The notes under the pieces were generated by a model. It saw nothing but the letters and a program-made list of their open reading frames with translations, was not told where the DNA came from and did no database searches. Positions 1 to 64,000 of a stretch of DNA of 64,000 nt are shown here, one piece after another. Position 1 is the stretch's first letter. Each line of letters begins with the position of its first letter. Both the position numbers and the translations under genes were made by a program. The stretch covers positions 1 to 64,000 of the forward strand of contig NZ_JAANCN010000004.1 in assembly GCF_011326735.1 (NCBI RefSeq), written 5' to 3'. The stretch is from Phycicoccus endophyticus. GTDB taxonomy: Bacteria; Actinomycetota; Actinomycetes; Actinomycetales; Dermatophilaceae.

Positions 1-360
1 CCGCGGCCGGGGTGGCCTGCGCGGCGGGCGCCTGCGGGGCCGGGGTCGGCTCGGTGGGGGCCGCCGGCGACGGGGCGGGCGGGGTGGGCTCGGCCGGTGC
101 CTCGGGGGCCGGTGCCGGGGTGGCCTCGACGGCGGGTGCCGGCTTCGGGGCCGGGGCCTTCTTCGCCGGGGCCTTCTTCGCCGGCGCCTGGGGCTTCTCG
201 GCGGCCGGGAACTTCTCGTTGTAGCGCCGGACGACCGGGGCCTCGATCGTCGAGCTGGCGCTCTTGACGTACTCACCCATGGCGTTGAGGCGCTCGAGGA
301 CGACCTTGCTGGTCTCCCCGCGCTCCTTCGCGAGTGCGCTCACACGGACTTTCGACACAT
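1..360 (-). CDS. infB: Translation initiation factor IF-2, N-terminal part (cut by window edge)
   Basis: Starts [12 protein letters not shown], the classic IF-2 N-terminal helix-turn-helix opening, from an ATG at 360. Only about 120 residues lie in the window, and the rest (GTPase and fMet-tRNA binding domains) runs off the left edge. After residue 55 the sequence becomes an Ala/Pro/Lys-rich linker with PAKKAPAKK repeats followed by Pro-Ala-Glu-Thr stretches, typical of the long disordered N-terminal region of actinobacterial IF-2. It lies last in the rimP-nusA-ylxR-infB series, the standard order. The function (GTP-dependent delivery of initiator tRNA to the 30S subunit) follows from the family. 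Confidence 0.93.
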
Positions 361-453
361 CTCTCCTGTCCAGGTCCGTGCCGGGGTGGCGCGGACCGTC
401 GTTACTGCTGGGGGGTGCTCATCGCTGAGTACTCATCGGGTGCTCATCGCGTG

Positions 454-789
454 TCAAACCCGCTTCCGGTTCTCGTGCATCTGTGACGGTTGTCCCTGCG
501 CGAGGCTCTCGACCCACCGGGCCACCTGTGTGGTGTCCGGGCCGGCCGCGGATCGCAGCGCACGCCCGAACGCCCGACGGCGGACGGCGAGGTCGAGACA
601 CGAGACGCTCGGGTGCAGCCAGGCGCCGCGCCCCGGGCGACGGCGCCCGGGGTCGGGGACGACGGCGGGGCCGTGCTCCCCCTGCCCGAGAACCACTCGC
701 AGGAGTGCCGACCGGCTATCCGTCCGACGGCACCCGATGCACGTACGCAGCGGGCCCGGCGGCCGGGGTCCAGTCCGGTCGGTCGCCAC
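454..789 (-). CDS. ylxR: YlxR family RNA-binding protein
   Basis: The product is 111 residues if started at the GTG at 789, which lies 11 bp after the nusA stop. An ATG at 882 would add 31 residues but overlap nusA by about 80 bp, so I prefer 789. The diagnostic YlxR (DUF448) motif RTCIGCR is near residue 15 and is followed by a basic stretch (AVRRRAFGRAL) fitting nucleic-acid binding. YlxR proteins sit between nusA and infB throughout bacteria and have been linked to RNA binding and to RNase P regulation. The exact role here is not visible from sequence. The C-terminus QMHENRKRV is strongly basic. Confidence 0.85.
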   Translation of the reverse strand: MATDRTGPRPPGPLRTCIGCRRTDSRSALLRVVLGQGEHGPAVVPDPGRRRPGRGAWLHPSVSCLDLAVRRRAFGRALRSAAGPDTTQVARWVESLAQGQPSQMHENRKRV

Positions 790-800
790 GAGTCTACCGC

Positions 801-1865
801 CTAGGCAGGCTCGGGTGGGTCGGCGGGGCTCGCCGTCGTCGACTCCCCGGGCTGGGTGTCGGGCCGGATGTCGATCCGCCACCCGGTGAGCTTGGCCGCG
901 AGCCGGGCGTTCTGGCCCTCCCGGCCGATCGCGAGGGAGAGCTGGTAGTCGGGGACGATGACACGGGCCGCGCGCAGCGTCGGGTCGACGACCTCGACCG
1001 AGGAGACCCGGGCGGGCGAGAGGGCGGCCGCGATGAACTCGCTCGGCTCGCTGCTCCAGTCGACGATGTCGATCTTCTCCCCCTGCAGCTCGGCCATCAC
1101 CGCCCGCACCCGGCTGCCCATGGGCCCGATGCAGGCGCCCTTGGCGTTGAGCCCGGGGACGGTCGAGTGCACGGCGATCTTCGTGCGGTGGCCGGCCTCG
1201 CGGGCCAGGGCCGCGATCTCGACGCTGCCGTCCGCGATCTCGGGCACCTCGAGGGCGAACAGCTTGCGCACGAGGTTGGGGTGGGTGCGCGAGAGGCCGA
1301 TCTGCGGGCCGCGCAGGCCCCGCTTGACGGACACGACGAAGGTGCGCAGCCGCTGCCCGTGCTGGTAGGTCTCGCCGGGCACCTGCTCGGCCGCCGGGAG
1401 GATGCCCTCGACGGCCCCGAAGTCGACGGTGACGTGCCGAGGGTCGGGGCTCTGCTGGACGATGCCGGCGACGATGTCGCCCTCGCGTCCCTTGAAGTCC
1501 CCGAGGATGGCGTCGTCCTCGATGTCGCGCATCCGCTGGACGATGACCTGGCGCGCGGTGGCGGCGGCGACCCGCCCGAAGCCGCTCGGGGTGTCGTCGA
1601 ACTCGGGGCCGAGCTCGCGCCGCGGGCGGGCCGGGTTGCCCTCGTCGTCGACCTCGCCCTCCTCCGGCTCGACCTCGTTCTCCTCACGGGCCCAGATGAC
1701 GACGTGGCCCGTCGTGCGGTCCAGCTCGGCGCGGGCGCTGCGGTAGTGCCCCTCGGTGCGCTGGTAGGCCAGCAGGAGGGCCTGCTCGATCGCCGGCACG
1801 ATGACGTCCAGGGGGATCCCGCGCTCCCGCTCCAGGGCGCGCAGGGCGGCGAGGTCGATGTCCAC
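801..1865 (-). CDS. nusA: Transcription termination/antitermination factor NusA
   Basis: The product is 354 residues, the short actinobacterial form without the C-terminal acidic repeats of the E. coli protein. Domain order: N-terminal RNA-polymerase-binding domain ([20 protein letters not shown]), S1 domain around residues 130-200 ([13 protein letters not shown]), then two KH domains including the [10 protein letters not shown] and [17 protein letters not shown] loops. It binds RNA polymerase and nascent RNA and modulates pausing and termination. It begins 3 bp after the rimP stop, so the two are almost certainly cotranscribed, with ylxR and infB following. Confidence 0.96.
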
Positions 1866-1868
1866 CGG

Positions 1869-2372
1869 TCAGCTCTCCTTCTCGTCGTCGGGCCGCGAGA
1901 ACTCGACCTGCACGCTGGCCCGGTCGACGTCGGCGTAGGCGAGGGTCTCGGGGACCCCGCCCGCGGGCTCCAGGGTGACCCCCCGACGGTCGGCCGCGGT
2001 GAGCCGGCCGGTGCGCTCGCCGCCGGCCGTGGCCACGGTGACCAGCCGGCCGACGTTGCGCTGGAAGTGCCGCGGCGCGGTGAGTGGCCGGCCGACACCC
2101 GCCGAGGAGACCTCGAGGGTGTAGGGCGACTCACCGAGGACCCCCGACGCCTCGAGAGCGTCCTCGACGACCCGGGTGGCCGCGGCGACCTCGTCGAGCG
2201 AGAGCGGAGGCGTGGGGGTGCTCACGCTCTCGACGTCACCGAGGTCGCGGTCGAGGAGCACCCGGACGACGCGTCGCCTGCCCGCCGGGGTCACCGTGAC
2301 GTCCTCGAGGACGAGCTCGCCGCCGGCCAGGCCCTCCTCGAGGACGGGCCGGATGCGGTCCGCGGTCGCCAT
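1869..2372 (-). CDS. rimP: Ribosome maturation factor RimP
   Basis: The product is 167 residues, the usual RimP length. The start ATG at 2372 has a GAGAGGAGC Shine-Dalgarno sequence about 7 nt upstream. Family features: [15 protein letters not shown] in the N-terminal domain, then the conserved [14 protein letters not shown] segment before the C-terminal SH3-like domain. RimP binds the 30S subunit and helps its late maturation. It heads the rimP-nusA-ylxR-infB operon. The divergent DUF4439 gene begins 100 bp away, so the operon promoter should lie in 2373-2472. Confidence 0.93.
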
Positions 2373-2472
2373 GGCGGTGCTCCTCTCGCTGTGCAGTTCT
2401 CGTGCCGGCGGCTGCCGAGCACCCCACTGTAGGCCCCGGGGACGCCCGGCCGCACCGTGGGATGATGACGCC

Positions 2473-3399
2473 GTGCCGGGCCAGGACCACCGGCGCCGCA
2501 CGCCGCGGCGCCTCCTCCTCGTCGGGGCGGGGGCGGCGCTCCTCGCCCCGCTGTCCGGGTGCCGTGTCCGGCTCGAGGACGACGCGCCACGGGTCCCCCT
2601 CCTGCCCTCCCGGACGCCGGTGCCCGAGGAGGAGCGGCTCACGGCCCTCTCCCGCGGGTGCCAGCGGCTCGCGGCACTGGCCGACGGCCTCGGCGGGACG
2701 CTCGGGGCGCAGCTCACGGTGGCCCACCGGCGCCAGCACACCGTCGTGCGCACCGCGCTGCTCGCCGCCGGCGTCCCGGCGGACACCCTCGACCTCGACC
2801 CGGGTGCCGGGTCCTCGAGCCAGGCGCCGGACGGCCCGCGGGCGGTGCTCGCCCGGGCCGAGGCTGCCGGGACCGCCACCGCCGCCCGCTTCGCCGAGGT
2901 CGACGAGGACCTGCGGGTCCCCCTCGCGTCCCTGCACGCCCAGCGGTACGCCGCCGCCACGCTGCTCGGGGCGAGCCCCCGGGCCGACGGCGAGCCGGTC
3001 GACGCCGACGTCGTCGACGACCTCGGGCGGGCGGTGGAGACCTCCGCCTACCTGCTCGAGGTGGCCGGCGCGCGCTCGAGCGGTGCCGCGCGCCGCCGGG
3101 CGGCGCTGACGGTCCGGGCCCTGCGCCGCCTGCGCACCGACCTCGCCACCGGGCGTGAGCCGGCCGAGCCGGTGCTCGGGGTCCCCCTCCCCTACCGGGT
3201 CCGCACCGACGCCGACGCCTCCAGGCTGGCCGCCGACACCCTGAGCGACCTGCGGGCCACGATCGGGCAGGCCGCCCCGCGGCTGCTCGCCACCGACCCC
3301 GCCTCCGGGGCGGCCGCCGTGACCCGGTGGCTCGGCACCGCCGAAGCCGAGGCCCACCGCTGGGGCGTGCCGCTCGAGCCGTTCCCCGGGCTGTCGTGA
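2473..3399 (+). CDS. DUF4439 ferritin-like lipoprotein
   Basis: The product is 308 residues from a GTG at 2473. The N-terminus RRRTPRRLLLVGAGAALLAPLSGC has paired arginines, a hydrophobic core and a lipobox (LSGC), so it is probably an exported lipoprotein, possibly through Tat. The rest is alpha-helical and Ala/Arg-rich. The segment from about residue 170 (AYLLEVAGARSS) to the end resembles the ferritin-like DUF4439 domain, which in actinobacteria is often divergent from rimP, as here. I cannot identify metal ligands with confidence, so an oxidoreductase or storage role is not claimed. Its stop overlaps the GTG of the kinase gene by 3 nt. Confidence 0.7.
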   Translation: MPGQDHRRRTPRRLLLVGAGAALLAPLSGCRVRLEDDAPRVPLLPSRTPVPEEERLTALSRGCQRLAALADGLGGTLGAQLTVAHRRQHTVVRTALLAAGVPADTLDLDPGAGSSSQAPDGPRAVLARAEAAGTATAARFAEVDEDLRVPLASLHAQRYAAATLLGASPRADGEPVDADVVDDLGRAVETSAYLLEVAGARSSGAARRRAALTVRALRRLRTDLATGREPAEPVLGVPLPYRVRTDADASRLAADTLSDLRATIGQAAPRLLATDPASGAAAVTRWLGTAEAEAHRWGVPLEPFPGLS

Positions 3400-4292
3400 G
3401 CAGCCTGTCCCTGCCGCCGGCCTGGACCGCCCGGGTGTCCGGCTACCCCCCGGACGGCGGCCCGAGCGGAGCGGAGTGGCTCACCCGCGTCCCCCGGCTC
3501 GTCGACGAGGCCCTCGAGCGCTGGGACCTCACCCGGGAGGAGGGCCTGCTCGGCTCCGGGTGGAGCGCCCTGGTCCTGCCGGTCCGGCGCGGCGGGGAAC
3601 CGCTCGCGCTCAAGGTGGTCTGGCCGCACCCGGAGGCCGAGCACGAGCCGCTGGCCCTGCGCACCTGGGCCGGGCAGGGCGCGGTGCGGCTCGTCGCCGC
3701 CCTGCCGTCGGCGGGTCTGCTGCTCCTCGAGCGGCTCGAGGCCGAGGACCTGAGGACGACGTGGGACGAGGAGGCGTGCGAGGTCGTCGGCGGCCTGCTG
3801 CGCCGGCTGCACGTCCCGGCACCGCCGCAGCTGCCGCGGATCGCCGGCTACCTCGGGCCGCACCTGGAGCGGATGGCCGCCCGTCCCGCCGTCCCCGGGC
3901 GCGTCGTCACCCGGACGCTCGGGCTGGCCCGCGAGCTGCTCGACGACGACCCCGGCCTGCTCCTGCACACCGACCTGCACTACGAGAACGTCCTGCGCTC
4001 GCCCGAGCACGGCTGGACCGCCATCGACCCCAAGCCGGTCGCCGGGCACCCCGGCTTCGACCTGTGGCCGATGCTGCGCAACCGCTGCGACGAGCTCGGC
4101 ACGGGCCGGGCCCTGCGGTGGTCGCTGCGCCGCCGGCTGTCGGTCCTGGCCGAGGCGGCCGGCATCGACGTCGAGACCGCTCGCGCCTGGACCCTGCTGC
4201 GAGCCGGCGTCGAGGTGAGCTGGGCGAGCGTCGTCGAGGGCGAGGAGGCGCTCACGACGTGCATCGCGCTGCACAAGGCCCTCGAGGACTGA
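3396..4292 (+). CDS. Aminoglycoside/hydroxyurea-type small-molecule phosphotransferase
   Basis: The product is 298 residues, using the GTG at 3396 that overlaps the upstream stop (GTGA). An ATG at 3327 would overlap more and is less likely. Kinase-fold signatures: ALKVVWPH (ATP-binding lysine), [12 protein letters not shown] (catalytic H-x-D-L-H-x-x-N loop, about residue 200) and [17 protein letters not shown] (metal-binding DPK). This pattern matches the APH(6)/hydroxyurea kinase family. Chromosomal copies in soil actinobacteria need not confer resistance, and no resistance cassette surrounds it, so the substrate is unknown. Confidence 0.8.
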
Positions 4293-4320
4293 CCCGCGGC
4301 TCGGCACCTACCGTGGGGTG

Positions 4321-6309
4321 ATGGCGAACCGGCTCGCGGCATCCCGCTCTCCCTACCTGCTCCAGCACGCCGACAACCCCGTCGACTGGTGGGAGTGGGG
4401 GCCCGAGGCCTTCGCCGAGGCCCGGCGCCGGGACGTCCCGGTCCTGCTGTCCGTCGGCTACTCGGCCTGCCACTGGTGCCACGTCATGGCGCACGAGTCG
4501 TTCGAGGACGAGGAGGTGGCCGAGGTCGTCAACGCGCACTACGTCGCGGTCAAGGTCGACCGGGAGGAGCGCCCGGACGTCGACGCCGTCTACATGGCGG
4601 CCACGACCGCGCTCACCGGCCAGGGCGGGTGGCCGATGACCTGCCTGCTCACCCCGGAGGGCGACCCGTTCTTCGCCGGCACCTACCTGCCGCGCACGCA
4701 CCTGCTCGGCCTGCTCGCGAACGCCACGCAGGTGTGGCAGGACCGGCGCGCGGAGGTGCTCGCCTCGGGCGCGCACGTGGCGGCTCGGCTGCGGGAGGTC
4801 ACCGGCCCGCCACCGGCGACGCCGCTGCCGGCCGAGGCCCTCGACCGCGCCGCCACGCGGCTGCGCACGGACTACGACGAGGCTCGCGGCGGGTTCGGCG
4901 GCGCCCCGAAGTTCCCTCCGTCGATGGTCCTGGAGTTCCTGCTGCGCCACCACGCCCGCACCGGCTCGCCGGACGCGCTCGCCATGGCGCGGGGCACCTG
5001 CACGGCGATGGCCCGGGGCGGCCTCTACGACCAGCTCGCGGGCGGGTTCGCGCGCTACTGCGTCGACGCCGAGTGGGTGGTCCCCCATTTCGAGAAGATG
5101 CTCTACGACAACGCCCTGCTCGTGCGGGCGTACGCACACCTGTGGCGGGCCACCGCAGACCCGCTCGCGCGCCGCGTGGCACTGGAGAGCGCCGACTTCC
5201 TGCGCCGCGACCTCGGGACACCCGAGGGTGCCTTCGCCTCGGCCCTCGATGCCGACACCGAGGCCGAGGGGGGTTCGCACGAGGGGCTGACCTACGTCTG
5301 GACCCCGGCCCAGCTCGTCGAGGTGCTGGGCCCCGAGGACGGCGCGCGGGCCGGCGCCCTCCTCTCGGTCACCGACGCCGGCACCGTCGAGCACGGTGCC
5401 TCCACGCTCCAGCTGCGCAGCGACCCCGAGGACGCCGACTGGTGGGCGGGTGTCCGCCGTCGTCTCCTCGCCGCCCGCCGGGCCCGCCCCCAGCCGGCGC
5501 GGGACGACAAGGTGGTCACCGGGTGGAACGGGCTGGCGGTCGCCGCGCTCGCCGATGCCGGGGCGCTGTTCGGGCGCAGGGACCTCGTCGAGGCCGCGGC
5601 CCGGGCGGCGAACCACGTCCTGGCCACCCACGACGTCGACGGTGTCCTGCGCCGGACCTCCCGGGCGGGCGCGGTGTCCTCCGCTCCGGCCGTGCTCGAG
5701 GACCACGGGGACCTGGCCGAGGGGCTGCTGGCCCTGCACCAGGCGACGGGCGAGGCGCGCTGGCTCACGGCCGCCGGTGACCTGCTCGACCGTGCGCTCG
5801 CCCGGTTCGTCGACGCACAGGGCACCGTCCACGACACCGCACACGACGCGCCCGCACTCCTCGCCCGCCCGGCGAACCGCAGCGACAACGCCGAGCCCTC
5901 GGGGGCCGCCGCCCTCGCCGGCGCGCTCGTCGGCTACGCCGCACTCACCGGCTCGCCCCGCCATCGGGAGGCCGCCGAGGGGGCGCTCGCCGCCTGCGGG
6001 GCGGTCGCGACGCGCGAGCCCCGGTTCGCCGGCTGGGCACTGGCCGTCGCGGAGGCGGTGGTCGCCGGCCCGCTCCAGGTGGCGGTCGCCGGGGAGGGAC
6101 CCGGCGCCGCGGCGCTGCTCGCCCGGGTGCGCGCGTCGTCCTCGCCCGGCCTGGTCCACGTCGCGGGGGCGCCGGACGCGCCCGGCGTCCCGCTGCTCGC
6201 CGGGCGGCCCCTGGTCGGCGGGGCCGCGGCGGCCTACGTCTGCCGCGGGTTCGTCTGCGAGCGCCCGGTCACCGAGGTCGCGGACCTCGACGCGGCGCTG
6301 CGGGGCTGA
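4321..6309 (+). CDS. DUF255 thioredoxin-domain protein (YyaL / SPATA20 family)
   Basis: The product is 662 residues from the ATG at 4321; a GTG directly before it at 4318 is an alternative start. The N-terminal thioredoxin-like domain carries [21 protein letters not shown] with its CxxC pair, followed by [10 protein letters not shown] and [13 protein letters not shown]. The C-terminal two thirds is an (alpha/alpha)6-barrel-like region with [16 protein letters not shown] and [14 protein letters not shown] segments typical of the family. The biochemical function is unsettled. It follows the kinase gene by 28 bp on the same strand and ends in a hairpin at 6322-6349. Confidence 0.88.
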
Positions 6310-6321
6310 GCCCGGTGCCGC

Positions 6322-6349
6322 CCCACGGTGCGGGGCGGCTCACCGTGGG
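6322..6349. terminator. Hairpin terminator between convergent transcripts
   Basis: Perfect 9-bp arms (CCCACGGTG at 6322-6330 and CACCGTGGG at 6341-6349) with a 10-nt loop, 12 bp after the stop of the DUF255 gene. There is no T-tract on either strand, which is common for actinobacterial terminators. It could also end the minus-strand unit that appears to start near 6715. Confidence 0.6.
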
Positions 6350-6666
6350 ACGGCCCCGCGGACACCGGGAGGCGCAGAGGGGAAGTGACCGGCGCCGCGG
6401 CCCCGGTCACCGCCGTCCCGGCATCCGCCGACCCGCCCCGGTGCCGCGCGGGCGTCCGGGAACGGGCCGAGCGGGTACCTCCGCGCGTGGCGGAGGTCCC
6501 ACTGGGTCAGGACGGCGTGTCGTGCCCGGGAGTCGGCCCCGGGGACGGCAGGAGGCGCACGCCGGAGGAGGCGCCAGCGACCGGGCGCCGACGTGCGGCG
6601 CGGGCTGGGCGTCCGAGGAGGTCCGGGCCGGTCCGTGGACCCGTCCGGGCGGTGCGATGGACACAT
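6340..6666 (-). CDS. Doubtful small ORF (108 aa) behind a hairpin leader
   Basis: An open frame from ATG 6666 begins MCPSHRPDGS and is rich in Pro, Arg and Ser with no recognisable domain. Third-position G/C looks lower than in the neighbouring genes, so translation is uncertain. What supports it is context: 18 nt upstream is a hairpin almost identical in its loop to the one before the gene at 33928, whose product also begins Met-x-Pro-x-His. The stop codon lies next to the 6322-6349 hairpin. It may be a real small protein, a decayed paralogue, or a noncoding RNA of about 390 nt. Confidence 0.28.
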   Translation of the reverse strand: MCPSHRPDGSTDRPGPPRTPSPRRTSAPGRWRLLRRAPPAVPGADSRARHAVLTQWDLRHARRYPLGPFPDARAAPGRVGGCRDGGDRGRGAGHFPSAPPGVRGAVPR

Positions 6667-6795
6667 GGCACAGCCTGTGCTCGAGCCGGGTTCCCCTGCT
6701 GAAGCCCGACGGAACATGACGAATGTAGCAGCAGGGAGGGCCCGGTGGCAGGGCGCGAGCGCGGGACTGGACGCCGTCGGGGAACCCCTCGGGGC
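6350..6795. other. Gene-poor interval between convergent genes
   Basis: With the terminator this is a roughly 490-bp gap between the DUF255 gene and apbE. It holds no frame with convincing codon use. I see a possible minus-strand -10 hexamer TACATT (6727-6722), a hairpin at 6685-6710, an 8-bp inverted repeat CCCTGCTG/CAGCAGGG (6694-6701 and 6729-6736), and the doubtful small ORF. The base composition is close to the genome background. No tRNA or known structured RNA was recognised. Confidence 0.6.
6685..6710 (-). promoter_or_regulatory. Leader hairpin, copy A (loop CAGCAGGGG)
   Basis: Read on the minus strand, GUCGGG-(C)-UU pairs with AA-CCCGGC around a 9-nt loop CAGCAGGGG, with one bulged C and one G-U pair. 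The 14-mer TTCAGCAGGGGAAC (6703-6690) is identical to the one at 33889-33902. A -10-like TACATT lies 11 nt upstream and an ATG 18 nt downstream, so the hairpin would sit at the very 5' end of the transcript. This is probably a conserved 5'-UTR element; its function is unknown. Confidence 0.5.
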
Positions 6796-7575
6796 TCAGA
6801 GCACGACGAGCCGGTAGCCGGGGTCACGCTCGGCGAGCAGCCTCGCCGCCCGCCCCGGGTCGACCCATGCCGCCGTCGCCCACACGTCGGCCCAGGTCAG
6901 GTCGGGACCGACCACCGTGCACGAGCCGGCGCGCCGCACCGGGCGACCGGAGCGGGGGTCGAGGACGTGACCGCCGCGGGCGGACGCCCCGGAGGTGGCC
7001 ACGCCCCCGCGGCGCAGGGTGAGCACCTCGGCCACCCGGCCCGACCGGTACGGGTCCTGCACCCCGACCCGCCAGGGTGGGCCGTCCGCGGACGGACCGG
7101 GTCCGGCACCGACGACGACGTCGCCCCCGGCGCCGATGCTGTAGGAGATCTCGGGGACGACGTCGAGGTGGGCTGCCGCGCCGGCCACCGCCCACCCCTT
7201 GACGAGGCCGGTCGGGTCGAAGACGGTCCGCCCGCCGGTGCGCGAGCGCCACGCGCGGAACAGGCCGTCGGTGCGCTCCTCGGCCTCGAGGGCCAGCTCG
7301 GCCACGTCGGCCACCCAGGCATGGGCCGTGTCGGTCTCGCCGTGCTGGAGACGCAGCAGGTCGCTGTCGGCCCGCCAGGTGGACAGCACCGTCTCGACCC
7401 TCCGCAGGTGGGCGACGGCGCGGTCGACCGCCGCCTCGACGTCGGCCCGGCCCGGGTCGAGCGCCCGGACGTGCACGCTCACCGCGGTGCCCATGACGTG
7501 CTCGACCCAGGCGCGGCGGGCCAGCACGGGCGGTCGGGGCCCGGCCGACGTCACGGGGATCTCCAGGGTGCTCAT
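6796..7575 (-). CDS. apbE: FAD:protein FMN transferase (ApbE family)
   Basis: The product is 259 residues starting at ATG 7575 (MSTLEIPVTS), which overlaps the FMN-binding gene stop by 4 nt. ApbE hallmarks: HVMGTAVSVHV near residue 25, the FDPTGLVKGWAV segment, YSIGAGGDVVVG (flavin/metal-binding glycine loop) and GGVATSGASARGGHVLDPRSGRP. ApbE enzymes transfer FMN from FAD onto a Ser/Thr of a target protein. The obvious target is the adjacent FMN-binding protein, which carries the acceptor motif. No clear N-terminal signal peptide is visible, although many ApbE proteins act outside the membrane. Confidence 0.9.
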   Translation of the reverse strand: MSTLEIPVTSAGPRPPVLARRAWVEHVMGTAVSVHVRALDPGRADVEAAVDRAVAHLRRVETVLSTWRADSDLLRLQHGETDTAHAWVADVAELALEAEERTDGLFRAWRSRTGGRTVFDPTGLVKGWAVAGAAAHLDVVPEISYSIGAGGDVVVGAGPGPSADGPPWRVGVQDPYRSGRVAEVLTLRRGGVATSGASARGGHVLDPRSGRPVRRAGSCTVVGPDLTWADVWATAAWVDPGRAARLLAERDPGYRLVVL

Positions 7576-8165
7576 CGGCTCGCCTCGTCGATCGCCGACT
7601 GCAGCGACCCGAGGTAGCCCTGCGAGGTGAACGTCGCGCCCGAGACCATGTCGATGTCGGCACTCTGGGCCTGCACGGCCTCCGCGTTGAGGATAGGCAC
7701 CGCCGCGGCGTTGATCTCCTGGTCGCGGTGGTCGCTCCACGGAACCTGGGTGACGACCGAGGAGGTGATCTTCCCGCCGGAGACGGTGATCTTCACCTGG
7801 ACCGGCCCGTACCGGGTCTGGACCGCCTCGCCGGTGTACGTGCCGTCGGCGAGCCCGCCGGACGCCCCGCTCGCCGCGGACCCGGTGCCGGTGTCGCCCG
7901 AGGTGTCACCCGTCCCGGTACCGTCCGAGGCCGCGCCGGAGCCGTCCGACCCGGTGGTCGAGGAGCCGGTGGCGTCCGAGCCGGTGGCGTCCGAGCCGGT
8001 GGCGTCCGAGCCGGTTGCCGAGGAGTCCCCGGAGGTCGAGCCCGCGGCGCCGTTGGCGTCGGCGGCGACGGCGGTGCCGCCACCGGAGCCGGTCGAGGTG
8101 TGGTAGCTGAAGAGGAGGACGAGGGCCGAGACAGTGCTGAGCAGCCAGGTCGTGATCCGTCGCAT
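7572..8165 (-). CDS. Exported FMN-binding domain protein with Ser/Thr/Gly/Asp-rich linker
   Basis: The product is 197 residues. It has an N-terminal signal or membrane anchor (RRITTWLLSTVSALVLLFSYHTS), then a linker of about 70 residues rich in Gly, Ser, Asp and Thr containing three SDATG repeats. The C-terminal FMN_bind domain follows (DGTYTGEAVQTRYGPVQVKI... DMVSGATFTSQGYLGSL). SGATFTS contains the acceptor Thr for covalent FMN linkage by ApbE. The linker probably spans the cell wall so that the flavin domain can shuttle electrons outside the membrane. It lies between the membrane flavoprotein gene and apbE in one operon. Confidence 0.88.
   Translation of the reverse strand: MRRITTWLLSTVSALVLLFSYHTSTGSGGGTAVAADANGAAGSTSGDSSATGSDATGSDATGSDATGSSTTGSDGSGAASDGTGTGDTSGDTGTGSAASGASGGLADGTYTGEAVQTRYGPVQVKITVSGGKITSSVVTQVPWSDHRDQEINAAAVPILNAEAVQAQSADIDMVSGATFTSQGYLGSLQSAIDEASR
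7966..8010 (-). repeat. Tandem repeat, three 15-bp units
   Basis: Three exact copies of CCGGTGGCGTCCGAG (plus-strand reading) encode the repeated Ser-Asp-Ala-Thr-Gly of the FMN-binding protein linker, with a degenerate fourth copy following. Repeat number may vary between strains by slippage, changing linker length. Confidence 0.85.
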
Positions 8166-8185
8166 CGTGGGGTCCTTGAAAGGTC

Positions 8186-9616
8186 TCAGTAGGTGAAGCG
8201 CTCGAGGTGGATGGCCGGCGCCGGCACCCCGGCGTCGAGGGCGGCCGTCCGGACGGCGTGCATCCAGCCGTCGCTGCCGCAGACGTAGACGTCGTGCTCT
8301 GCCACGTCGGGCACGAGCTCGCGCAGGGCCTGCACGTCGCTGAGGTGTGCGGCCTGCGTGGGCAGCCAGCTCTCCCGGCCGGCGACGCGCCGCCCCTCGA
8401 CCTGGACGTAGCGGGCGCCACGGGTGGCGGCCAGGGAGCGCAGTTCGTCGGCGAGCACGGCCTCCTCCCGGCTGCGGACGCGGTGGACCACGGTGACGTC
8501 ACCGGGTTCCTGGGGCAGCTCCTCGAGCAGCGCCCGCATGGGGGCGATCCCGATGCCGGAGCCCATGAGCAGCACCTTGCGCCGGGTGCGGACGCCGGCG
8601 TGCATCCGGCCGTAGGGCCCCTCGAGCAGGACGCGGGTACCGGGGCGCAGGCCGGCGAGGCGGGCGGTGCCGTCGCCGACGCGGGCCGCGGTGAGCCGCA
8701 GCGTCCGGCCGTCGGGGGCGGCGGAGACCGAGTACGGATGGGCGCGGCTCCAGCCCGGGCCGTCGAGGAAGCGCCACTGGAGGAACTGCCCGGCACGTAC
8801 CGGCAGGTACCCCACGCCGGCGCCGCCGACGGTGACGGTCGTGGCGCCGGGCCCCTCGGGCCGCACCTCGAGGACCCGGACGGGCCCGCGCAGCGAGCGC
8901 CACAGGGGCAGCCCGAGGCGGAAGAGGAGGACCGCGAGCGCCGCGAGGGCCCACAGCCCCCACCAGAAGGCGGTCGCCACCGGTCCGTCGACGAAGTCCG
9001 CACCGGTCCACAGCTGGTGCGGGAGGACGAGCCCGGCACCGAGGTAGCCGTAGAGGTGGACCAGGTGCCAGGACTCGTAGCGCAGCCGGCGTCGAGCGGC
9101 CCGCAGCGAGGTGAGCACGACCATGACGAGCGCGGCGGTCCCGGCCCAGGCGAGCAGCATCCCCGGGTAGCTGACCGCGAGGTCCCACGTCGTGCCCCAG
9201 AGCCCGAGCGGCCCGCTCGCCGCGTAGCCCGCCGTGACGAGCACGATGTGGGTGAGCAGGAGGGTGAACGAGGTCAGCCCGACGAGCCGGTGGACGCGCG
9301 CGAGCTCGTCCTGGCCCCAGGCCTGCTCGAGCCAGGGCACCCGGGCCATCAGGGTGACCTGGACCAGGAGCAGGGCGGAGGCGAGCAGCCCGGTGAGCCG
9401 GCCGGTCGAGGTGAGGGCACCGGCGAGCGTGGACATGGCCTGCAGCCCGCCCCCGGCCACCCAGAGGGCGACGACGGCGAGCAGCACCGCCCATCCCGCC
9501 CCGGCCGTGGCGTCGCGCCACCAGCGTGGCACCGGCCGCGGGGCCGCCGGGGTACGGCGGTGCCGGGGGCCGGCACCCGAGAACGCATCCCCGGGGCTCG
9601 CGATACTCGTGGTCAT
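8186..9616 (-). CDS. Membrane ferric-reductase-like flavoprotein (heme TM domain + FAD/NAD(P)H domain)
   Basis: The product is 476 residues from ATG 9616; a GTG at 9649 would add 11. The N-terminal half has about six membrane helices with histidines placed for heme binding (HRLVGLTSFTLLLTHIVLV and WHLVHLYGYLGAGLVLPHQL). The C-terminal half is a ferredoxin-NADP reductase module: FAD motif RAHPYSVS, pyrophosphate loop LLEGPYGRMH, NAD(P)-binding GSGIGIAPMRALLEE, and C-terminal YVCGSDGWM and LERFTY. It should take electrons from cytosolic NAD(P)H across the membrane. The downstream FMN-binding protein is the likely acceptor, making a three-gene flavin electron-export cassette. Confidence 0.87.
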   Translation of the reverse strand: MTTSIASPGDAFSGAGPRHRRTPAAPRPVPRWWRDATAGAGWAVLLAVVALWVAGGGLQAMSTLAGALTSTGRLTGLLASALLLVQVTLMARVPWLEQAWGQDELARVHRLVGLTSFTLLLTHIVLVTAGYAASGPLGLWGTTWDLAVSYPGMLLAWAGTAALVMVVLTSLRAARRRLRYESWHLVHLYGYLGAGLVLPHQLWTGADFVDGPVATAFWWGLWALAALAVLLFRLGLPLWRSLRGPVRVLEVRPEGPGATTVTVGGAGVGYLPVRAGQFLQWRFLDGPGWSRAHPYSVSAAPDGRTLRLTAARVGDGTARLAGLRPGTRVLLEGPYGRMHAGVRTRRKVLLMGSGIGIAPMRALLEELPQEPGDVTVVHRVRSREEAVLADELRSLAATRGARYVQVEGRRVAGRESWLPTQAAHLSDVQALRELVPDVAEHDVYVCGSDGWMHAVRTAALDAGVPAPAIHLERFTY

Positions 9617-9707
9617 GGCAGGACTGTGCGCACCCTGCCTATGTGCCACCTGTGAGGGCCCGGGGACCTGACCGTGAACGCGGGGGCGGCGAGCGCCCGG
9701 CCCCGGC

Positions 9708-10487
9708 TCACCACACGCCGAGCAGCTCCCCGCCGAGCCGGAGGGTGAACGCGACGACCACGACGACGAAGACCAGCCGGATGAACCGGCTCCCCCGGGC
9801 GACCGCCGTGCGGGCGCCGACGTACCCGCCGAGGAGGTTGGTCACCGCCATGACGGCACCGACCGCGAGCACGATGTGACCCCCCGGGGCGAAGACGGTC
9901 AGCGCCCCGAGGTTGGTCGCGAGGTTGGTGATCTTCGCCGTGGCGCTCGCCTCGAGGAAGGCGTACCCGAGCAGCCCGACGAGGGCGAAGACGAGGAAGG
10001 AGCCGGTGCCCGGACCGAGCGCGCCGTCGTAGGCGCCGATGACGAGGCCGGTGAGCACCGCGGCGGCGGTGTGCCGCCCTCCGCTCCACCGCAGGCGCGT
10101 CAGCTCCCCCACCGAGGGCCGCAGGAGGGTGTAGCCCCCGACGAGCAGGAGCATGACGAGGATGACCGGCGTGAAGACCGCCTTGGGGATGTGCAGCCCG
10201 AGCAGCGCTCCCCCGATCGCCCCGACGTAGGCCACCGCGGCCATCGGCAGGGCCGTGCGCAGGTCGGGTCGCACCCGGCGGTAGTACGTCACCGAGGCCG
10301 TGGCGGTCCCCCACACCGAGGCGACCTTGTTCGTCGCGAGCACCTGCGCGGGGCTGGCGCCCGGCAGGCCGAGGAGCAACGCGGGGAGCTGGACCAGCCC
10401 GCCGCCACCGACGACGGCGTCGACCCATCCCGCGAGGAAGCCGGCGAGCGCGAGGAGGGCGAGGACGTGCGGTGCGACGTCGCCCAC
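9708..10487 (-). CDS. TauE/SafE family membrane transporter
   Basis: The product is 259 residues with about eight hydrophobic segments and the family's duplicated glycine-rich motifs: AGWVDAVVGGGGLVQLPALL near the N-terminus and GAYDGALGPGTGSFLVFALV near residue 150. An NKVASVWGT motif follows the first repeat. TauE/SafE proteins carry sulfite, sulfoacetate or other small organic anions, mostly as exporters. The substrate is not predictable here. It lies 3 bp downstream of the HAD hydrolase gene, so it is likely cotranscribed with proS-HAD. Confidence 0.85.
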   Translation of the reverse strand: MGDVAPHVLALLALAGFLAGWVDAVVGGGGLVQLPALLLGLPGASPAQVLATNKVASVWGTATASVTYYRRVRPDLRTALPMAAVAYVGAIGGALLGLHIPKAVFTPVILVMLLLVGGYTLLRPSVGELTRLRWSGGRHTAAAVLTGLVIGAYDGALGPGTGSFLVFALVGLLGYAFLEASATAKITNLATNLGALTVFAPGGHIVLAVGAVMAVTNLLGGYVGARTAVARGSRFIRLVFVVVVVAFTLRLGGELLGVW

Positions 10488-10490
10488 GGC

Positions 10491-11246
10491 TCAGGCGGCG
10501 TTCCAGCCGTCGACGACACCGAGGACGTCGAGCAGCTCGTGGGCGCGCGCGTCCGGGACGGCGGTCACCTCCACCCGCTGGGCGGCGGGGATGTCGGAGT
10601 GGGGCACCCAGATGGCCCGCATCCCCACCTGCTGCGGTCCGTGGACGTCCTCGAACATCCGGTCCCCGACGTAGACCGCCCGTGTCGGCTGCACGTCGAG
10701 CGCGCGGCAGATCTCCCGGAAGACCTCCGGGTGCGGCTTGACGTGCTCGAGCTCGCTGGAGTACCGGTCGGCGTCGAGCAGCTCCAGCACGCCGTCCCGC
10801 GCGAAGATCTCGCGGTGGTACTCGCGCGTCCAGATGGTGTTGGAGAGCACGCCGACCTTGATCCCGCGCTCGCGCAGCCCGGTCCACAGCGGTCCGACCT
10901 GGGGGTCGGTGTGCGTGTGCGGCTCCCAGAACCGGCGGTAGGCGGCGAGCGCGAGGTGGTGGCGGTCGTGCGCGGCGTCGACGCCCGCCTCGGCGAGGAT
11001 CGCCGAGAGTGCGGCCGAGGAGTGCTCGTCCCGCCCGCGGCGCCACGCGGCACTCTCGGCGGCGTGGATGCGCTCGGCGAGCCGGTGGGCCTGCTCCAGG
11101 TCCTCGGCGGAGACCTGCGAGGAGCCCACGGGCACGCCGTGGACCTCGCGGGCGAACACCCGCCACTGCTCGGGCAGGTCGACGTCGTGCCAGGGGGTGA
11201 GGGTGCCGCCCCAGTCGAAGACGACGGCCTCGACGGGACGGCTCAC
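10491..11246 (-). CDS. HAD-superfamily hydrolase
   Basis: The product is 251 residues starting from the GTG at 11246, overlapping the proS stop by 4 nt. Motif I is [11 protein letters not shown], motif [11 protein letters not shown], the lysine is in [13 protein letters not shown], and motif IV is [19 protein letters not shown]. The usual D-x-D of motif I is D-W-G. The second acidic residue, which acts as general acid in phosphatases, is therefore replaced by glycine, as in some actinobacterial and phosphonatase-like members. The substrate is unknown. Catalysis, if any, may differ from a normal phosphatase. Confidence 0.82.
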
Positions 11247-13012
11247 GAGCGGCCGACCTCCGCGAGGACCGCGGCGACGGCGTCGCCGGTGGCGACCTCG
11301 CGCCGCTCCCCCGAGCGCCGGTCACGCACCTCCACGCTGCCCTGGGCCAGGCCCCGGCCGACGACGACGAGGGTCGGTACCCCGATGAGCTCGGCGTCCT
11401 TGAACTTCACCCCGGGGCTGGCCTGGCGCCGGTCGTCGAAGAGCACCTCGACACCGGCCGCCTCGAGCTCGCGGGTCAGCTCCTCGCCGACGGTGAAGAC
11501 GGCGTCGTCCTTGCCGGTGGCGACGACGTGGACGTCGGCCGGCGCGAGCTCCCGGGGCCAGACGAGCCCGAGCTCGTCGTGGTTGCTCTCGGCCACGCAG
11601 GCGACGGCGCGCGAGACGCCGACCCCGTAGGAGCCCATGACGACGGTGCGCAGCTTCCCGTTCTCGTCGAGCACCCGCAGGTCGAGCGCCTCGGCGTACT
11701 TCGTCCCGAGCTGGAAGACGTGCCCCATCTCGATGCCGCGCGCGGTCTCCAGCGCGTGGCCGCAGGACGGGCAGGCGTCACCGGGGCGCACCTCGGCCGC
11801 CTCGACCGTGCCGTCACCGGTGAAGTCCCGGCCGGCGACGAGGTCGACGACGTGGTGCCCGTGCTCGTCGGCACCGGTCACCCACGCGGTGCCCTCGACG
11901 ACGCGCGGGTCGAGCAGGTACCTGATCCCGGAGGCCTTCTCGGCTCCGAGCACCCCGGGGCCGATGTACCCCTTGGCGAGGGTCGGGTGGGCGGCGAAGT
12001 CCTTCTCCTCGAAGGGCTCGACCCGGGCCGGCTCGACCTGCGCGCCGAGCCGCTTCTCGTCGACCTCCCGGTCGCCGGGCAGGCCGATGGCCAGCGGCTC
12101 GCGGGTGCCGTCGGGGTGGACGAGCATGACGACGACGTTCTTCAGCGTGTCGGCGGCGCTCCAGGCCCGACCGTCGGCGCGCGGGAACGCCGACTCCAGG
12201 TGGGCGACCAGCGTCTCGATGGTCGGGGTGTCCGGGGTGTCCTCGACGTGCGCCGCCGGCGTGCCCGAGGCGTCGACTGCGTCCGGCACCGGGACCCGCA
12301 CGGCCTCGACGTTCGCGGCGTACCCGCACTCCGGGCAGCGCACGTAGGTGTCCTCGCCGTTGTCCGCGGTCGCGAGGAACTCCTCGGACTTCGACCCGCC
12401 CATGGCGCCGGCCATCGCCTGGACGATGACGTACTCGAAGCCGAGGCGGTCGAAGATCCGCACGTAGGCGTCCCGGTGCAGCTGGTAGCTCCTGTCGAGC
12501 CCGGCCTCGTCGATGTCGAAGGAGTAGCTGTCCTTCATGACGAACTCGCGCCCGCGCAGGATGCCCGCCCGGGGGCGCGCCTCGTCGCGGTACTTCGTCT
12601 GGATCTGGTAGATCGCGAGCGGCAGGTCCTTGTAGGAGGAGAAGAGGTCCTTGACCGCGAGGGTGAACATCTCCTCGTGGGTCGGCCCGAGGAGGTAGTC
12701 GTCCCCGCGGCGGTCGGTGAGCCGGAAGATGTTCTCGCCGTACTCGGCCCAGCGACCGGTGGCCTCGTACGGCCCGCGGGGCAGCAGGGCCGGGAAGAGC
12801 AGCTCCTGGGCGCCGATCGCGTCCATCTCCTCGCGCACGACGGCCTCGACCTTGCGCAGCACCTTCAGCCCGAGCGGCAGCCAGGTGTAGATGCCCGGGC
12901 TCACCCGGCGGATGTAGCCCGCTCGCACGAGCAGCTGGTGGCTCGGGACCTCCGCGTCCGCCGGGTTCTCGCGAAGGGTTCGCAGGAACAGGGACGACAT
13001 GCGCATGGCCAC
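11243..13012 (-). CDS. proS: Prolyl-tRNA synthetase
   Basis: The product is 589 residues, the bacterial (ProS type 1) length with the editing INS domain inserted between motifs 2 and 3 (about residues 230-400). Visible class II signatures are [15 protein letters not shown], the motif 2 [26 protein letters not shown] (quoted in part) and [14 protein letters not shown] near motif 3. The anticodon-binding domain is at the C-terminus. An AGGAG lies 7 nt before the GTG at 13012, which favours that start over the ATGs at 13006 and 13000. Confidence 0.96.
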
Positions 13013-13093
13013 GGGGAGGCTCCTGGGGTCGGGCTGGGCAACCCCGCAAGGATAACGACCGGGCGCGCGCGGCCCGCACCGGATTCCTCGGGG

Positions 13094-13849
13094 TCAGGCG
13101 GTGAGGACGCTCTGGCCGAGGACGACGGCGCCCATGACGAGGACGAACCAGCCGAACCCCTTGCGGAGCCCCTCGTGGGGGACCCGGCCGGCGAGCAGCC
13201 CGCCGGCGAGGCTGCCGACCACGGCCATCGCGGTCACCGCGAGCGCGAGTCCCCAGTCGACGGACACCGAGGAGAGGTAGCCGGCGAGCCCGGCGAAGGA
13301 CTTCATCGCGATGACGAGCAGCGAGGTGCCGACAGCGACCGGCATCGGCAGCCCGCCGATGAGCACGAGCGCCGGGACGACGAGGAAGCCTCCCCCGGCG
13401 CCGACGATCCCGGTGACCAGGCCGACGACCACGCCCTCGGTGAGGACGAGCAGGAGGGGGAGGTGGTGGTCCTCGCCCTCGCCCGCGTCGCGCACGCTGC
13501 GCCCGCGGATCATCGCCACGGCCGTCGCGAGCATCATCAGCGCGAACGCCACGAGCAGCACGGTGCCGGGCACGAAGACGGCGAGGCGGCCACCGGCGTA
13601 CGCCCCGGCCATCGCGGCGAGCCCGAAGACCACCCCGGTGCGCCAGCGCACGCGCCCGGCCCGGGCGTGCGGCAGGAGTGCGGCGATGCTCGTGACGCCG
13701 ACGACGAGCAGCGAGGTGGCGATGGCCTCCTTGGCCGGCAGCCCGGCGACGTAGACGAGCAGCGGCACGGTGAGGATCGAGCCGCCGCCGCCGAGGAGAC
13801 CGAGGGAGACACCGACGAGGACGGCGAGGACGAGGGTCAGCCAGAGCAC
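13094..13849 (-). CDS. TauE/SafE family membrane transporter (second copy)
   Basis: The product is 251 residues starting from a GTG at 13849, with eight predicted membrane segments. The paired motifs LGLLGGGGSILTVPLLVYVAGLP and GIVGAGGGFLVVPALVLIGGLP (each quoted in part) are strong for this family. It is different in sequence from the copy at 9708. A 16-bp dyad ATACCC-GCCG-GGGTAT sits 10 bp before the start, of the kind bound by CsoR/CstR repressors. Persulfide-sensing CstR often controls TauE-like sulfur exporters, so sulfite or thiosulfate export is an attractive inference. Confidence 0.85.
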   Translation of the reverse strand: MLWLTLVLAVLVGVSLGLLGGGGSILTVPLLVYVAGLPAKEAIATSLLVVGVTSIAALLPHARAGRVRWRTGVVFGLAAMAGAYAGGRLAVFVPGTVLLVAFALMMLATAVAMIRGRSVRDAGEGEDHHLPLLLVLTEGVVVGLVTGIVGAGGGFLVVPALVLIGGLPMPVAVGTSLLVIAMKSFAGLAGYLSSVSVDWGLALAVTAMAVVGSLAGGLLAGRVPHEGLRKGFGWFVLVMGAVVLGQSVLTA

Positions 13850-13858
13850 GGCGGAAAC

Positions 13859-13874
13859 ATACCCGCCGGGGTAT
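13859..13874. promoter_or_regulatory. CsoR/CstR-type operator dyad
   Basis: A perfect dyad of ATACCC and GGGTAT around GCCG, lying between the GNAT gene stop (13874-13876) and the TauE start at 13849. Operators of the CsoR/RcnR family consist of A/T-flanked G-tract inverted repeats like this one. The position over the start region fits repression. No CsoR-family regulator gene is present in the window. Confidence 0.55.
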
Positions 13875-14761
13875 CAGGACGACAAATCGCCCTCCCCCGG
13901 GACCGCCCGCTCCCACCGCGAGCGCAGCCCGGCGTCGAGAAACCCCAGCCGCCGGTAGAGGTCGTGCGCCGGGTTGTCCACCCCGACCGCGAGCCAGGCC
14001 TCGCCGCACCCCGCCCGGGAGAAGGCGCGCAGCGACCGGGCGACGAGGTGCCCCCCGAGCCCCTGCCCGCGCCACCGGGGCACGACGCCCACCTGGTCGA
14101 GCCAGCAGTCCGAGAGGGTGACGAACCCCGCGACCCGCCCCTCCCGGTCGAGGACGACGCGGGAGCGCTCCGGCCGGAACCCCGGGTCCTCGACGAGGCC
14201 CCTCACCCACGCCCCGAGCGGAGGGTCCGGGAACCCCGGGCGCTCGGCGAAGGAGGCCCGGTAGGCCCGGTGGAAGAGCGTGGCGGTGTCCTCGCTCCAC
14301 GGCAGGGAGACCATCCCGGCCGGCCGGCGCACCCGGGGGACCTCGGCCAGGTCGTGGCGCATGACGTGCTCGGCGAAGGTGGGCTCGAGCCCGAGCCCCG
14401 CGAGAAAGCTCTCGGTCTGTGGGGAGGTCGACTCGACGACGACCCGCAGCAGGGTGCCACCGGCACGCTCGGCGCACCACGCGGCCAGCTGTCGGCCGAG
14501 GCCGCCGTAGCGCGCCGAGGGCCGCACGAGCCCGGTGGCCGAGCGGGCCTGCGGGCCCTCGAGGCGCACCGCGGCCGCGGCGACGAGGTCGCCGGTCTCG
14601 TCCCGACCGCCGATGCCGGCACCGACGAGGAAGAGCCGGCGCAGCATGCTCTCGTCGGCCAGCTGCGGCAGGCCGCCGTCGGCCCGCAGGCAGGCCAGGG
14701 CGAGCTCGCGCAGGTCGGGCAGGTCGGCCTCGCCGAGGGGGGTCCAGACGACGGTGGACAC
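13874..14761 (-). CDS. GNAT acetyltransferase, tandem-domain
   Basis: The product is 295 residues with two GNAT-like halves. The C-terminal half has the acetyl-CoA loop VGVVPRWRGQGLGGHLVARSL (quoted in full family sense: V-x-P-x-x-R-x-x-G-x-G) and a C-terminal NPAHDLYRRLGFLDAG. The N-terminal half carries VRPSARYGGLGRQLAAW, also loop-like. This arrangement is reminiscent of mycothiol synthase MshD, but that identity is not established. It sits between a second GNAT gene and a TauE transporter. Confidence 0.75.
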   Translation of the reverse strand: MSTVVWTPLGEADLPDLRELALACLRADGGLPQLADESMLRRLFLVGAGIGGRDETGDLVAAAAVRLEGPQARSATGLVRPSARYGGLGRQLAAWCAERAGGTLLRVVVESTSPQTESFLAGLGLEPTFAEHVMRHDLAEVPRVRRPAGMVSLPWSEDTATLFHRAYRASFAERPGFPDPPLGAWVRGLVEDPGFRPERSRVVLDREGRVAGFVTLSDCWLDQVGVVPRWRGQGLGGHLVARSLRAFSRAGCGEAWLAVGVDNPAHDLYRRLGFLDAGLRSRWERAVPGEGDLSS

Positions 14762-14779
14762 CTCAGCCGTGCCCCGCGC

Positions 14780-15625
14780 TCACAGCAGGACCGTCGCGAA
14801 GTCGCCGACCTCGCGGAACCCCAGCCGCTCGTAGGCCGCGCGCGCGGGGGCGTTGAAGTCGTTGACGTAGAGCGAGACGAGAGGCGCCGGGCCGGCCATC
14901 ACCTGCTCGAGGACCGCGGCGAGCATCGGCACCGACAGGCCCCGGCCCCGCAGCCGCGGCGCCAGCCAGACCCCCTGGAGCTGGGCACAGCCGAGCGCCA
15001 GGCTGCCGATGTCGGTCTTGAAGACCACCTCGCCGTCCTCGACGACGACGTAGGTGTGGCCACGCTCGACGAGGGCCGCGAGCGAGGCCCGGTAGCCCCG
15101 GTCGGACCCGCTGTAGGGCCGGTAGCCGATCTCCGCGGTGAACATGTGCTCGGCCGCCGGCAGGACCAGGTCGACCTCCTCGGCGCGTGCGGGGCGGACC
15201 CGCTCGTCGAGGGCGACCCCGAGCGCCGAGGGCGGCTCGTGGGCGACGAGCAGCGGCTGCCGGACGCGCACCGCCCGCGGCCGCCCCCAGCTCGGCTCCA
15301 GCTGCGACCACAGGCCCTCGACCTCCTCGCGGGGGCCGAACACCGAGGCCGCACGCCCCCTCCAGCGGCGCAGCCGCTCGGCGAACTGGGGCTGGTCCGC
15401 CGTGGTCGTGCCGACGGGGACGACGTTGGCGCTGGCCCAGCACAGGGCCCGCAGCTCGCCGTCCTCGTGGTGGCCGAGCACCGACCCGAGCGAGCCGGTG
15501 CGGGCGCCCTCGAGGACGCGGGCGGCGACGAAGACGCCCCGGGGCAGGTCGCGCGCACACAGCGCGAGGGCGGCGTCGCGGTCGGCGAGCGACAGCGGAC
15601 GGACCGGGGAGCGTGTGCGCAGCAC
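14780..15625 (-). CDS. DUF4081-GNAT family acetyltransferase
   Basis: The product is 281 residues. The N-terminal part (RPLSLADRDAALALCARDLPRGVFVAARV) matches the DUF4081 domain that precedes GNAT in many actinobacteria. The C-terminal part is the GNAT fold, with LQGVWLAPRLRGRGLSVPML as acetyl-CoA loop and VNDFNAPARAAYERLGFREVG at the end. Genes of this kind regularly follow ispG in this phylum, as here (29-bp gap). The substrate is unknown. Confidence 0.8.
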   Translation of the reverse strand: MLRTRSPVRPLSLADRDAALALCARDLPRGVFVAARVLEGARTGSLGSVLGHHEDGELRALCWASANVVPVGTTTADQPQFAERLRRWRGRAASVFGPREEVEGLWSQLEPSWGRPRAVRVRQPLLVAHEPPSALGVALDERVRPARAEEVDLVLPAAEHMFTAEIGYRPYSGSDRGYRASLAALVERGHTYVVVEDGEVVFKTDIGSLALGCAQLQGVWLAPRLRGRGLSVPMLAAVLEQVMAGPAPLVSLYVNDFNAPARAAYERLGFREVGDFATVLL

Positions 15626-15654
15626 GTGCTCCAGCCTAGGGCCGCGGACCGGCC

Positions 15655-16815
15655 TCAGCCGACCGAGACGGTCGGCGACCCGGCGGAGTCACCGTCGCCG
15701 CTCTCCCCCATCTCCTCGGCGATCCGCATGGCCTCCTCGATGAGGGTCTCGACGATGTCCTTCTCGGGGACGGTCTTGATGACCTCGCCCTTGACGAAGA
15801 TCTGGCCCTTGCCGTTGCCGGAGGCCACCCCGAGGTCGGCCTCGCGCGCCTCCCCGGGGCCGTTGACGACACAGCCCATGACCGCGACCCGCAGCGGGAC
15901 GGTCATGCCCTCCAGCCCAGCGGTGACCTCGTCGGCGAGGGTGTAGACGTCGACCTGGGCCCGGCCGCACGAGGGGCACGAGACGATCTCGAGCTTGCGC
16001 GGGCGCAGGTTGAGGCTCTGGAGGATCTGGGTGCCGACCTTGACCTCCTCGACCGGCGGGGCCGAGAGCGAGACCCGGATGGTGTCGCCGATGCCCTGGG
16101 AGAGCAGGGCGCCGAAGGCGGTGGCCGACTTGACCGTGCCCTGGAAGGCCGGCCCGGCCTCGGTCACCCCGAGGTGCAGCGGCCAGTCGCCCCGCTCGGC
16201 GAGCAGCTGGTAGGCGCGGACCATGACGACGGGGTCGTTGTGCTTGACCGAGATCTTGAAGTCGTGGAAGTCGTGCTCCTCGAAGAGCCCGGCCTCCCAC
16301 ACGGCCGACTCCACGAGCGCCTCCGCGGTCGGCTTGCCGTACTTCTCGAGCAGCCGCTTGTCGAGCGAGCCGGCGTTGACGCCGATCCGCAGGGAGACGC
16401 CGGCGTCCTGGGCGGCCCGGGCGATCTGCTTGACCTGGTCGTCGAACTTGCGGATGTTCCCCGGGTTGACGCGCACCGCGGCGCAGCCGGCGTCGATCGC
16501 CGCGTAGACGTACTTGGGCTGGAAGTGGATGTCGGCGATGACCGGGATCTGGCTCTTGCGGGCGATGGCCGGCAGGGCGTCCGCGTCGTCCTGGCTGGGG
16601 CAGGCGACCCGGACGATGTCGCAGCCCGCCGCGGTGAGCTCGGCGATCTGCTGGAGGGTGGCGTTGACGTCGGTCGTCGGCGTCGTCGTCATCGACTGGA
16701 CCGAGATCGGGGCGTCGCCCCCGACCGCAACGCTGCCGACCCGGATCTTCCGGCTGGCCCGGCGGGGGGCGAGGACGGGGGCAGGCGCGCTGGGCATACC
16801 GAGGGAGACCGACAT
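15655..16815 (-). CDS. ispG: 4-hydroxy-3-methylbut-2-enyl diphosphate synthase
   Basis: The product is 386 residues from ATG 16815; an upstream frame to 16893 has no family similarity. It is an iron-sulfur enzyme of the MEP isoprenoid pathway. The N-terminal TIM barrel is visible ([47 protein letters not shown]). The C-terminal [4Fe-4S] ligands are in SCPSCGR and [15 protein letters not shown]. It is the last gene of the dxr-M50 protease-ispG series, separated from the protease by a strong hairpin. Confidence 0.96.
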
Positions 16816-16882
16816 GCCCACCAGCCTACGGCGCGCGGCTGGGGGTTCGGTGAACGCCCGCTGCACCCCCGGCCTCCCGCGC

Positions 16883-16924
16883 CGAGTGCGCACGCGGCTG
16901 CCAGGACAGCCACCTGCGCACTCG
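16883..16924. terminator. Hairpin between M50 protease gene and ispG
   Basis: Outer 10-bp perfect arms CGAGTGCGCA (16883-16892) and TGCGCACTCG (16915-16924) enclose an inner GGCTG/CAGCC stem. It is located 28 bp past the stop of the protease gene on the minus strand. It lacks a T-tract. Read-through into ispG would be attenuated, suggesting ispG also has its own promoter. Confidence 0.55.
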
Positions 16925-16951
16925 AGGCGGGGGGGAGGGGGGCGGGGGCAG

Positions 16952-18316
16952 TCAGCCGCCGAGCCTCACCGGGTTGACGAGGTCGGCGTAGATGAGCAGG
17001 ACCGAGACGCCGATGAGGACCACCGCCACCGAGTACGCGACCGGCAGCGCCTTGGCGACGTCGACGTAGCCGGGGTCGGGAGCGCGCCGCAGCCGGGCCC
17101 ACCCCCGCTTGGTCCCCTCCCAGAGGGCACCCGCGACGTGCCCTCCGTCCAGCGGCAGCAGCGGCACGAGGTTGAAGACGAACAGCATGAGGTTGAGGGA
17201 GGCGAGCAGCCCGACGAGGAACCACAGCCGGTCACCGACCGAGCTGCCGGTGAGGGCGTCGAGCTTGCCGGCCGAGGCGTCGCCGGCGACCCGGCCCACG
17301 CCGACGACGGAGATCGGCCCGTCGACCTCGCGCTCGGCGCCGCCGAACGCCGCGTCCCACACCCCGACCATCCGCTGCGGCACCTCGACGAGCGCCTGCG
17401 CGGTCCGGGTGACACTCGACCACAGCAGCCCGGGCACGGCCGTCACCGGCTGGCGCACGTAGGCCGTGGGTGCGGCGGTGGTCACCCCGAGGAAGCCGGC
17501 CTGGGTCGTCTCGACCGTGCCGTCGGCCCGGGTGACGGGGAGGCCGTCGTCGTCGAGGACGGCGACCGTGTTGGAGATCGGGGTCGCCGTGAGGGTCACC
17601 CGCTGCCCGTCCCGCTCGACGACGATCTGCACCGGGCGCCCCGTCGCGGGACGGATGAGCGTGCCGACGTCCTCGTTGCTCTCGACCGGCTGCCCGGCGA
17701 TCGTCACGAGTCGGTCGCCGGCCTGCAGCCCGGCCACGAGGGCCGGCGTGGACTCCCGGCCCTCGCACGAGGTCGTGTCCGCGGCAGCTGTCGCCGGGAC
17801 GACACACCGCGCCACCGAGACGACCTCCGCACCGGGCTGGGGCGTCGAGATGCCGTGGACGGTGGCGAGGAGGGTGAGCAGCACGACCCCGATGACCAGG
17901 TTCATGCTCGGCCCACCGAGCATGACGAGGACCTTCTGCCACACGCGCAGCCGGTAGAAGACCCGGTGCTCGTCACCAGGCCGGACCTCCTCGAGGCTGG
18001 CGGCCCGGGCCTCGTCCATGAGCTGGCTGAACCGCCCGGTGCTCGAGGCCCGCAGCATGCCCGGGGCGTCGCCGGCACGCGGTGGGAACATCCCGATCAT
18101 CCGGATGTAGCCGCCGAGCGGCACGGCCTTGACCCCGTACTCGGTCTCCCCCCGCCGCCGCGACCAGACGGTGGGGCCGAAGCCGACCATGTACTGCGTC
18201 ACCCGCACGCCGAAGCGCTTGGCGGGGACGAGGTGGCCGACCTCGTGCAGCGCGATCGACAGGGCCACACCGGCGGTCATGGCGAGCACGCCGAGGACGA
18301 AGGCCAGCGTCGTCAC
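16952..18316 (-). CDS. Site-2 (M50) membrane zinc metalloprotease, RseP/Rip1 family
   Basis: The product is 454 residues. The zinc motif HEVGH lies in the first membrane helix ([22 protein letters not shown], shown in part). A PDZ domain is central (about residues 200-290: [26 protein letters not shown]), and the second catalytic motif [14 protein letters not shown] is near residue 390. Such proteases cleave anti-sigma factors or other membrane substrates within the bilayer (Rip1 in mycobacteria). Its GTG overlaps the dxr stop by 4 nt, so the two are translationally coupled, a conserved arrangement. Confidence 0.92.
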
Positions 18317-19509
18317 GGGGGTCCTCCCGAGGTCTGGGCGGTCGGCAGGCCCAGCAGGGTCCGCGCGCGGTCACGTGCCCACCGGTCGGCGGCGAGCACC
18401 GAGTCAACGCTCGAGGCGTCGTGTTCGCTCCCAGTGTGCGCCTCGAGGACCCGCTCGACGGTCTCGACGATCGCCGTGAACCCGATGAGCCGGTCGTGGA
18501 AGGCGTCGACGGCCACCTCGTTCGCCGCGTTGTACACCGCCGGCGCGGCGCCGCCGGCGCGCCCCGCCTCGCGGGCGAGCCGGACCGCCGGGAACGCCTC
18601 GTCGTCGAGCGGGTGGAACTCCCAGGTCTGCGCGCGGCTCCAGTCGCACGGCACGTCGACCTCGACGAGGCGCTCGGGCCAGGAGAGGCCGAGGGCGATG
18701 GGGACGAGCATCCGGGGCGGCCCGAGCTGGGCGAGGGTCGAGCCGTCGTGGAACTCGACCATCGAGTGCACCTGCTGCTGGGGGTGGACGACGACGTCGA
18801 TGCGCTCGTCGGGGATGCCGAAGAGCAGCTGGGCCTCGATCACCTCGAGCCCCTTGTTGACCAGGGTCGCCGAGTTCGTCGTGATGACCCGGCCCATGGC
18901 GAAGTTGGGGTGGGCGAGCGCCTGCTGCGGGGTGACGTCGGCGAGCTCGGCCCGGGACCGGCCCCGGAAGGGGCCACCGCTGGCGGTGAGGACGAGCCGG
19001 CGCACCTCCTCGGCACGGCCCCCCCGCAGGCACTGCGCGATCGCGCTGTGCTCGGAGTCGACGGGCACGATCTGCCCCGGCGCCGCGGCCGCGGTGACCA
19101 GCGGACCACCGACGATGAGCGACTCCTTGTTCGCCAGGGCGAGGGTCGAGCCGGCGCCGAGCGCCGCGAGGGTGGGGCGCAGGCCGATCGAGCCGGTGAT
19201 GCCGTTGAGGACGACGTCCGCGCCGCAGGCCGCCGCCACCGTCGCGGCGTCCTCGCCGACGAGGATTTCGGGACGGTAGGACGGGTCGCCGGCGGCGGCG
19301 ACCGCCGCGGCGAGCTCCTCGGCGCTGCCGCGGGCCGCCACGACGAGGGGTGCCCTGGTCGCGGCCGCCTGCTCGGCGAGCAGGGCGGTGTTGCCGCCCG
19401 CCGAAAGAGCGGTGACCCGGAAACGGCCAGGGTGGGCGGCGACCACCTCGAGCGCCTGGGTGCCGATCGACCCGGTCGAGCCGAGGACGGCGACGGTGCG
19501 GGGGCTCAC
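18313..19509 (-). CDS. dxr: 1-deoxy-D-xylulose 5-phosphate reductoisomerase
   Basis: The product is 398 residues from GTG 19509. Signatures: N-terminal NADPH loop [27 protein letters not shown], metal/substrate loop [24 protein letters not shown] and [22 protein letters not shown] (partly quoted). It makes 2-C-methyl-D-erythritol 4-phosphate, the committed step of the MEP pathway. With ispG nearby this shows that the organism makes isoprenoids by the MEP route. Confidence 0.96.
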
Positions 19510-19556
19510 GCCGCCCCATCCTGCCCCATGCGTCCCGCCGACTCGCGGGCCCGGGG

Positions 19557-21017
19557 TCAGGTGGCGATGCCGACGTACTTGACCTCGAGGTACTCCTCGA
19601 TGCCCTCGAAGCCTCCCTCGCGGCCGAAGCCGGACTGCTTGACGCCACCGAAGGGTGCCGCGGGGTTGGAGACGATGCCGGTGTTCACCCCGACCATGCC
19701 GAACTCCAGCGCCTCGGCGACCCGCAGCACCCGCGCGTTGTCCCGCGTGAACAGGTACCCGACGAGGCCGTACTCGGTGGCGTTGGCGCGCTCGACCGCC
19801 TCGGCCTCGTCCCGGAAGGTGCACACGGGCGCGACCGGTCCGAAGATCTCCTCGGTGAGGCAGCGGCTCCCCTCGGGCACGTCGGCGAGCACGGTGGGCG
19901 CGTAGAAGTGGCCGCGGCCGGGCACGGGGGCTCCGCCGGTGAGCACCCGGGCTCCTCGGCCGACGGCGTCCTCGACGAGGTCGTGGACGCCGGCACGCGC
20001 CTTCTCGGTGATCAGCGGCCCGACGTCGACCCCCTTCTTCGTGCCCTTGCCGACGGTGAGCGCGCCCATCCGCTCGGCCAGCCGGCGCGAGAACTCCGCG
20101 GCGACGTCCTCGTGGACGAAGAACCGGTTGGCCGCGGTGCACGCCTCGCCGATGTTGCGCATCTTGGCGAGCATCGCGCCCTCGACGGCCGCGTCGAGGT
20201 CGGCGTCCTCGAAGACGAGGAAGGGGGCGTTGCCCCCGAGCTCCATCGAGAGCCGCAGCAGCTGCTGGGCGGACTGCTCGACGAGCCGGCGGCCCACGGC
20301 GGTGGACCCGGTGAAGGTGAGCTTGCGCAGCCGGGGGTCGCGGATGACCGGCTCGCAGACGCCGCCGCTGTCGGTGGTCGTCACGACGTTGAGCACGCCC
20401 TCGGGCAGCCCCGCCTCGATGAGGATGTCCGCGAGCAGCAGCATCGTCAGCGGGGTCTCGGCCGCCGGCTTGACGACCATGGTGCAGCCCGCGGCGACGG
20501 CGGGGGCGATCTTGCGGGTCCCCATGGCCAGCGGGAAGTTCCACGGCGTGATCATCAGCGTGGGCCCGACCGGCTGGGCCATCGTCACCAGCCGGGTGGC
20601 ACCGTTGGGCGCCACGGCGTAGCGGCCGTGGACGCGCACCGCCTCCTCGGAGAACCACCGGAGGAACTCGGCCCCGTAGGTGACCTCCCCGCGGGCCTCG
20701 GGCAGGGTCTTGCCCATCTCGAGCGTCATGAGCAGCGCGAGCTCCTCGGCACGGGCGGTGACCAGCTCGAAGGCCCGGCGCAGGATCTCGCCGCGCTCCC
20801 GGGGTGGCGTCGCGGCCCAGGACGCCTGGGCACCGGCCGCCGCGGCGAGCGCCGCCAGGCCGTCCTCGGGGGTGGCGTCCGCGCAGGTGGCCAGGGTCGC
20901 CCCGCTGCTCGGGTCGTGGACCTCGAACCGGGCACCGCCGCTGGCCTCGCGCCACCGGCCCCCGACGAGCAGGCGGGTGGGGACGGACGCGAGCAGGTCC
21001 TTCTGGGTGGTCGCCAT
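19557..21017 (-). CDS. gabD: NAD(P)-dependent succinate-semialdehyde dehydrogenase
   Basis: The product is 486 residues. It is an aldehyde dehydrogenase with [21 protein letters not shown], the [17 protein letters not shown] glutamate motif and the catalytic cysteine in [16 protein letters not shown]. The C-terminus [20 protein letters not shown] is typical of GabD-like enzymes. It would oxidise succinate semialdehyde to succinate, the last step of putrescine/GABA breakdown. This fits its place next to polyamine transport and gamma-aminobutyraldehyde dehydrogenase genes. Confidence 0.88.
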
Positions 21018-21102
21018 GGGGTCTCCCTCGGGTCGGCGGACGGCGCTGCGCTGCGCCGGTGGGACGAGCGTAGGACGCTGCGGGGCGCGCCCGGGCGCCG
21101 GG

Positions 21103-22368
21103 TCAGCGGTCCTCCATCCCCCACGGCGAGCCGTAGCCCTGCGGCCGGGGGGCGGCGAGCAGGTCGAGGAAGGGGAGCGCGTCGAAGGCCTCCGGCCCGA
21201 GCACGCCGGCTCCCGACCACGTCCCCGCGGCGAGCAGCTCGAGGGCGACCACCGGGTTGAGCGCGGTCTGCCAGACCACGCACTGGCTCTCGTACTCGCG
21301 CATCGAGTCGGCGTTGTCGACCACGTGGTAGAGGTAGGTCCGCCGGGGCGCGCCGTCGGTCCCGGTGCCGGTGACCCACAGCCCGGCGCACGTGCGCCCC
21401 TCCATCCGTGGGCCGATGGTCAGCGGGTCGGGCAGGACGGCGGCGACGACGTCCCGGGGGCTGACCTGCACCCCCCGGACGGTCACCGGCTCGGTGCGGT
21501 CCAGGCCGAGGGTGTGCAGCGTGCGCAGGATGCCGACCATCTCCTCACCGAGGCCGTACTTGAAGGTCACCCGCTCGGCGTCGAGCCAGCGGGGCATGAG
21601 GAGGACCTCCTCGTGCTCGACGTGCACGCACTCGACCGGGCCGATGCCCTCCGGGAAGTCGAACACCTCCGGCTCGCTGAACGGCGGGAGGGTGAACCAG
21701 CCACCGTCGGGCTCGTCGGCGCGGGCCTTCTCCCAGACGACCGGCGGGTTGAGGCACTCCTCGATCGTGGTCCACATCGAGAACCCCGGCGCGAACACCT
21801 CGCGGCCCTCCTCGTCGCGGACGACGAGGTTGGCGCCGTCCCGGGTCCCGAGCTCCTCGATCCGCGAGAACAGGTGGTCGGCGGCGTAGCGGGCGAAGAC
21901 GTCCGAGAGCCCCGGCTCGACGCCGATGCCCACGAGCGCGAGCCGCCCCGCGGCCTCCCACTCCCCCGTGCGCGCGAACTGCTCGTCGCCGAGCTTGACC
22001 CCGACCCGGGCGTGGGGCTGGTCGGGGTGGGGACGCGAGAGGCTCATCGCCATGTCGAGGTAGTGCGCCCCGGCCCGCCCGACGCCCTCGAAGATCGACA
22101 CGACGAACCGTGGGTCGACGGCGTTGAGGACGTGCGTCGCCCCGACCTCGCGCACGAGCGCCTCGACGGCGGCGACGTCCGAGGCGTCGACCTGCCGGGC
22201 CGAGAACCGGCTCTCGCCCTCGCGGCGGGCGGTGGCCGCGGCCGCGGTCCGTTCGGCCCGAGCGGCGTCGTGGTCGGCGACGACCCAGGCCTCGAAGAAG
22301 TCGCGGTCGGCGGCGATCCGGGCCGCCGCGTCGCCGACCCCGCCGGCACCGATCATGAGGACACGCAC
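21103..22368 (-). CDS. Saccharopine dehydrogenase-like oxidoreductase
   Basis: The product is 421 residues from GTG 22368, which has an AAGGGG ribosome site 6 nt upstream. The N-terminal Rossmann motif is VLMIGAGGVGDAAARIAADR. The middle region (GIGVEPGLSDVFARYAADHL) and the C-terminal catalytic-type domain match the saccharopine dehydrogenase superfamily, which also contains lysine 6-dehydrogenase, carboxynorspermidine dehydrogenase and homospermidine synthase. Being 17 bp downstream of potC and upstream of gabD, a polyamine substrate is likely, but the reaction is unassigned. Confidence 0.75.
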   Translation of the reverse strand: MRVLMIGAGGVGDAAARIAADRDFFEAWVVADHDAARAERTAAAATARREGESRFSARQVDASDVAAVEALVREVGATHVLNAVDPRFVVSIFEGVGRAGAHYLDMAMSLSRPHPDQPHARVGVKLGDEQFARTGEWEAAGRLALVGIGVEPGLSDVFARYAADHLFSRIEELGTRDGANLVVRDEEGREVFAPGFSMWTTIEECLNPPVVWEKARADEPDGGWFTLPPFSEPEVFDFPEGIGPVECVHVEHEEVLLMPRWLDAERVTFKYGLGEEMVGILRTLHTLGLDRTEPVTVRGVQVSPRDVVAAVLPDPLTIGPRMEGRTCAGLWVTGTGTDGAPRRTYLYHVVDNADSMREYESQCVVWQTALNPVVALELLAAGTWSGAGVLGPEAFDALPFLDLLAAPRPQGYGSPWGMEDR

Positions 22369-22385
22369 GAGGAACCCCTTCCGGG

Positions 22386-23189
22386 TCAGCGCCGGCGCGC
22401 GGAGGCGACCAGCTGGCCGAGGACCACGAGCGCGAGCGCGATGACGAACATGGAGAAGCCGATGACGTTGGCCTGGGCGGGGATGCCGCGCAGGTAGGAG
22501 ACGTAGACGAACTTCGGGAACGTCGTCTCGTTGCCGGAGACGAAGTTGGTGATGATGAAGTCGTCGAAAGACAGCGAGAAGGACAGCAGGGCGGCGCCGA
22601 CGATGCCCGGCAGCACGAGCGGGAAGGTCACCCGCCAGAAGGTGGCGCCCGGGCCCGCGTACAGGTCCTGGGCGGCCTCCTCGATGCGGGGGTCGAGGCT
22701 CTGCAGCCGGGCCTTGACCGTGACGACGACGAAGCTGATGCAGAACATGATGTGCGCGATGAGGATCGTCCAGAACCCGAGGGCGAGCCCGACCCGGGAG
22801 AAGCCCTGGACGAAGATCGTCAGGAGGCTGGCGCCGAGGACGATCTCGGGGGTGGCCATCGGCACGAAGACGAGCACGTTGCTCGCCGACCGGCCGCGGA
22901 AGCGGTGACGGACGAGCGCGAAGGCGAGCAGGGTGCCGAGGACGGTCGCCATGAGGGTGGCGAGCACGCCGATGCGCAGCGAGACCCCGAGCGCCTCGCA
23001 GACTCCCGGCGCGCCGCACGGGTCCCGCCAGTGCTTCAGGGTCGGGCTGCCCTGCGGGTTCCAGACGATGTTGGACTTGCGGTAGTTGTTGAAGGAGAAG
23101 ACGAAGGTGTAGGCGACCGGCAGGAACAGGTAGAGCAGGACCAGGAGCGCGACGAGGACCGAGAAGCGGTCCCTGACCCAGCGGGTCAC
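22386..23189 (-). CDS. potC: Polyamine ABC transporter permease, PotC type
   Basis: The product is 267 residues with six membrane helices. The permease EAA loop is EEAAQDLYAGPGATFWRVTFPLVLPGI (quoted in part), and the sequence FSLSFDDFIITNFVSG is characteristic of PotC. Its start overlaps the potB-like stop by 4 nt. It pairs with the upstream permease to form the spermidine/putrescine importer channel. Confidence 0.9.
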   Translation of the reverse strand: MTRWVRDRFSVLVALLVLLYLFLPVAYTFVFSFNNYRKSNIVWNPQGSPTLKHWRDPCGAPGVCEALGVSLRIGVLATLMATVLGTLLAFALVRHRFRGRSASNVLVFVPMATPEIVLGASLLTIFVQGFSRVGLALGFWTILIAHIMFCISFVVVTVKARLQSLDPRIEEAAQDLYAGPGATFWRVTFPLVLPGIVGAALLSFSLSFDDFIITNFVSGNETTFPKFVYVSYLRGIPAQANVIGFSMFVIALALVVLGQLVASARRR

Positions 23190-24103
23190 AGCAGCTCCTC
23201 CGTCCCGAACCGGCGCACGTAGACGAAGACCATGGCGAGGATGAGCGCCATGAGCGTGAACGAGAGCGCCGCCGCCACGGGGAAGCCACCGAGCACCTTG
23301 AAGAACTGGCTCTCGATGACGTTGCCGACCATCTTGGTGTCGTCGGCGCCGAGCAGGTCGGCGTTGACGTAGTCGCCGGCGGCCGGGATGAACGTCAGCA
23401 GGGTCCCGGCGAGCACACCCGGCGCCGACATCGGCAGGGTCACCGTGCGGAAGGTGGTGAACCCGTTGGCGTACAGGTCACCGCCCGCCTCGATGACCCG
23501 GTGGTCGGCCCGCTCGAGCGAGGCGTAGATCGGCAGCACCATGAAGGGCAGGAAGTTGTACGTCAGCCCCGCGACGACCGCCGCCCAGGTCTCGGTGATG
23601 TGCCCGCCCGGCAGCAGGTGGAGGGCGTTGAGAGTGCTCGCCACCGGCCCCTCGTCGGCGAGGATCTGCCGCCAGGCCACCGTGCGGAGGATGAACGAGG
23701 TGAAGAACGGGGCGATGACGGCGATGAGCATGACGTTGCGCCACCGGCCCACCTTGAACGCCATCGCGTACGCGAGCGGGTAGGCCAGGACGAACGCGAA
23801 GAAGGTCGCGAGCGCCGCGAAGAGCAGCGAGCGGCCGAACTGCGGCGCGAAGTCGGTGAGCGCACGCAGGTAGTTGCCCGCGTTGACGTCCCGGTAGTAG
23901 TAGCCGGGGTACCCGGGGAACTGTGACTGCAGGCTCACCGTGAACAGCTGCACGAGGGGCACGACGAAGAAGACGAGCAGCCACAGCCCACCGGGCAGGA
24001 GCAGCAGGTACGGGACCCAGCGCCGGCCGGGGCGCTCCTGGTCGTCCGCGGGGGGTGTGGGCCCTCCCCCGCCGGCCTGCCCGACGTGGGCGAGGGCGGT
24101 CAT
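23186..24103 (-). CDS. potB: Polyamine ABC transporter permease, PotB type
   Basis: The product is 305 residues from ATG 24103, overlapping the ATPase stop (ATGA). After a cytosolic N-terminus it has six hydrophobic segments. The EAA loop reads EAGGDLYANGFTTFRTVTLPMSAPG, followed by FIPAAGDYVNADLLGADDTKMVGN, a PotB signature region. Forms the membrane channel with PotC. Confidence 0.9.
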   Translation of the reverse strand: MTALAHVGQAGGGGPTPPADDQERPGRRWVPYLLLLPGGLWLLVFFVVPLVQLFTVSLQSQFPGYPGYYYRDVNAGNYLRALTDFAPQFGRSLLFAALATFFAFVLAYPLAYAMAFKVGRWRNVMLIAVIAPFFTSFILRTVAWRQILADEGPVASTLNALHLLPGGHITETWAAVVAGLTYNFLPFMVLPIYASLERADHRVIEAGGDLYANGFTTFRTVTLPMSAPGVLAGTLLTFIPAAGDYVNADLLGADDTKMVGNVIESQFFKVLGGFPVAAALSFTLMALILAMVFVYVRRFGTEELL

Positions 24104-25239
24104 CCGGTCGCCTCCGCGGCCGCCGCCGCCTCGGCCTCGTCGAGGGGCACGGTGAAGGCGTGCGCGGGGTTCCACGAGATCCACACCTCGTCGCCGGGGC
24201 GCAGGTCGACCGGGTCGACGTCGAGGTTCTGCTCGTAGCAGCTCCACACGGTGCCGCTCGGGAGCCGCACGAGGTACTCGGTGGCGACGCCGGTGAACGA
24301 GACGTCCAGGACGGTGCCCCGCACGTCGTCGCCGGTGCCCTCGGGTGCCTCGCGCAGCACCCTGACCTTCTCCGGGCGGATCCCGAACAGCACCGCGCCC
24401 TCGCGGGCCTGGGCCCGCGAGAGCGGCACCGTGACCGTCGTGCCCTGCACCTCGGCGCTCAGGTGCTCGCCGTCCCGCCCGAGCACCGTCCCGGCGCCGA
24501 GGTTGGACCGGCCGACGAAGTTGGCGACGAAGGCCGTCCGCGGCAGGTCGTAGAGCTCGGCGGGCGCCCCCATCTGCTCGATCCGGCCGTGGTTCATCAC
24601 CGCGACCGTGTCGGCCATCGTCATGGCCTCCTCCTGGTCGTGGGTGACGTGGACGAACGTCAGCCCGACCTCGGTCTGGATGCGTTTGAGCTCGACCTGC
24701 AGCTGCCGGCGCAGCTTGAGGTCGAGGGCGCCGAGCGGCTCGTCGAGCAGGAGCACCTCGGGACGGTTGACGAGGGCCCGGGCCAGCGCCACCCGCTGCT
24801 GCTGCCCGCCGGAGAGCTGGGCCGGCTTGCGGGAGGCGAGGTGGTCGACCTCGACGAGGGCGAGCGCCTCGTCGGCGAGCGCGCCCGCCTCGCGCACCCG
24901 ACGCCGCGTGGGCCCGAAGGCGACGTTGTCGCGCACCGTGAGGTGGGGGAAGAGCGCATAGCTCTGGAAGACCGTGTTCACCGGGCGCTCGAAGGGCCGG
25001 CTACCGGTGAGGTCGGTGTCGCCGATGAGCACCCGCCCCGAGGTGGGCTGCTCGAGCCCGGCGACCATCCGCAACGTCGTCGTCTTGCCGCAGCCGGAGG
25101 GGCCGAGCAGGGCGAAGAAGGACCCGCGCGGCACGAGCAGGTCGAGGTCGTCGACCGCCGTGAAGCCGCCGAAGGACTTCGTCACCGACTCCAGGCGCAG
25201 GTCGCCCGTCGCCTCGCGCACACCACTGCTGCGTGCCAT
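24100..25239 (-). CDS. potA: Polyamine ABC transporter ATPase
   Basis: The product is 379 residues from ATG 25239. Walker A is GPSGCGKTT, the signature [15 protein letters not shown], Walker [13 protein letters not shown] and the switch histidine [10 protein letters not shown]-terminal TOBE domain follows (residues about 290-370), as in PotA and other MOI-type importers. It powers uptake through PotB and PotC. The start codon overlaps the potD stop (TGATG). Confidence 0.93.
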
Positions 25240-26480
25240 CAGTTGCCCATCACCTTCTGCCAGAGGGCGCTGTACTCCTGGTCCTCCTCGGGCGTGAGCG
25301 CCCGGAAGCCCTGGATGTTGTTGCGCGCGATGTAGTCCGCGCTCGGGAAGATGAAGGGGCTCTCGGCGAGCTCGGGGTCGGTCTTGGCCAGCTCCTCCTG
25401 CGCCCCCTGCACCGGGCAGACGTAGTTGACCCAGGCGGCGACCTGGGCCGCGACGGCCGGGTCGTAGTAGTAGTTCATCAGGGCCATCGCGTTGCGGCGG
25501 TGGGTCGAGGTGATCGGGACCATCATGTTGTCGCTCCACAGGGTCCCGCCGGACTCGGGGACCGTGAAGGTCCAGTCGTCGTTGCCGGTCTCGGCCCGCA
25601 GGACGAACAGGTCCCCGCTCCACACGATCCCGGCGAGGGCGTTGCCCGACTTGAGGTCCTCGAGGTAGCTGTTGCCCTTGATCCGCCGGATGTACCCCTC
25701 GGACATCTTCTGCTCGACGACCTCGACGGCCTTCTCGAACTCGGCCCGGCCCCAGTCGGAGGTGATGTCGACGCCCTGGCTCTGCATGACGAGCGCGACG
25801 GTGTCGCGGAACTCGGACAGCACGACGATCCGGCCCTTGAGGTCCTCGGTCCACAGGTCATCGAGGGTCCTGATCTCCCGACCCAGCGCGGAGCGGTCGT
25901 AGCCGATGCCGGCGAACCCGGACTGCCAGGTCAGCGAGTGGGTGCGTCCCGGGTCGAAGCTGACGTCCTTGAGGGAGTCCAGCAGGTTCGGGGCGTTGGG
26001 CATCGAGATGATCTCCAGCGGCTGGCACAGCTGGTCGGTGATCACCCGGTTGGCCATCCAGTCGGTGAAGACGAAGATGTCGGCGCCGACGTCCTGCCCG
26101 GCCCGCAGCTGCGGGGCGATCTTGTTGAAGTAGGAGTCGTTGTCCTCGATGTCCTCGGAGTACGTGGCCCGGATGCCGGTCCTGCGCTGGAAGGCCTCGA
26201 GGGTGGGGTAGCGCTTGGTGTCCTCGTCGTAGTCGAGGTAGGCCGTCCAGTTCGACCACCGGACCACCGGCTCGGAGCCGGAGACGTCACGCGGCAGCTC
26301 GAGCTCGGCGGTGCCCGCGGCGGGCGGCTGCGGCGGTGCGCACGCACCGAGGGTCGCGGCGGCGCCCCCGACGGCGGCCACGCCGAGGAGGGAGCGGCGC
26401 GAGACCTGCGAGGCGCGCGCGGCGCGCACCAGGCCCCCGACGGCGGGGTCGAGCGGCGGGCGGAGGCGGCGGGGTGGCAT
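25239..26480 (-). CDS. potD: Polyamine-binding lipoprotein (Tat-exported)
   Basis: The product is 413 residues. The N-terminus contains SRRSLLGVAAVGGAAATLGAC, i.e. a twin-arginine signal followed by a lipobox cysteine, so it is probably folded in the cytosol and exported by Tat, then lipidated. The mature part matches periplasmic binding proteins for putrescine/spermidine (VVRWSNWTAYLDYDEDT, DIFVFTDWMANRVI, DNMMVPITSTHRRNAMALMNYYYDP, the last shown in part). It is the first gene of the potDABC operon and is 11 bp after the aldehyde dehydrogenase gene. Confidence 0.9.
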   Translation of the reverse strand: MPPRRLRPPLDPAVGGLVRAARASQVSRRSLLGVAAVGGAAATLGACAPPQPPAAGTAELELPRDVSGSEPVVRWSNWTAYLDYDEDTKRYPTLEAFQRRTGIRATYSEDIEDNDSYFNKIAPQLRAGQDVGADIFVFTDWMANRVITDQLCQPLEIISMPNAPNLLDSLKDVSFDPGRTHSLTWQSGFAGIGYDRSALGREIRTLDDLWTEDLKGRIVVLSEFRDTVALVMQSQGVDITSDWGRAEFEKAVEVVEQKMSEGYIRRIKGNSYLEDLKSGNALAGIVWSGDLFVLRAETGNDDWTFTVPESGGTLWSDNMMVPITSTHRRNAMALMNYYYDPAVAAQVAAWVNYVCPVQGAQEELAKTDPELAESPFIFPSADYIARNNIQGFRALTPEEDQEYSALWQKVMGN

Positions 26481-26490
26481 CGGCGGGTCC

Positions 26491-27936
26491 TCAGCTGTCG
26501 ATGTTGGCCATGACGTGCTTGACCCGGGTGTAGTCCTCGAAGCCGTACATCGACAGGTCCTTGCCGTACCCGGAGCGCTTGAAGCCCCCGTGCGGCATCT
26601 CGGCGACGAGCGGGATGTGGGTGTTGATCCACACGCACCCGAAGTCGAGGGCCCGCGACATCCGCATGGCGCGCCCAAAGTCCTTGGTCCACACCGAGGA
26701 CGCGAGGCCGTAGTCGACACCGTTGGCCCAGCGCACCGCCTCGTCCTCGTCGGTGAAGCGCTGGACGGTGATGACCGGACCGAAGATCTCGTTCTGCACC
26801 GCCTCGTCGTCCTGGCGCAGCCCGGACACGACGGTGGGCTCGAGGAAGAACCCGTCGCCGAGGGCCGCGACCCGGTTGCCGCCGGCCGCGACCGAGGCGT
26901 GCGAGGGCAGCCGTTCGATGAAGCCGCTCACGCGTTCGAGCTGGGTGGCGTTGTTGACCGGACCGAAGAGGGCGTCCTCGTCGTCGGGCAGGCCCACCGG
27001 CGCCGAGCCCTTCGCGTACTCGGCGAGCGCCGCGACGAAGTCGTCGTGGATGCCGGGGGCGGCGAGCACCCGGGTCGCGGCCGTGCAGTCCTGGCCGGCG
27101 TTGAAGTAGCCGGCGACCGCGATGCCCTCGACCGCCGCCTCGAGGTCGGCGTCGTCGAAGACGACGACCGGTGCCTTGCCCCCGAGCTCGAGGTGCACCC
27201 GCTTGACCGAGGGCGCGGCGCTCGCCGCCACCTCCGCGCCGGCCCGCACCGAACCGGTGATCGCCACGAGCGAGGGGGTCGGGTGCTCGACGACGAGGCG
27301 GCCGGTGTCGCGGTCGCCGGTGACGACGTTCAGGGTGCCCGGCGGCAGGAACTCCGAGGCGATCTGCGCGAGCAGGAGGGTGGACTGCGGGGTGGTCTCG
27401 CTCGGCTTGAGGACCACGGTGTTGCCCGCGGCGAGCGCCGGGGCGATCTTCCACACCGCCATGAGCAGCGGGTAGTTCCAGGGCGTCACCTGACCGACCA
27501 CCCCGATCGGCTCGCGCCGGACCCACGAGGTGTGCCCGGCGAGGTACTCGCCCGCCGCCTTGCCCTCGAGGATGCGCGCGGCGCCGGCGAAGAACCGCAG
27601 CTGGTCGACCATCGGGGGGATCTCCTCGCTCGCGGTGAGCGCCTTGATCTTGCCGGTGTCCTGGGACTCGAGCTCGATGACCTCCTCGGCCCGGGCCTCG
27701 AGGGCGTCGGCGATCTTCAGCAGCGCCTGCTGCCGCTCGCTCGGCGTGCTCCGGCCCCACTCACCGAAGGCGCGCGCCGCGGCGGCATAGGCGGCGTCGA
27801 CGTCCTCGGCGCCGCTGACCGGCGCGGTCGCGACGACCGCCCCGGTCGCCGGGGCGAGGATGTCGGTGGTGGTCTCGGTCCGGGCCTCACGGGGCCCGCC
27901 GTCGACGAAGTTGCGCAGGACGCGTGGGCTGCTCAT
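26491..27936 (-). CDS. patD: Gamma-aminobutyraldehyde dehydrogenase-like aldehyde dehydrogenase
   Basis: The product is 481 residues. The aldehyde dehydrogenase fold shows [22 protein letters not shown] (partly quoted), [18 protein letters not shown] and the catalytic cysteine in [13 protein letters not shown]. The C-terminus [21 protein letters not shown] matches the PatD/Prr group that oxidises 4-aminobutanal to GABA. It leads the minus-strand series towards potDABC and is divergent from the Lrp-type regulator, so it is likely controlled by it. Confidence 0.85.
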
Positions 27937-28111
27937 CTCGGGTGCTCCCAGGGGGGTCGGCGGTCATGCTCGCTGTGCGGGGAGAGTAGTACGCGAGGCC
28001 GCGAAATCACTAGAGTGCTTCCACATTTCTTGGCGGATGGCGTGGGATTGCCCCACCGAACTTGCGGATTCAGTGTGTTTCCTCTTGCGTCGTCGGCGCC
28101 CGCCAGCCACC
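27937..28111. promoter_or_regulatory. Divergent control region of the polyamine genes
   Basis: A 175-bp gap between patD (minus) and the Lrp-type gene (plus). Bases 28005-28080 are markedly richer in A/T than the surrounding genome. A GAAAT ... ATTTC inverted repeat (about 28003-28029) and two TTGGCGGAT/TTGCGGAT direct repeats (about 28031-28065) are visible. These are candidate operators for the regulator; I cannot place the promoters exactly. Confidence 0.5.
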
Positions 28112-28603
28112 ATGGGGCGGGTGACCACGCGCCAGCACCGCGACCGCTCGCCGGAGATCCGGCTCGACGACGTCGCCAAACGGATCATCGAGCTCCTCCA
28201 GGAGGACGGCCGGCAGTCCTACGCCGCGATCGCCAAGGCGGTGGGCCTGTCCGAGGCGGCGGTACGCCAGCGGGTCCAGCGCCTTCTCGACGCCGAGGTC
28301 ATGCAGATCGTCGCGGTGACCGACCCCATGCAGGTGGGCTTCCGCCGCCAGGCGATGATCGGCATCCGCGCCTCCGGCGACCTGGTCGACCTCGGCCACT
28401 CCCTCTCGCAGATGCCCGAGGTGGACTACGTGGTGACCACCGCCGGCTCCTTCGACGTCCTCGCCGAGGTCGTCTGCGAGGACGACGACCACCTCCTGGA
28501 GCTGCTGACCAAACGGATCCGGCCGCTGCCGGGGGTCACCGCCACCGAGACCTTCGTCTACCTCAAGCTCAACAAGCAGCACTACAACTGGGGAACCCGA
28601 TGA
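28112..28603 (+). CDS. Lrp/AsnC family transcriptional regulator
   Basis: The product is 163 residues from ATG 28112; a GTG at 28121 is possible and neither has a strong ribosome site. The N-terminal helix-turn-helix is IIELLQEDGRQSYAAIAKAVGLSEAAVRQRVQRLL (quoted in sense). The C-terminal RAM ligand domain runs from about residue 75 (VGFRRQAMIGIRASGDLVDL) and ends ETFVYLKLNKQHYNW. Lrp proteins respond to amino acids or related amines. Its position between divergent polyamine genes, with a 4-nt overlap into the aminotransferase gene, makes a polyamine or GABA signal plausible. Confidence 0.88.
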   Translation: MGRVTTRQHRDRSPEIRLDDVAKRIIELLQEDGRQSYAAIAKAVGLSEAAVRQRVQRLLDAEVMQIVAVTDPMQVGFRRQAMIGIRASGDLVDLGHSLSQMPEVDYVVTTAGSFDVLAEVVCEDDDHLLELLTKRIRPLPGVTATETFVYLKLNKQHYNWGTR

Positions 28604-30039
28604 GCATCGAACCGAACGACGTGTGGGAGCCGGCCTCCGAGCGCCGCACCCCGACCGGAGCCCGCTACTCCGACGCCGCCCGCGAGCACCTGTGGATGCA
28701 CTTCACGCGCCACTCGGTGTTCGAGGACCCGAGCGGCGGGGGGCTCGGGCACTCGGTGCCCGTCATCACCCGCGGCGAGGGCTGGCGGGTGTGGGACGAC
28801 CGGGGCAACGAGTACCTCGACGGGCTCGCCGGCCTCTTCGTCGTCAACGCCGGCCACGGGCGCACCGAGATCGGCGAGGCGATGGCCCGGCAGGCCTCCG
28901 AGCTGGCCTTCTTCCCCCTGTGGTCCTACGCCCACCCCCGCGCCATCGAGCTCGCCGAGCGGCTCGCCGCGCTCGCCCCCGCCGACCTGAACCGGGTGTT
29001 CTTCACCACCGGTGGCGGCGAGGCCGTCGAGACCGCGTGGAAGCTGGCCAAGCAGTACTTCAAGCTCACCGGCCGGCCGACCAAGCACAAGGTGATCTCC
29101 CGCGCGGTCGCGTACCACGGCACCCCCCACGGCGCACTGTCGATCACCGGCATCCCCGCCGCGAAGGCCGACTTCGAGCCCCTCGTCCCCGGCGCCCACA
29201 AGGTCCCGAACACCAACATCTACCGGGCGCCGGAGCACCTGCGCGAGGACGAGAAGGCCTTCGGACGGTGGGCCGCGGACCGGATCGCCGAGGCCATCGA
29301 GTTCGAGGGCCCCGAGACCGTCGCCGCGGTCTTCCTCGAGCCGGTGCAGAACTCCGGCGGGTGCTTCCCGCCGCCGGCGGGCTACTTCGAGCGCGTCCGG
29401 GAGATCTGCGACGAGTACGACGTCCTGCTCGTCTCGGACGAGACCATCTGTGCGTTCGGGCGGGTCGGGTCGATGTTCGCGTGCGACGACTTCGGCTACG
29501 TCCCGGACATCATCACGACCGCCAAGGGCATCACGAGCGGGTACGCGCCCCTCGGGCTGATGATCGCCAGCGACCGGCTCTTCGAGCCGTTCCGCTCGGG
29601 AACGACCTCCTTCGCCCACGGCTACACCTGGGGCGGGCATCCCGTCTCGTGCGCCGCGGCCATGGCCAACCTCGACATCTTCGAGCGCGAGGGCCTCACC
29701 GACCGGGTCAAGGAGAACGCGCCCGCCTTCCGTTCCACCCTCGAGCGGCTGCTCGACCTCCCCCTCGTCGGCGACGTCCGCGGCGCCGGGTACTTCTACG
29801 GCATCGAGCTGGTCAAGGACAAGGCGACCCGGGAGACCTTCGACGAGGAGGAGTCCGAGCGGCTGCTGCGCGGCTTCCTGTCCAAGGCCCTCTTCGACGC
29901 CGGCCTGTACTGCCGGGCCGACGACCGCGGCGACCCGGTGATCCAGCTCGCGCCGCCGCTGACGATGGGACCGGAGCAGTTCGCGGAGATCGAGCGACGA
30001 CTGCGCTCGGTCCTCACCGAGGCCGAGAGCCACCTCTGA
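28600..30039 (+). CDS. Class III (omega) aminotransferase, putrescine/diamine type
   Basis: The product is 479 residues; ATG 28600 overlaps the regulator stop. It is a PLP fold type I enzyme: FFTTGGGEAVETAWKLAKQY, YHGTPHGALSITGI, LLVSDETICAFGR, and the PLP lysine in ITTAKGITSGYAPLG. These mark omega-amino-acid:pyruvate or putrescine aminotransferases. It would convert putrescine to 4-aminobutanal, feeding patD. The exact amine donor is inference from context. Confidence 0.85.
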   Translation: MSIEPNDVWEPASERRTPTGARYSDAAREHLWMHFTRHSVFEDPSGGGLGHSVPVITRGEGWRVWDDRGNEYLDGLAGLFVVNAGHGRTEIGEAMARQASELAFFPLWSYAHPRAIELAERLAALAPADLNRVFFTTGGGEAVETAWKLAKQYFKLTGRPTKHKVISRAVAYHGTPHGALSITGIPAAKADFEPLVPGAHKVPNTNIYRAPEHLREDEKAFGRWAADRIAEAIEFEGPETVAAVFLEPVQNSGGCFPPPAGYFERVREICDEYDVLLVSDETICAFGRVGSMFACDDFGYVPDIITTAKGITSGYAPLGLMIASDRLFEPFRSGTTSFAHGYTWGGHPVSCAAAMANLDIFEREGLTDRVKENAPAFRSTLERLLDLPLVGDVRGAGYFYGIELVKDKATRETFDEEESERLLRGFLSKALFDAGLYCRADDRGDPVIQLAPPLTMGPEQFAEIERRLRSVLTEAESHL

Positions 30040-30041
30040 GC

Positions 30042-31415
30042 GTGGCCGCGCCGTCCGGGACCCCGCCCCTGTGGTGGGACATCCGCCGCAGCGACGCGCC
30101 CCCGGCCACCGGGGAGGTGCCCCGCGCGGCGGACGTCGTCGTCGTCGGTGGCGGCTTCACCGGGCTGTGGACTGCGTACTACCTCCTGCGTGCCGAGCCG
30201 GCGCTCGACGTGCTCGTCCTCGAGGCCGAGCACGTCGGGTTCGGGGCGAGCGGCCGCAACGGCGGCTGGGTCTCGGCGCTGTGGCCGGTCTCACCGGACA
30301 CCCTGGCCGCGCGCTCCGGTCGCACGGCGACGCTCGCCCACCTCGCGGCCCTGCGGGACACGGTCGACGAGGTGGGCCGCGTCGAGGAGCAGGAGGGGCT
30401 CGGGTCGGGGTTCGTCAAGGGCGGCACGCTGGCCGTGGCCCGCACCCCCGCCCAGGTCGAGCGGGCCCGGGCCGCGGCGCGGGCGGGTGCGCAGTGGGGT
30501 GACGGCACCCGGTGGCTCGAGGCCCCCGAGGCGCGCGAGCGGCTGCGGGCCCCGGCGACCCTGGGGGCCACGCTCAACCCGCACTGCGCCCGGGTCCAGC
30601 CGCGCGACCTGGCCGACGGGCTCGCCGCCGCGGTGCGCCGCCTCGGGGGCACGGTGCTCGAGGGGGTCCGGGTGGCCCGAGCCGGTGACGGGGTCGCCGT
30701 CCTCGAGGACGGCCGCCGGGTCACCGCGGGCTCTGTGGTGCTCGCGACCGAGGGCTGGACCCCGCGGCTGCCGGGGCACGAGCGGGCCCTCATCCCGGTG
30801 TACTCGCTCATGGTCGCCACCGAGCCGCTCACGCCCCAGCAGTGGGAGCGGCTCGGGCTGGCCGACCGGGAGGTCTTCACCGACCACGGGCACATGGTCA
30901 TCTACGGCCAGCGCACCGTCGATGACCGGATCGCCTTCGGCGGCCGTGGGGCGCCCTACCACCTCGGGTCGGCGGTGCGCCCCGAGTTCGACCACGAGGA
31001 GCGGGTCTTCGCCGCGTTGCGGCGCACCCTGACCGAGCTGCTCCCGGACCTCTCGGGCGTGCGGTTCACCCATGCGTGGGGCGGGCCGCTCGGGATCCCG
31101 CGCGACTGGCACCCGTCGGTCACCTGGGACCCCTCGACCCGTACCGGCCGGGCCGGGGGGTACGTCGGCGACGGGGTCGCCGCGACCAACCTCGCGGGGC
31201 GCACCCTCGCCGACCTCGTGCTCGGGCTCCCCAGCGGCCTGACCGAGCTGCCCTGGGTCGGCCACGCCTCGCCGTCCTGGGAGCCGGAGCCGCTGCGCTG
31301 GCTCGGGGTCAACGCCGGCCTGCGGCTGGCCCGGCTGGCCGAGGCCGAGGAGGCGCGTACCGGGCGGCCCAGCCGCCTGGAGCCGCTGCTCTCCCGGCTC
31401 ACCGGGGGCCACTGA
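30042..31415 (+). CDS. FAD-dependent amine oxidoreductase (DAO family)
   Basis: The product is 457 residues from a GTG 2 nt after the aminotransferase stop. The N-terminal dinucleotide motif is VVVVGGGFTGLWTAYYLLRA, followed by EHVGFGASGRNGGWVSALWP, typical of DAO enzymes such as gamma-glutamylputrescine oxidase (PuuB). Near the C-terminus is GYVGDGVAATNLAGRTLADL. No gamma-glutamylputrescine synthetase gene is in the window, so direct oxidation of an amine is possible. Operon with the Lrp-type regulator and aminotransferase. Confidence 0.82.
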   Translation: MAAPSGTPPLWWDIRRSDAPPATGEVPRAADVVVVGGGFTGLWTAYYLLRAEPALDVLVLEAEHVGFGASGRNGGWVSALWPVSPDTLAARSGRTATLAHLAALRDTVDEVGRVEEQEGLGSGFVKGGTLAVARTPAQVERARAAARAGAQWGDGTRWLEAPEARERLRAPATLGATLNPHCARVQPRDLADGLAAAVRRLGGTVLEGVRVARAGDGVAVLEDGRRVTAGSVVLATEGWTPRLPGHERALIPVYSLMVATEPLTPQQWERLGLADREVFTDHGHMVIYGQRTVDDRIAFGGRGAPYHLGSAVRPEFDHEERVFAALRRTLTELLPDLSGVRFTHAWGGPLGIPRDWHPSVTWDPSTRTGRAGGYVGDGVAATNLAGRTLADLVLGLPSGLTELPWVGHASPSWEPEPLRWLGVNAGLRLARLAEAEEARTGRPSRLEPLLSRLTGGH

Positions 31416-31445
31416 GGCCGGCTGCTCCACCGGTAGGTTCGGGGG

Positions 31446-32540
31446 ATGCGCGAGATCGAGACCCTGGCGGCCCTCGACGCGGCACTCGGGGACGGCGGCA
31501 CGCTGCGCGGGCTGCGGCTGCAGGACCTCGACCTCACCCCGCGCGCGGAGCGGCTCATGCGGCGGGTGGACGTCGAGGGCCTCGTCGTCCTCGGTGGCCG
31601 CCTGCCCCGCGACCTCGAGGACCACCTGCGCCGGCACGGGGCGCTCGTCTTCCCCACCGACCCGCGCGCGCCGGTCGACCCCTACCGCGCGCGGCTGTAC
31701 TCCCCCGCCGAGCTCTACGACGGGCTGCTCGAGGTCGGCTACGAGTCGACCCCGGACGCGCGCGCCTACCGGTGGTCGCGCGACGCCGCCGTCGGCCACG
31801 ACGCCTTCGTCACGCTGCTGCGCGCGATCCACGACGACTCGATGAGCGACGCCCTGAGCGACGTGCTCGAGGGCCACCCCGTCGTCGGCGTCATGGGCGG
31901 TCACGCCCTGCGGCGCGACGAGGAGGCCTATGCCCGGGCCGCGGCCCTCGGCCACGCGCTGGCCCGCGCCGGCCTCGTCGTCGCGACCGGAGGCGGGCCC
32001 GGGGCCATGGAGGCGGCCAACCTCGGCGCCTTCGCACCGGACACCGGCGCGCTCACCGAGGCGGTGGCCCGGCTGGCGGCTGCCCGCGGCTTCACCGACG
32101 TGCGGGCCTGGGCGGCCGCGGGCCTCGAGGTGCGCTCCTGGCTGGAGGGCGGCTCCGGGCCGGTCCGCAGTATCGGCATCCCCACGTGGTTCTACGGGCA
32201 CGAGCCGCCGAACGTCTTCTGCGACGGCATCGCCAAGTACTTCTCGAACGCGATCCGGGAGGACGGTCTGCTCGCCCGCTCGAGCGCGGGCGTCGTCGTC
32301 CTCCCGGGGGCCGCCGGCACCGTCCAGGAGGTCTTCCAGGCGGCCACCCGCCTCTACTACGGCGTCGAGCCGTCCGACGGCGCGCCCCTGCCCCGGCTCG
32401 TGCTCGTGGGTGCGGGGTACTGGCGCGAGAGCGTCCCGGTGTGGCCGGCGCTCGCGGCCCTCGCCGCCGACCGCCCGATGGCCGGTGCGGTCCACCTCGT
32501 CGACGACCTCGCCGAGGCCGTGCGGCTGCTCACCGGCTGA
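31446..32540 (+). CDS. LOG-family (lysine decarboxylase-like) nucleotide-binding protein
   Basis: The product is 364 residues. The C-terminal 230 residues form the Rossmann fold of LOG proteins: VGVMGGHALRRDEEAY, GLVVATGGGPGAMEAANLGAF and VVVLPGAAGTVQEVFQAAT. The last replaces the usual PGGxGT with PGAAGT. The N-terminal 140 residues are family-specific. LOG proteins are phosphoribohydrolases acting on cytokinin nucleotides or other nucleoside monophosphates, but many long bacterial forms are uncharacterised. Confidence 0.8.
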   Translation: MREIETLAALDAALGDGGTLRGLRLQDLDLTPRAERLMRRVDVEGLVVLGGRLPRDLEDHLRRHGALVFPTDPRAPVDPYRARLYSPAELYDGLLEVGYESTPDARAYRWSRDAAVGHDAFVTLLRAIHDDSMSDALSDVLEGHPVVGVMGGHALRRDEEAYARAAALGHALARAGLVVATGGGPGAMEAANLGAFAPDTGALTEAVARLAAARGFTDVRAWAAAGLEVRSWLEGGSGPVRSIGIPTWFYGHEPPNVFCDGIAKYFSNAIREDGLLARSSAGVVVLPGAAGTVQEVFQAATRLYYGVEPSDGAPLPRLVLVGAGYWRESVPVWPALAALAADRPMAGAVHLVDDLAEAVRLLTG

Positions 32541-32559
32541 CCGGCCGGTGACGCGCCCC

Positions 32560-33756
32560 TTAAGCGGTGGACGCGGCGAGCTGGCCGCAGGCCCCGTCGA
32601 TCTCCGACCCGCGGGTGTCGCGCACCGTCGTCGGGATGCCGTGCGCGCGCAGCCGCTCGACGAACTGCTGCTCGACCCCCCGCCGCGACGCCGTCCACTT
32701 CGAGCCCGGTGTCGGGTTGAGCGGGATGGGGTTGACGTGGACCCAGCCCTTGCCGCGGGCGGTGAGCTTCTGCGCGAGCAGGTCCGCGCGCCATGCCTGG
32801 TCGTTGACGTCGCGGATGAGGGCGTACTCGATGCTCACCCGGCGTCCGGTGGCCTCGTGGTAGCGGCGGGCGGCGTCGATGGCCTCGTCGACCCGGTAGC
32901 GGGTGTTGATGGGGACCAGCTCGTCGCGCAGCTCGTCGTCGGGTGCGTGCAGGGAGAGCGCGAGGGTGACCGGGATGCCCTCGGCCGCGAGCCGGTCGAT
33001 GCCGGGCACGAGCCCGACGCTCGACATGGTGATCCCGCGCGCCGACATCCCGAGGCCGCCCGGTGCCGGCTCGGTGAGCCGGCGGATCGCCCCGACGGCG
33101 GCCCGGTAGTTGGCCAGGGCCTCCCCCATCCCCATGAAGACGACGTTGGTGACCCGTGCCGGGCCACCCGCCGGCGCCGGTTCCTCCGCCTCGTCGCCGA
33201 GGGCGATCCCGCCGGCGGCCCCGGCGGCCTCCGGGAGGCCGCCGTGACGCAGCAGCCGGGCCGCCGCGAGCACCTGCTCGACGATCTCGGCGGTCGACAT
33301 GTTGCGGGTCAGCCCCTCCTGACCGGTCGCACAGAACGGACAGTTCATCCCGCAGCCGGCCTGGCTGGAGATGCACACGGTCACCCGGTTCGGGTAGCGC
33401 ATGAGGACCGACTCGACGAGCGCCCCATCGAAGAGCCGCCACACCTGCTTGACGGTCGCGCCCGAGTCGGCCGAGATGCTGCGCACGGGCGCGAGCAGCG
33501 GCGGCAGCAGGTCACGCACGAGGTCCTCGCGGACCGCCCGCGGCAGGTCGGTCATCTCCTCGGGGGAGTCGACGAGCCGCTCGAAGTAGTGCGTCGAGAC
33601 CTGGTTGGCGCGGAAGGCCGGGTGGCCGAGTGCGACGACGGCCTCACGGCGCTCGGCGACGGTGAGGTCGGCCAGGTGCCGGGGCGGCTTGCCCCGGCGG
33701 GGTGCCCGCAGCGTCAGCTGCCCGGGCGCGGGTCGGGGGTCGGTGTTCTCGGTCAT
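32560..33756 (-). CDS. rlmN: 23S rRNA (adenine2503-C2)-methyltransferase
   Basis: The product is 398 residues from ATG 33756. The radical-SAM cluster motif is [15 protein letters not shown], the substrate region [11 protein letters not shown], and the C-terminal catalytic cysteine lies in [12 protein letters not shown]. An acidic, Ala/Gly-rich insertion of about 25 residues (residues 170-195) precedes FMGMGE and is probably a surface loop. The enzyme methylates A2503 in 23S rRNA, and in E. coli also A37 of some tRNAs. Confidence 0.95.
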
Positions 33757-33869
33757 GGTCCACCCATTCTCGCAGGTCCGGGTGGGTGCCGGCGGCGCGC
33801 GCCGGTCTCGGTCCGCGACACGGGGTTTGCGGATCCTCGCGTTCGCCCGCGCCCGCTCGGCGCAGGCCG

Positions 33870-33875
33870 TACCCT
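33870..33875 (+). promoter_or_regulatory. Possible -10 element
   Basis: TACCCT fits TANNNT and lies 7 nt upstream of the leader hairpin, so transcription would begin right at the hairpin. No convincing -35 is present. The matching hexamer of copy A is TACATT at 6727-6722 on the other strand. Confidence 0.35.
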
Positions 33876-33882
33876 GAGCGCA

Positions 33883-33907
33883 GTCCCGTTCAGCAGGGGA
33901 ACGGGAC
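33883..33907 (+). promoter_or_regulatory. Leader hairpin, copy B (loop CAGCAGGGG)
   Basis: A perfect 8-bp stem GTCCCGTT/AACGGGAC closes a 9-nt loop CAGCAGGGG. It is followed after 20 nt, including a GGGAAAGG ribosome site, by the ATG at 33928. Its 14-base core is repeated exactly in copy A at 6690-6703. The stem in copy A differs in sequence but keeps pairing, which suggests RNA structure is selected. Confidence 0.55.
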
Positions 33908-33927
33908 ATGCAGGGAAAGGCACGGCC

Positions 33928-34686
33928 ATGGGTCCGTACCACGATCGGCGTGCGCCCGTGCTCGGGGCACCACACCACGCGGGGAGCCCAGCCCCCCGCG
34001 GCCACACGCGCCACCGGCCCGACCGGGGCGGGGGCGAGCCGTCCCCTCCGGCCCTGGAGCGGGCGCTGACCTCCTGGCTCGTCGGCGCCCCGGGGACCGT
34101 CGACGACGGCGAGGACGCCCGGGCCACCGGGTTCGCCGACCACCTCGCCGAGGCGCTCTCCCTCGACCTGCCGCCGCGGGTCGTGACGCCCGCGGACACC
34201 ACGCTCGCCGCCGCCCGGCGACCGGACCGCACCCTGCTCGAGCTCGGCCGGGCCAACCTCCTGCTCCGGCTACGGGCCGCCGAGCTGGACGTCGTCCACC
34301 TCGGCCCGGCCCGGCGCGGGGTCGTCGCGCTCGTCGGCGACTCCCCGTACGTGGCCTCCTTCGCGCTCTTCCTCCCCGCCGCCATCGAGCGCTGGCTGCC
34401 GGGGGCCGACCTCTCCGGCGGGGTCCTCTTCGCGGTCCCGCACCGACATGCCCTGCTCCTGGCCCCGAGCCCGGGAGCGGTGGAGACGCGCGAGGGGCTG
34501 GACCTGCTCCCGACCTACGCCGCCCAGATGTACGCCGACGGCGAGGGCGCGCTCACCCCCCACGTCTACCACTGGGCCGAGGGGCGGGTGCGCTGCGTCA
34601 CCACCGAGCTCGGCGACGGGACGCTGGGCGTCCTGCCCACCGCCCGGCTTGATGCCCTCCTGGGTACCGACCGGCGCGCCGGCTGA
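33928..34686 (+). CDS. Unrecognised protein with hairpin leader
   Basis: The product is 252 residues, beginning [10 protein letters not shown]. Residues 1-40 are Pro/Arg/His/Gly-rich and look disordered. Residues 45-250 look folded, with good codon use and hydrophobic stretches such as [25 protein letters not shown] and [17 protein letters not shown] (first shown in part). The latter loosely resembles DUF1444-type proteins, but I do not claim membership. GGGAAAGG upstream of ATG 33928 supports that start. A competing ATG at 33908 opens only a 53-codon frame. It stands alone, convergent with cdsA. Confidence 0.75.
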
Positions 34687-34701
34687 GCCGGCCGCCCCCG
34701 T

Positions 34702-35655
34702 TCAGCCGGTGGGCACGAAGGCGAGCAGCAGCGCCCAGGCGATCGGGGCGACGACGACGAGCGAGTCGAGCCGGTCCATGATGCCGCCGTGCCCCGGCAG
34801 CAGGGTGCCCATGTCCTTGATGCCGAGGTCTCGCTTGACGCTCGACTCGATGAGGTCACCGAGCGTCGCGGCGCCGGCGGTGACCGCGCCGAGCACGGCG
34901 CCGGCCCACCACGTCCCCCCGAGCAGCAGCGGGAGGGCAGCCGCGCCGATCGCGGCGCAGGTGAGGACCGAGCCGGCCAGCCCCTCCCAGGACTTCTTCG
35001 GGCTCAGCGAGGGCGCCATCGGGTGGCGTCCGAGGAGGACCCCGACGGCGTAGCCCCCGATGTCGGAGAAGACCGTGACCAGGACGAAGGTGATGATCCG
35101 CAGGCGGCCGTCCGGCGAGGCGAGCATGAGCGAGGCGAAGCCGCCGAGGAAGACGGGGTAGAAGGCGACGAGCACCGAGGCGGACAGGTCGCGCGCGGCG
35201 TCGGAGAGCCCGTCGGCGACCCGCCAGACGAGCAGGGCGACCACGGTGAGCCCGAAGGTGACCACGAGAGCCTCGGCGCCGCGCAGGTAGGCCGAGACGG
35301 TCATCCCGACGCTGCCGAGCACCAGCGGGACGAGCGGGACGTGCATCCCCCTGGTGGCGACGGCCCGGCGGACCTCCCAGGCGCCGAGGGTCACCGCCGC
35401 GGTGACGACGGCGAGAAAGGCGCGCGCGTCGAGGACGAGGGTCCCGACGACGACGGCACCGAGGAGCAGCCCGACGACGATGGCCGCCCGCAGGTCGCGC
35501 CCGGCACGCGGGGTGCGGCCGGCGGGGTCCTGCGCGGTGGGCGGCTGCGCGTCGGCCGGCCCTGGCGGCCCGGACCCGTCCGCCGTCGCGAGCGTCCCCG
35601 TACCGGGACCCGTGTCCTCGGCCGGGGTCACGCGCTCCTCGGGACGGTCCGGCAT
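34702..35655 (-). CDS. cdsA: Phosphatidate cytidylyltransferase
   Basis: The product is 317 residues. After a Pro/Thr-rich cytosolic N-terminus of about 55 residues there are about eight membrane helices. The family signature is SVKRDLGIKDMGTLLPGHGGIMDRLDSL (about residues 275-302). It makes CDP-diacylglycerol from phosphatidate and CTP, the branch point for phospholipid synthesis. It follows frr by 5 bp, giving the widespread pyrH-frr-cdsA order. Confidence 0.95.
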   Translation of the reverse strand: MPDRPEERVTPAEDTGPGTGTLATADGSGPPGPADAQPPTAQDPAGRTPRAGRDLRAAIVVGLLLGAVVVGTLVLDARAFLAVVTAAVTLGAWEVRRAVATRGMHVPLVPLVLGSVGMTVSAYLRGAEALVVTFGLTVVALLVWRVADGLSDAARDLSASVLVAFYPVFLGGFASLMLASPDGRLRIITFVLVTVFSDIGGYAVGVLLGRHPMAPSLSPKKSWEGLAGSVLTCAAIGAAALPLLLGGTWWAGAVLGAVTAGAATLGDLIESSVKRDLGIKDMGTLLPGHGGIMDRLDSLVVVAPIAWALLLAFVPTG

Positions 35656-35660
35656 CGCAC

Positions 35661-36218
35661 TCAGACCTCGAGCAGCTCGGCTTCCTTGTGGCGCAGCAGG
35701 TCGTCGATCTGCTCGACGTGCCGCTTGGTCACCGTCTCGAGCTCCTTCTCGGCCCGCACCCCCTCGTCCTCCCCGACGTCGCCGTCCTTGACGAGCCGCT
35801 CGAGCGAGGTCTTGGCCTGCCGGCGGATGTTGCGCACGGAGACCCTGGCCTCCTCGGCCTCGGTGTGCGCCATCTTCACGTACTCGCGGCGGCGCTCCTC
35901 GGTCAGCTGGGGCATGGTGCAGCGGATGATCGTGCCGTCGTTGCTCGGGTTGACCCCGAGGTCGGCCTGCTGGATCGCCTTCTCGATGGCGTGCATCGAG
36001 GACTTGTCGAACGGGCTGATGACGATCGTGCGTGCCTCGGGCGTCTGGAAGGACGCCAGCTGCTGCAGCGGCGTCGGGGCGCCGTAGTAGTCGACGAGGA
36101 TCTTCTGGAACATCCCCGGGTGGGCGCGTCCGGTGCGGATGGCGGCGAAGCTGTCCTTGGCGACCTCGACGGCCTTCTCCATCTTCTCCTCGGCGTCGAA
36201 CAACGTCTCGTCGATCAT
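35661..36218 (-). CDS. frr: Ribosome recycling factor
   Basis: The product is 185 residues, the standard RRF length, starting ATG 36218 ([20 protein letters not shown]). It has [24 protein letters not shown] and [21 protein letters not shown], both conserved. With EF-G it splits the post-termination ribosome. Confidence 0.97.
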
Positions 36219-36309
36219 CGGGGCGCTTCTCCTTCGGTCGGCGCCGCGGTCGCGGCGCACTGCGGGGTCCAGTGTGTCAAACGCCCGGGGCACGCCGGGC
36301 CGGCGCGGA

Positions 36310-37068
36310 TCAGCCGGCGTGGACGAGGGTGCCGATGGGCTCGCCGCGCAGGGCCCGCGTGACGTTGCCGTCGCCCTCCATACCGAAGACGACCATGGGC
36401 AGCCGGTTGTCCATGCACAGGCTGAACGCGGCGGCGTCGACGACCTTCAGCCCGGTGCGCAGCGCCTCCTCGAAGGTGACGCTCTCGAGCTTGCGGGCCT
36501 CGGGGTTGGTCCGCGGGTCGGCGTCGTAGACGCCGTCGACCCCGTTCTTGCTCATCAGGACCGCGTCGCACTGGCACTCCAGGGCCCGCTGGGCGCTCAC
36601 CGTGTCGGTCGAGAAGTACGGCATGCCGGCTCCGGCCCCGAAGATGACCACCCGGCCCTTCTCCAGGTGACGGATGGCGCGGCGCGGGATGTACGGCTCG
36701 GCGACCTGGCCCATCGTGATGGCGGTCTGGACGCGGGTGTCGACCCCCTCCTTCTCGAGGAAGTCCTGCAGGGCCAGGCAGTTCATCACGGTGCCGAGCA
36801 TCCCGATGTAGTCGGCACGGGCGCGCTCCATCCCCTTCTGCTGCAGCTCGGCGCCCCGGAAGAAGTTTCCGCCGCCGACGACGATCGCCACCTCGATGCC
36901 GTCGCGGACGGCCTCGGCGATCTGGTGGGCGACCCCTCGGACGACGTCCGGGTCGACCCCCACCCGGCCCCCGCCGAAGACCTCGCCGGAGAGCTTGAGC
37001 AGGACCCGGCGCGTGCGGCCCGAGGACGCGGCGGCCGCCGGGGCCTCGTCGGTGGCAGGCAGGGTCAC
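36310..37068 (-). CDS. pyrH: UMP kinase
   Basis: The product is 252 residues from GTG 37068, preceded by GAGGAGG. It is an amino acid kinase fold protein: [29 protein letters not shown], and [19 protein letters not shown]. It phosphorylates UMP to UDP for pyrimidine nucleotide synthesis. Residues 1-17 are an Ala-rich extension. The gap of 91 bp to frr holds no obvious terminator. Confidence 0.96.
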
Positions 37069-37149
37069 GGGGGGCCTCCTCGGGCACAGGTGCGCAGCGC
37101 GGTCACCCGATCCTGTCACACGCCGGCGAGGTCGACCCAACCGGGAAAC

Positions 37150-37166
37150 CCGCAGGTAACCTGCGG
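37150..37166. promoter_or_regulatory. 17-bp dyad upstream of phosphoribosyltransferase gene
   Basis: CCGCAGGT-A-ACCTGCGG is a perfect 8-bp inverted repeat around one base, 16 bp before the ATG at 37183. It is too tight for an RNA hairpin, so a protein-binding operator is more likely. Confidence 0.4.
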
Positions 37167-37182
37167 CTGCGACGATGCCCGG

Positions 37183-37671
37183 ATGGACGCCGAGCGCGAG
37201 GTGCTGACCTGGGCCGCCTTCGACGAGGCCGTGTGGTCGCTCGCCGAGCGGGTCGCCGGCGACGGGGTCCCCGACGCCGTCCTCGCCGTCGCGCGCGGTG
37301 GGCTGGTCGTCGGCGGGGCCCTCGCCTACGCGACCGGGGTCAAGTGCACCCCGGTCCTCAACGTCGAGCTCTACACGGGGGTCGACGAGCGCCTGCCCGA
37401 GCCCCGGCTCGTGCCCCCGGTGCCGGACCTCGGCGGCCTGGCCGGGGCCGACGTGCTCGTGGCCGACGACGTCGCGGACACGGGCCTGACGCTCGTCGCG
37501 GTGCGGGACTTCCTCGCCGGGCGCGTCGGGCGGGTCCGCACGGCCGTCGTCTACGAGAAGCCGGGCTCGCTCGTGCGTCCGGACTACACGTGGGGGCACA
37601 CCGACCGGTGGGTGACCTTCCCGTGGAGCGACCGCGAGCCGGTCTGCGCGCGCAGCGCCGCCACCGCCTGA
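37183..37671 (+). CDS. Phosphoribosyltransferase (xanthine/guanine type-like)
   Basis: The product is 162 residues. The PRPP loop is [18 protein letters not shown] and the N-terminal part contains [18 protein letters not shown], both typical of Gpt-like type I phosphoribosyltransferases. Near the C-terminus, [11 protein letters not shown] recalls the Trp-Val-x-Phe-Pro-Trp ending of this subgroup. It probably salvages a purine base, though the base preference cannot be read from sequence. Confidence 0.82.
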
Positions 37672-37692
37672 CGGCCACGGGCCACCACCGGG

Positions 37693-38445
37693 TCAGCCCG
37701 GCACGCGGAGGGTCGCGAGCACCGGGTGGTGGTCACTGACCGGCGGGCCGTCGTCGAGCACCTCGGCCCCGAGCACCTCCACGCCGCGCGCCAGCACCCA
37801 GTCGATGCACCCGCTGCCGGTGCCGTACCCGTGGAACGTCCGCGGCGCCCGCCCCGCGGTCGGGAGAACCGGCTCGAGGCACCCGGCGAGCACCCCCGCG
37901 AGCTGCGAGCCGGGCTCGGCGTTGACGTCCCCCGTGAGGACCACCGGGGCGTCACCGGCGACCTCGCCCACCAGCCCGCACAGCTGACGGGCCGCGAGCA
38001 GCCGGCTCTGCGGGCAGACGTGGTCCAGGTGGGTGTTGACGAGCACCACCTCACCGGTCCCCCCGCGGGACGCGAGACGGACCCAGGTCGCCATCCGGGG
38101 GAAGCCCTGGGTCGCCGTCCACCGCGTCCCGAGCCGGTCCGGGGAGGCCGAGAGCGCGACGTCGCCGCCCGCCACCGGCCGCCAGCGGTCACTGCGGTAC
38201 ACGACGGCGCAGTGCTCGTCCTCGTGCCCACCGAGGCGGTCGCGCCCGGACCACGCGAGCGGCCGCTCGGCCGGCGCGTCGGCGCACAGCTGCTCGAGCA
38301 TCGGCGCGAGCGCCTCCTGGGTCCCGACGACGTCGGGCTCGACCCGCGCGAGCAGGGCCGCGAGCCTCGGGCGACGGCTCGGCCAGTCGTGCGGCGGCGG
38401 GTCGTCCGGACCGCGCAGGTTGAGGGACATCACGGCGAGCTCCAC
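37693..38445 (-). CDS. Endonuclease/exonuclease/phosphatase family hydrolase
   Basis: The product is 250 residues. The fold's catalytic motifs are present: MSLNLRG (Asn), GTQEAL (Glu), VNTHLDHV (His), LTGDVNAEPGS (Asp-x-Asn) and SDHHPVLATL (terminal Asp-His). Without a signal peptide it is probably cytosolic. Substrate could be nucleic acid or a phosphorylated small molecule. Confidence 0.85.
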   Translation of the reverse strand: MELAVMSLNLRGPDDPPPHDWPSRRPRLAALLARVEPDVVGTQEALAPMLEQLCADAPAERPLAWSGRDRLGGHEDEHCAVVYRSDRWRPVAGGDVALSASPDRLGTRWTATQGFPRMATWVRLASRGGTGEVVLVNTHLDHVCPQSRLLAARQLCGLVGEVAGDAPVVLTGDVNAEPGSQLAGVLAGCLEPVLPTAGRAPRTFHGYGTGSGCIDWVLARGVEVLGAEVLDDGPPVSDHHPVLATLRVPG

Positions 38446-38491
38446 CCCGGCACGCTAGCCGCAGCCGGCGCGGGCTACGCCCCCGGGGACG

Positions 38492-38529
38492 ACGACGCCG
38501 CCGCCGGGCGGACCCGGGGGCGGCGTCGT
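38492..38529. terminator. Hairpin terminator after tsf
   Basis: Perfect 11-bp arms ACGACGCCGCC (38492-38502) and GGCGGCGTCGT (38519-38529) with a 16-nt loop, lying 22 bp past the tsf stop on the minus strand. No T-tract. Confidence 0.65.
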
Positions 38530-38550
38530 GGTCGGTGCGGTGGGCCCGCG

Positions 38551-39381
38551 TCAGGCGCCGACGCGGAACCGGACGAAGCCGGTGGCCTGCGCGCCCGCCT
38601 CCTCGAGGACCTTCGCCACGGTCTTCTTCGGCTCCTTGGCGAACGGCTGCTCGAGCAGCACCCGGTCCTTGAAGAAGCCGTTGACGCGGCCCTCGACGAT
38701 CTTGGGCAGGGCCGCCTCCGGCTTGCCCTCCTCCTTGGCCGTCGCCTCGGCCAGCCGGCGCTCGTGCTCGACGGTCTCGGCGTCGACCTCCTCGCGGGTG
38801 AGCACGCTCGGCGCGAACGCCGCGACGTGCATCGCGACGTCCCGCGCCACGGTGTCCTCGCCGCCGGTGGTCGAGACGAGGACGCCGATCTGCGCGGGCA
38901 GGTCGGGGCTCGTCTTGTGCAGGTAGGACACGACGTGCTCGCCCTCGAGCCGGGCGACCCGCTTGACCTCGATCTTCTCGCCGATCGTCGCGTTCGCGTC
39001 GTCGAGCAGCTCCTGGACCGACCGGCCGTCGGCGAGGGTCGACTTCAGGAGGCTGTCGGCGTCGGCGGCCCGCGTCGAGACGGCCTGGGCCAGCACCTCG
39101 TCGGCGAGGGCGCCGAAGCGCTCGCCCTTGGCGACGAAGTCGGTCTCGCAGAGGACCTCGACGAGGGTGCCCACGCCGTCACCGGCCCGGGCGGCGACCA
39201 GCCCGTTGGACGTCGTGCGCCCCTCGCGCTTGGTGACGCCCTTCTGGCCCTTGACGCGCAGGATCTCCTCCGCGGCGGCCAGGTCGCCGTCGGCCTCGTC
39301 GAGGGCGTGCTTGACGTCCATCATGCCGGCCGCGGTCTTCTCGCGGAGCGCCTTGATGTCAGCGGCGGTGTAGTTCGCCAT
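38551..39381 (-). CDS. tsf: Elongation factor Ts
   Basis: The product is 276 residues. The N-terminal UBA-like domain is ADIKALREKTAAGMMDVKHALDEADGD (quoted in part), followed by the catalytic EF-Tu contact motif VLCETDFVAKGERF. It is the nucleotide exchange factor of EF-Tu. It follows rpsB by 42 bp, the normal bacterial order, with a weak AGGAACC ribosome site. Confidence 0.97.
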   Translation of the reverse strand: MANYTAADIKALREKTAAGMMDVKHALDEADGDLAAAEEILRVKGQKGVTKREGRTTSNGLVAARAGDGVGTLVEVLCETDFVAKGERFGALADEVLAQAVSTRAADADSLLKSTLADGRSVQELLDDANATIGEKIEVKRVARLEGEHVVSYLHKTSPDLPAQIGVLVSTTGGEDTVARDVAMHVAAFAPSVLTREEVDAETVEHERRLAEATAKEEGKPEAALPKIVEGRVNGFFKDRVLLEQPFAKEPKKTVAKVLEEAGAQATGFVRFRVGA

Positions 39382-39423
39382 GGTTCCTATCTCGCTCGTG
39401 GTGGGTGGACGGGGATGCCCGGG

Positions 39424-40383
39424 TCAGGCCTGGTCGGCGGTCGCCTCGGCCTCGACGGGAGCGGCCTCGACGGCCGGAGCGGCGTCCGCGGCCGGAGCGG
39501 CCTCGGCGGCCGGAGCGGCCTCGGCGGCCGGAGCAGCCTCGGCGGCCTCGGGGGCCGTGGCGGCCGCGGTCTCGCCGGCCTCCGGGGCGACCTCGGCAGC
39601 GGCCTGCTCGGCCTCGCCGCCGAGCAGCTCGCGCTCCCACTCCGCCAGCGGCTCCTCGCCCTGGGCCTGCTCGCCGGTGGCGGCCTGCCCGCCCGAGCGG
39701 GCGATGAGGCCCTCGGCGGCGGCGTCGGCGATGACGCGGGTCAGCAGGGTGACCGAGCGGATGGCGTCGTCGTTGCCGGGGATCTTGTAGTCGACCTCGT
39801 CGGGGTCGCAGTTGGTGTCGAGGATGGCGATGACCGGCAGCCCGAGCTTGCGGGCCTCGTCGACCGCGAGGTGCTCCTTCTTGGTGTCGACGACCCAGAC
39901 GGCCGAGGGGACCTTGGACATCGAGCGGATGCCACCGAGGGTCTTCTCGAGCTTGTCCTTCTCGCGCTTCATCATCAGGAGCTCCTTCTTCGTGCGGCCG
40001 CTGCCGGCCACGTCGTCGAAGTCGACCTCCTCGAGCTCCTTCAGGCGCGTGAGGCGCTTGGAGATCGTCTGGAAGTTCGTGAGCATCCCGCCGAGCCAGC
40101 GGTGGTTGACGTAGGGCATCCCGACCCGCGTGGCCTGCTCGGCGATCGGCTCCTGGGCCTGCCGCTTGGTCCCGACGAAGAGGATCGTGCCCCCGTGGGC
40201 GACGGTCTCCTTGACGAACTCGTAGGCGTTGTTGATGTAGGTCACCGACTGCTGCAGGTCGATGATGTAGATGCCGTTGCGCTCGGTCATGATGAAGCGC
40301 TTCATCTTCGGGTTCCACCGGCGGGTCTGGTGCCCGAAGTGGACGCCGCTCTCGAGGAGCTGGCGCATGGTGACGACGGCCAT
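39424..40383 (-). CDS. rpsB: 30S ribosomal protein S2 with long Ala/Glu/Pro tail
   Basis: The product is 319 residues. The core (residues 1-235) is standard S2: [24 protein letters not shown] (partly quoted), [12 protein letters not shown] and [13 protein letters not shown]. The last 70-80 residues are an Ala/Glu/Pro-rich tail with four to five repeats of about six residues (AEAAPA), coded by 18-bp units. An AAGGAG site precedes ATG 40383. The tail should be disordered; long S2 tails occur in actinobacteria. Confidence 0.95.
39463..39540 (-). repeat. 18-bp tandem repeat in the S2 tail
   Basis: About four and a half copies of an 18-bp unit; the units at 39499-39516 and 39517-39534 are identical (GGCCTCGGCGGCCGGAGC) and flanking ones differ by a few bases. 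Encodes Ala-Pro-Ala-Ala-Glu-type repeats. Confidence 0.8.
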
Positions 40384-40666
40384 CGTCGTTCTCCTTGTGC
40401 TGTGAGGTTGTCAGTTGTCGTCGGTGGAGCCCGAGCCCCGGAGGGTGGACCCACCTGCCTGGCGCCCTGACGCACCCCGGACGACCGTGGCCACGAGGGC
40501 CGCGCTCGCCACTGCCGTGGTGCGCCCCTGCGTGAAGCTCGTCGCAGGAGGATGACGCGCGAGATGTGGCTCCCCGCGTGCACGCACACGGAGGCCATCG
40601 GACATGGTACGTGCCGCCCGGGCCGCGACGGAAATCGGCCGGGGGTGGCCGCGTAGCCTGCGAGCC
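40384..40666. other. Divergent intergenic region rpsB / aminotransferase
   Basis: A 283-bp gap that must hold the rpsB-tsf promoter on the minus strand and that of the aminotransferase on the plus strand. GGGTCCACC-type inverted segments near 40440-40460 could fold in the rpsB leader, but I see no known leader motif and no clean -35/-10 pair. Confidence 0.5.
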
Positions 40667-41833
40667 ATGCCCCGCACCCCCGGACACCCCGCGCTCGCCG
40701 AGCTCGGCACGACGGTCTTCGCGACGATGACCCAGCTGGCGCTCGAGAAGGACGCGGTCAACCTCGGTCAGGGCTTCCCGGACACCGACGGCCCGCGCGA
40801 GGTGCTCGACGCCGCGGTCGAGGCCATCCGCAGCGGGCGCAACCAGTACCCGCCAGGTGCCGGCTACCCCGAGCTGCGCGCGGCGGTCGCCGCCCATCAG
40901 GAGCGCTTCTACGGGCTGCGGCTCGACCCGGCACGCGAGGTGCTCGTGACGGTCGGTGCGACCGAGGCCATCGCGGCCGCGGTGCTCGCGCTCGTCCGAC
41001 CGGGCGAGGAGGTCGTGACGTTCGAGCCGTACTACGACAGCTACGCCGCGACCATCGCGTTGGCCGGCGGGGTGCGCAGGACCTCCCTGCTGCGCTTCCC
41101 CGACTTCGCCGTCGACGAGGCCTCCCTGCGGGCCGCCTTCTCACCGCGGACGTCGATGGTCCTGCTCAACACCCCCCACAACCCGACCGGCCGGGTGTTC
41201 TCGCGCGAGGAGCTCGAGCTCGTCGCCGAGCTGGCCCGCGAGTACGACGCCTGGGTGGTCACCGACGAGGTGTACGAGCATCTCGCCTTCGACGGGCGCC
41301 GGCACGTGCCCATCGCCACCCTGCCCGGGATGGCCGAGCGGACCGTCACCATCTCCTCGGGCGGGAAGACGTTCGCGACGACCGGGTGGAAGGTCGGCTG
41401 GCTCAGCGGGCCGGCGGAGGCGGTGGCCGCCGCCCGGGCGGTCAAGCAGTTCCTCACGTTCGTCGGCTCGGGACCGTTCCAGCCGGCCGTCGCCGCCGGG
41501 CTCGGCCTGCCCGACGCGGTCTTCGAGCGGCTCGCGGCCTCGATGGCCGGCAAGCGCGACCGGCTGGTCTCCGGGCTGCGCACGGCCGGCTTCGAGGTCC
41601 CCGTCCCCGAGGGGGGCTACTTCGTGCTCGCCGACGCCGCTCCCCTCGGGGTGCAGGACGCGGTACAGCTGTGCTTCGACCTGCCCGACCTCGCCGGCGT
41701 CGTCGGCGTGCCGGCCTCGGCGTTCCACGACTCACCGCGCAGCGCCCCCACCCTCGTGCGGTTCGCGTTCTGCAAGGAGGACGCGGTCCTCGACGAGGGG
41801 TGCCGGCGGCTCGCCCGGCTGCGCGGCGCCTGA
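40667..41833 (+). CDS. Class I aminotransferase (DapC-like)
   Basis: The product is 388 residues from ATG 40667. It is a PLP fold type I enzyme: NLGQGFPDTDGP, LLNTPHNPTGRVFSREEL, VVTDEVYEHLAFDG, and the PLP lysine in SSGGKTFATTGWKVGWLSGP. It ends with VRFAFCKEDAVLDEGCRRL. These match the actinobacterial group that includes N-succinyldiaminopimelate aminotransferase (lysine and peptidoglycan precursor synthesis) and kynurenine/methionine-type enzymes. DapC is the likeliest choice but not certain. Confidence 0.82.
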   Translation: MPRTPGHPALAELGTTVFATMTQLALEKDAVNLGQGFPDTDGPREVLDAAVEAIRSGRNQYPPGAGYPELRAAVAAHQERFYGLRLDPAREVLVTVGATEAIAAAVLALVRPGEEVVTFEPYYDSYAATIALAGGVRRTSLLRFPDFAVDEASLRAAFSPRTSMVLLNTPHNPTGRVFSREELELVAELAREYDAWVVTDEVYEHLAFDGRRHVPIATLPGMAERTVTISSGGKTFATTGWKVGWLSGPAEAVAAARAVKQFLTFVGSGPFQPAVAAGLGLPDAVFERLAASMAGKRDRLVSGLRTAGFEVPVPEGGYFVLADAAPLGVQDAVQLCFDLPDLAGVVGVPASAFHDSPRSAPTLVRFAFCKEDAVLDEGCRRLARLRGA

Positions 41834-41944
41834 GCACGGGCCGCCCGGCCCCACCCGTCCACAGGGCGCGCCGGACGGTGCCGTCGTCCACAGTCCCGGG
41901 CGCGTGTCTGGCCGTGTCGGCGGGTCCACCCCGACCGTGGGGGC

Positions 41945-42535
41945 GTGACTACCGTGAGCGCCGCCACCGCCGCCGTCCTGACCGCCCTGGCCGTTGCCGG
42001 GGCGGCGGCCGCCGCTCCCCGGGCCGGGGATCTGACCGGCTCGGGGTGGCCCCTCGGCGAGGCCCCGCGCGACCTGCCCTCGGTGCTCCCCGCGCCGGAG
42101 CGGGCGGTGCCCCGGTGGCGCTGGCCTCTGCGCCCCCGGCCGGAGGTGGTGCGGCCCTTCCTCGCGCCCTCCTCGCCCTGGGGTGCCGGCCACCGCGGCC
42201 TCGACCTCGCGGCCGGACCAGGGGCCGGGGTGTCGGCGGTGGAGGCCGGTGTGGTCACCCACGTGGGCCGGGTCGCCGGGCGGGGCACCGTGACGGTGCA
42301 GCACGCCGACGGGCTGCGCAGCACCTACGAGCCGGTCGCCGGGTCGGTGGCCGCCGGGGACCGGGTCGCGGCCGGCGACCGGCTGGGCACGCTGGAGCCG
42401 CGCGCCTCCGCCGGCGCCCACTGTGTCCGCTCCTGCGTCCACCTCGGGGCGCTGCGCGGCCAGGCCTACCTCGACCCGCTGCCGCTGCTCACCGGTCGCG
42501 GGCGCATCCGGCTCCTGCCGCTCGGGGACCGCTGA
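41945..42535 (+). CDS. Exported M23 (LytM-type) peptidase-like protein
   Basis: The product is 196 residues from GTG 41945. Residues 1-25 are an Ala-rich signal peptide. The LytM/M23 domain spans about 85-190: HRGLDLAAGPGAGVSAVEAG carries the first zinc ligands (H...D). The usual final H-x-H pair appears only as CVHLG, so one ligand may be replaced by cysteine or the domain may be inactive. M23 proteins bind or cut peptidoglycan. An M23 gene near rpsB is a conserved actinobacterial neighbour. Confidence 0.82.
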   Translation: MTTVSAATAAVLTALAVAGAAAAAPRAGDLTGSGWPLGEAPRDLPSVLPAPERAVPRWRWPLRPRPEVVRPFLAPSSPWGAGHRGLDLAAGPGAGVSAVEAGVVTHVGRVAGRGTVTVQHADGLRSTYEPVAGSVAAGDRVAAGDRLGTLEPRASAGAHCVRSCVHLGALRGQAYLDPLPLLTGRGRIRLLPLGDR

Positions 42536-42551
42536 TCCGCGCCCGCAGGTG

Positions 42552-43463
42552 TCACGCGCGCGGGTGGGCCTGGGCGTAGGAGCGCTTGAGCCGGTCCACG
42601 GACACGTGGGTGTAGATCTGGGTCGTCGCCAGCGAGGCGTGCCCGAGCAGCTCCTGGACCATCCGCAGGTCGGCCCCGCCCTCGAGCAGGTGGGTGGCGG
42701 CACTGTGCCGCAGGCCGTGCGGCCCGATGTCCGGGGCGTCCTCGACGTGGGCGAGCAGCCGGTGCAGCGCCTCGCGGACCTGACGTGGGTCGACCCGCCG
42801 GCCCCGCCGGCCGAGCAGGAGCGCCGGCCCGCTCTCTGGCCTGACCACCCGGGGGCGGCCCCGCGCGAGCCAGTCGGTGACGGCGTCGCGTGCGGGGGCC
42901 CCGAAGGGCACGCGACGCTCCTTGTCGCCCTTGCCGACGACCCGCAGGACGCACTCGCCGAGGTCGACGTCGTCGACGTCGAGGCCCGCCAGCTCGGCGA
43001 CCCGGATCCCGGTGGCGTAGAGCAGCTCGAGGGCGGCCCGGTCGCGCAGGTGCAGCGGGTCGTCGTCGTCCGCCGCCACGGCGGCGACCTGCAGGAGGGC
43101 GGCCGCCGAGCGCTGGGCCAGTACCGGTGGCAGTGTCCGCTGGCGCTTTGGTGCGGCGAGCCGCAGCGACGGGTCCTCGGCGACCCGGCCGGTGCGCTCG
43201 CACCAGCGGAAGAACGCGCGCAGCGAGGCCGCGGTGCGGGCCAGGGTGGAGCGCGCCACCCCGCGACGGGCCAGGGTGCCGAGCCACCCCCGCAGGTCGG
43301 CCAGGGTGACCGCGCCCACCGCGCCCTCGTCGGTGGCGCCGACGGCCTCGAGGAAGGCCGCGACGTCGCGCGTGTAGGCGCGCACGGTGTGCTCGGAGCG
43401 GCCTCGCTCGGAGCGCAGGTGTCGCTCGAAGGCCGAGAGGACCTCGGGAGGGTCGACGCTCAC
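42552..43463 (-). CDS. xerC: Tyrosine recombinase XerC
   Basis: The product is 303 residues from GTG 43463. It has the N-terminal SAM-like domain ([23 protein letters not shown], in part), then catalytic residues: Arg in [12 protein letters not shown], Lys in [12 protein letters not shown], His-x-x-Arg in [13 protein letters not shown], His in [17 protein letters not shown] with the nucleophile Tyr. The size and its place next to dprA mark it as the chromosome-dimer resolvase and not a phage integrase. Confidence 0.92.
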
Positions 43464-43549
43464 GCCGCCACGGTGACACCCTCGCCTCCCCGGTGCAACG
43501 AGAACCGCCGCGGCCGTGCAACTCCCGCCGACCCCGACCCCGCTGCCGC

Positions 43550-44704
43550 TCACGGGTCTCGGCCGGCACCGAGGCCGGCCGTGGTGCTCAGCGGCGGGGT
43601 GCGGGTCTTGCGCCAGCACCCCTCGCGCTGCTCGAGGAGGCCGAGCGCCTCGAGGACCGCGACCGCGGCCGGGACGCGTGCGGGGTCGACCCCCGCGACG
43701 ACCGCGAGGCGGTGGGACGGCAGCCAGCGGCGCACCGGTGCCGCGGACCACACCGCGTGCTCCACGGCGTCGAGGTCGTCGGTCGGCAGCGGCACGGGGC
43801 GGGGCTGGGGGGCGAGCTCGTCGCCGATCCGAGCGGCGAGCTCGGCGACCTCGGCGGTGTCGGTGACGAGCACGGCGTCGGTCTCGCGCAGCAGCTGGTG
43901 GCAGCCCGCGGAGGTCGCGCTCGTCACCGGGCCGGGGACCGCCGCCACCGGCAGGTGGTGCTCGCGGGCCTCGCGCGCCGTGGACAGCGAGCCCGAGCGC
44001 AGCCCGGCCTCGACGACGACGGTGGCCCGGGCCAGCAGGGCGATGACCCGGTTGCGGGCGAGGAAGCGGCTGCGGTGCGGCAGCGCGCCGGGGGGCATCT
44101 CGCTGACGACGGCCCCGCTGGCGCGCACGGCCTCGATCAGCGCCCGATGTGCGCGCGGGTAGGCGACGTCGGCACCGCAGGCGAGCACCGCGACCCCGGG
44201 ACCCTCGGCCGCCAGCGCCCCGCGGTGTGCCGCGGCGTCGATCCCGTAGGCGGCCCCACTGACCACGGTCCACCCCCGGGTGGCCAGGCCCTCGCCGAGC
44301 TCGCTCGCCACCCGCAGCCCGTACTCGCTCGCGGCCCGGGAGCCGACGACGGCGACCGAGCGCTCGGCGAGCGCGGCGAGGTCGGGCTCGCCCCGGACGT
44401 AGAGGCAGTACGGCGGTGACGTGTGCCGGTCGAGGCCGACCGGCCACCCCGGGTCTCCCGGGACGAGGACCCGGGCCCCGCTGGCCTCGACGGCGTGCGC
44501 GAGAGCGCCCAGGTCGAGCTCCGGCAGGCGCACGGAGGACTCCGGCCCGGCGGCGCTCTCCCGTCGGCGGACCCGGGCCAGGGTCGCGACCGCCCCCTCG
44601 GCGGCGAGCCCGCGCACCGTCGACCCGTGCTTGGGCTCGACGAGGAAGGACAGCGCGACCCGGGCCCAGCGCTCCTCGCGCTCGAGCGGGTGGGCCGGCC
44701 TCAT
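43550..44704 (-). CDS. dprA: DNA-processing protein DprA
   Basis: The product is 384 residues; ATG 44704 overlaps the comM stop by 4 nt. The Rossmann-like DprA domain shows [51 protein letters not shown] and [12 protein letters not shown]. The C-terminal winged helix (residues about 300-370) is present. DprA loads RecA on incoming single-stranded DNA in natural transformation; in actinobacteria it is kept even where competence is unproven. Confidence 0.94.
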
Positions 44705-46245
44705 GCCGCCACCCCCTCGGCGCGGCGCAGGGCCAGCCCGGCGGCGACGTCCTCGCGGGTCGGCGCGACCCGACCGGCGAGGTCGGCCGAGGACCAGGCG
44801 ACGCGCAGCACCCGGTCGTAGCCGCGCAGGGTGATCCTCCCCGCGTCCAGGGCACGGTCGACCGCGAGGGTCACGGCCGGGGGCAGCCGGTAGGGGGCCC
44901 GGCGGAGCACGTGCCCGGGGACCAGCCCGTTGACACCCCAGCCGCCGGCCGCCCAGCGCTCGGCCTGGGCCCCCCGGGCGGCGAGCACCCGCTGCGCCAC
45001 GACGGCGCTGGGCTCGCCGGTCTCCGCCCCGAACGCGGCCCGCCGCACGGGCGGCACGTGGACGCGCAGGTCGACCCGGTCCAGCAGGGGGCCGGCGAGC
45101 CGGCCGGTGTACGCCCGGATCTCGCGGGGCTGGCACGTGCACTCGACCCCCTTGCCGAACCCCATGCCGCACGGGCAGGGGTTGGCCGCGAGCACGAGGA
45201 GGAAGCGCGCCGGGTACCGGACCACCTGGCGGGCACGGGCGATGACGACCTCACCGCTCTCCAGCGGCTGGCGCAGGGTCTGCAGCACGGCACTGCGGAA
45301 CTCCGGGGCCTCGTCGAGGAAGAGCACGCCCCGGTGGGCTCGGGAGACCGACCCCGGCAGCACCGCACCGGAACCACCCCCGGCCAGCGCGGCGGCCGAG
45401 GTGCTGTGGTGCGGCGCGACGAACGGCGGGGTGCGCTCGAGCGCGGTGACCTCGCCGACCGGTGCGACCAGGGAGCGCACCGCGTGCACCTCGAGCGCCT
45501 CCTGTCGGCTCAGCGGCGGCAGCACGGTGACGAGCCGTTCGGCGAGCATCGTCTTGCCCACCCCCGGCGGGCCGGTCATGAGCAGATGGTGGGCGCCGGT
45601 CGCGGCGAGCTCGAGGGCGGCCCGCGCCTCGGGCTGGCCGACGACGTCGGCCAGGTCGAGACCCGGGGAGCCCACGGGTGCCGGCGCGCCGGCGCGGGGC
45701 GCGACCGGTAGTGCCGCCACGTCGGCCGCGGCCCGGTACCACTGGACCACCTCCGCGAGCGAGCCGGCGCCGTGGACGGTCACCTCCTGGACGAGCTGGG
45801 CCTCGGCCACGTTCTCGCCCGGCACGACGACGTGCCGGGCGCCCCGGCGCGCCGCGGCGAGGACGGCCGGCAGGACACCGCGCACGCCACGCAGCCGGCC
45901 GTCGAGGGAGAGCTCACCGAGGTGGACCACCCCCTCGACGAGCGAGCGCGGCAGCACCCCCGCGGCGGCGAGCACGGCGACGGCGATGCCCAGGTCGAAG
46001 GCGGAGCCGCGCTTGGGGACCGACGCCGGCGAGAGGTTGACCGTGACCCGGTGGGGCGGGACGGGGACCCCGACGGTGGCCGCCGCGGCCCGGACCCGGT
46101 CCGGCGCCTGCGCGCAGGCGGTGTCGGGCAGGCCCCCCACGGTGAAGCTCGGCAGGCCGGACCCGATGTGCGCCTCGACGTCGACGAGCGTGCCCTCGAG
46201 GCCGGTGAGCGCGACGGCGTGGGTCCGGCCCAGGCCGAGGGTCAC
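44701..46245 (-). CDS. comM: YifB/ComM family AAA ATPase
   Basis: The product is 514 residues from GTG 46245. The N-terminal Lon-like domain ([21 protein letters not shown] in part; [23 protein letters not shown] in part), the Mg-chelatase-type AAA core with Walker [16 protein letters not shown] and Walker [12 protein letters not shown], a CPCG/CTC zinc-like cysteine cluster near residue 365 and the C-terminal Mg-chelatase domain are all visible. ComM is a branch-migration helicase that helps integrate transforming DNA. It overlaps both yraN and dprA. Confidence 0.93.
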
Positions 46246-46628
46246 GACCCCACCCCGGCGACATGCCGCACCCGGGCCGGCTCGCCGGGCCGGCAGAGCA
46301 CCCCGACGACGTCGACCCGCAGCCCCTGCCCGGCCTGCGGGTGCCGGCGCGCGTACGCCGCGGCGAGCCGGCGCAGCCGGAGGGCCTTGGCCGCGGTGAC
46401 CGCCTCGACCGGCTCTCCGAAGGCCGTGCCCCGGCGGGTCTTGACCTCGCAGATGACGAGGCACTCGCCGTCGCGGGCGACGATGTCGACCTCCCCGTGC
46501 TCACAGCGCCAGTTGCGCTCGAGCACCTCAAGGCCCCGCTCACGCAGGTAGCGTGCCGCCAGCTCCTCGCCGTAGCGGCCGAGCGCCGCCCTCGGCGCGG
46601 CCGGGCCGGCGCCCGTCGGTGTCGTCAT
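46242..46628 (-). CDS. UPF0102 (YraN) nuclease-like protein
   Basis: The product is 128 residues from ATG 46628. It has a restriction-endonuclease-like core: LGRYGEELAARYLRERG, then GEVDIVARDGECLVICEVKTR with the D...E-x-K active-site pattern. The biological role is not settled. It overlaps comM by 4 nt. Confidence 0.88.
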   Translation of the reverse strand: MTTPTGAGPAAPRAALGRYGEELAARYLRERGLEVLERNWRCEHGEVDIVARDGECLVICEVKTRRGTAFGEPVEAVTAAKALRLRRLAAAYARRHPQAGQGLRVDVVGVLCRPGEPARVRHVAGVGS

Positions 46629-46754
46629 GGCCCGACCCCACCGTCGGGCTGGCGCCGGCGCCAGCCCCGGCCGGCAACCTGTGGACACCGGGCCCGGCGT
46701 GGAGTGCCTGTGGACGAGCCGCGCGGGCCGGACGGACGGCCGCCCGGCCCGGTC

Positions 46755-47069
46755 TCAGAACTCGCCCTTGGGCAGCTCGAGCTCGCTCTTGGCCAGCTCC
46801 TCGACGTTGACGTCCTTGAAGGTCACGACGCGCACGGTCTTGGCGAACCGGGCAGGGCGGTAGATGTCCCACACCCAGGCGTCGTGCATCGTCACGTCGA
46901 AGAAGACCTCGCCACCGTCGCTGCGGACCTTCACGTCGACGCTGTTGCACAGGTAGAAGCGCCGTTCGGTCTCCACGACGTGGCTGAAGAGGCCGACGAC
47001 GTCGCGGTACTCGCGGTAGAGGGCGAGCTCGGCCTCGTTCTCGTACCGTTCGAGGTCCTCCGAGCTCAT
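46755..47069 (-). CDS. DUF2469 protein
   Basis: The product is 104 residues, beginning [23 protein letters not shown] (part shown). It is a highly conserved small actinobacterial protein found just after rnhB. It contains [11 protein letters not shown] and [37 protein letters not shown] (quoted in sense only). The function is unknown. Its start overlaps the rnhB stop by 4 nt. Confidence 0.9.
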
Positions 47070-47806
47070 CGCTCTCCCACCGGGGTCAGGTCGGTCGTCG
47101 TCACCAGGGCATCATCGCCCATCGCCCCGGGCAGCCGCCACGAGCGTCGGTGCCAGACCGAGGGGCCGTGCACGCGCAGGGCCTCCAGGTGCTCGGGGGC
47201 GGCGTAGCCCTTGTTACCGGCCCAGTCGTAGACGGCGTGCTCACCCTCCGGCGCCCCGAGGTCGACCATGATGGCGTCCCGGCGCACCTTGGCGAGCACA
47301 CTGGCGGCGGCCACCGACGAGCAGCGCAGGTCGGCCTTGACCATCGTCGTCACCGGTGGGGTCGCGACGTCCTGCTCGTGGGCGAAGGCGAGCAGGCCGA
47401 CGTCCTCGGGGGCGGTGAGCCAGTCGTGGTTGCCGTCGAGGATGACCAGGTCGGGCCGTACGGTGCAGTCCGCGAGCGCACGCATCCCCGCGAGCCGCAG
47501 GGCGGCGATGATGCCGACCGCGTCGATCTCCGCGGCGCTCGCGTGACCCACCGCGTGGCAGAGCGCCCAGCGCTCGATGCGCGGGACCATCGCCTCACGC
47601 GCGTGCGGCTGGAGCAGCTTGGAGTCGCGCACTCCCTGGGGCGCCGTGCGGCAGGTCTCGTCGACGACGACGACCCCGACGGTCACCGGGCCGGCGAGCG
47701 CGCCGCGGCCGACCTCGTCCATCCCCGCGAGCACCCGGTGCCCGTCGCGCTGGAGCCGGCGCTCGACCCGCAGGCTGGGGCGCGTGCTGCGCGGGGCGGA
47801 GCTCAC
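47066..47806 (-). CDS. rnhB: Ribonuclease HII
   Basis: The product is 246 residues from GTG 47806. The active-site motif is [16 protein letters not shown] (Asp-Glu), with RDSKLL and [11 protein letters not shown] further on. It removes ribonucleotides from RNA-DNA hybrids. The first 20 residues are a basic extension. It overlaps the lepB stop (GTGA). Confidence 0.95.
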
Positions 47807-48576
47807 GGCTTCGGCGCCGTGGCCGGCACGCCGGAGAAGGTGTCGGCGAAGTCCGAGAGCCACCCCAGCCGGGAGAACGGCCACACGACGGCGACCGCCC
47901 GCCCGGTGACCCGCGAGACCGGGACCGAGCCGTCGCTGCCGTCGCCGGCGTCGTCGTGGTAGCGGGAGTCCTCGCTGTCGGAGCGGTGGTCCCCCATGAC
48001 CCAGACGTGGTCGGCCGGCACGGTGATGTCGAAGGTCATCGAGCTCGCGGCGTCCCCGGGGTGGACGTACGGCTCGTCGAGCGGCTCGCCGTTGACCGTG
48101 AGGCGTCGCTGGGCGTCGCAGCAGACCACGTGGTCACCCGGAAGGCCGACGACCCGCTTGATGAGGTGGTCCTCGGACTCGCTCGGGAGCAGCCCGACGA
48201 ACACGAGCGCGTCGTGGACGACCGCCGAGGCGCCGGAGCGCTGCACGGTCGGCCCCTCCTGGAGCCACCCGCCGGGGTCCTCGAAGACGACGACGTCGCC
48301 GCGCTGGAGGTCGACCGGGCCCGGGGTCAGCTTGGAGACGACGACCCGGTCGCCGACGAGGAGGGTGTTCTCCATCGAGCCGGAGGGGATGTAGAACGCC
48401 TGCAGCAGCCAGGTCTTGACGACGAAGGAGAGCACCATCGCCATGGCCAGGACGAGGACGACCTCCTTCAGGGCCGCCCCGAGGACGGCGACCGGGGCGC
48501 GCCCGGGGGTGGCCTCCGGCGTGCCGTCGGCCTCTCCCGGCCCGCCCGCGTCCTGGGTGCGCTCGGGCACGGTCAC
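47803..48576 (-). CDS. lepB: Signal peptidase I
   Basis: The product is 257 residues from GTG 48576. A 50-residue cytosolic part is followed by one membrane helix ([21 protein letters not shown]). Catalytic boxes: [18 protein letters not shown] with the nucleophile Ser, and [14 protein letters not shown] with the general-base Lys, then [15 protein letters not shown]. It removes signal peptides of exported proteins. Its start overlaps the stop of the short LepB-like gene by 4 nt. Confidence 0.95.
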
Positions 48577-48947
48577 GACCGGCCCGCGGCGGTGAGCGCG
48601 CCGAGCCGGTCCAGGGGCCAGTAGCGCCACTGCAGGGTGCCGACGGGCTCGGCGCCCGACGCTGCCGGCTCGCCGGCCCGACGCACGCGCAGGGTCCCGC
48701 CGTCGTCGTCGAGGACGAGGGCGTCCGTCGCCGGGTGGCGGTCGGTCTTCAGGACGAGCACGCGGTCTCCTGGCTCGAGGGTGGGCACGGACGCGGCCGA
48801 CGGCACGTGGTAGGACTCGAGCAGCAGCCCGCGCACGAGCCCGGCCGCGACGAGCGCGGTGGCAAGGACGAGGAGAGCCCCGGGACGCCGCGACCCGGTG
48901 CCTGCCCTGGGGGCGGGCACCGGGTCGGTGGCGGGTCGGGCACTCAC
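48573..48947 (-). CDS. Short signal-peptidase-like protein lacking catalytic residues
   Basis: The product is 124 residues from GTG 48947. It has one membrane helix (GALLVLATALVAAGLVRGLLL), then SYHVPSAASVPTLEPGDRVLVLK. This aligns with the SPase I nucleophile box (IPSGSMxxTLxxGD), but the Gly-Ser pair is Ala-Ala, so the catalytic Ser is missing. The Lys box and the GDHR box are absent, and the protein jumps to a C-terminal VGTLQWRYWPLDRLGAL resembling the end of LepB. Coupled to lepB by a GTGA overlap. It may be a regulatory partner or a decayed paralogue. Confidence 0.78.
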   Translation of the reverse strand: MSARPATDPVPAPRAGTGSRRPGALLVLATALVAAGLVRGLLLESYHVPSAASVPTLEPGDRVLVLKTDRHPATDALVLDDDGGTLRVRRAGEPAASGAEPVGTLQWRYWPLDRLGALTAAGRS

Positions 48948-49003
48948 TGCCCCGAGGGTATCCCCCCGGCTCTCGCGGTGCGCCCGGGTGACCGGCGCGC
49001 CGC

Positions 49004-49363
49004 TCAGGCGTTCGCGGGGGTCTCGCGCTTCTCGCGGATCTTGGCGGCCTTGCCGCGCAGCTCGCGCAGGTAGTACAGCTTCGCGCGGCGCACGTCGCCG
49101 CGGGTCACGACCTCGATCTTGTCGATGACCGGGGTGTGCAGGGGGAAGGTCCGCTCGACGCCGACGCCGAAGGAGACCTTGCGCACGGTGAAGGTCTCGC
49201 CGACGCCGCCGCCGTGGCGCCGGATGACGACGCCCTGGAAGACCTGGATCCGCGAGCGCGTGCCCTCGACCACCTTGACGTGCACCTTGACGGTGTCGCC
49301 GGCGCGGAAGTCGGGCAGGTCGGTCTTGAGGGAGGCGCGGTCGAGCTCGTCGAAGCGCTGCAT
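49004..49363 (-). CDS. rplS: 50S ribosomal protein L19
   Basis: The product is 119 residues from ATG 49363 ([20 protein letters not shown]). It contains [19 protein letters not shown] and [20 protein letters not shown], both conserved in L19. It lies at the 30S-50S interface. An inverted-repeat region at 49435-49495 precedes it. Confidence 0.97.
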
Positions 49364-49434
49364 GACGGTTCGCTTTCTCGCGGGCTGCCACAGGTCGTCC
49401 GCGGGGGTGGGTACTGCACGGCTGTCGTTCGGGC

Positions 49435-49495
49435 GCCCCCGCCGGGCCACATGCCGGTCGGACCTCGGTCCGGGCACTCCCCCTGTGGCGGGGGC
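49435..49495. promoter_or_regulatory. Inverted repeat in the rplS upstream region
   Basis: Nine-bp perfect arms GCCCCCGCC (49435-49443) and GGCGGGGGC (49487-49495) surround 43 nt that contain a further short GGTCGGACC-type hairpin. Located 72-132 bp before the rplS ATG on the minus strand. Could be a leader structure for feedback by L19 or simply the 5' boundary of the transcript; I recognise no known leader family. Confidence 0.4.
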
Positions 49496-49632
49496 CGTTC
49501 GTCGGCGGGCGCAGCGACCCAGTCTGCCAGAGGAGGCCGGTCACCGGGAAATCCGCGGTGGGTGGCCCCCCTGCACCGGTCCACGGACCCGTCGGTCACG
49601 ACCGGCCCTGCGGGCACCCTAGGCTGCCCCCC

Positions 49633-50391
49633 GTGACGATCGACCCGGGGCTGCCCGTCGCGCTCGCCGTCGCCCTGCTCCTCGCCGTGACCGTCGTCGC
49701 CTACGTCCTCGGGCGGCTGCCCCGGCCGGCCTCCCCCGCCCTGGCGATGGCCCGGGCCGTCGGCCAGCTCGGGCTCGCGGCGCTCGTCATCACGGCCGTC
49801 CTGCGGTCGCTGGCGCTGTCGGTGGTGCTGCTCGTGCTGATGTTCGCCGTCGCCGTGGTGACGACGACCGGGCGGGTGGGTGCCCGGCGCGCCTGGCCCT
49901 GGGCGACGGCCGCGATGCTCTGCGGGCTGGTGCCCGTCGTCGTCGTGGTGCTCGCGACCCGCACCGTCCCGCCGACGGGAGTCGCGCTCATCCCGGTCGT
50001 CGGCATCATCACGGGCAACACGATGAACGGCCACACCCTCGTGTGCCGGCGTGCGTTCGCGGCGCTGCGCGAGGAGCGCGGCCAGTACGAGGCCGCCCTC
50101 GCGCTGGGACTCACCCGGGCCCAGGCGGTCGAGGAGGTCGTCCACCGGCGGGTCCCGGAGGCACTCGTCCCCGGGCTGGACCAGGTGCGCACCGCCGGCG
50201 TGGTCACCCTCCCGGGTGCCTTCATCGGCGTGCTGCTCGGCGGCGGCAGCCCCGCGCAGGCGGCGGCCGCGCAGGTGCTCGTCCTCGTCGGGATCATGGC
50301 CGCGCAGACGGTGACGGCGGTGGTGGCCGAGCGGCTCATCGGCCGGGCGCTGCTGCTGCCCGAGGACCTCGCGAGCTCGCTCCAGCCGTGA
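49633..50391 (+). CDS. FetB-like (UPF0014) ABC permease
   Basis: The product is 252 residues from GTG 49633, with seven or so membrane helices. Matching the UPF0014 family: IPVVGIITGNTMNGHTLVCRR and RRVPEALVPGLDQVRTAGVVTLPGAFIGVLLGG (in part). FetB proteins work with an ATPase (FetA) in iron export or metal homeostasis. No ATPase gene is adjacent; it is the only plus-strand gene in a long minus-strand block. Confidence 0.87.
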   Translation: MTIDPGLPVALAVALLLAVTVVAYVLGRLPRPASPALAMARAVGQLGLAALVITAVLRSLALSVVLLVLMFAVAVVTTTGRVGARRAWPWATAAMLCGLVPVVVVVLATRTVPPTGVALIPVVGIITGNTMNGHTLVCRRAFAALREERGQYEAALALGLTRAQAVEEVVHRRVPEALVPGLDQVRTAGVVTLPGAFIGVLLGGGSPAQAAAAQVLVLVGIMAAQTVTAVVAERLIGRALLLPEDLASSLQP

Positions 50392-50411
50392 CCGGGGCGC
50401 CGGCGCCCCGC

Positions 50412-51632
50412 TCAGGGCCGGCGTGCTCGCGTGAGGTCCACCGTGCCCGGGAAGCTGCCCTCGCCCGGGACCGGCCGGTACCCGGCGCGCCGGTAGCGGC
50501 GCAGGTTCGCCTCGCTGACCCGGCCGGTGTTGAGCCAGTAGGTCCTCACCGAGGTCGGCGCCCCGGCCTCGGCGAGCGCGAGCAGGGCGCGGCCGAGCCC
50601 TGCGCCCTGGAGGTCGGGCGCGACCATGAGCCGGCCGGTCTCCCACACCGAGGGGTCCCCGGGACGCACGCGACCGCGCACCGAGCCGACGAGGCGGCCC
50701 GGTGCCGACCCCCCGGCGGGCACCCGCGCCACCCACGTGGTCCAGTCGGCGAGTCCGCGCCGGACGTCCTCGAGGGTCTCCTCGAGGGGCGGGATGCTCC
50801 ACTCCCCCGAGATCCGTCCCTCGGGCGCCCAGCAGGCTCGCTGGAGCACGAGCAGCTCGGGGGCGTCCGCCGGCACCGCGGCACGCACCTGGAGGTCCTC
50901 GAGCCCACCGACGGCGGCCGAGGCCGCCGCGAGGTCGGGGCGACGGGCCACGGTGCGGGCGACGCGCTGCTCCTGGCGCCACCGGGCGACGGCGGCGTGG
51001 TCGCCGGAGCGCAGGACCGCGGGCACCTCGCGCGGCGTGCCGTCGTCGTCCCAGAGCGCCGGGCGCGTGTAGACGGGGTACTCGAGCAGGCCCCCCTCGT
51101 GGGACTCCTCCACGAGCGACTCCGCGTTGCCGACGACGCCGGGCAGCAACCGGGCGACCGCCTCGACGACGGCGAGCACGGCGACCTCGCCCCCACCGAG
51201 GACGTAGTCGCCGAGCGAGACGACGGTGACGGGCATCCGCTCGGCCGCGTGCTCGTAGACCCGCTCGTCGATTCCCTCGTAGCGGCCGCACGCGAAGGCC
51301 AGCCAGGGCTCCTCGGCCAGTGCGTGCGCCATGGCCTGGCTGAAGGGGACCCCGCCGGGCCCGGGAACGAGCAGGTGCGGCACGGGCGCACCCTCGGTCG
51401 CGCCCGCGTCGAGCACGTGGTCGAGCGCCTCGGCCCACGGCTCGGGCTTCATGACCATGCCCGCACCGCCACCGAAGGGGGTGTCGTCGACGGTGTGGTG
51501 CCGGTCGTGGGCGAAGCCGCGCAGGTCGTGGACGTGCAGGTCGAGCACGCCCTCGCGCCGGGCCTTCCCGATGAGCGAGAGGTCCAGCGGGGCGAGGTAC
51601 TCGGGGAAGATCGAGACGACGTCGAGGCGCAT
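50412..51632 (-). CDS. trmD: tRNA (guanine37-N1)-methyltransferase TrmD fused to a GNAT domain
   Basis: The product is 406 residues against about 230-260 for TrmD alone. Residues 1-235 are Trm[42 protein letters not shown] and the SAM-knot [15 protein letters not shown]. Residues 250-405 form a GNAT fold: [20 protein letters not shown], acetyl-CoA loop [34 protein letters not shown]. There is no internal stop or frameshift. TrmD makes m1G37 in tRNA. The target of the acetyltransferase part is unknown. Confidence 0.93.
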
Positions 51633-51636
51633 CGGG

Positions 51637-52173
51637 TCAGCCCTCGAGGTCGAACAGGCCGCCGGGCGCCAGGAGCACGACCCGGCCGGCGGCCAGGTCG
51701 ACCTCGGGGACGAGCGCGGTGACGAAGGGCACCCGGCCGACGCGGCCGTCCTCGAGCCGGACGACCAGCCGGTCCTGGGCCGCGCCGAGCTCCAGGCCGG
51801 TCACCTCGCCGAGGTGCCTGCCCTCGCCGTCGAGGACCGCGAGGCCGCGCAGCTGGTCCTCGGTGAAGGTGTCCTCGTCGTCGGCGCCGTCCGAGGGCGG
51901 GTCGGCGTCGGCCAGGAGCCGGGTGCCCCGCAGCCCCTCGGCACCGGTGCGGTCGGGAACCTCCTCGAACGCGACGAGCCAGATCCCCCGGTGCACCCGG
52001 GTCGAGCGCACGGTCAGCTCGCGCGGCACCCCGGACCCCGGGTCGGCCTGGGTCGAAAGGACCGCCCCGACCTCGAGCCGGCGCTCCGGGTCGTCGGTGT
52101 GCAGGCGCACGGTGGCCTCGCCCCGCAGGCCGTGGGGCTTGCCGATCCGGGCGACGAGGACGGGCTCGCTCAC
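51637..52173 (-). CDS. rimM: 16S rRNA processing protein RimM
   Basis: The product is 178 residues with the N-terminal [28 protein letters not shown] (in part) and the PRC-barrel C-terminal half ([22 protein letters not shown], partly). An acidic loop [13 protein letters not shown] is inserted near residue 95. Helps 30S head maturation with S19. It ends 4 bp before trmD. Confidence 0.94.
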
Positions 52174-52221
52174 GGGTCGCTCCTTCCTCGGGGGCGCGGG
52201 CTGGGCCGGCCCTCACGACAG

Positions 52222-52258
52222 CCGCGGGGCGTCCCGGGGTGCCCGGGACGCCCCGCGG
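52222..52258. terminator. Perfect 17-bp hairpin between khpA and rimM
   Basis: Arms of 17 bp pair without mismatch (52222-52238 with 52242-52258) around a GTG loop. Located 12 bp after the khpA stop and 49 bp before the rimM start on the minus strand. It is the strongest hairpin I saw in the window. No T-tract. Probably terminates or attenuates the rpsP-khpA transcript. Confidence 0.7.
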
Positions 52259-52269
52259 GGTGGGCCGGG

Positions 52270-52512
52270 TCAGCGCACCCGGTCGGTGTCGACGATGTCG
52301 ATGCGCACCTGACGGCCACCGGCAAGCGCACCCATGACGGTGCGCAGGGCGCCGGCGGTCCGCCCGGAGCGGCCGATGACCCGGCCGAGGTCGTCGGGGT
52401 GCACCCGCACCTCGAGGACCTCACCGCGTCGGTTGTCGCGCCTGCGGACCTCGACCTCGTCCTTGTGGTCGACGATCCCGGTCACGAGGTGCTCGAGCGC
52501 CTCCTCGAGCAC
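52270..52512 (-). CDS. khpA: KH-domain RNA-binding protein KhpA
   Basis: The product is 80 residues, a single KH domain with the GxxG loop in VIGRSGRTAGALRTVMGA. In many Gram-positives KhpA pairs with KhpB (Jag) and binds many RNAs, affecting cell growth. It starts 2 bp after the rpsP stop. Confidence 0.93.
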   Translation of the reverse strand: MLEEALEHLVTGIVDHKDEVEVRRRDNRRGEVLEVRVHPDDLGRVIGRSGRTAGALRTVMGALAGGRQVRIDIVDTDRVR

Positions 52513-52514
52513 GG

Positions 52515-52991
52515 TCAGGCCTTGTCCGCCGCCGCGTCGGCGTCGGCGTCGGTGCTCTGCGCCGCGGCCTCACCGGCGTCGGTGTCGGCCGCGGGGGCCG
52601 CACCCTGCTCGTCGGTGGGCGCCTCGGCCTTGGGGGTGGCCTTCTTGCGCGGGGTCGGAGCGGGCGCCCCGGCCTCCGCGGAGCCCGCGGCGGCGACCGC
52701 GGCCTCGTAGAGGTCCTTCTTGCTCGGGCCGGTCTCGGCGACCTTGAGCGTGCCCTCGTCGTAGTGCCTCAGGAGCGCGGCCACGGCCTCGGTCGGCTGG
52801 GCGCCCTGGGCGAGCCAGTAGTCGGCGCGCTCCTTGTCGATCTCGATGAGCGAGGGCTCCTGGTTCGGGTCGTACTTGCCGATCTCCTCGATCGCCCGGC
52901 CGTCCCGCTTGGTGCGGGAGTCCATGACGACGACGCGGTAGATGGCGGTGCGGATCTTGCCCATCCGCTTCAGTCGGATCTTGACGGCCAC
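52515..52991 (-). CDS. rpsP: 30S ribosomal protein S16 with long C-terminal tail
   Basis: The product is 158 residues from GTG 52991. Residues 1-85 are S16 ([22 protein letters not shown], shown in part; [18 protein letters not shown]). The remaining 70 residues are an Ala/Asp/Thr/Lys-rich tail ([20 protein letters not shown]), predicted disordered. Most S16 proteins stop near 80-100 residues; extended tails are common in actinobacteria. First gene of rpsP-khpA-rimM-trmD. Confidence 0.95.
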
Positions 52992-53152
52992 AGGCGTGGT
53001 CTCCTCGGTGTTGTGAGCGCGGCGAGACCACACGGACTGTGTGGGGTGCCGGCACTCGGTGTGTAGGCGTCCGGTCCGGCGCCACCTCGGGGCGGGCTCG
53101 GACGGGTACAGCGCTCCAGTCTGCCAGATGCCCGCCGGCCGGCCGAATCGGC

Positions 53153-53614
53153 TCAGCGGCCGCGCCAGGCGTCCGGGGCCGCGGCCATCGCCCGGACGTG
53201 CTCGGGCAGCTCACCGCGCAGGACGTCGGCGAGTGTCGTCTCGTCGAGCACCTCGCGCAGCGCCGCGCGCGCCGCGACCCACACGGTGGCCAGGTGCTCC
53301 GCTGCCCCGGAGTAGCTCGTCTCGTGCGGGCGGATGCCCCGCACCTCGGCGAGCGGCCCGTCGACGGCACGCAGCACCGCCCCGAGGGGGATGTCGGCGG
53401 GATCGCGGGCGAGCCGGTAGCCGCCACCGCTGCCCCGCTGGCTCGTGACGAAGCCGGCCCGACGCAGGTCGGCGAGGATCGCCTCGAGGAACTTCGCCGG
53501 CACCCCGGCCCGGCGGGCCAGCTGCTCGGCGGGGTGCACCGGCCCGTCCTCGGCGTCCTCGGCGAGGACGAGGAGGGCACGCACGGCGTAGTCGGCGCGA
53601 GCGGAGACGTCCAC
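53153..53614 (-). CDS. Rrf2 family transcriptional regulator
   Basis: The product is 153 residues from GTG 53614 ([20 protein letters not shown]). The winged helix shows [23 protein letters not shown] and [14 protein letters not shown]. The Fe-S cysteine cluster of IscR/NsrR is absent; no cysteine is present at all, so it is closer to CymR-like non-iron members. It is divergent from a TauE/SafE gene, which is its likely target, suggesting sulfur-related control. Confidence 0.88.
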
Positions 53615-53738
53615 GTCGCCATCCTGCCACCGCAGCGCCCGGACCCGCCGACACGCCGGGTGTTGCGCCCCGCCACCACGCACCCTATATTTCCTAGTTG
53701 TCAAGTCTGTTTAATTGTCTATATCGGAGGAGGTCGCC
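53615..53738. promoter_or_regulatory. AT-rich control region between Rrf2 and TauE genes
   Basis: Bases 53686-53726 are strikingly A/T-rich for this genome. On the plus strand TTGCGC (53663-53668) and TATATT (53686-53691) are 17 bp apart, a plausible -35/-10 pair for the transporter. Downstream, TTGTC and ATTGTC repeats (53698-53719) overlap a minus-strand TTGACA (53703-53698), fitting an Rrf2 operator that controls both genes. GGAGGAGG lies 5 nt before GTG 53739. Confidence 0.6.
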
Positions 53739-54665
53739 GTGCGGCGTCTCGTTCTACTCGCACTCGTCGGGCTCGGGGCCCAGCTCGTCGACGGCTCGCT
53801 CGGGATGGCCTACGGGGTCACCTCGACGACCCTGCTGCTGGCCGTCGGTACCAACCCGGCAGCCGCGTCCGCGACCGTCCACCTCGCCGAGATCGGGACC
53901 ACCCTCGCCTCGGGCGCCTCGCACTGGCGCTTCGGCAACGTCGACTGGGGGGTGGTGCGGCGCATCGGCATCCCCGGGGCGGTGGGCGCCTTCGCGGGCG
54001 CGACCTTCCTCTCCAGCCTGGACACCTCGGTCGCCGAGCCGGTGATGTCCCTCGTCCTGCTCGCGCTCGGGGTCTACGTGCTCGTCCGCTTCACGGTCAA
54101 GGGGCTGCGCCGCGACCGGCTCGGCCACCCCCTGCGCTCGCGCTTCCTCGCCCCCCTCGGGATCTTCGCGGGCTTCGTCGACGCGACCGGCGGCGGTGGC
54201 TGGGGGCCGGTCGGCACCCCGGCGATCCTCGCCAGCGGGCGGCTGGAGCCCCGGCGCGTCGTGGGCTCGATCGACACCAGCGAGTTCCTCGTCTCCCTCG
54301 CGGCGAGCGGCGGCTTCCTGCTCGCGCTCGGCTCGGCCGGTATCGACCTGGCCTGGGTGCTCGCCCTCCTCGCCGGCGGCCTGGTCGCCGCCCCCGTCGC
54401 CGCCTGGCTCGTGCGGCACATCCCCGCACGCGTGCTCGGGTCGGCGGTCGGCGGCGTCATCGTGCTGACCAACACCCGGACCATCCTCACGAGCGACTGG
54501 GTCGACGCGTCCGCCGGGAGCCGGTGGGCCGTCTACGCGCTCCTGTACCTGCTGTGGGCCGCCGCCGTGGGCTGGTCGCTGCGCGCCCACCGCGCCGAGC
54601 AGCGCGACCTCGAGGGCGAGCTCGCCGCTCTCGAGGACCGGGGGGAGCGGACCGTCACACCGTGA
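53739..54665 (+). CDS. TauE/SafE family membrane transporter (third copy)
   Basis: The product is 308 residues from GTG 53739, chosen for its perfect GGAGGAGG ribosome site. Family motifs: GAQLVDGSLGMAYGVTSTTLLLAVG near the N-terminus (in part) and IFAGFVDATGGGGWGPVGTPAIL in the middle. A cytosolic Arg/Glu-rich C-terminal tail of about 30 residues follows the last helix. It is controlled by a divergent Rrf2 regulator, suggesting a sulfur compound as substrate. It overlaps the convergent amidohydrolase gene by 11 bp. Confidence 0.87.
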   Translation: MRRLVLLALVGLGAQLVDGSLGMAYGVTSTTLLLAVGTNPAAASATVHLAEIGTTLASGASHWRFGNVDWGVVRRIGIPGAVGAFAGATFLSSLDTSVAEPVMSLVLLALGVYVLVRFTVKGLRRDRLGHPLRSRFLAPLGIFAGFVDATGGGGWGPVGTPAILASGRLEPRRVVGSIDTSEFLVSLAASGGFLLALGSAGIDLAWVLALLAGGLVAAPVAAWLVRHIPARVLGSAVGGVIVLTNTRTILTSDWVDASAGSRWAVYALLYLLWAAAVGWSLRAHRAEQRDLEGELAALEDRGERTVTP

Positions 54666-55737
54666 GGCCGCGCAGCACGACCGCCCGCGGGTGGGCCAGG
54701 ACGCCCACGTCCACCCGCGGGTCGGCCCCGTAGACGACGAGGTCGGCGTCGGCCCCCTCCTCGAGGCCGGGGCGCCCGAGCCAGGCCCGGGCGGACCAGG
54801 TCGCGGCGTCGAGGGCGTCGAGGGTGCCGAACCCGCAGCGGGTGAGCCGCTCCACCTCCTGCGCCGCGAGCCCGTGGGGCAGCGACCCCCCGGCGTCGGT
54901 ACCGACGTAGACCGGCACGCCGGCCTCCCGCGCCGCGGCGACCGTCTCGTAGCGGCGCGCGTGCAGGTCGAGCATGTGCCGGTGGTACTCGGGGAACTTC
55001 TCGCGGGCCGGCTCGGCGATCTGCGGGAAGGTGTCGATGTTGACCAGGGTCGGGACGACGGCGATGCCCTGCCGCGCGAAGGCGTCGATGCTCTCGGGGA
55101 CCAGGCCGGTCGCGTGCTCGATGCAGTCGGTCCCCGCGGCGGCGAAGTCGTGGAGGCTCTGCTCGCCGAAGCAGTGCGCCGTGACCCGGGCGCCCTCCTC
55201 GTGCGCGGCGGCGACCGCCTGGGTCAGCACATCGACCGGCCAGCACGGGGTGAGGTCGCCGGCCTCGCGGTCGATCCAGTCGCCGACGAGCTTGACCCAC
55301 CCGTCGCCGGCGCGGGCCTCGAGGCGGACCCGCTCGACGAGCTCGTCGGGCTCGACCTCCCACGCGAAGTTCCGGATGTAGCGGCGCGTACGGGCGATGT
55401 GCCGCCCGGCCCGGATGATCTTCGGCAGGTCCTCGCGCTCGTCGACCCACCGGGTGTCCGACGGCGACCCGGCGTCGCGGATGAGCAGGGTGCCGGCGTC
55501 GCGGTCGGTCGTGGCCTGCCGCTCGGCGGTCTCGGCGTCGGTGGCCCCGGTGGCGACGAGGCCGACGTGGCAGTGCGCGTCGACGAGGCCCGGCAGCACC
55601 CAGCCCTCGAGCGTCGTCACGTCGTGGTCACCGCGCGGGCGTTCGAAGGTGATGCGTCCGTCGACGACCCACGCCTCGGGCCGCTCCTCCTCGCGGCCGA
55701 CGAGGACGGGTCCCGTGAGGTGCAGCACCGGTGCCAT
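54655..55737 (-). CDS. Amidohydrolase family protein
   Basis: The product is 360 residues. The metal site begins with LPGLVDAHCHVGLVATG (H-x-H), continues with VTAHCFGEQSL and DCIEHATGLVP, and ends with PVYVGTDAGGSLPHGLAAQE (Asp). A lysine in DGWVKLVGDW could be the bridging residue. This is the imidazolonepropionase/prolidase-like branch of amidohydrolases; the substrate is unknown. No signal peptide. Confidence 0.85.
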   Translation of the reverse strand: MAPVLHLTGPVLVGREEERPEAWVVDGRITFERPRGDHDVTTLEGWVLPGLVDAHCHVGLVATGATDAETAERQATTDRDAGTLLIRDAGSPSDTRWVDEREDLPKIIRAGRHIARTRRYIRNFAWEVEPDELVERVRLEARAGDGWVKLVGDWIDREAGDLTPCWPVDVLTQAVAAAHEEGARVTAHCFGEQSLHDFAAAGTDCIEHATGLVPESIDAFARQGIAVVPTLVNIDTFPQIAEPAREKFPEYHRHMLDLHARRYETVAAAREAGVPVYVGTDAGGSLPHGLAAQEVERLTRCGFGTLDALDAATWSARAWLGRPGLEEGADADLVVYGADPRVDVGVLAHPRAVVLRGLTV

Positions 55738-55853
55738 GCCCCGACCCTAGCGACCCTCGCCCGGCGACCCGGCGCGACGGCTCAGCCAGGGACATCTCGT
55801 CCCCGGACCGACGCGGCCTTCATGCGCCCGCCACGAGGCCTCACGGTGGAGGC

Positions 55854-56636
55854 ATGACCGAGAACACCACCCCCAGCACCCCGAAGATCGCGCTCGTCAC
55901 GGGCGCCAACCGCGGCCTCGGCCGCGAGGAGGCCCTCGCGCTCGCGGCCGACGGCGTCGACCTCGTCATCACCTACCGCAGCCACGAGGACGAGGCCCAC
56001 GCCGTGGTCGGGAAGATCGAGCAGCTCGGCCGGCGCGCCGTGGCCCTGCGTCTCGACACCTCCGCGCACGGCTCCTTCCCCGCCTTCGTCGACACCCTCC
56101 TCGCGACGCTGCGCGCCACGTGGGGACGGGACACCCTCGACGTCCTCGTCAACAACGCCGGCCACAGCGACGACACGGTCCTCGGGTCGATCACGAGGGA
56201 GCACGTCCACTCGCTCGTCGACGTCCACTTCACCGGCGTCCTCCTCCTCACCGACGCGCTCGTCCCCCACCTCGCCGACGGCGGCCGCATCGTCAACACC
56301 TCGAGCGGGCTCGCCCGGTTCAGCCGGATGTTCCAGTACGCGGTCTACGGGGCGATGAAGGGCGCGGTCGAGGTGTGGACCCGCTACCTCGCGAACGAGC
56401 TCGGCCCGCGCGGCATCACCGTCAACGCCGTCGCCCCCGGCGCGACGGCCACCGACTTCGGCGGGGGCTCGCTGCGCGACGACGAGGCGACCCGGGCCGG
56501 GCTCGCGCAGGTCATCGCCATGGGCCACGTCGGCCGTCCCGAGGACATCGGTGCCGCCGTCGCCGCGATCGCCTCCGAGCGCATGCGCTGGGTCACCGGC
56601 CAGCGGATCGAGGCCTCCGGCGGGATGTTCCTCTGA
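55854..56636 (+). CDS. Short-chain dehydrogenase/reductase
   Basis: The product is 260 residues from ATG 55854, with GGTGGAGG upstream. Motifs: ALVTGANRGLGREEALALA (cofactor loop), VLVNNAGHSDD, the catalytic Ser in VNTSSGLARF, Tyr-x-x-x-Lys in YGAMKGAVEVWTRYL, and VNAVAPGATATDF. The Thr-Tyr-Arg-Ser after the second strand suggests NADP. The substrate is unknown. A regulator gene follows after 31 bp. Confidence 0.88.
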   Translation: MTENTTPSTPKIALVTGANRGLGREEALALAADGVDLVITYRSHEDEAHAVVGKIEQLGRRAVALRLDTSAHGSFPAFVDTLLATLRATWGRDTLDVLVNNAGHSDDTVLGSITREHVHSLVDVHFTGVLLLTDALVPHLADGGRIVNTSSGLARFSRMFQYAVYGAMKGAVEVWTRYLANELGPRGITVNAVAPGATATDFGGGSLRDDEATRAGLAQVIAMGHVGRPEDIGAAVAAIASERMRWVTGQRIEASGGMFL

Positions 56637-56667
56637 GCGCCGGCCCTCGGGTGGGGACAATGGCGTC

Positions 56668-57522
56668 ATGACGGGGCACCACGGCGACCGCGCGCAGCTG
56701 GCCGACTTCCTGCGCACCCGCCGCGAGGCGCTCCAGCCCGAGGACGTCGGGCTGCCGCGGGGCCCCCGCCGGCGCACCGGTGGGCTACGGCGCGAGGAGG
56801 TCGCGGCGCTCGCGGGCATGTCGGCGGACTACCTCGGGCGCATCGAGCAGCAGCGCGGGCCCCACCCCAGCGCGCCGATGCTCGCCGCCCTCGCCCGCGG
56901 CCTGCGGCTCAGCCTCGACGAGCGCGACCACCTCTTCCGGCTCGGCGGTCTCCCACCGCCGAGCCGGGCGGGCCGGCACCCGCACGTCGACGCCGGCATC
57001 ATGCGCATCCTCGACCGGCTCCAGGACACCCCGGCGATGGTCCTCGGCCCGGCCGCGGAGTGCCTGGCCATCACCCCACCGGCAGCCGCCGTCTTCGGCG
57101 ACCGCAGCGCCCTCGAGGGTCTGGCCCGCAGCAGCGTCTACCGCTGGTTCACCGACCCGGTCTCGCGCGAGGTCTACCCCGCCGAGGACCACGACCGGCG
57201 CGAGGCCGAGATGGTGGCCGACCTGCGCTCGTCCTACGCCCGCCACGGCGACGGCTCGTCGGTCGGCGAGGTCGTCGCCGCGCTGACCCGGGAGAGTCCG
57301 CGCTTCCGCCGGGTGTGGGCACGGCACGACGTCCGGCACAAGCACTCCCAGCGCAAGCGCCTCGTCCACGAGGTCGGCGAGCTCGACGTGTACTGCACCA
57401 CGCTCTTCGATGCCGAGCAGAGCCAGTCCCTGCTCGTCTTCACCGCCGCGACGGCGCAGACGGCGCAGCGGCTGCGGCTGCTCGGGGTCGTCGGCGGTAC
57501 GACGCTGCCCGCGGCTCCCTAG
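56668..57522 (+). CDS. XRE family regulator with MmyB-like ligand domain
   Basis: The product is 284 residues from ATG 56668. The N-terminal helix-turn-helix is GLRREEVAALAGMSADYLGRIEQQRG, and GPRRRTGGLRREEVAALAG is the MmyB-type signature. The C-terminal part (about residues 105-280: MVLGPAAECLAITPPAAAVFG... QSLLVFTAATAQTAQRLRLLG) matches the MmyB ligand-binding domain, thought to bind a fatty acid-like molecule. Regulators of this type often control a neighbouring SDR gene, here directly upstream. Confidence 0.88.
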   Translation: MTGHHGDRAQLADFLRTRREALQPEDVGLPRGPRRRTGGLRREEVAALAGMSADYLGRIEQQRGPHPSAPMLAALARGLRLSLDERDHLFRLGGLPPPSRAGRHPHVDAGIMRILDRLQDTPAMVLGPAAECLAITPPAAAVFGDRSALEGLARSSVYRWFTDPVSREVYPAEDHDRREAEMVADLRSSYARHGDGSSVGEVVAALTRESPRFRRVWARHDVRHKHSQRKRLVHEVGELDVYCTTLFDAEQSQSLLVFTAATAQTAQRLRLLGVVGGTTLPAAP

Positions 57523-58343
57523 CCCTGGCCTGCGGGCAGACCGCGCACGACCCGGCGGAGGGTCTCGACGACCACCTCGGGGGCGTCGGTGTGCACCCAG
57601 TGCGCCGCCCCGTTGACCCGGACCAGGCGGGTCCGCGGGAAGAGCGCGCGCATGTCCGTGACGTCGTCGTCGCCGACGTACCCCGACTCCGACCCGGCGA
57701 GCCACACGACCGGGCCGTCCCACGCGCGGCCACCGAGGTCGGGGAAGGCGGCGATCCGCGAGTCGCTCCCCCGTGCGGCGTCGGCGTGGATGAGCTCGAG
57801 GTTGGCCTGCCAGGACCACTGTGTGCCGTGCCGCCGCAGGTTCTGCAGGAGGAACGCCTTGACCCCCGGGTCGGGCTCGGCGAAGCGGGCCTCGGCGTCG
57901 GCGCGGCTGGTCAGCTCCTCGAGCGGCAGCGAGCGCATCTGCTCGATGTAGCCGGTGAACCGGTCGAGGTCGCCGTAGTCCTTCGGCGCGATGTCGACGA
58001 CGACGAGGCTCCCGACGAGGTCGGGGTGGGTCAGCGTGAGCACCATGGCCACCTTGCCGCCCAGGCTGTGCCCGACGACGACCCACCGCTCCCCCGGCGC
58101 CTCGTCCGCGAGCGTCGCGGCGACGGCGTCGGCGTAACCCTCGTAGGAGAACTCCTCGCTCCACGGCGACCGGCCGTGGTCGGGCAGGTCGACGAGGAGG
58201 CAGCGGGCGCCCTCACCCTCGGGGCCGGCGAGCGCCTTGGCCACCTGGGTCCAGTTGCGTCCCTGCCCGAACAGGCCGTGGAGGAACGCGACCCGCGGGC
58301 CGGCGCTCCCGACGGCGAGCGTGTGCAGCCGCCCGGTGCTCAC
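57519..58343 (-). CDS. Alpha/beta hydrolase
   Basis: The product is 274 residues from GTG 58343, overlapping the ffh stop by 4 nt. Nucleophile elbow VVGHSLGGKVAMV, oxyanion region FLHGLFGQGRNW, acid in the GSESGYV region, and His in NGAAHWVHTDAPE. It resembles YbfF-like esterases. The substrate is unknown. It ends converging on the XRE gene with a 4-bp overlap. Confidence 0.86.
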   Translation of the reverse strand: MSTGRLHTLAVGSAGPRVAFLHGLFGQGRNWTQVAKALAGPEGEGARCLLVDLPDHGRSPWSEEFSYEGYADAVAATLADEAPGERWVVVGHSLGGKVAMVLTLTHPDLVGSLVVVDIAPKDYGDLDRFTGYIEQMRSLPLEELTSRADAEARFAEPDPGVKAFLLQNLRRHGTQWSWQANLELIHADAARGSDSRIAAFPDLGGRAWDGPVVWLAGSESGYVGDDDVTDMRALFPRTRLVRVNGAAHWVHTDAPEVVVETLRRVVRGLPAGQG

Positions 58344-59941
58344 TTCCCCAGGAACTTCTCGAAGCCGGCGGGCAGCTGCGAGGGGTCGAAGTCGGCCGGT
58401 TCGGTGCCGCCGGAGGAGCCGAAGCTCGACCCGGTCGGCTTCTCGGTCGCGCGCTGGGCCGCCGCCCGCTCCTCGGCGGCGCGCTTGGCCGGGTTGCCCG
58501 ACTTGGACTTCTTGCGCTTCTGCTGCTGCTTGCCGCCGCGCTTGCCCGGGCCGGCGCCCATCCCGGGCATGCCGGGCATGCCCGGGATCCCGCCGCCCTT
58601 GGCCAGCTGCTTCATCATCTTCTGGGCCTCGCCGAAGCGTTCGAGCAGCTGGTTGACCTCGGAGGTCGAGACGCCCGAGCCCTTGGCGATGCGGGCCCGG
58701 CGCGAGCCGTTGATCTGCTTGGGGTGGTTGCGCTCGAACGGGGTCATCGAGCGGACCATCGCCTCGACCCGGTCGAACTCGCGCTCGTCGAAGGCGTCGA
58801 GCTGGGCCTTCATCTGGCCCATGCCCGGCATCATCCCGAGCACCGACTTCAGCGACCCCATCTTCTTGATGGCGGCCATCTGCTGGAGGAAGTCGTCGAA
58901 GGTGAAGTCCTCGGCCGCGAGGAACTTGCGCTCCATCTCGGCGGCCTGCGTGCGGTCGAAGGCGCGCTCGGCCTGCTCGATGAGGGTGAGCACGTCACCC
59001 ATGTCGAGGATGCGCGAGGCCATCCGGTCGGGGTGGAAGACCTCGAAGTCCTTGGTGTTCTCCCCCGTGGACGCGAACATGATCGGCCGGCCGGTGACCG
59101 ACGCGACCGAAAGCGCGGCACCACCACGCGCGTCGCCGTCGAGCTTGGAGAGGACCACCCCGCTGAAGTCGACGCCCTCGAGGAAGGCCTCGGCGGTCTC
59201 GACGGCGGCCTGGCCGATCATCGCGTCGATGACAAAGAGGACCTCGTCGGGCCGGATCGCCTCCCGGATGTCGGCGGCCTGGCGCATGAGGTTCTCGTCG
59301 ACCGCCAGACGGCCCGCGGTGTCGACGATGACGACGTCGTGCTGCTTGGCCGCGGCTTCGGCGATGCCGCTGCGCGACACCGCGACCGGGTCGCCGTGCG
59401 AGCGCGTGCCCTCGATGTCGCCACCGACGGCGTCGTGACCCGAGACGTTGCCCCGCTCGGGGGCGAAGACGGGCACGCCGGCGCGCTGGCCGACGACCTC
59501 GAGCTGGGTGACCGCGTTCGGCCGCTGCAGGTCGGCCGCGACGAGCATCGGGGTGTGCCCCTGCTCCTTGAGCCAGTACGCGAGCTTGCCGGCGAGCGTG
59601 GTCTTGCCGGACCCCTGGAGGCCGGCGAGCATGATGACCGTCGGCGGCTGCTTGGCGAAGCGGATGCCGCGGGTCTGCCCGCCGAGGATGCCGACGAGCT
59701 CCTCGTTGACGATCTTGACGACCTGCTGGGCGGGGTTGAGCGCCTCGCTGACCTCCGCGCCGAGCGCCCGCTCACGGACGTTGTGGGTGAAGGACCTGAC
59801 GACCGGCAGGGCGACGTCGGCGTCGAGCAGCGCGAGCCGGATGTCGCGGACCGTCTTGTTGACGTCGGACTCCGACAGGCGTCCCTTGGAGCGCAGGTTC
59901 GCGAAGGTCGCGGTCAGGCGGTCGGACAGGCTGGTGAACAC
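58340..59941 (-). CDS. ffh: Signal recognition particle protein Ffh
   Basis: The product is 533 residues from GTG 59941. NG domain: LAGLQGSGKTTLAGKLA, DTAGRLAVD, SKLDGDARGGAAL. A C-terminal Met-rich M domain follows, then a tail with GMPGMPGMGAGPGKRGGKQ and KRKKSKSG repeats. GTP-dependent targeting of membrane proteins with 4.5S RNA; the RNA gene is not in this window. The N-domain start MFTSLSDRLTATF is typical. Confidence 0.96.
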   Translation of the reverse strand: MFTSLSDRLTATFANLRSKGRLSESDVNKTVRDIRLALLDADVALPVVRSFTHNVRERALGAEVSEALNPAQQVVKIVNEELVGILGGQTRGIRFAKQPPTVIMLAGLQGSGKTTLAGKLAYWLKEQGHTPMLVAADLQRPNAVTQLEVVGQRAGVPVFAPERGNVSGHDAVGGDIEGTRSHGDPVAVSRSGIAEAAAKQHDVVIVDTAGRLAVDENLMRQAADIREAIRPDEVLFVIDAMIGQAAVETAEAFLEGVDFSGVVLSKLDGDARGGAALSVASVTGRPIMFASTGENTKDFEVFHPDRMASRILDMGDVLTLIEQAERAFDRTQAAEMERKFLAAEDFTFDDFLQQMAAIKKMGSLKSVLGMMPGMGQMKAQLDAFDEREFDRVEAMVRSMTPFERNHPKQINGSRRARIAKGSGVSTSEVNQLLERFGEAQKMMKQLAKGGGIPGMPGMPGMGAGPGKRGGKQQQKRKKSKSGNPAKRAAEERAAAQRATEKPTGSSFGSSGGTEPADFDPSQLPAGFEKFLGK

Positions 59942-59998
59942 CGCACAAGGCTAACGGCTGGCGGTCACCGACCCGTCCCGACCGCCCGGGCGGGGGTC

Positions 59999-62395
59999 TC
60001 AGGCAGCGGTGACGCCGTCGCAGGTGTCGATGACGAGGCTGACCGCCTGGGCCACCCGGGCCGGCGGCAGGGGCTGTCCGTCGGCGCCGGTGAGGTAGAA
60101 GGTGTCCAGGGTCTGCCCGGCGTACGTCGCGATGTGCGCCGAGCGCACCGAGATGCCGGCGCGGGCGAGCGCCGCCCCGAGCTCGTGCAGCAGGCCGGGC
60201 CGGTCCTGCGCGCGGACCTCGATGACGGTCGCCTCGGTGCTCGCACCGGGGACGACGAGGGCCCGGGCCTGTCCGGGCGAGCCGATCCCGGACTCCCCCG
60301 AGGGCCGGGCGAGGTGGGCCCGGCGCCGGTCGAGGGTCTGCAACGGGCCACGGTCCCCGCGGGCGAGGCGCGCCAGCCCCCGGGCGATCCGCTCCGGGTC
60401 GGGGACGGCGCCGCTCGGGCTCTCCACGTGCCACTCGTTGATGGCGACGTCGTCGACCGTGCGCAGGATGGCCGTGCGCACGGTGTGGCCCTCGGCCGCG
60501 AGCAGGCCCGCGGTGTCGGCGAAGAGGCCGACCCGGTCGACGTCGAGGATGTCCAGCCGGTGCGAGCCGCCGCCGGAGACCACCCGCACCTGGGGCTCGC
60601 CCGCGCGCACCGCGGCCGCGGCCTCCGGCGCCAGGACGCCCACCGTCTGGTCCGCCCGAGACACCGCGCTGCCCGGGGCGGGCCGCGGCGCGTCGAGGCG
60701 GTCGCGGACGGCGACGGCGAGCTGCTCGAGCAGCGTGGCCCGCCAGTCGGTCCACGCCAGCGGCCCGGCGGCCGAGGCGTCGGCCTCGGTGAGCGCGAGG
60801 AGGATCTCGAAGACCTCCCGATCTCCCCCGGCGGCCTCGACCGCCGCGTCGACGGTCGCCGGGTCCTGGTGGTCCCGCCGGGTCGCCAGCTCGATGACCG
60901 TGAGGTGCTCGCGCACGAGCCGGACGAGGATCTCGACGTCGGCGGCGCCGAACCCCCACCGGGCGGCGATGCCCCGGGCGAGCTCCGCCCCGGTCACCGA
61001 GTGGTCGTGGGCTCCGCGCACCTTGCCGATGTCGTGCAGGAGGGCTGCGGCCAGCAGCAGGTCCGGGCGCGAGGTCCGGCGCACGAGGCCGGCGGCCCGC
61101 ACGACGGTCTCGACGAGGTGGCGGTCGACGGTGTGCCGGTGCACGGCGCTGCGCTGCGGGCGCGAGCGGACCGCCGCCCACTCGGGCAGCCAGTGCTCGA
61201 CGATCCCGACCTGGTCCAGCCCCTCCCACACGGTGACCAGCCCGGGGCCGGCGGCGAGCAGGTCACCGAGCAGGTCCCGGGCCGAGGCCGGCCACGGGTC
61301 GGGCAGTGACGGCACCGAGGCCGCGAGGTTCTCCAGGGTCGCGGGGGCGAGCGGCAGGCCGGCGCGCGCGGCCACGACACCGGCACGCAGGGCCATCCCC
61401 GGGTCGGACTCGGCGAGCCGCGGGGTCCCGAGGACCACCTCGCCGTCGCTGACGAAGAAGCCGTGCCCGAGGGGGGTCATCTGCGGTCGGCGGGGGCCCA
61501 CCCGCAGCGTCCGGGCCCGCTGGGACTGCCCGGCGCGGCGCATCGTGCCGTCGAGCGAGTAGGCGATGAGCCGCCCGGCGTCGGAGACGGCGGTGAGCAG
61601 CTCGTCGGCGTCGGGGTAGCCGAGCAGCGCCGCGACGGCGTCGTGCTCCTCCCGCCCGAGCCGGTCCCGGCCCCGGCCGGTGACGACGTGGACGGCGTCC
61701 CGGACGTCGAGGAGCAGCTCGTGGGCGGTGTCGACCGCGCCGTGCGGGCGGTCGGTGAGCCAGGCCTCGGCGAGGGCGGTGAGGACGGTCATGTCCCGCA
61801 GCCCTCCGTGGGCCTCCTTCAGCTCCGGTTCGATCGACTGCGCCAGGTCGCCCTGCCGGGCGTGCCGACCCTCGAGTGCCTCGACGAGCTGGGGCAGCCG
61901 CTTGCGGGCGTTGCCGCGCCAGTCGTGCGCGACGGTGGAGCGGGCCGCGACGACGAGCTCCTCGTCGCCGGCGATCGCGGTGAGGTCGAGCAGCCCGACG
62001 GCGGCGATGAGGTCGGCCGCGGCCACCTGACGGCTCTGGGTGACCGTCCGCACGCTGTGGTCGAGCCGCACCCCGGCGTCCCAGATCGGGTACCAGAGCC
62101 GCTCGGCGAAGGCCCCGAGCTCCTTGGCGCCGAGCGAGCGCTCGGAGTGCAGGAGCACGAGGTCGTAGTCCGAGAGCGGCCCGGCGTCACCGCGGCCCAG
62201 GCTCCCGACGGCCGCGAGGGCCACCCCCTCGTAGCGCGCTCCCCCGGTCGCGGTCCGCCACACCTGGGCGAGCCAGTCCCGGTTGAAGCTCGACAGGGCC
62301 GCCCGGCGCGCCCGGCCGGCACCGGCGACGTGGAAGTCGCGGGTGCCGGCCAGGTCGAGCCTCCGGGAGCCGATGTCGCTCGAGGAGGGGGGCAT
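59999..62395 (-). CDS. glnD: PII uridylyltransferase/uridylyl-removing enzyme GlnD
   Basis: The product is 798 residues. Nucleotidyltransferase domain: AVGSLGRGDAGPLSDYDLVLLH with G-S and D-x-D. HD domain: AAALLHDIGKVRGAHDHSVTGAEL (in part). Two C-terminal ACT domains (from about 645 and 720) sense glutamine. It modifies the PII protein encoded next door. In actinobacteria GlnD may adenylylate PII instead of uridylylating it. Confidence 0.95.
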   Translation of the reverse strand: MPPSSSDIGSRRLDLAGTRDFHVAGAGRARRAALSSFNRDWLAQVWRTATGGARYEGVALAAVGSLGRGDAGPLSDYDLVLLHSERSLGAKELGAFAERLWYPIWDAGVRLDHSVRTVTQSRQVAAADLIAAVGLLDLTAIAGDEELVVAARSTVAHDWRGNARKRLPQLVEALEGRHARQGDLAQSIEPELKEAHGGLRDMTVLTALAEAWLTDRPHGAVDTAHELLLDVRDAVHVVTGRGRDRLGREEHDAVAALLGYPDADELLTAVSDAGRLIAYSLDGTMRRAGQSQRARTLRVGPRRPQMTPLGHGFFVSDGEVVLGTPRLAESDPGMALRAGVVAARAGLPLAPATLENLAASVPSLPDPWPASARDLLGDLLAAGPGLVTVWEGLDQVGIVEHWLPEWAAVRSRPQRSAVHRHTVDRHLVETVVRAAGLVRRTSRPDLLLAAALLHDIGKVRGAHDHSVTGAELARGIAARWGFGAADVEILVRLVREHLTVIELATRRDHQDPATVDAAVEAAGGDREVFEILLALTEADASAAGPLAWTDWRATLLEQLAVAVRDRLDAPRPAPGSAVSRADQTVGVLAPEAAAAVRAGEPQVRVVSGGGSHRLDILDVDRVGLFADTAGLLAAEGHTVRTAILRTVDDVAINEWHVESPSGAVPDPERIARGLARLARGDRGPLQTLDRRRAHLARPSGESGIGSPGQARALVVPGASTEATVIEVRAQDRPGLLHELGAALARAGISVRSAHIATYAGQTLDTFYLTGADGQPLPPARVAQAVSLVIDTCDGVTAA

Positions 62396-62398
62396 CGC

Positions 62399-64000
<1,602 letters not shown>

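Follow-up and report, generated by a model that had tools for sequence, protein, structure and literature searches.

Target mRNAs of the Csr/Rsm systems carry the CsrA motif, with the consensus ANGGA, both in a hairpin loop and at the Shine-Dalgarno site. CsrA has been described as binding GGA motifs in mRNAs and as being sequestered by small RNAs (PMC4894983, PMC7652899). Two actinobacterial RNAs also invite comparison: Ms1, whose neighbour is a gene for a HAD hydrolase or CpaE (PMC9130861), and 6C RNA (RF01066). Here we analysed a window, the whole stretch of 64,000 nucleotides of Phycicoccus endophyticus DNA, that contains two hairpins with the same GCAGGG loop.

A sequence-only reading of the window had claimed that the 14-mer TTCAGCAGGGGAAC occurs exactly twice, and this was borne out. 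The exact matches lie at 33889-33902 (+) and 6690-6703 (-) and are the sole copies in the whole 3.18-Mb genome, while shuffled windows gave a mean of 0.12 matches at two or fewer mismatches. In a set of 58 related genomes, the exact 14-mer was confined to the window's own genus; at up to one mismatch, two orthologous groups, type A (the 33889 copy) and type B (the 6690 copy), accounted for most of the copies in that genus. The genus sample comprised 12 Phycicoccus genomes, counting the window's own (G000); a protein-based scan placed P. flavus, P. sonneratiae, P. avicenniae, P. jejuensis, sp. HDW14 and sp. CSK15P-2 in the genus and grouped 'Nostocoides' sp. Soil756 inside it. Comparison of the loci indicates that the two 14-mers are one copy each of two separate orthologous Phycicoccus RNA elements. 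The reading had also placed a TANNNT hexamer 7-11 nt upstream and an ATG 18-20 nt downstream of each hairpin. These distances are correct when measured from the hairpins, where TACCCT (33870-33875) ends 7 nt and TACATT (6727-6722) 11 nt upstream, and an ATG follows 20 nt (33889 copy) or 18 nt (6690 copy) downstream. The Met-x-Pro-x-His start that the two frames share is unconserved in the orthologues of either element and is a coincidence.

Type A comprises the following features.

33870..33875, plus strand: predicted -10 hexamer TACCCT (TANNNT in 15/15 copies)
33883..33907, plus strand: type-A hairpin with a 9-bp stem and the loop AGCAGGG (33892-33898), from orthologues and pairing
33893..33898, plus strand: first GCAGGG, located in the loop; unchanged in 15/15 type-A copies and also found in 11/11 type-B hairpins
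33910..33915, plus strand: second GCAGGG, outside the hairpin and next to the Shine-Dalgarno region (GGGAAAGG, ending at 33920); invariant in 15/15 copies
33928..34686, plus strand: type-A gene P0001, encoding a 252-aa uncharacterised protein with a faint DUF1444 likeness below cut-off

In the window the hairpin reads GTCCCGTTC-AGCAGGG-GAACGGGAC from 5' to 3', a perfect stem in which 33883-33891 is paired with 33899-33907. A covariance-model search for conservation and covariation, as the reading had proposed, found type A in 12/12 genomes, in 15 copies that include tandem paralogues of three species. All 15 hairpins lie ahead of the ATG of one and the same gene or of a paralogue, the common position before a start codon that had been anticipated. 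Within the genus the type-A model scored nowhere else above about 22 bits. In all 15 copies the hexamer ends 17-19 nt 5' of the loop GCAGGG, and the second GCAGGG lies 9-11 nt further on, beside the ribosome-binding site; the loop itself varies from 6 to 8 nt in length.

In a structural alignment that was made by hand and verified against every letter of the loci, 118 of 120 cells of the type-A stem are standard pairs. Double changes, affecting both sides, are seen at six of the eight stem pairs. One such compensation runs from GTTC/GAAC to GCTC/GAGC, with GTTC/GAGC as an intermediate. When the arms were re-dealt among species, a mean of 83.6 were paired versus 94/96 observed (p ~5e-5), and an energy-based arm test had the same outcome (p 5e-5), although these and the later permutation p-values overstate independence because the genomes compared are kin. 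Together the results strongly support the conclusion that type A is a leader hairpin whose RNA structure is under selection, placed where a transcript is predicted to begin. The claim of a hairpin before a start codon, as a likely translational-control leader at the predicted start of an mRNA, is supported for the 33889 copy. The loop AGGGG had been likened to a Shine-Dalgarno sequence, which is unlikely because a separate GGGAAAGG lies nearer to the ATG.

The type-A gene lies between an rlmN-like gene on the opposite strand and a convergent cdsA-like gene. Relatives of its product are 240-279 aa long. P0001 had no match in Pfam at E 0.001 and none in NCBIfam; DUF1444 matched P0001 at E 0.25, within a range of 0.04-0.25 that is below the cut-off. 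Its AlphaFold model is confident (pLDDT 84), and no solved structure with a matching fold was found for it. Of the 53 genera sampled within the taxonomic family, 9 have homologues; identity is about 20-38% in the other genera, and the homologues outside the genus are without the hairpin. Proteins of this type are acidic (pI 4.8-6.3), and therefore P0001 is unlikely to be an RNA binder itself. Tandem duplicates of the gene in three species (L111/L123, L121/L124 and L113/L125) keep the hairpin leader with each copy.

Type B has a different architecture, and its features are as follows.

6722..6727, minus strand: predicted -10 hexamer TACATT in the context GCTGCTANNNT (GCTGCTA kept in 11/11)
6317..6715, minus strand: apparently noncoding type-B RNA of about 400 nt; both of its ends, like transcript starts, RNA length and noncoding status generally, are inferred from sequence
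6685..6710, minus strand: type-B 5' hairpin with the loop AGCAGG(G), from an arm test (p 0.004) and a consensus fold
6349..6443, minus strand: type-B 3' domain of two stacked helices with a one-sided bulge, from pairing and the R3 model
6375..6384, minus strand: pyrimidine bulge TTCCCCTCTG (TTCCCTCTG in most species), with CCCTCTG invariant in 11/11
6317..6354, minus strand: terminator-like hairpin CCCACGGTG...CACCGTGGGG, seen in the sequence

Type B was found in 11 of the 12 genomes; the genome without a match (G002) is in 710 contigs, so its absence there is uncertain. The locus is unannotated and lies downstream of apbE on the same strand, convergent with a DUF255/DsbH gene; a ferric-reductase-like gene is also among its neighbours. 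From the hexamer to GCAGGG the distance is 22 nt in 10/11 and 24 nt in one. The stem of the 6690 copy, GTCGGGCTTC-AGCAGG-GGAACCCGGC, is imperfect, with a C-A mismatch or bulge. Arms from one genome fit each other better than they fit those of other genomes (p 0.004), a weaker result than for type A. The view that an invariant loop and a covarying stem reflect selected RNA structure at a predicted 5' end is strongly supported by the 15 type-A copies and less strongly by the 11 type-B orthologues.

In these 11 genomes a conserved 5' end and a conserved 3' domain enclose a variable middle. The 3' domain consists of a 16-bp helix, the one-sided bulge with CCCTCTG and an inner helix; 96.7% of its cells are paired, versus 42-52% when slid, and the changes are mostly one-sided. 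The R3 model of this domain scored 68-81 bits in the 11 Phycicoccus genomes and had zero matches at E 0.001 in the other 237 (236 outside the genus and G002). The bulge is predicted to be unpaired with a probability of 0.78-1.0 per base. The terminator-like hairpin is without a T-run and was uncalled by a terminator scan; a similar one comes after the 3' domain in most orthologues, and it is possibly shared with the convergent DUF255 gene.

The ATG downstream of the type-B hairpin was considered as a gene start and rejected. In three close species pairs the differences at codon positions 1/2/3 of this frame were 12/10/10, 7/14/13 and 16/18/20, and one species pair showed 1-nt indels. Because substitutions are even over codon positions, 1-nt indels occur and the 3' RNA domain is strongly conserved, type B is apparently the 5' end of a noncoding RNA and not an mRNA leader. 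The reading's mRNA start and translational-control leader therefore do not extend to the 6690 copy, whose ATG opens no real gene. Upstream of the type-B -10 hexamer, a CCTG(T/C) block at about 6745-6755 (-) is conserved in all 11 aligned species and is possibly a -35 element or the site of an activator.

Covariance models of Rfam (4227 families) gave no match to either element at the gathering or a relaxed threshold, in keeping with the earlier statement that no known riboswitch was recognised. Outside the genus, the R1 and R2 models returned weak scattered matches, and those inspected were unlike the element, bar one loose look-alike; the large searches used strict filters by which distant relatives could be missed, and their E-values are approximate. 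The motifs were not found in the region 3' of DUF255 homologues in other genera either. We conclude from these searches that neither element is convincingly present outside Phycicoccus. The look-alike, TCTGTTCGGCAGGGAACAGA, lies at about 1501-1551 on the minus strand of L209 in another genus of the family (G100). It is a hairpin with a GGCAGG loop that resembles type A at 26 bits and adjoins a masked stretch, and it could be due to chance. Separately, G002, the one genome in which type B was not found, holds an exact TTCAGCAGGGGAAC as the loop region of an approximately 18-bp hairpin between convergent genes (L040:9530-9620; L048), probably a terminator with a chance occurrence of the 14-mer.

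Several features resemble the Csr/Rsm systems. In type A a purine-rich motif occupies a hairpin loop and a second copy sits beside the Shine-Dalgarno sequence in 15/15 copies, and type B is an apparently noncoding RNA whose hairpin loop carries that motif too, as in the CsrB/RsmY decoys. In contrast, the motif here is GCAGGG(G) and not the CsrA consensus, and type B has one conserved motif hairpin where a decoy has many repeats. A search for CsrA (PF02599), for which three control genomes gave matches, found it in 5/12 Phycicoccus genomes; it is absent from 7/12, including the window's own, which excludes CsrA as the factor in this genome. Membership in Csr/Rsm thus fails, since CsrA is absent here, and what stands is a working analogy. 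Type B is also like Ms1/6S-like RNA in being a long structured actinobacterial noncoding RNA (Ms1 is about 300 nt) with short hairpins at its ends. However, type B lies between apbE and the DUF255 gene, and its identity with Ms1 was rejected on these wrong neighbours (apbE, the ferric-reductase-like gene and DUF255). Similarly, 6C RNA is an actinobacterial sRNA with exposed pyrimidine-rich segments, as is type B; it is encoded elsewhere, in all 12 genomes, and its covariance model had no match at the type-A or type-B loci. Pairing of the 6C poly-C loops with GCAGGG was rejected, as no specific match was found.

By analogy with Csr/Rsm logic, we tentatively propose that GCAGGG in the type-A and type-B hairpins is recognised by a single trans-acting factor, a possible reading that we hold at well short of even confidence. 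On the type-A mRNA the factor would bind the loop and the Shine-Dalgarno-proximal GCAGGG together and so control translation; the type-B RNA, presenting the same hairpin, would compete for this factor or be controlled by it. The same fixed loop at the predicted 5' end of two transcripts is consistent with this proposal, as is the fixed spacing of type A from hexamer to loop and from loop to second site. Against it, a second GCAGGG was not found beside the type-B hairpin, the A and B hairpins are one nucleotide apart in their usual stem register, and the type-A gene's homologues in other genera are without the hairpin. That the noncoding RNA and one mRNA leader, with the same GCAGGG-loop hairpin, make up a lineage-specific post-transcriptional circuit served by a non-CsrA RNA-binding factor is a conjecture we regard as doubtful.

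The main rival, which we consider rather unlikely, holds that type B is a trans-acting antisense RNA whose UUCCCUCUG bulge pairs with the G-rich loop of type A, and with its Shine-Dalgarno region, and in cis with type B's own 5' loop. The bulge is conserved and predicted to be open, and across 11 genomes the predicted duplex with the type-A leader reaches -12 to -16 kcal/mol and ranks in the best 0.4-5% of random 60-nt stretches. However, shuffled bulges equalled this complementarity in fractions of 0.02-0.14 for the loops and 0.36 for the Shine-Dalgarno site, a weak excess, and the bulge of the window's genome has an extra C without a matching loop change; two-sided covariation was not seen. 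The predicted pairing is thus suggestive and statistically weak.

A rather unlikely alternative of another kind is that the two hairpins are independent, each stabilising the 5' end of its mRNA or RNA or shaping translation start, with a loop favoured by an RNase, the ribosome or RNA polymerase. Both hairpins do lie at a fixed distance from a predicted promoter, and a regulon of two transcripts would be very small. Nevertheless, a stabiliser needs neither an invariant GCAGGG loop nor a second invariant GCAGGG, and the motif was found on no other transcript of the genus.

The inverted repeat GTTC-N7-GAAC adjoins the predicted -10 hexamer at both sites, as a DNA operator for a transcription factor might. 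In an operator the arms would be fixed and the spacer free; here the spacer is the invariant part and the arms change in compensating ways, which favours RNA recognition. With a loop of 6 to 8 nt and an asymmetric type B besides, we consider an operator very unlikely. A missed ligand-binding riboswitch or known RNA family would account for a structured leader before a gene, but is highly improbable given that no Rfam family matches and that the leader consists of one short hairpin and has no junction.

Little is known of post-transcriptional regulators in high-GC actinobacteria. Under the shared-factor proposal, a frozen loop on a covarying stem, common to an mRNA leader and a noncoding RNA, would offer a handle for finding the factor, and both RNA partners are small and easily cloned. 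If real, the two elements, neither of which is matched by Rfam, would contribute a new RNA family and a new class of leader.
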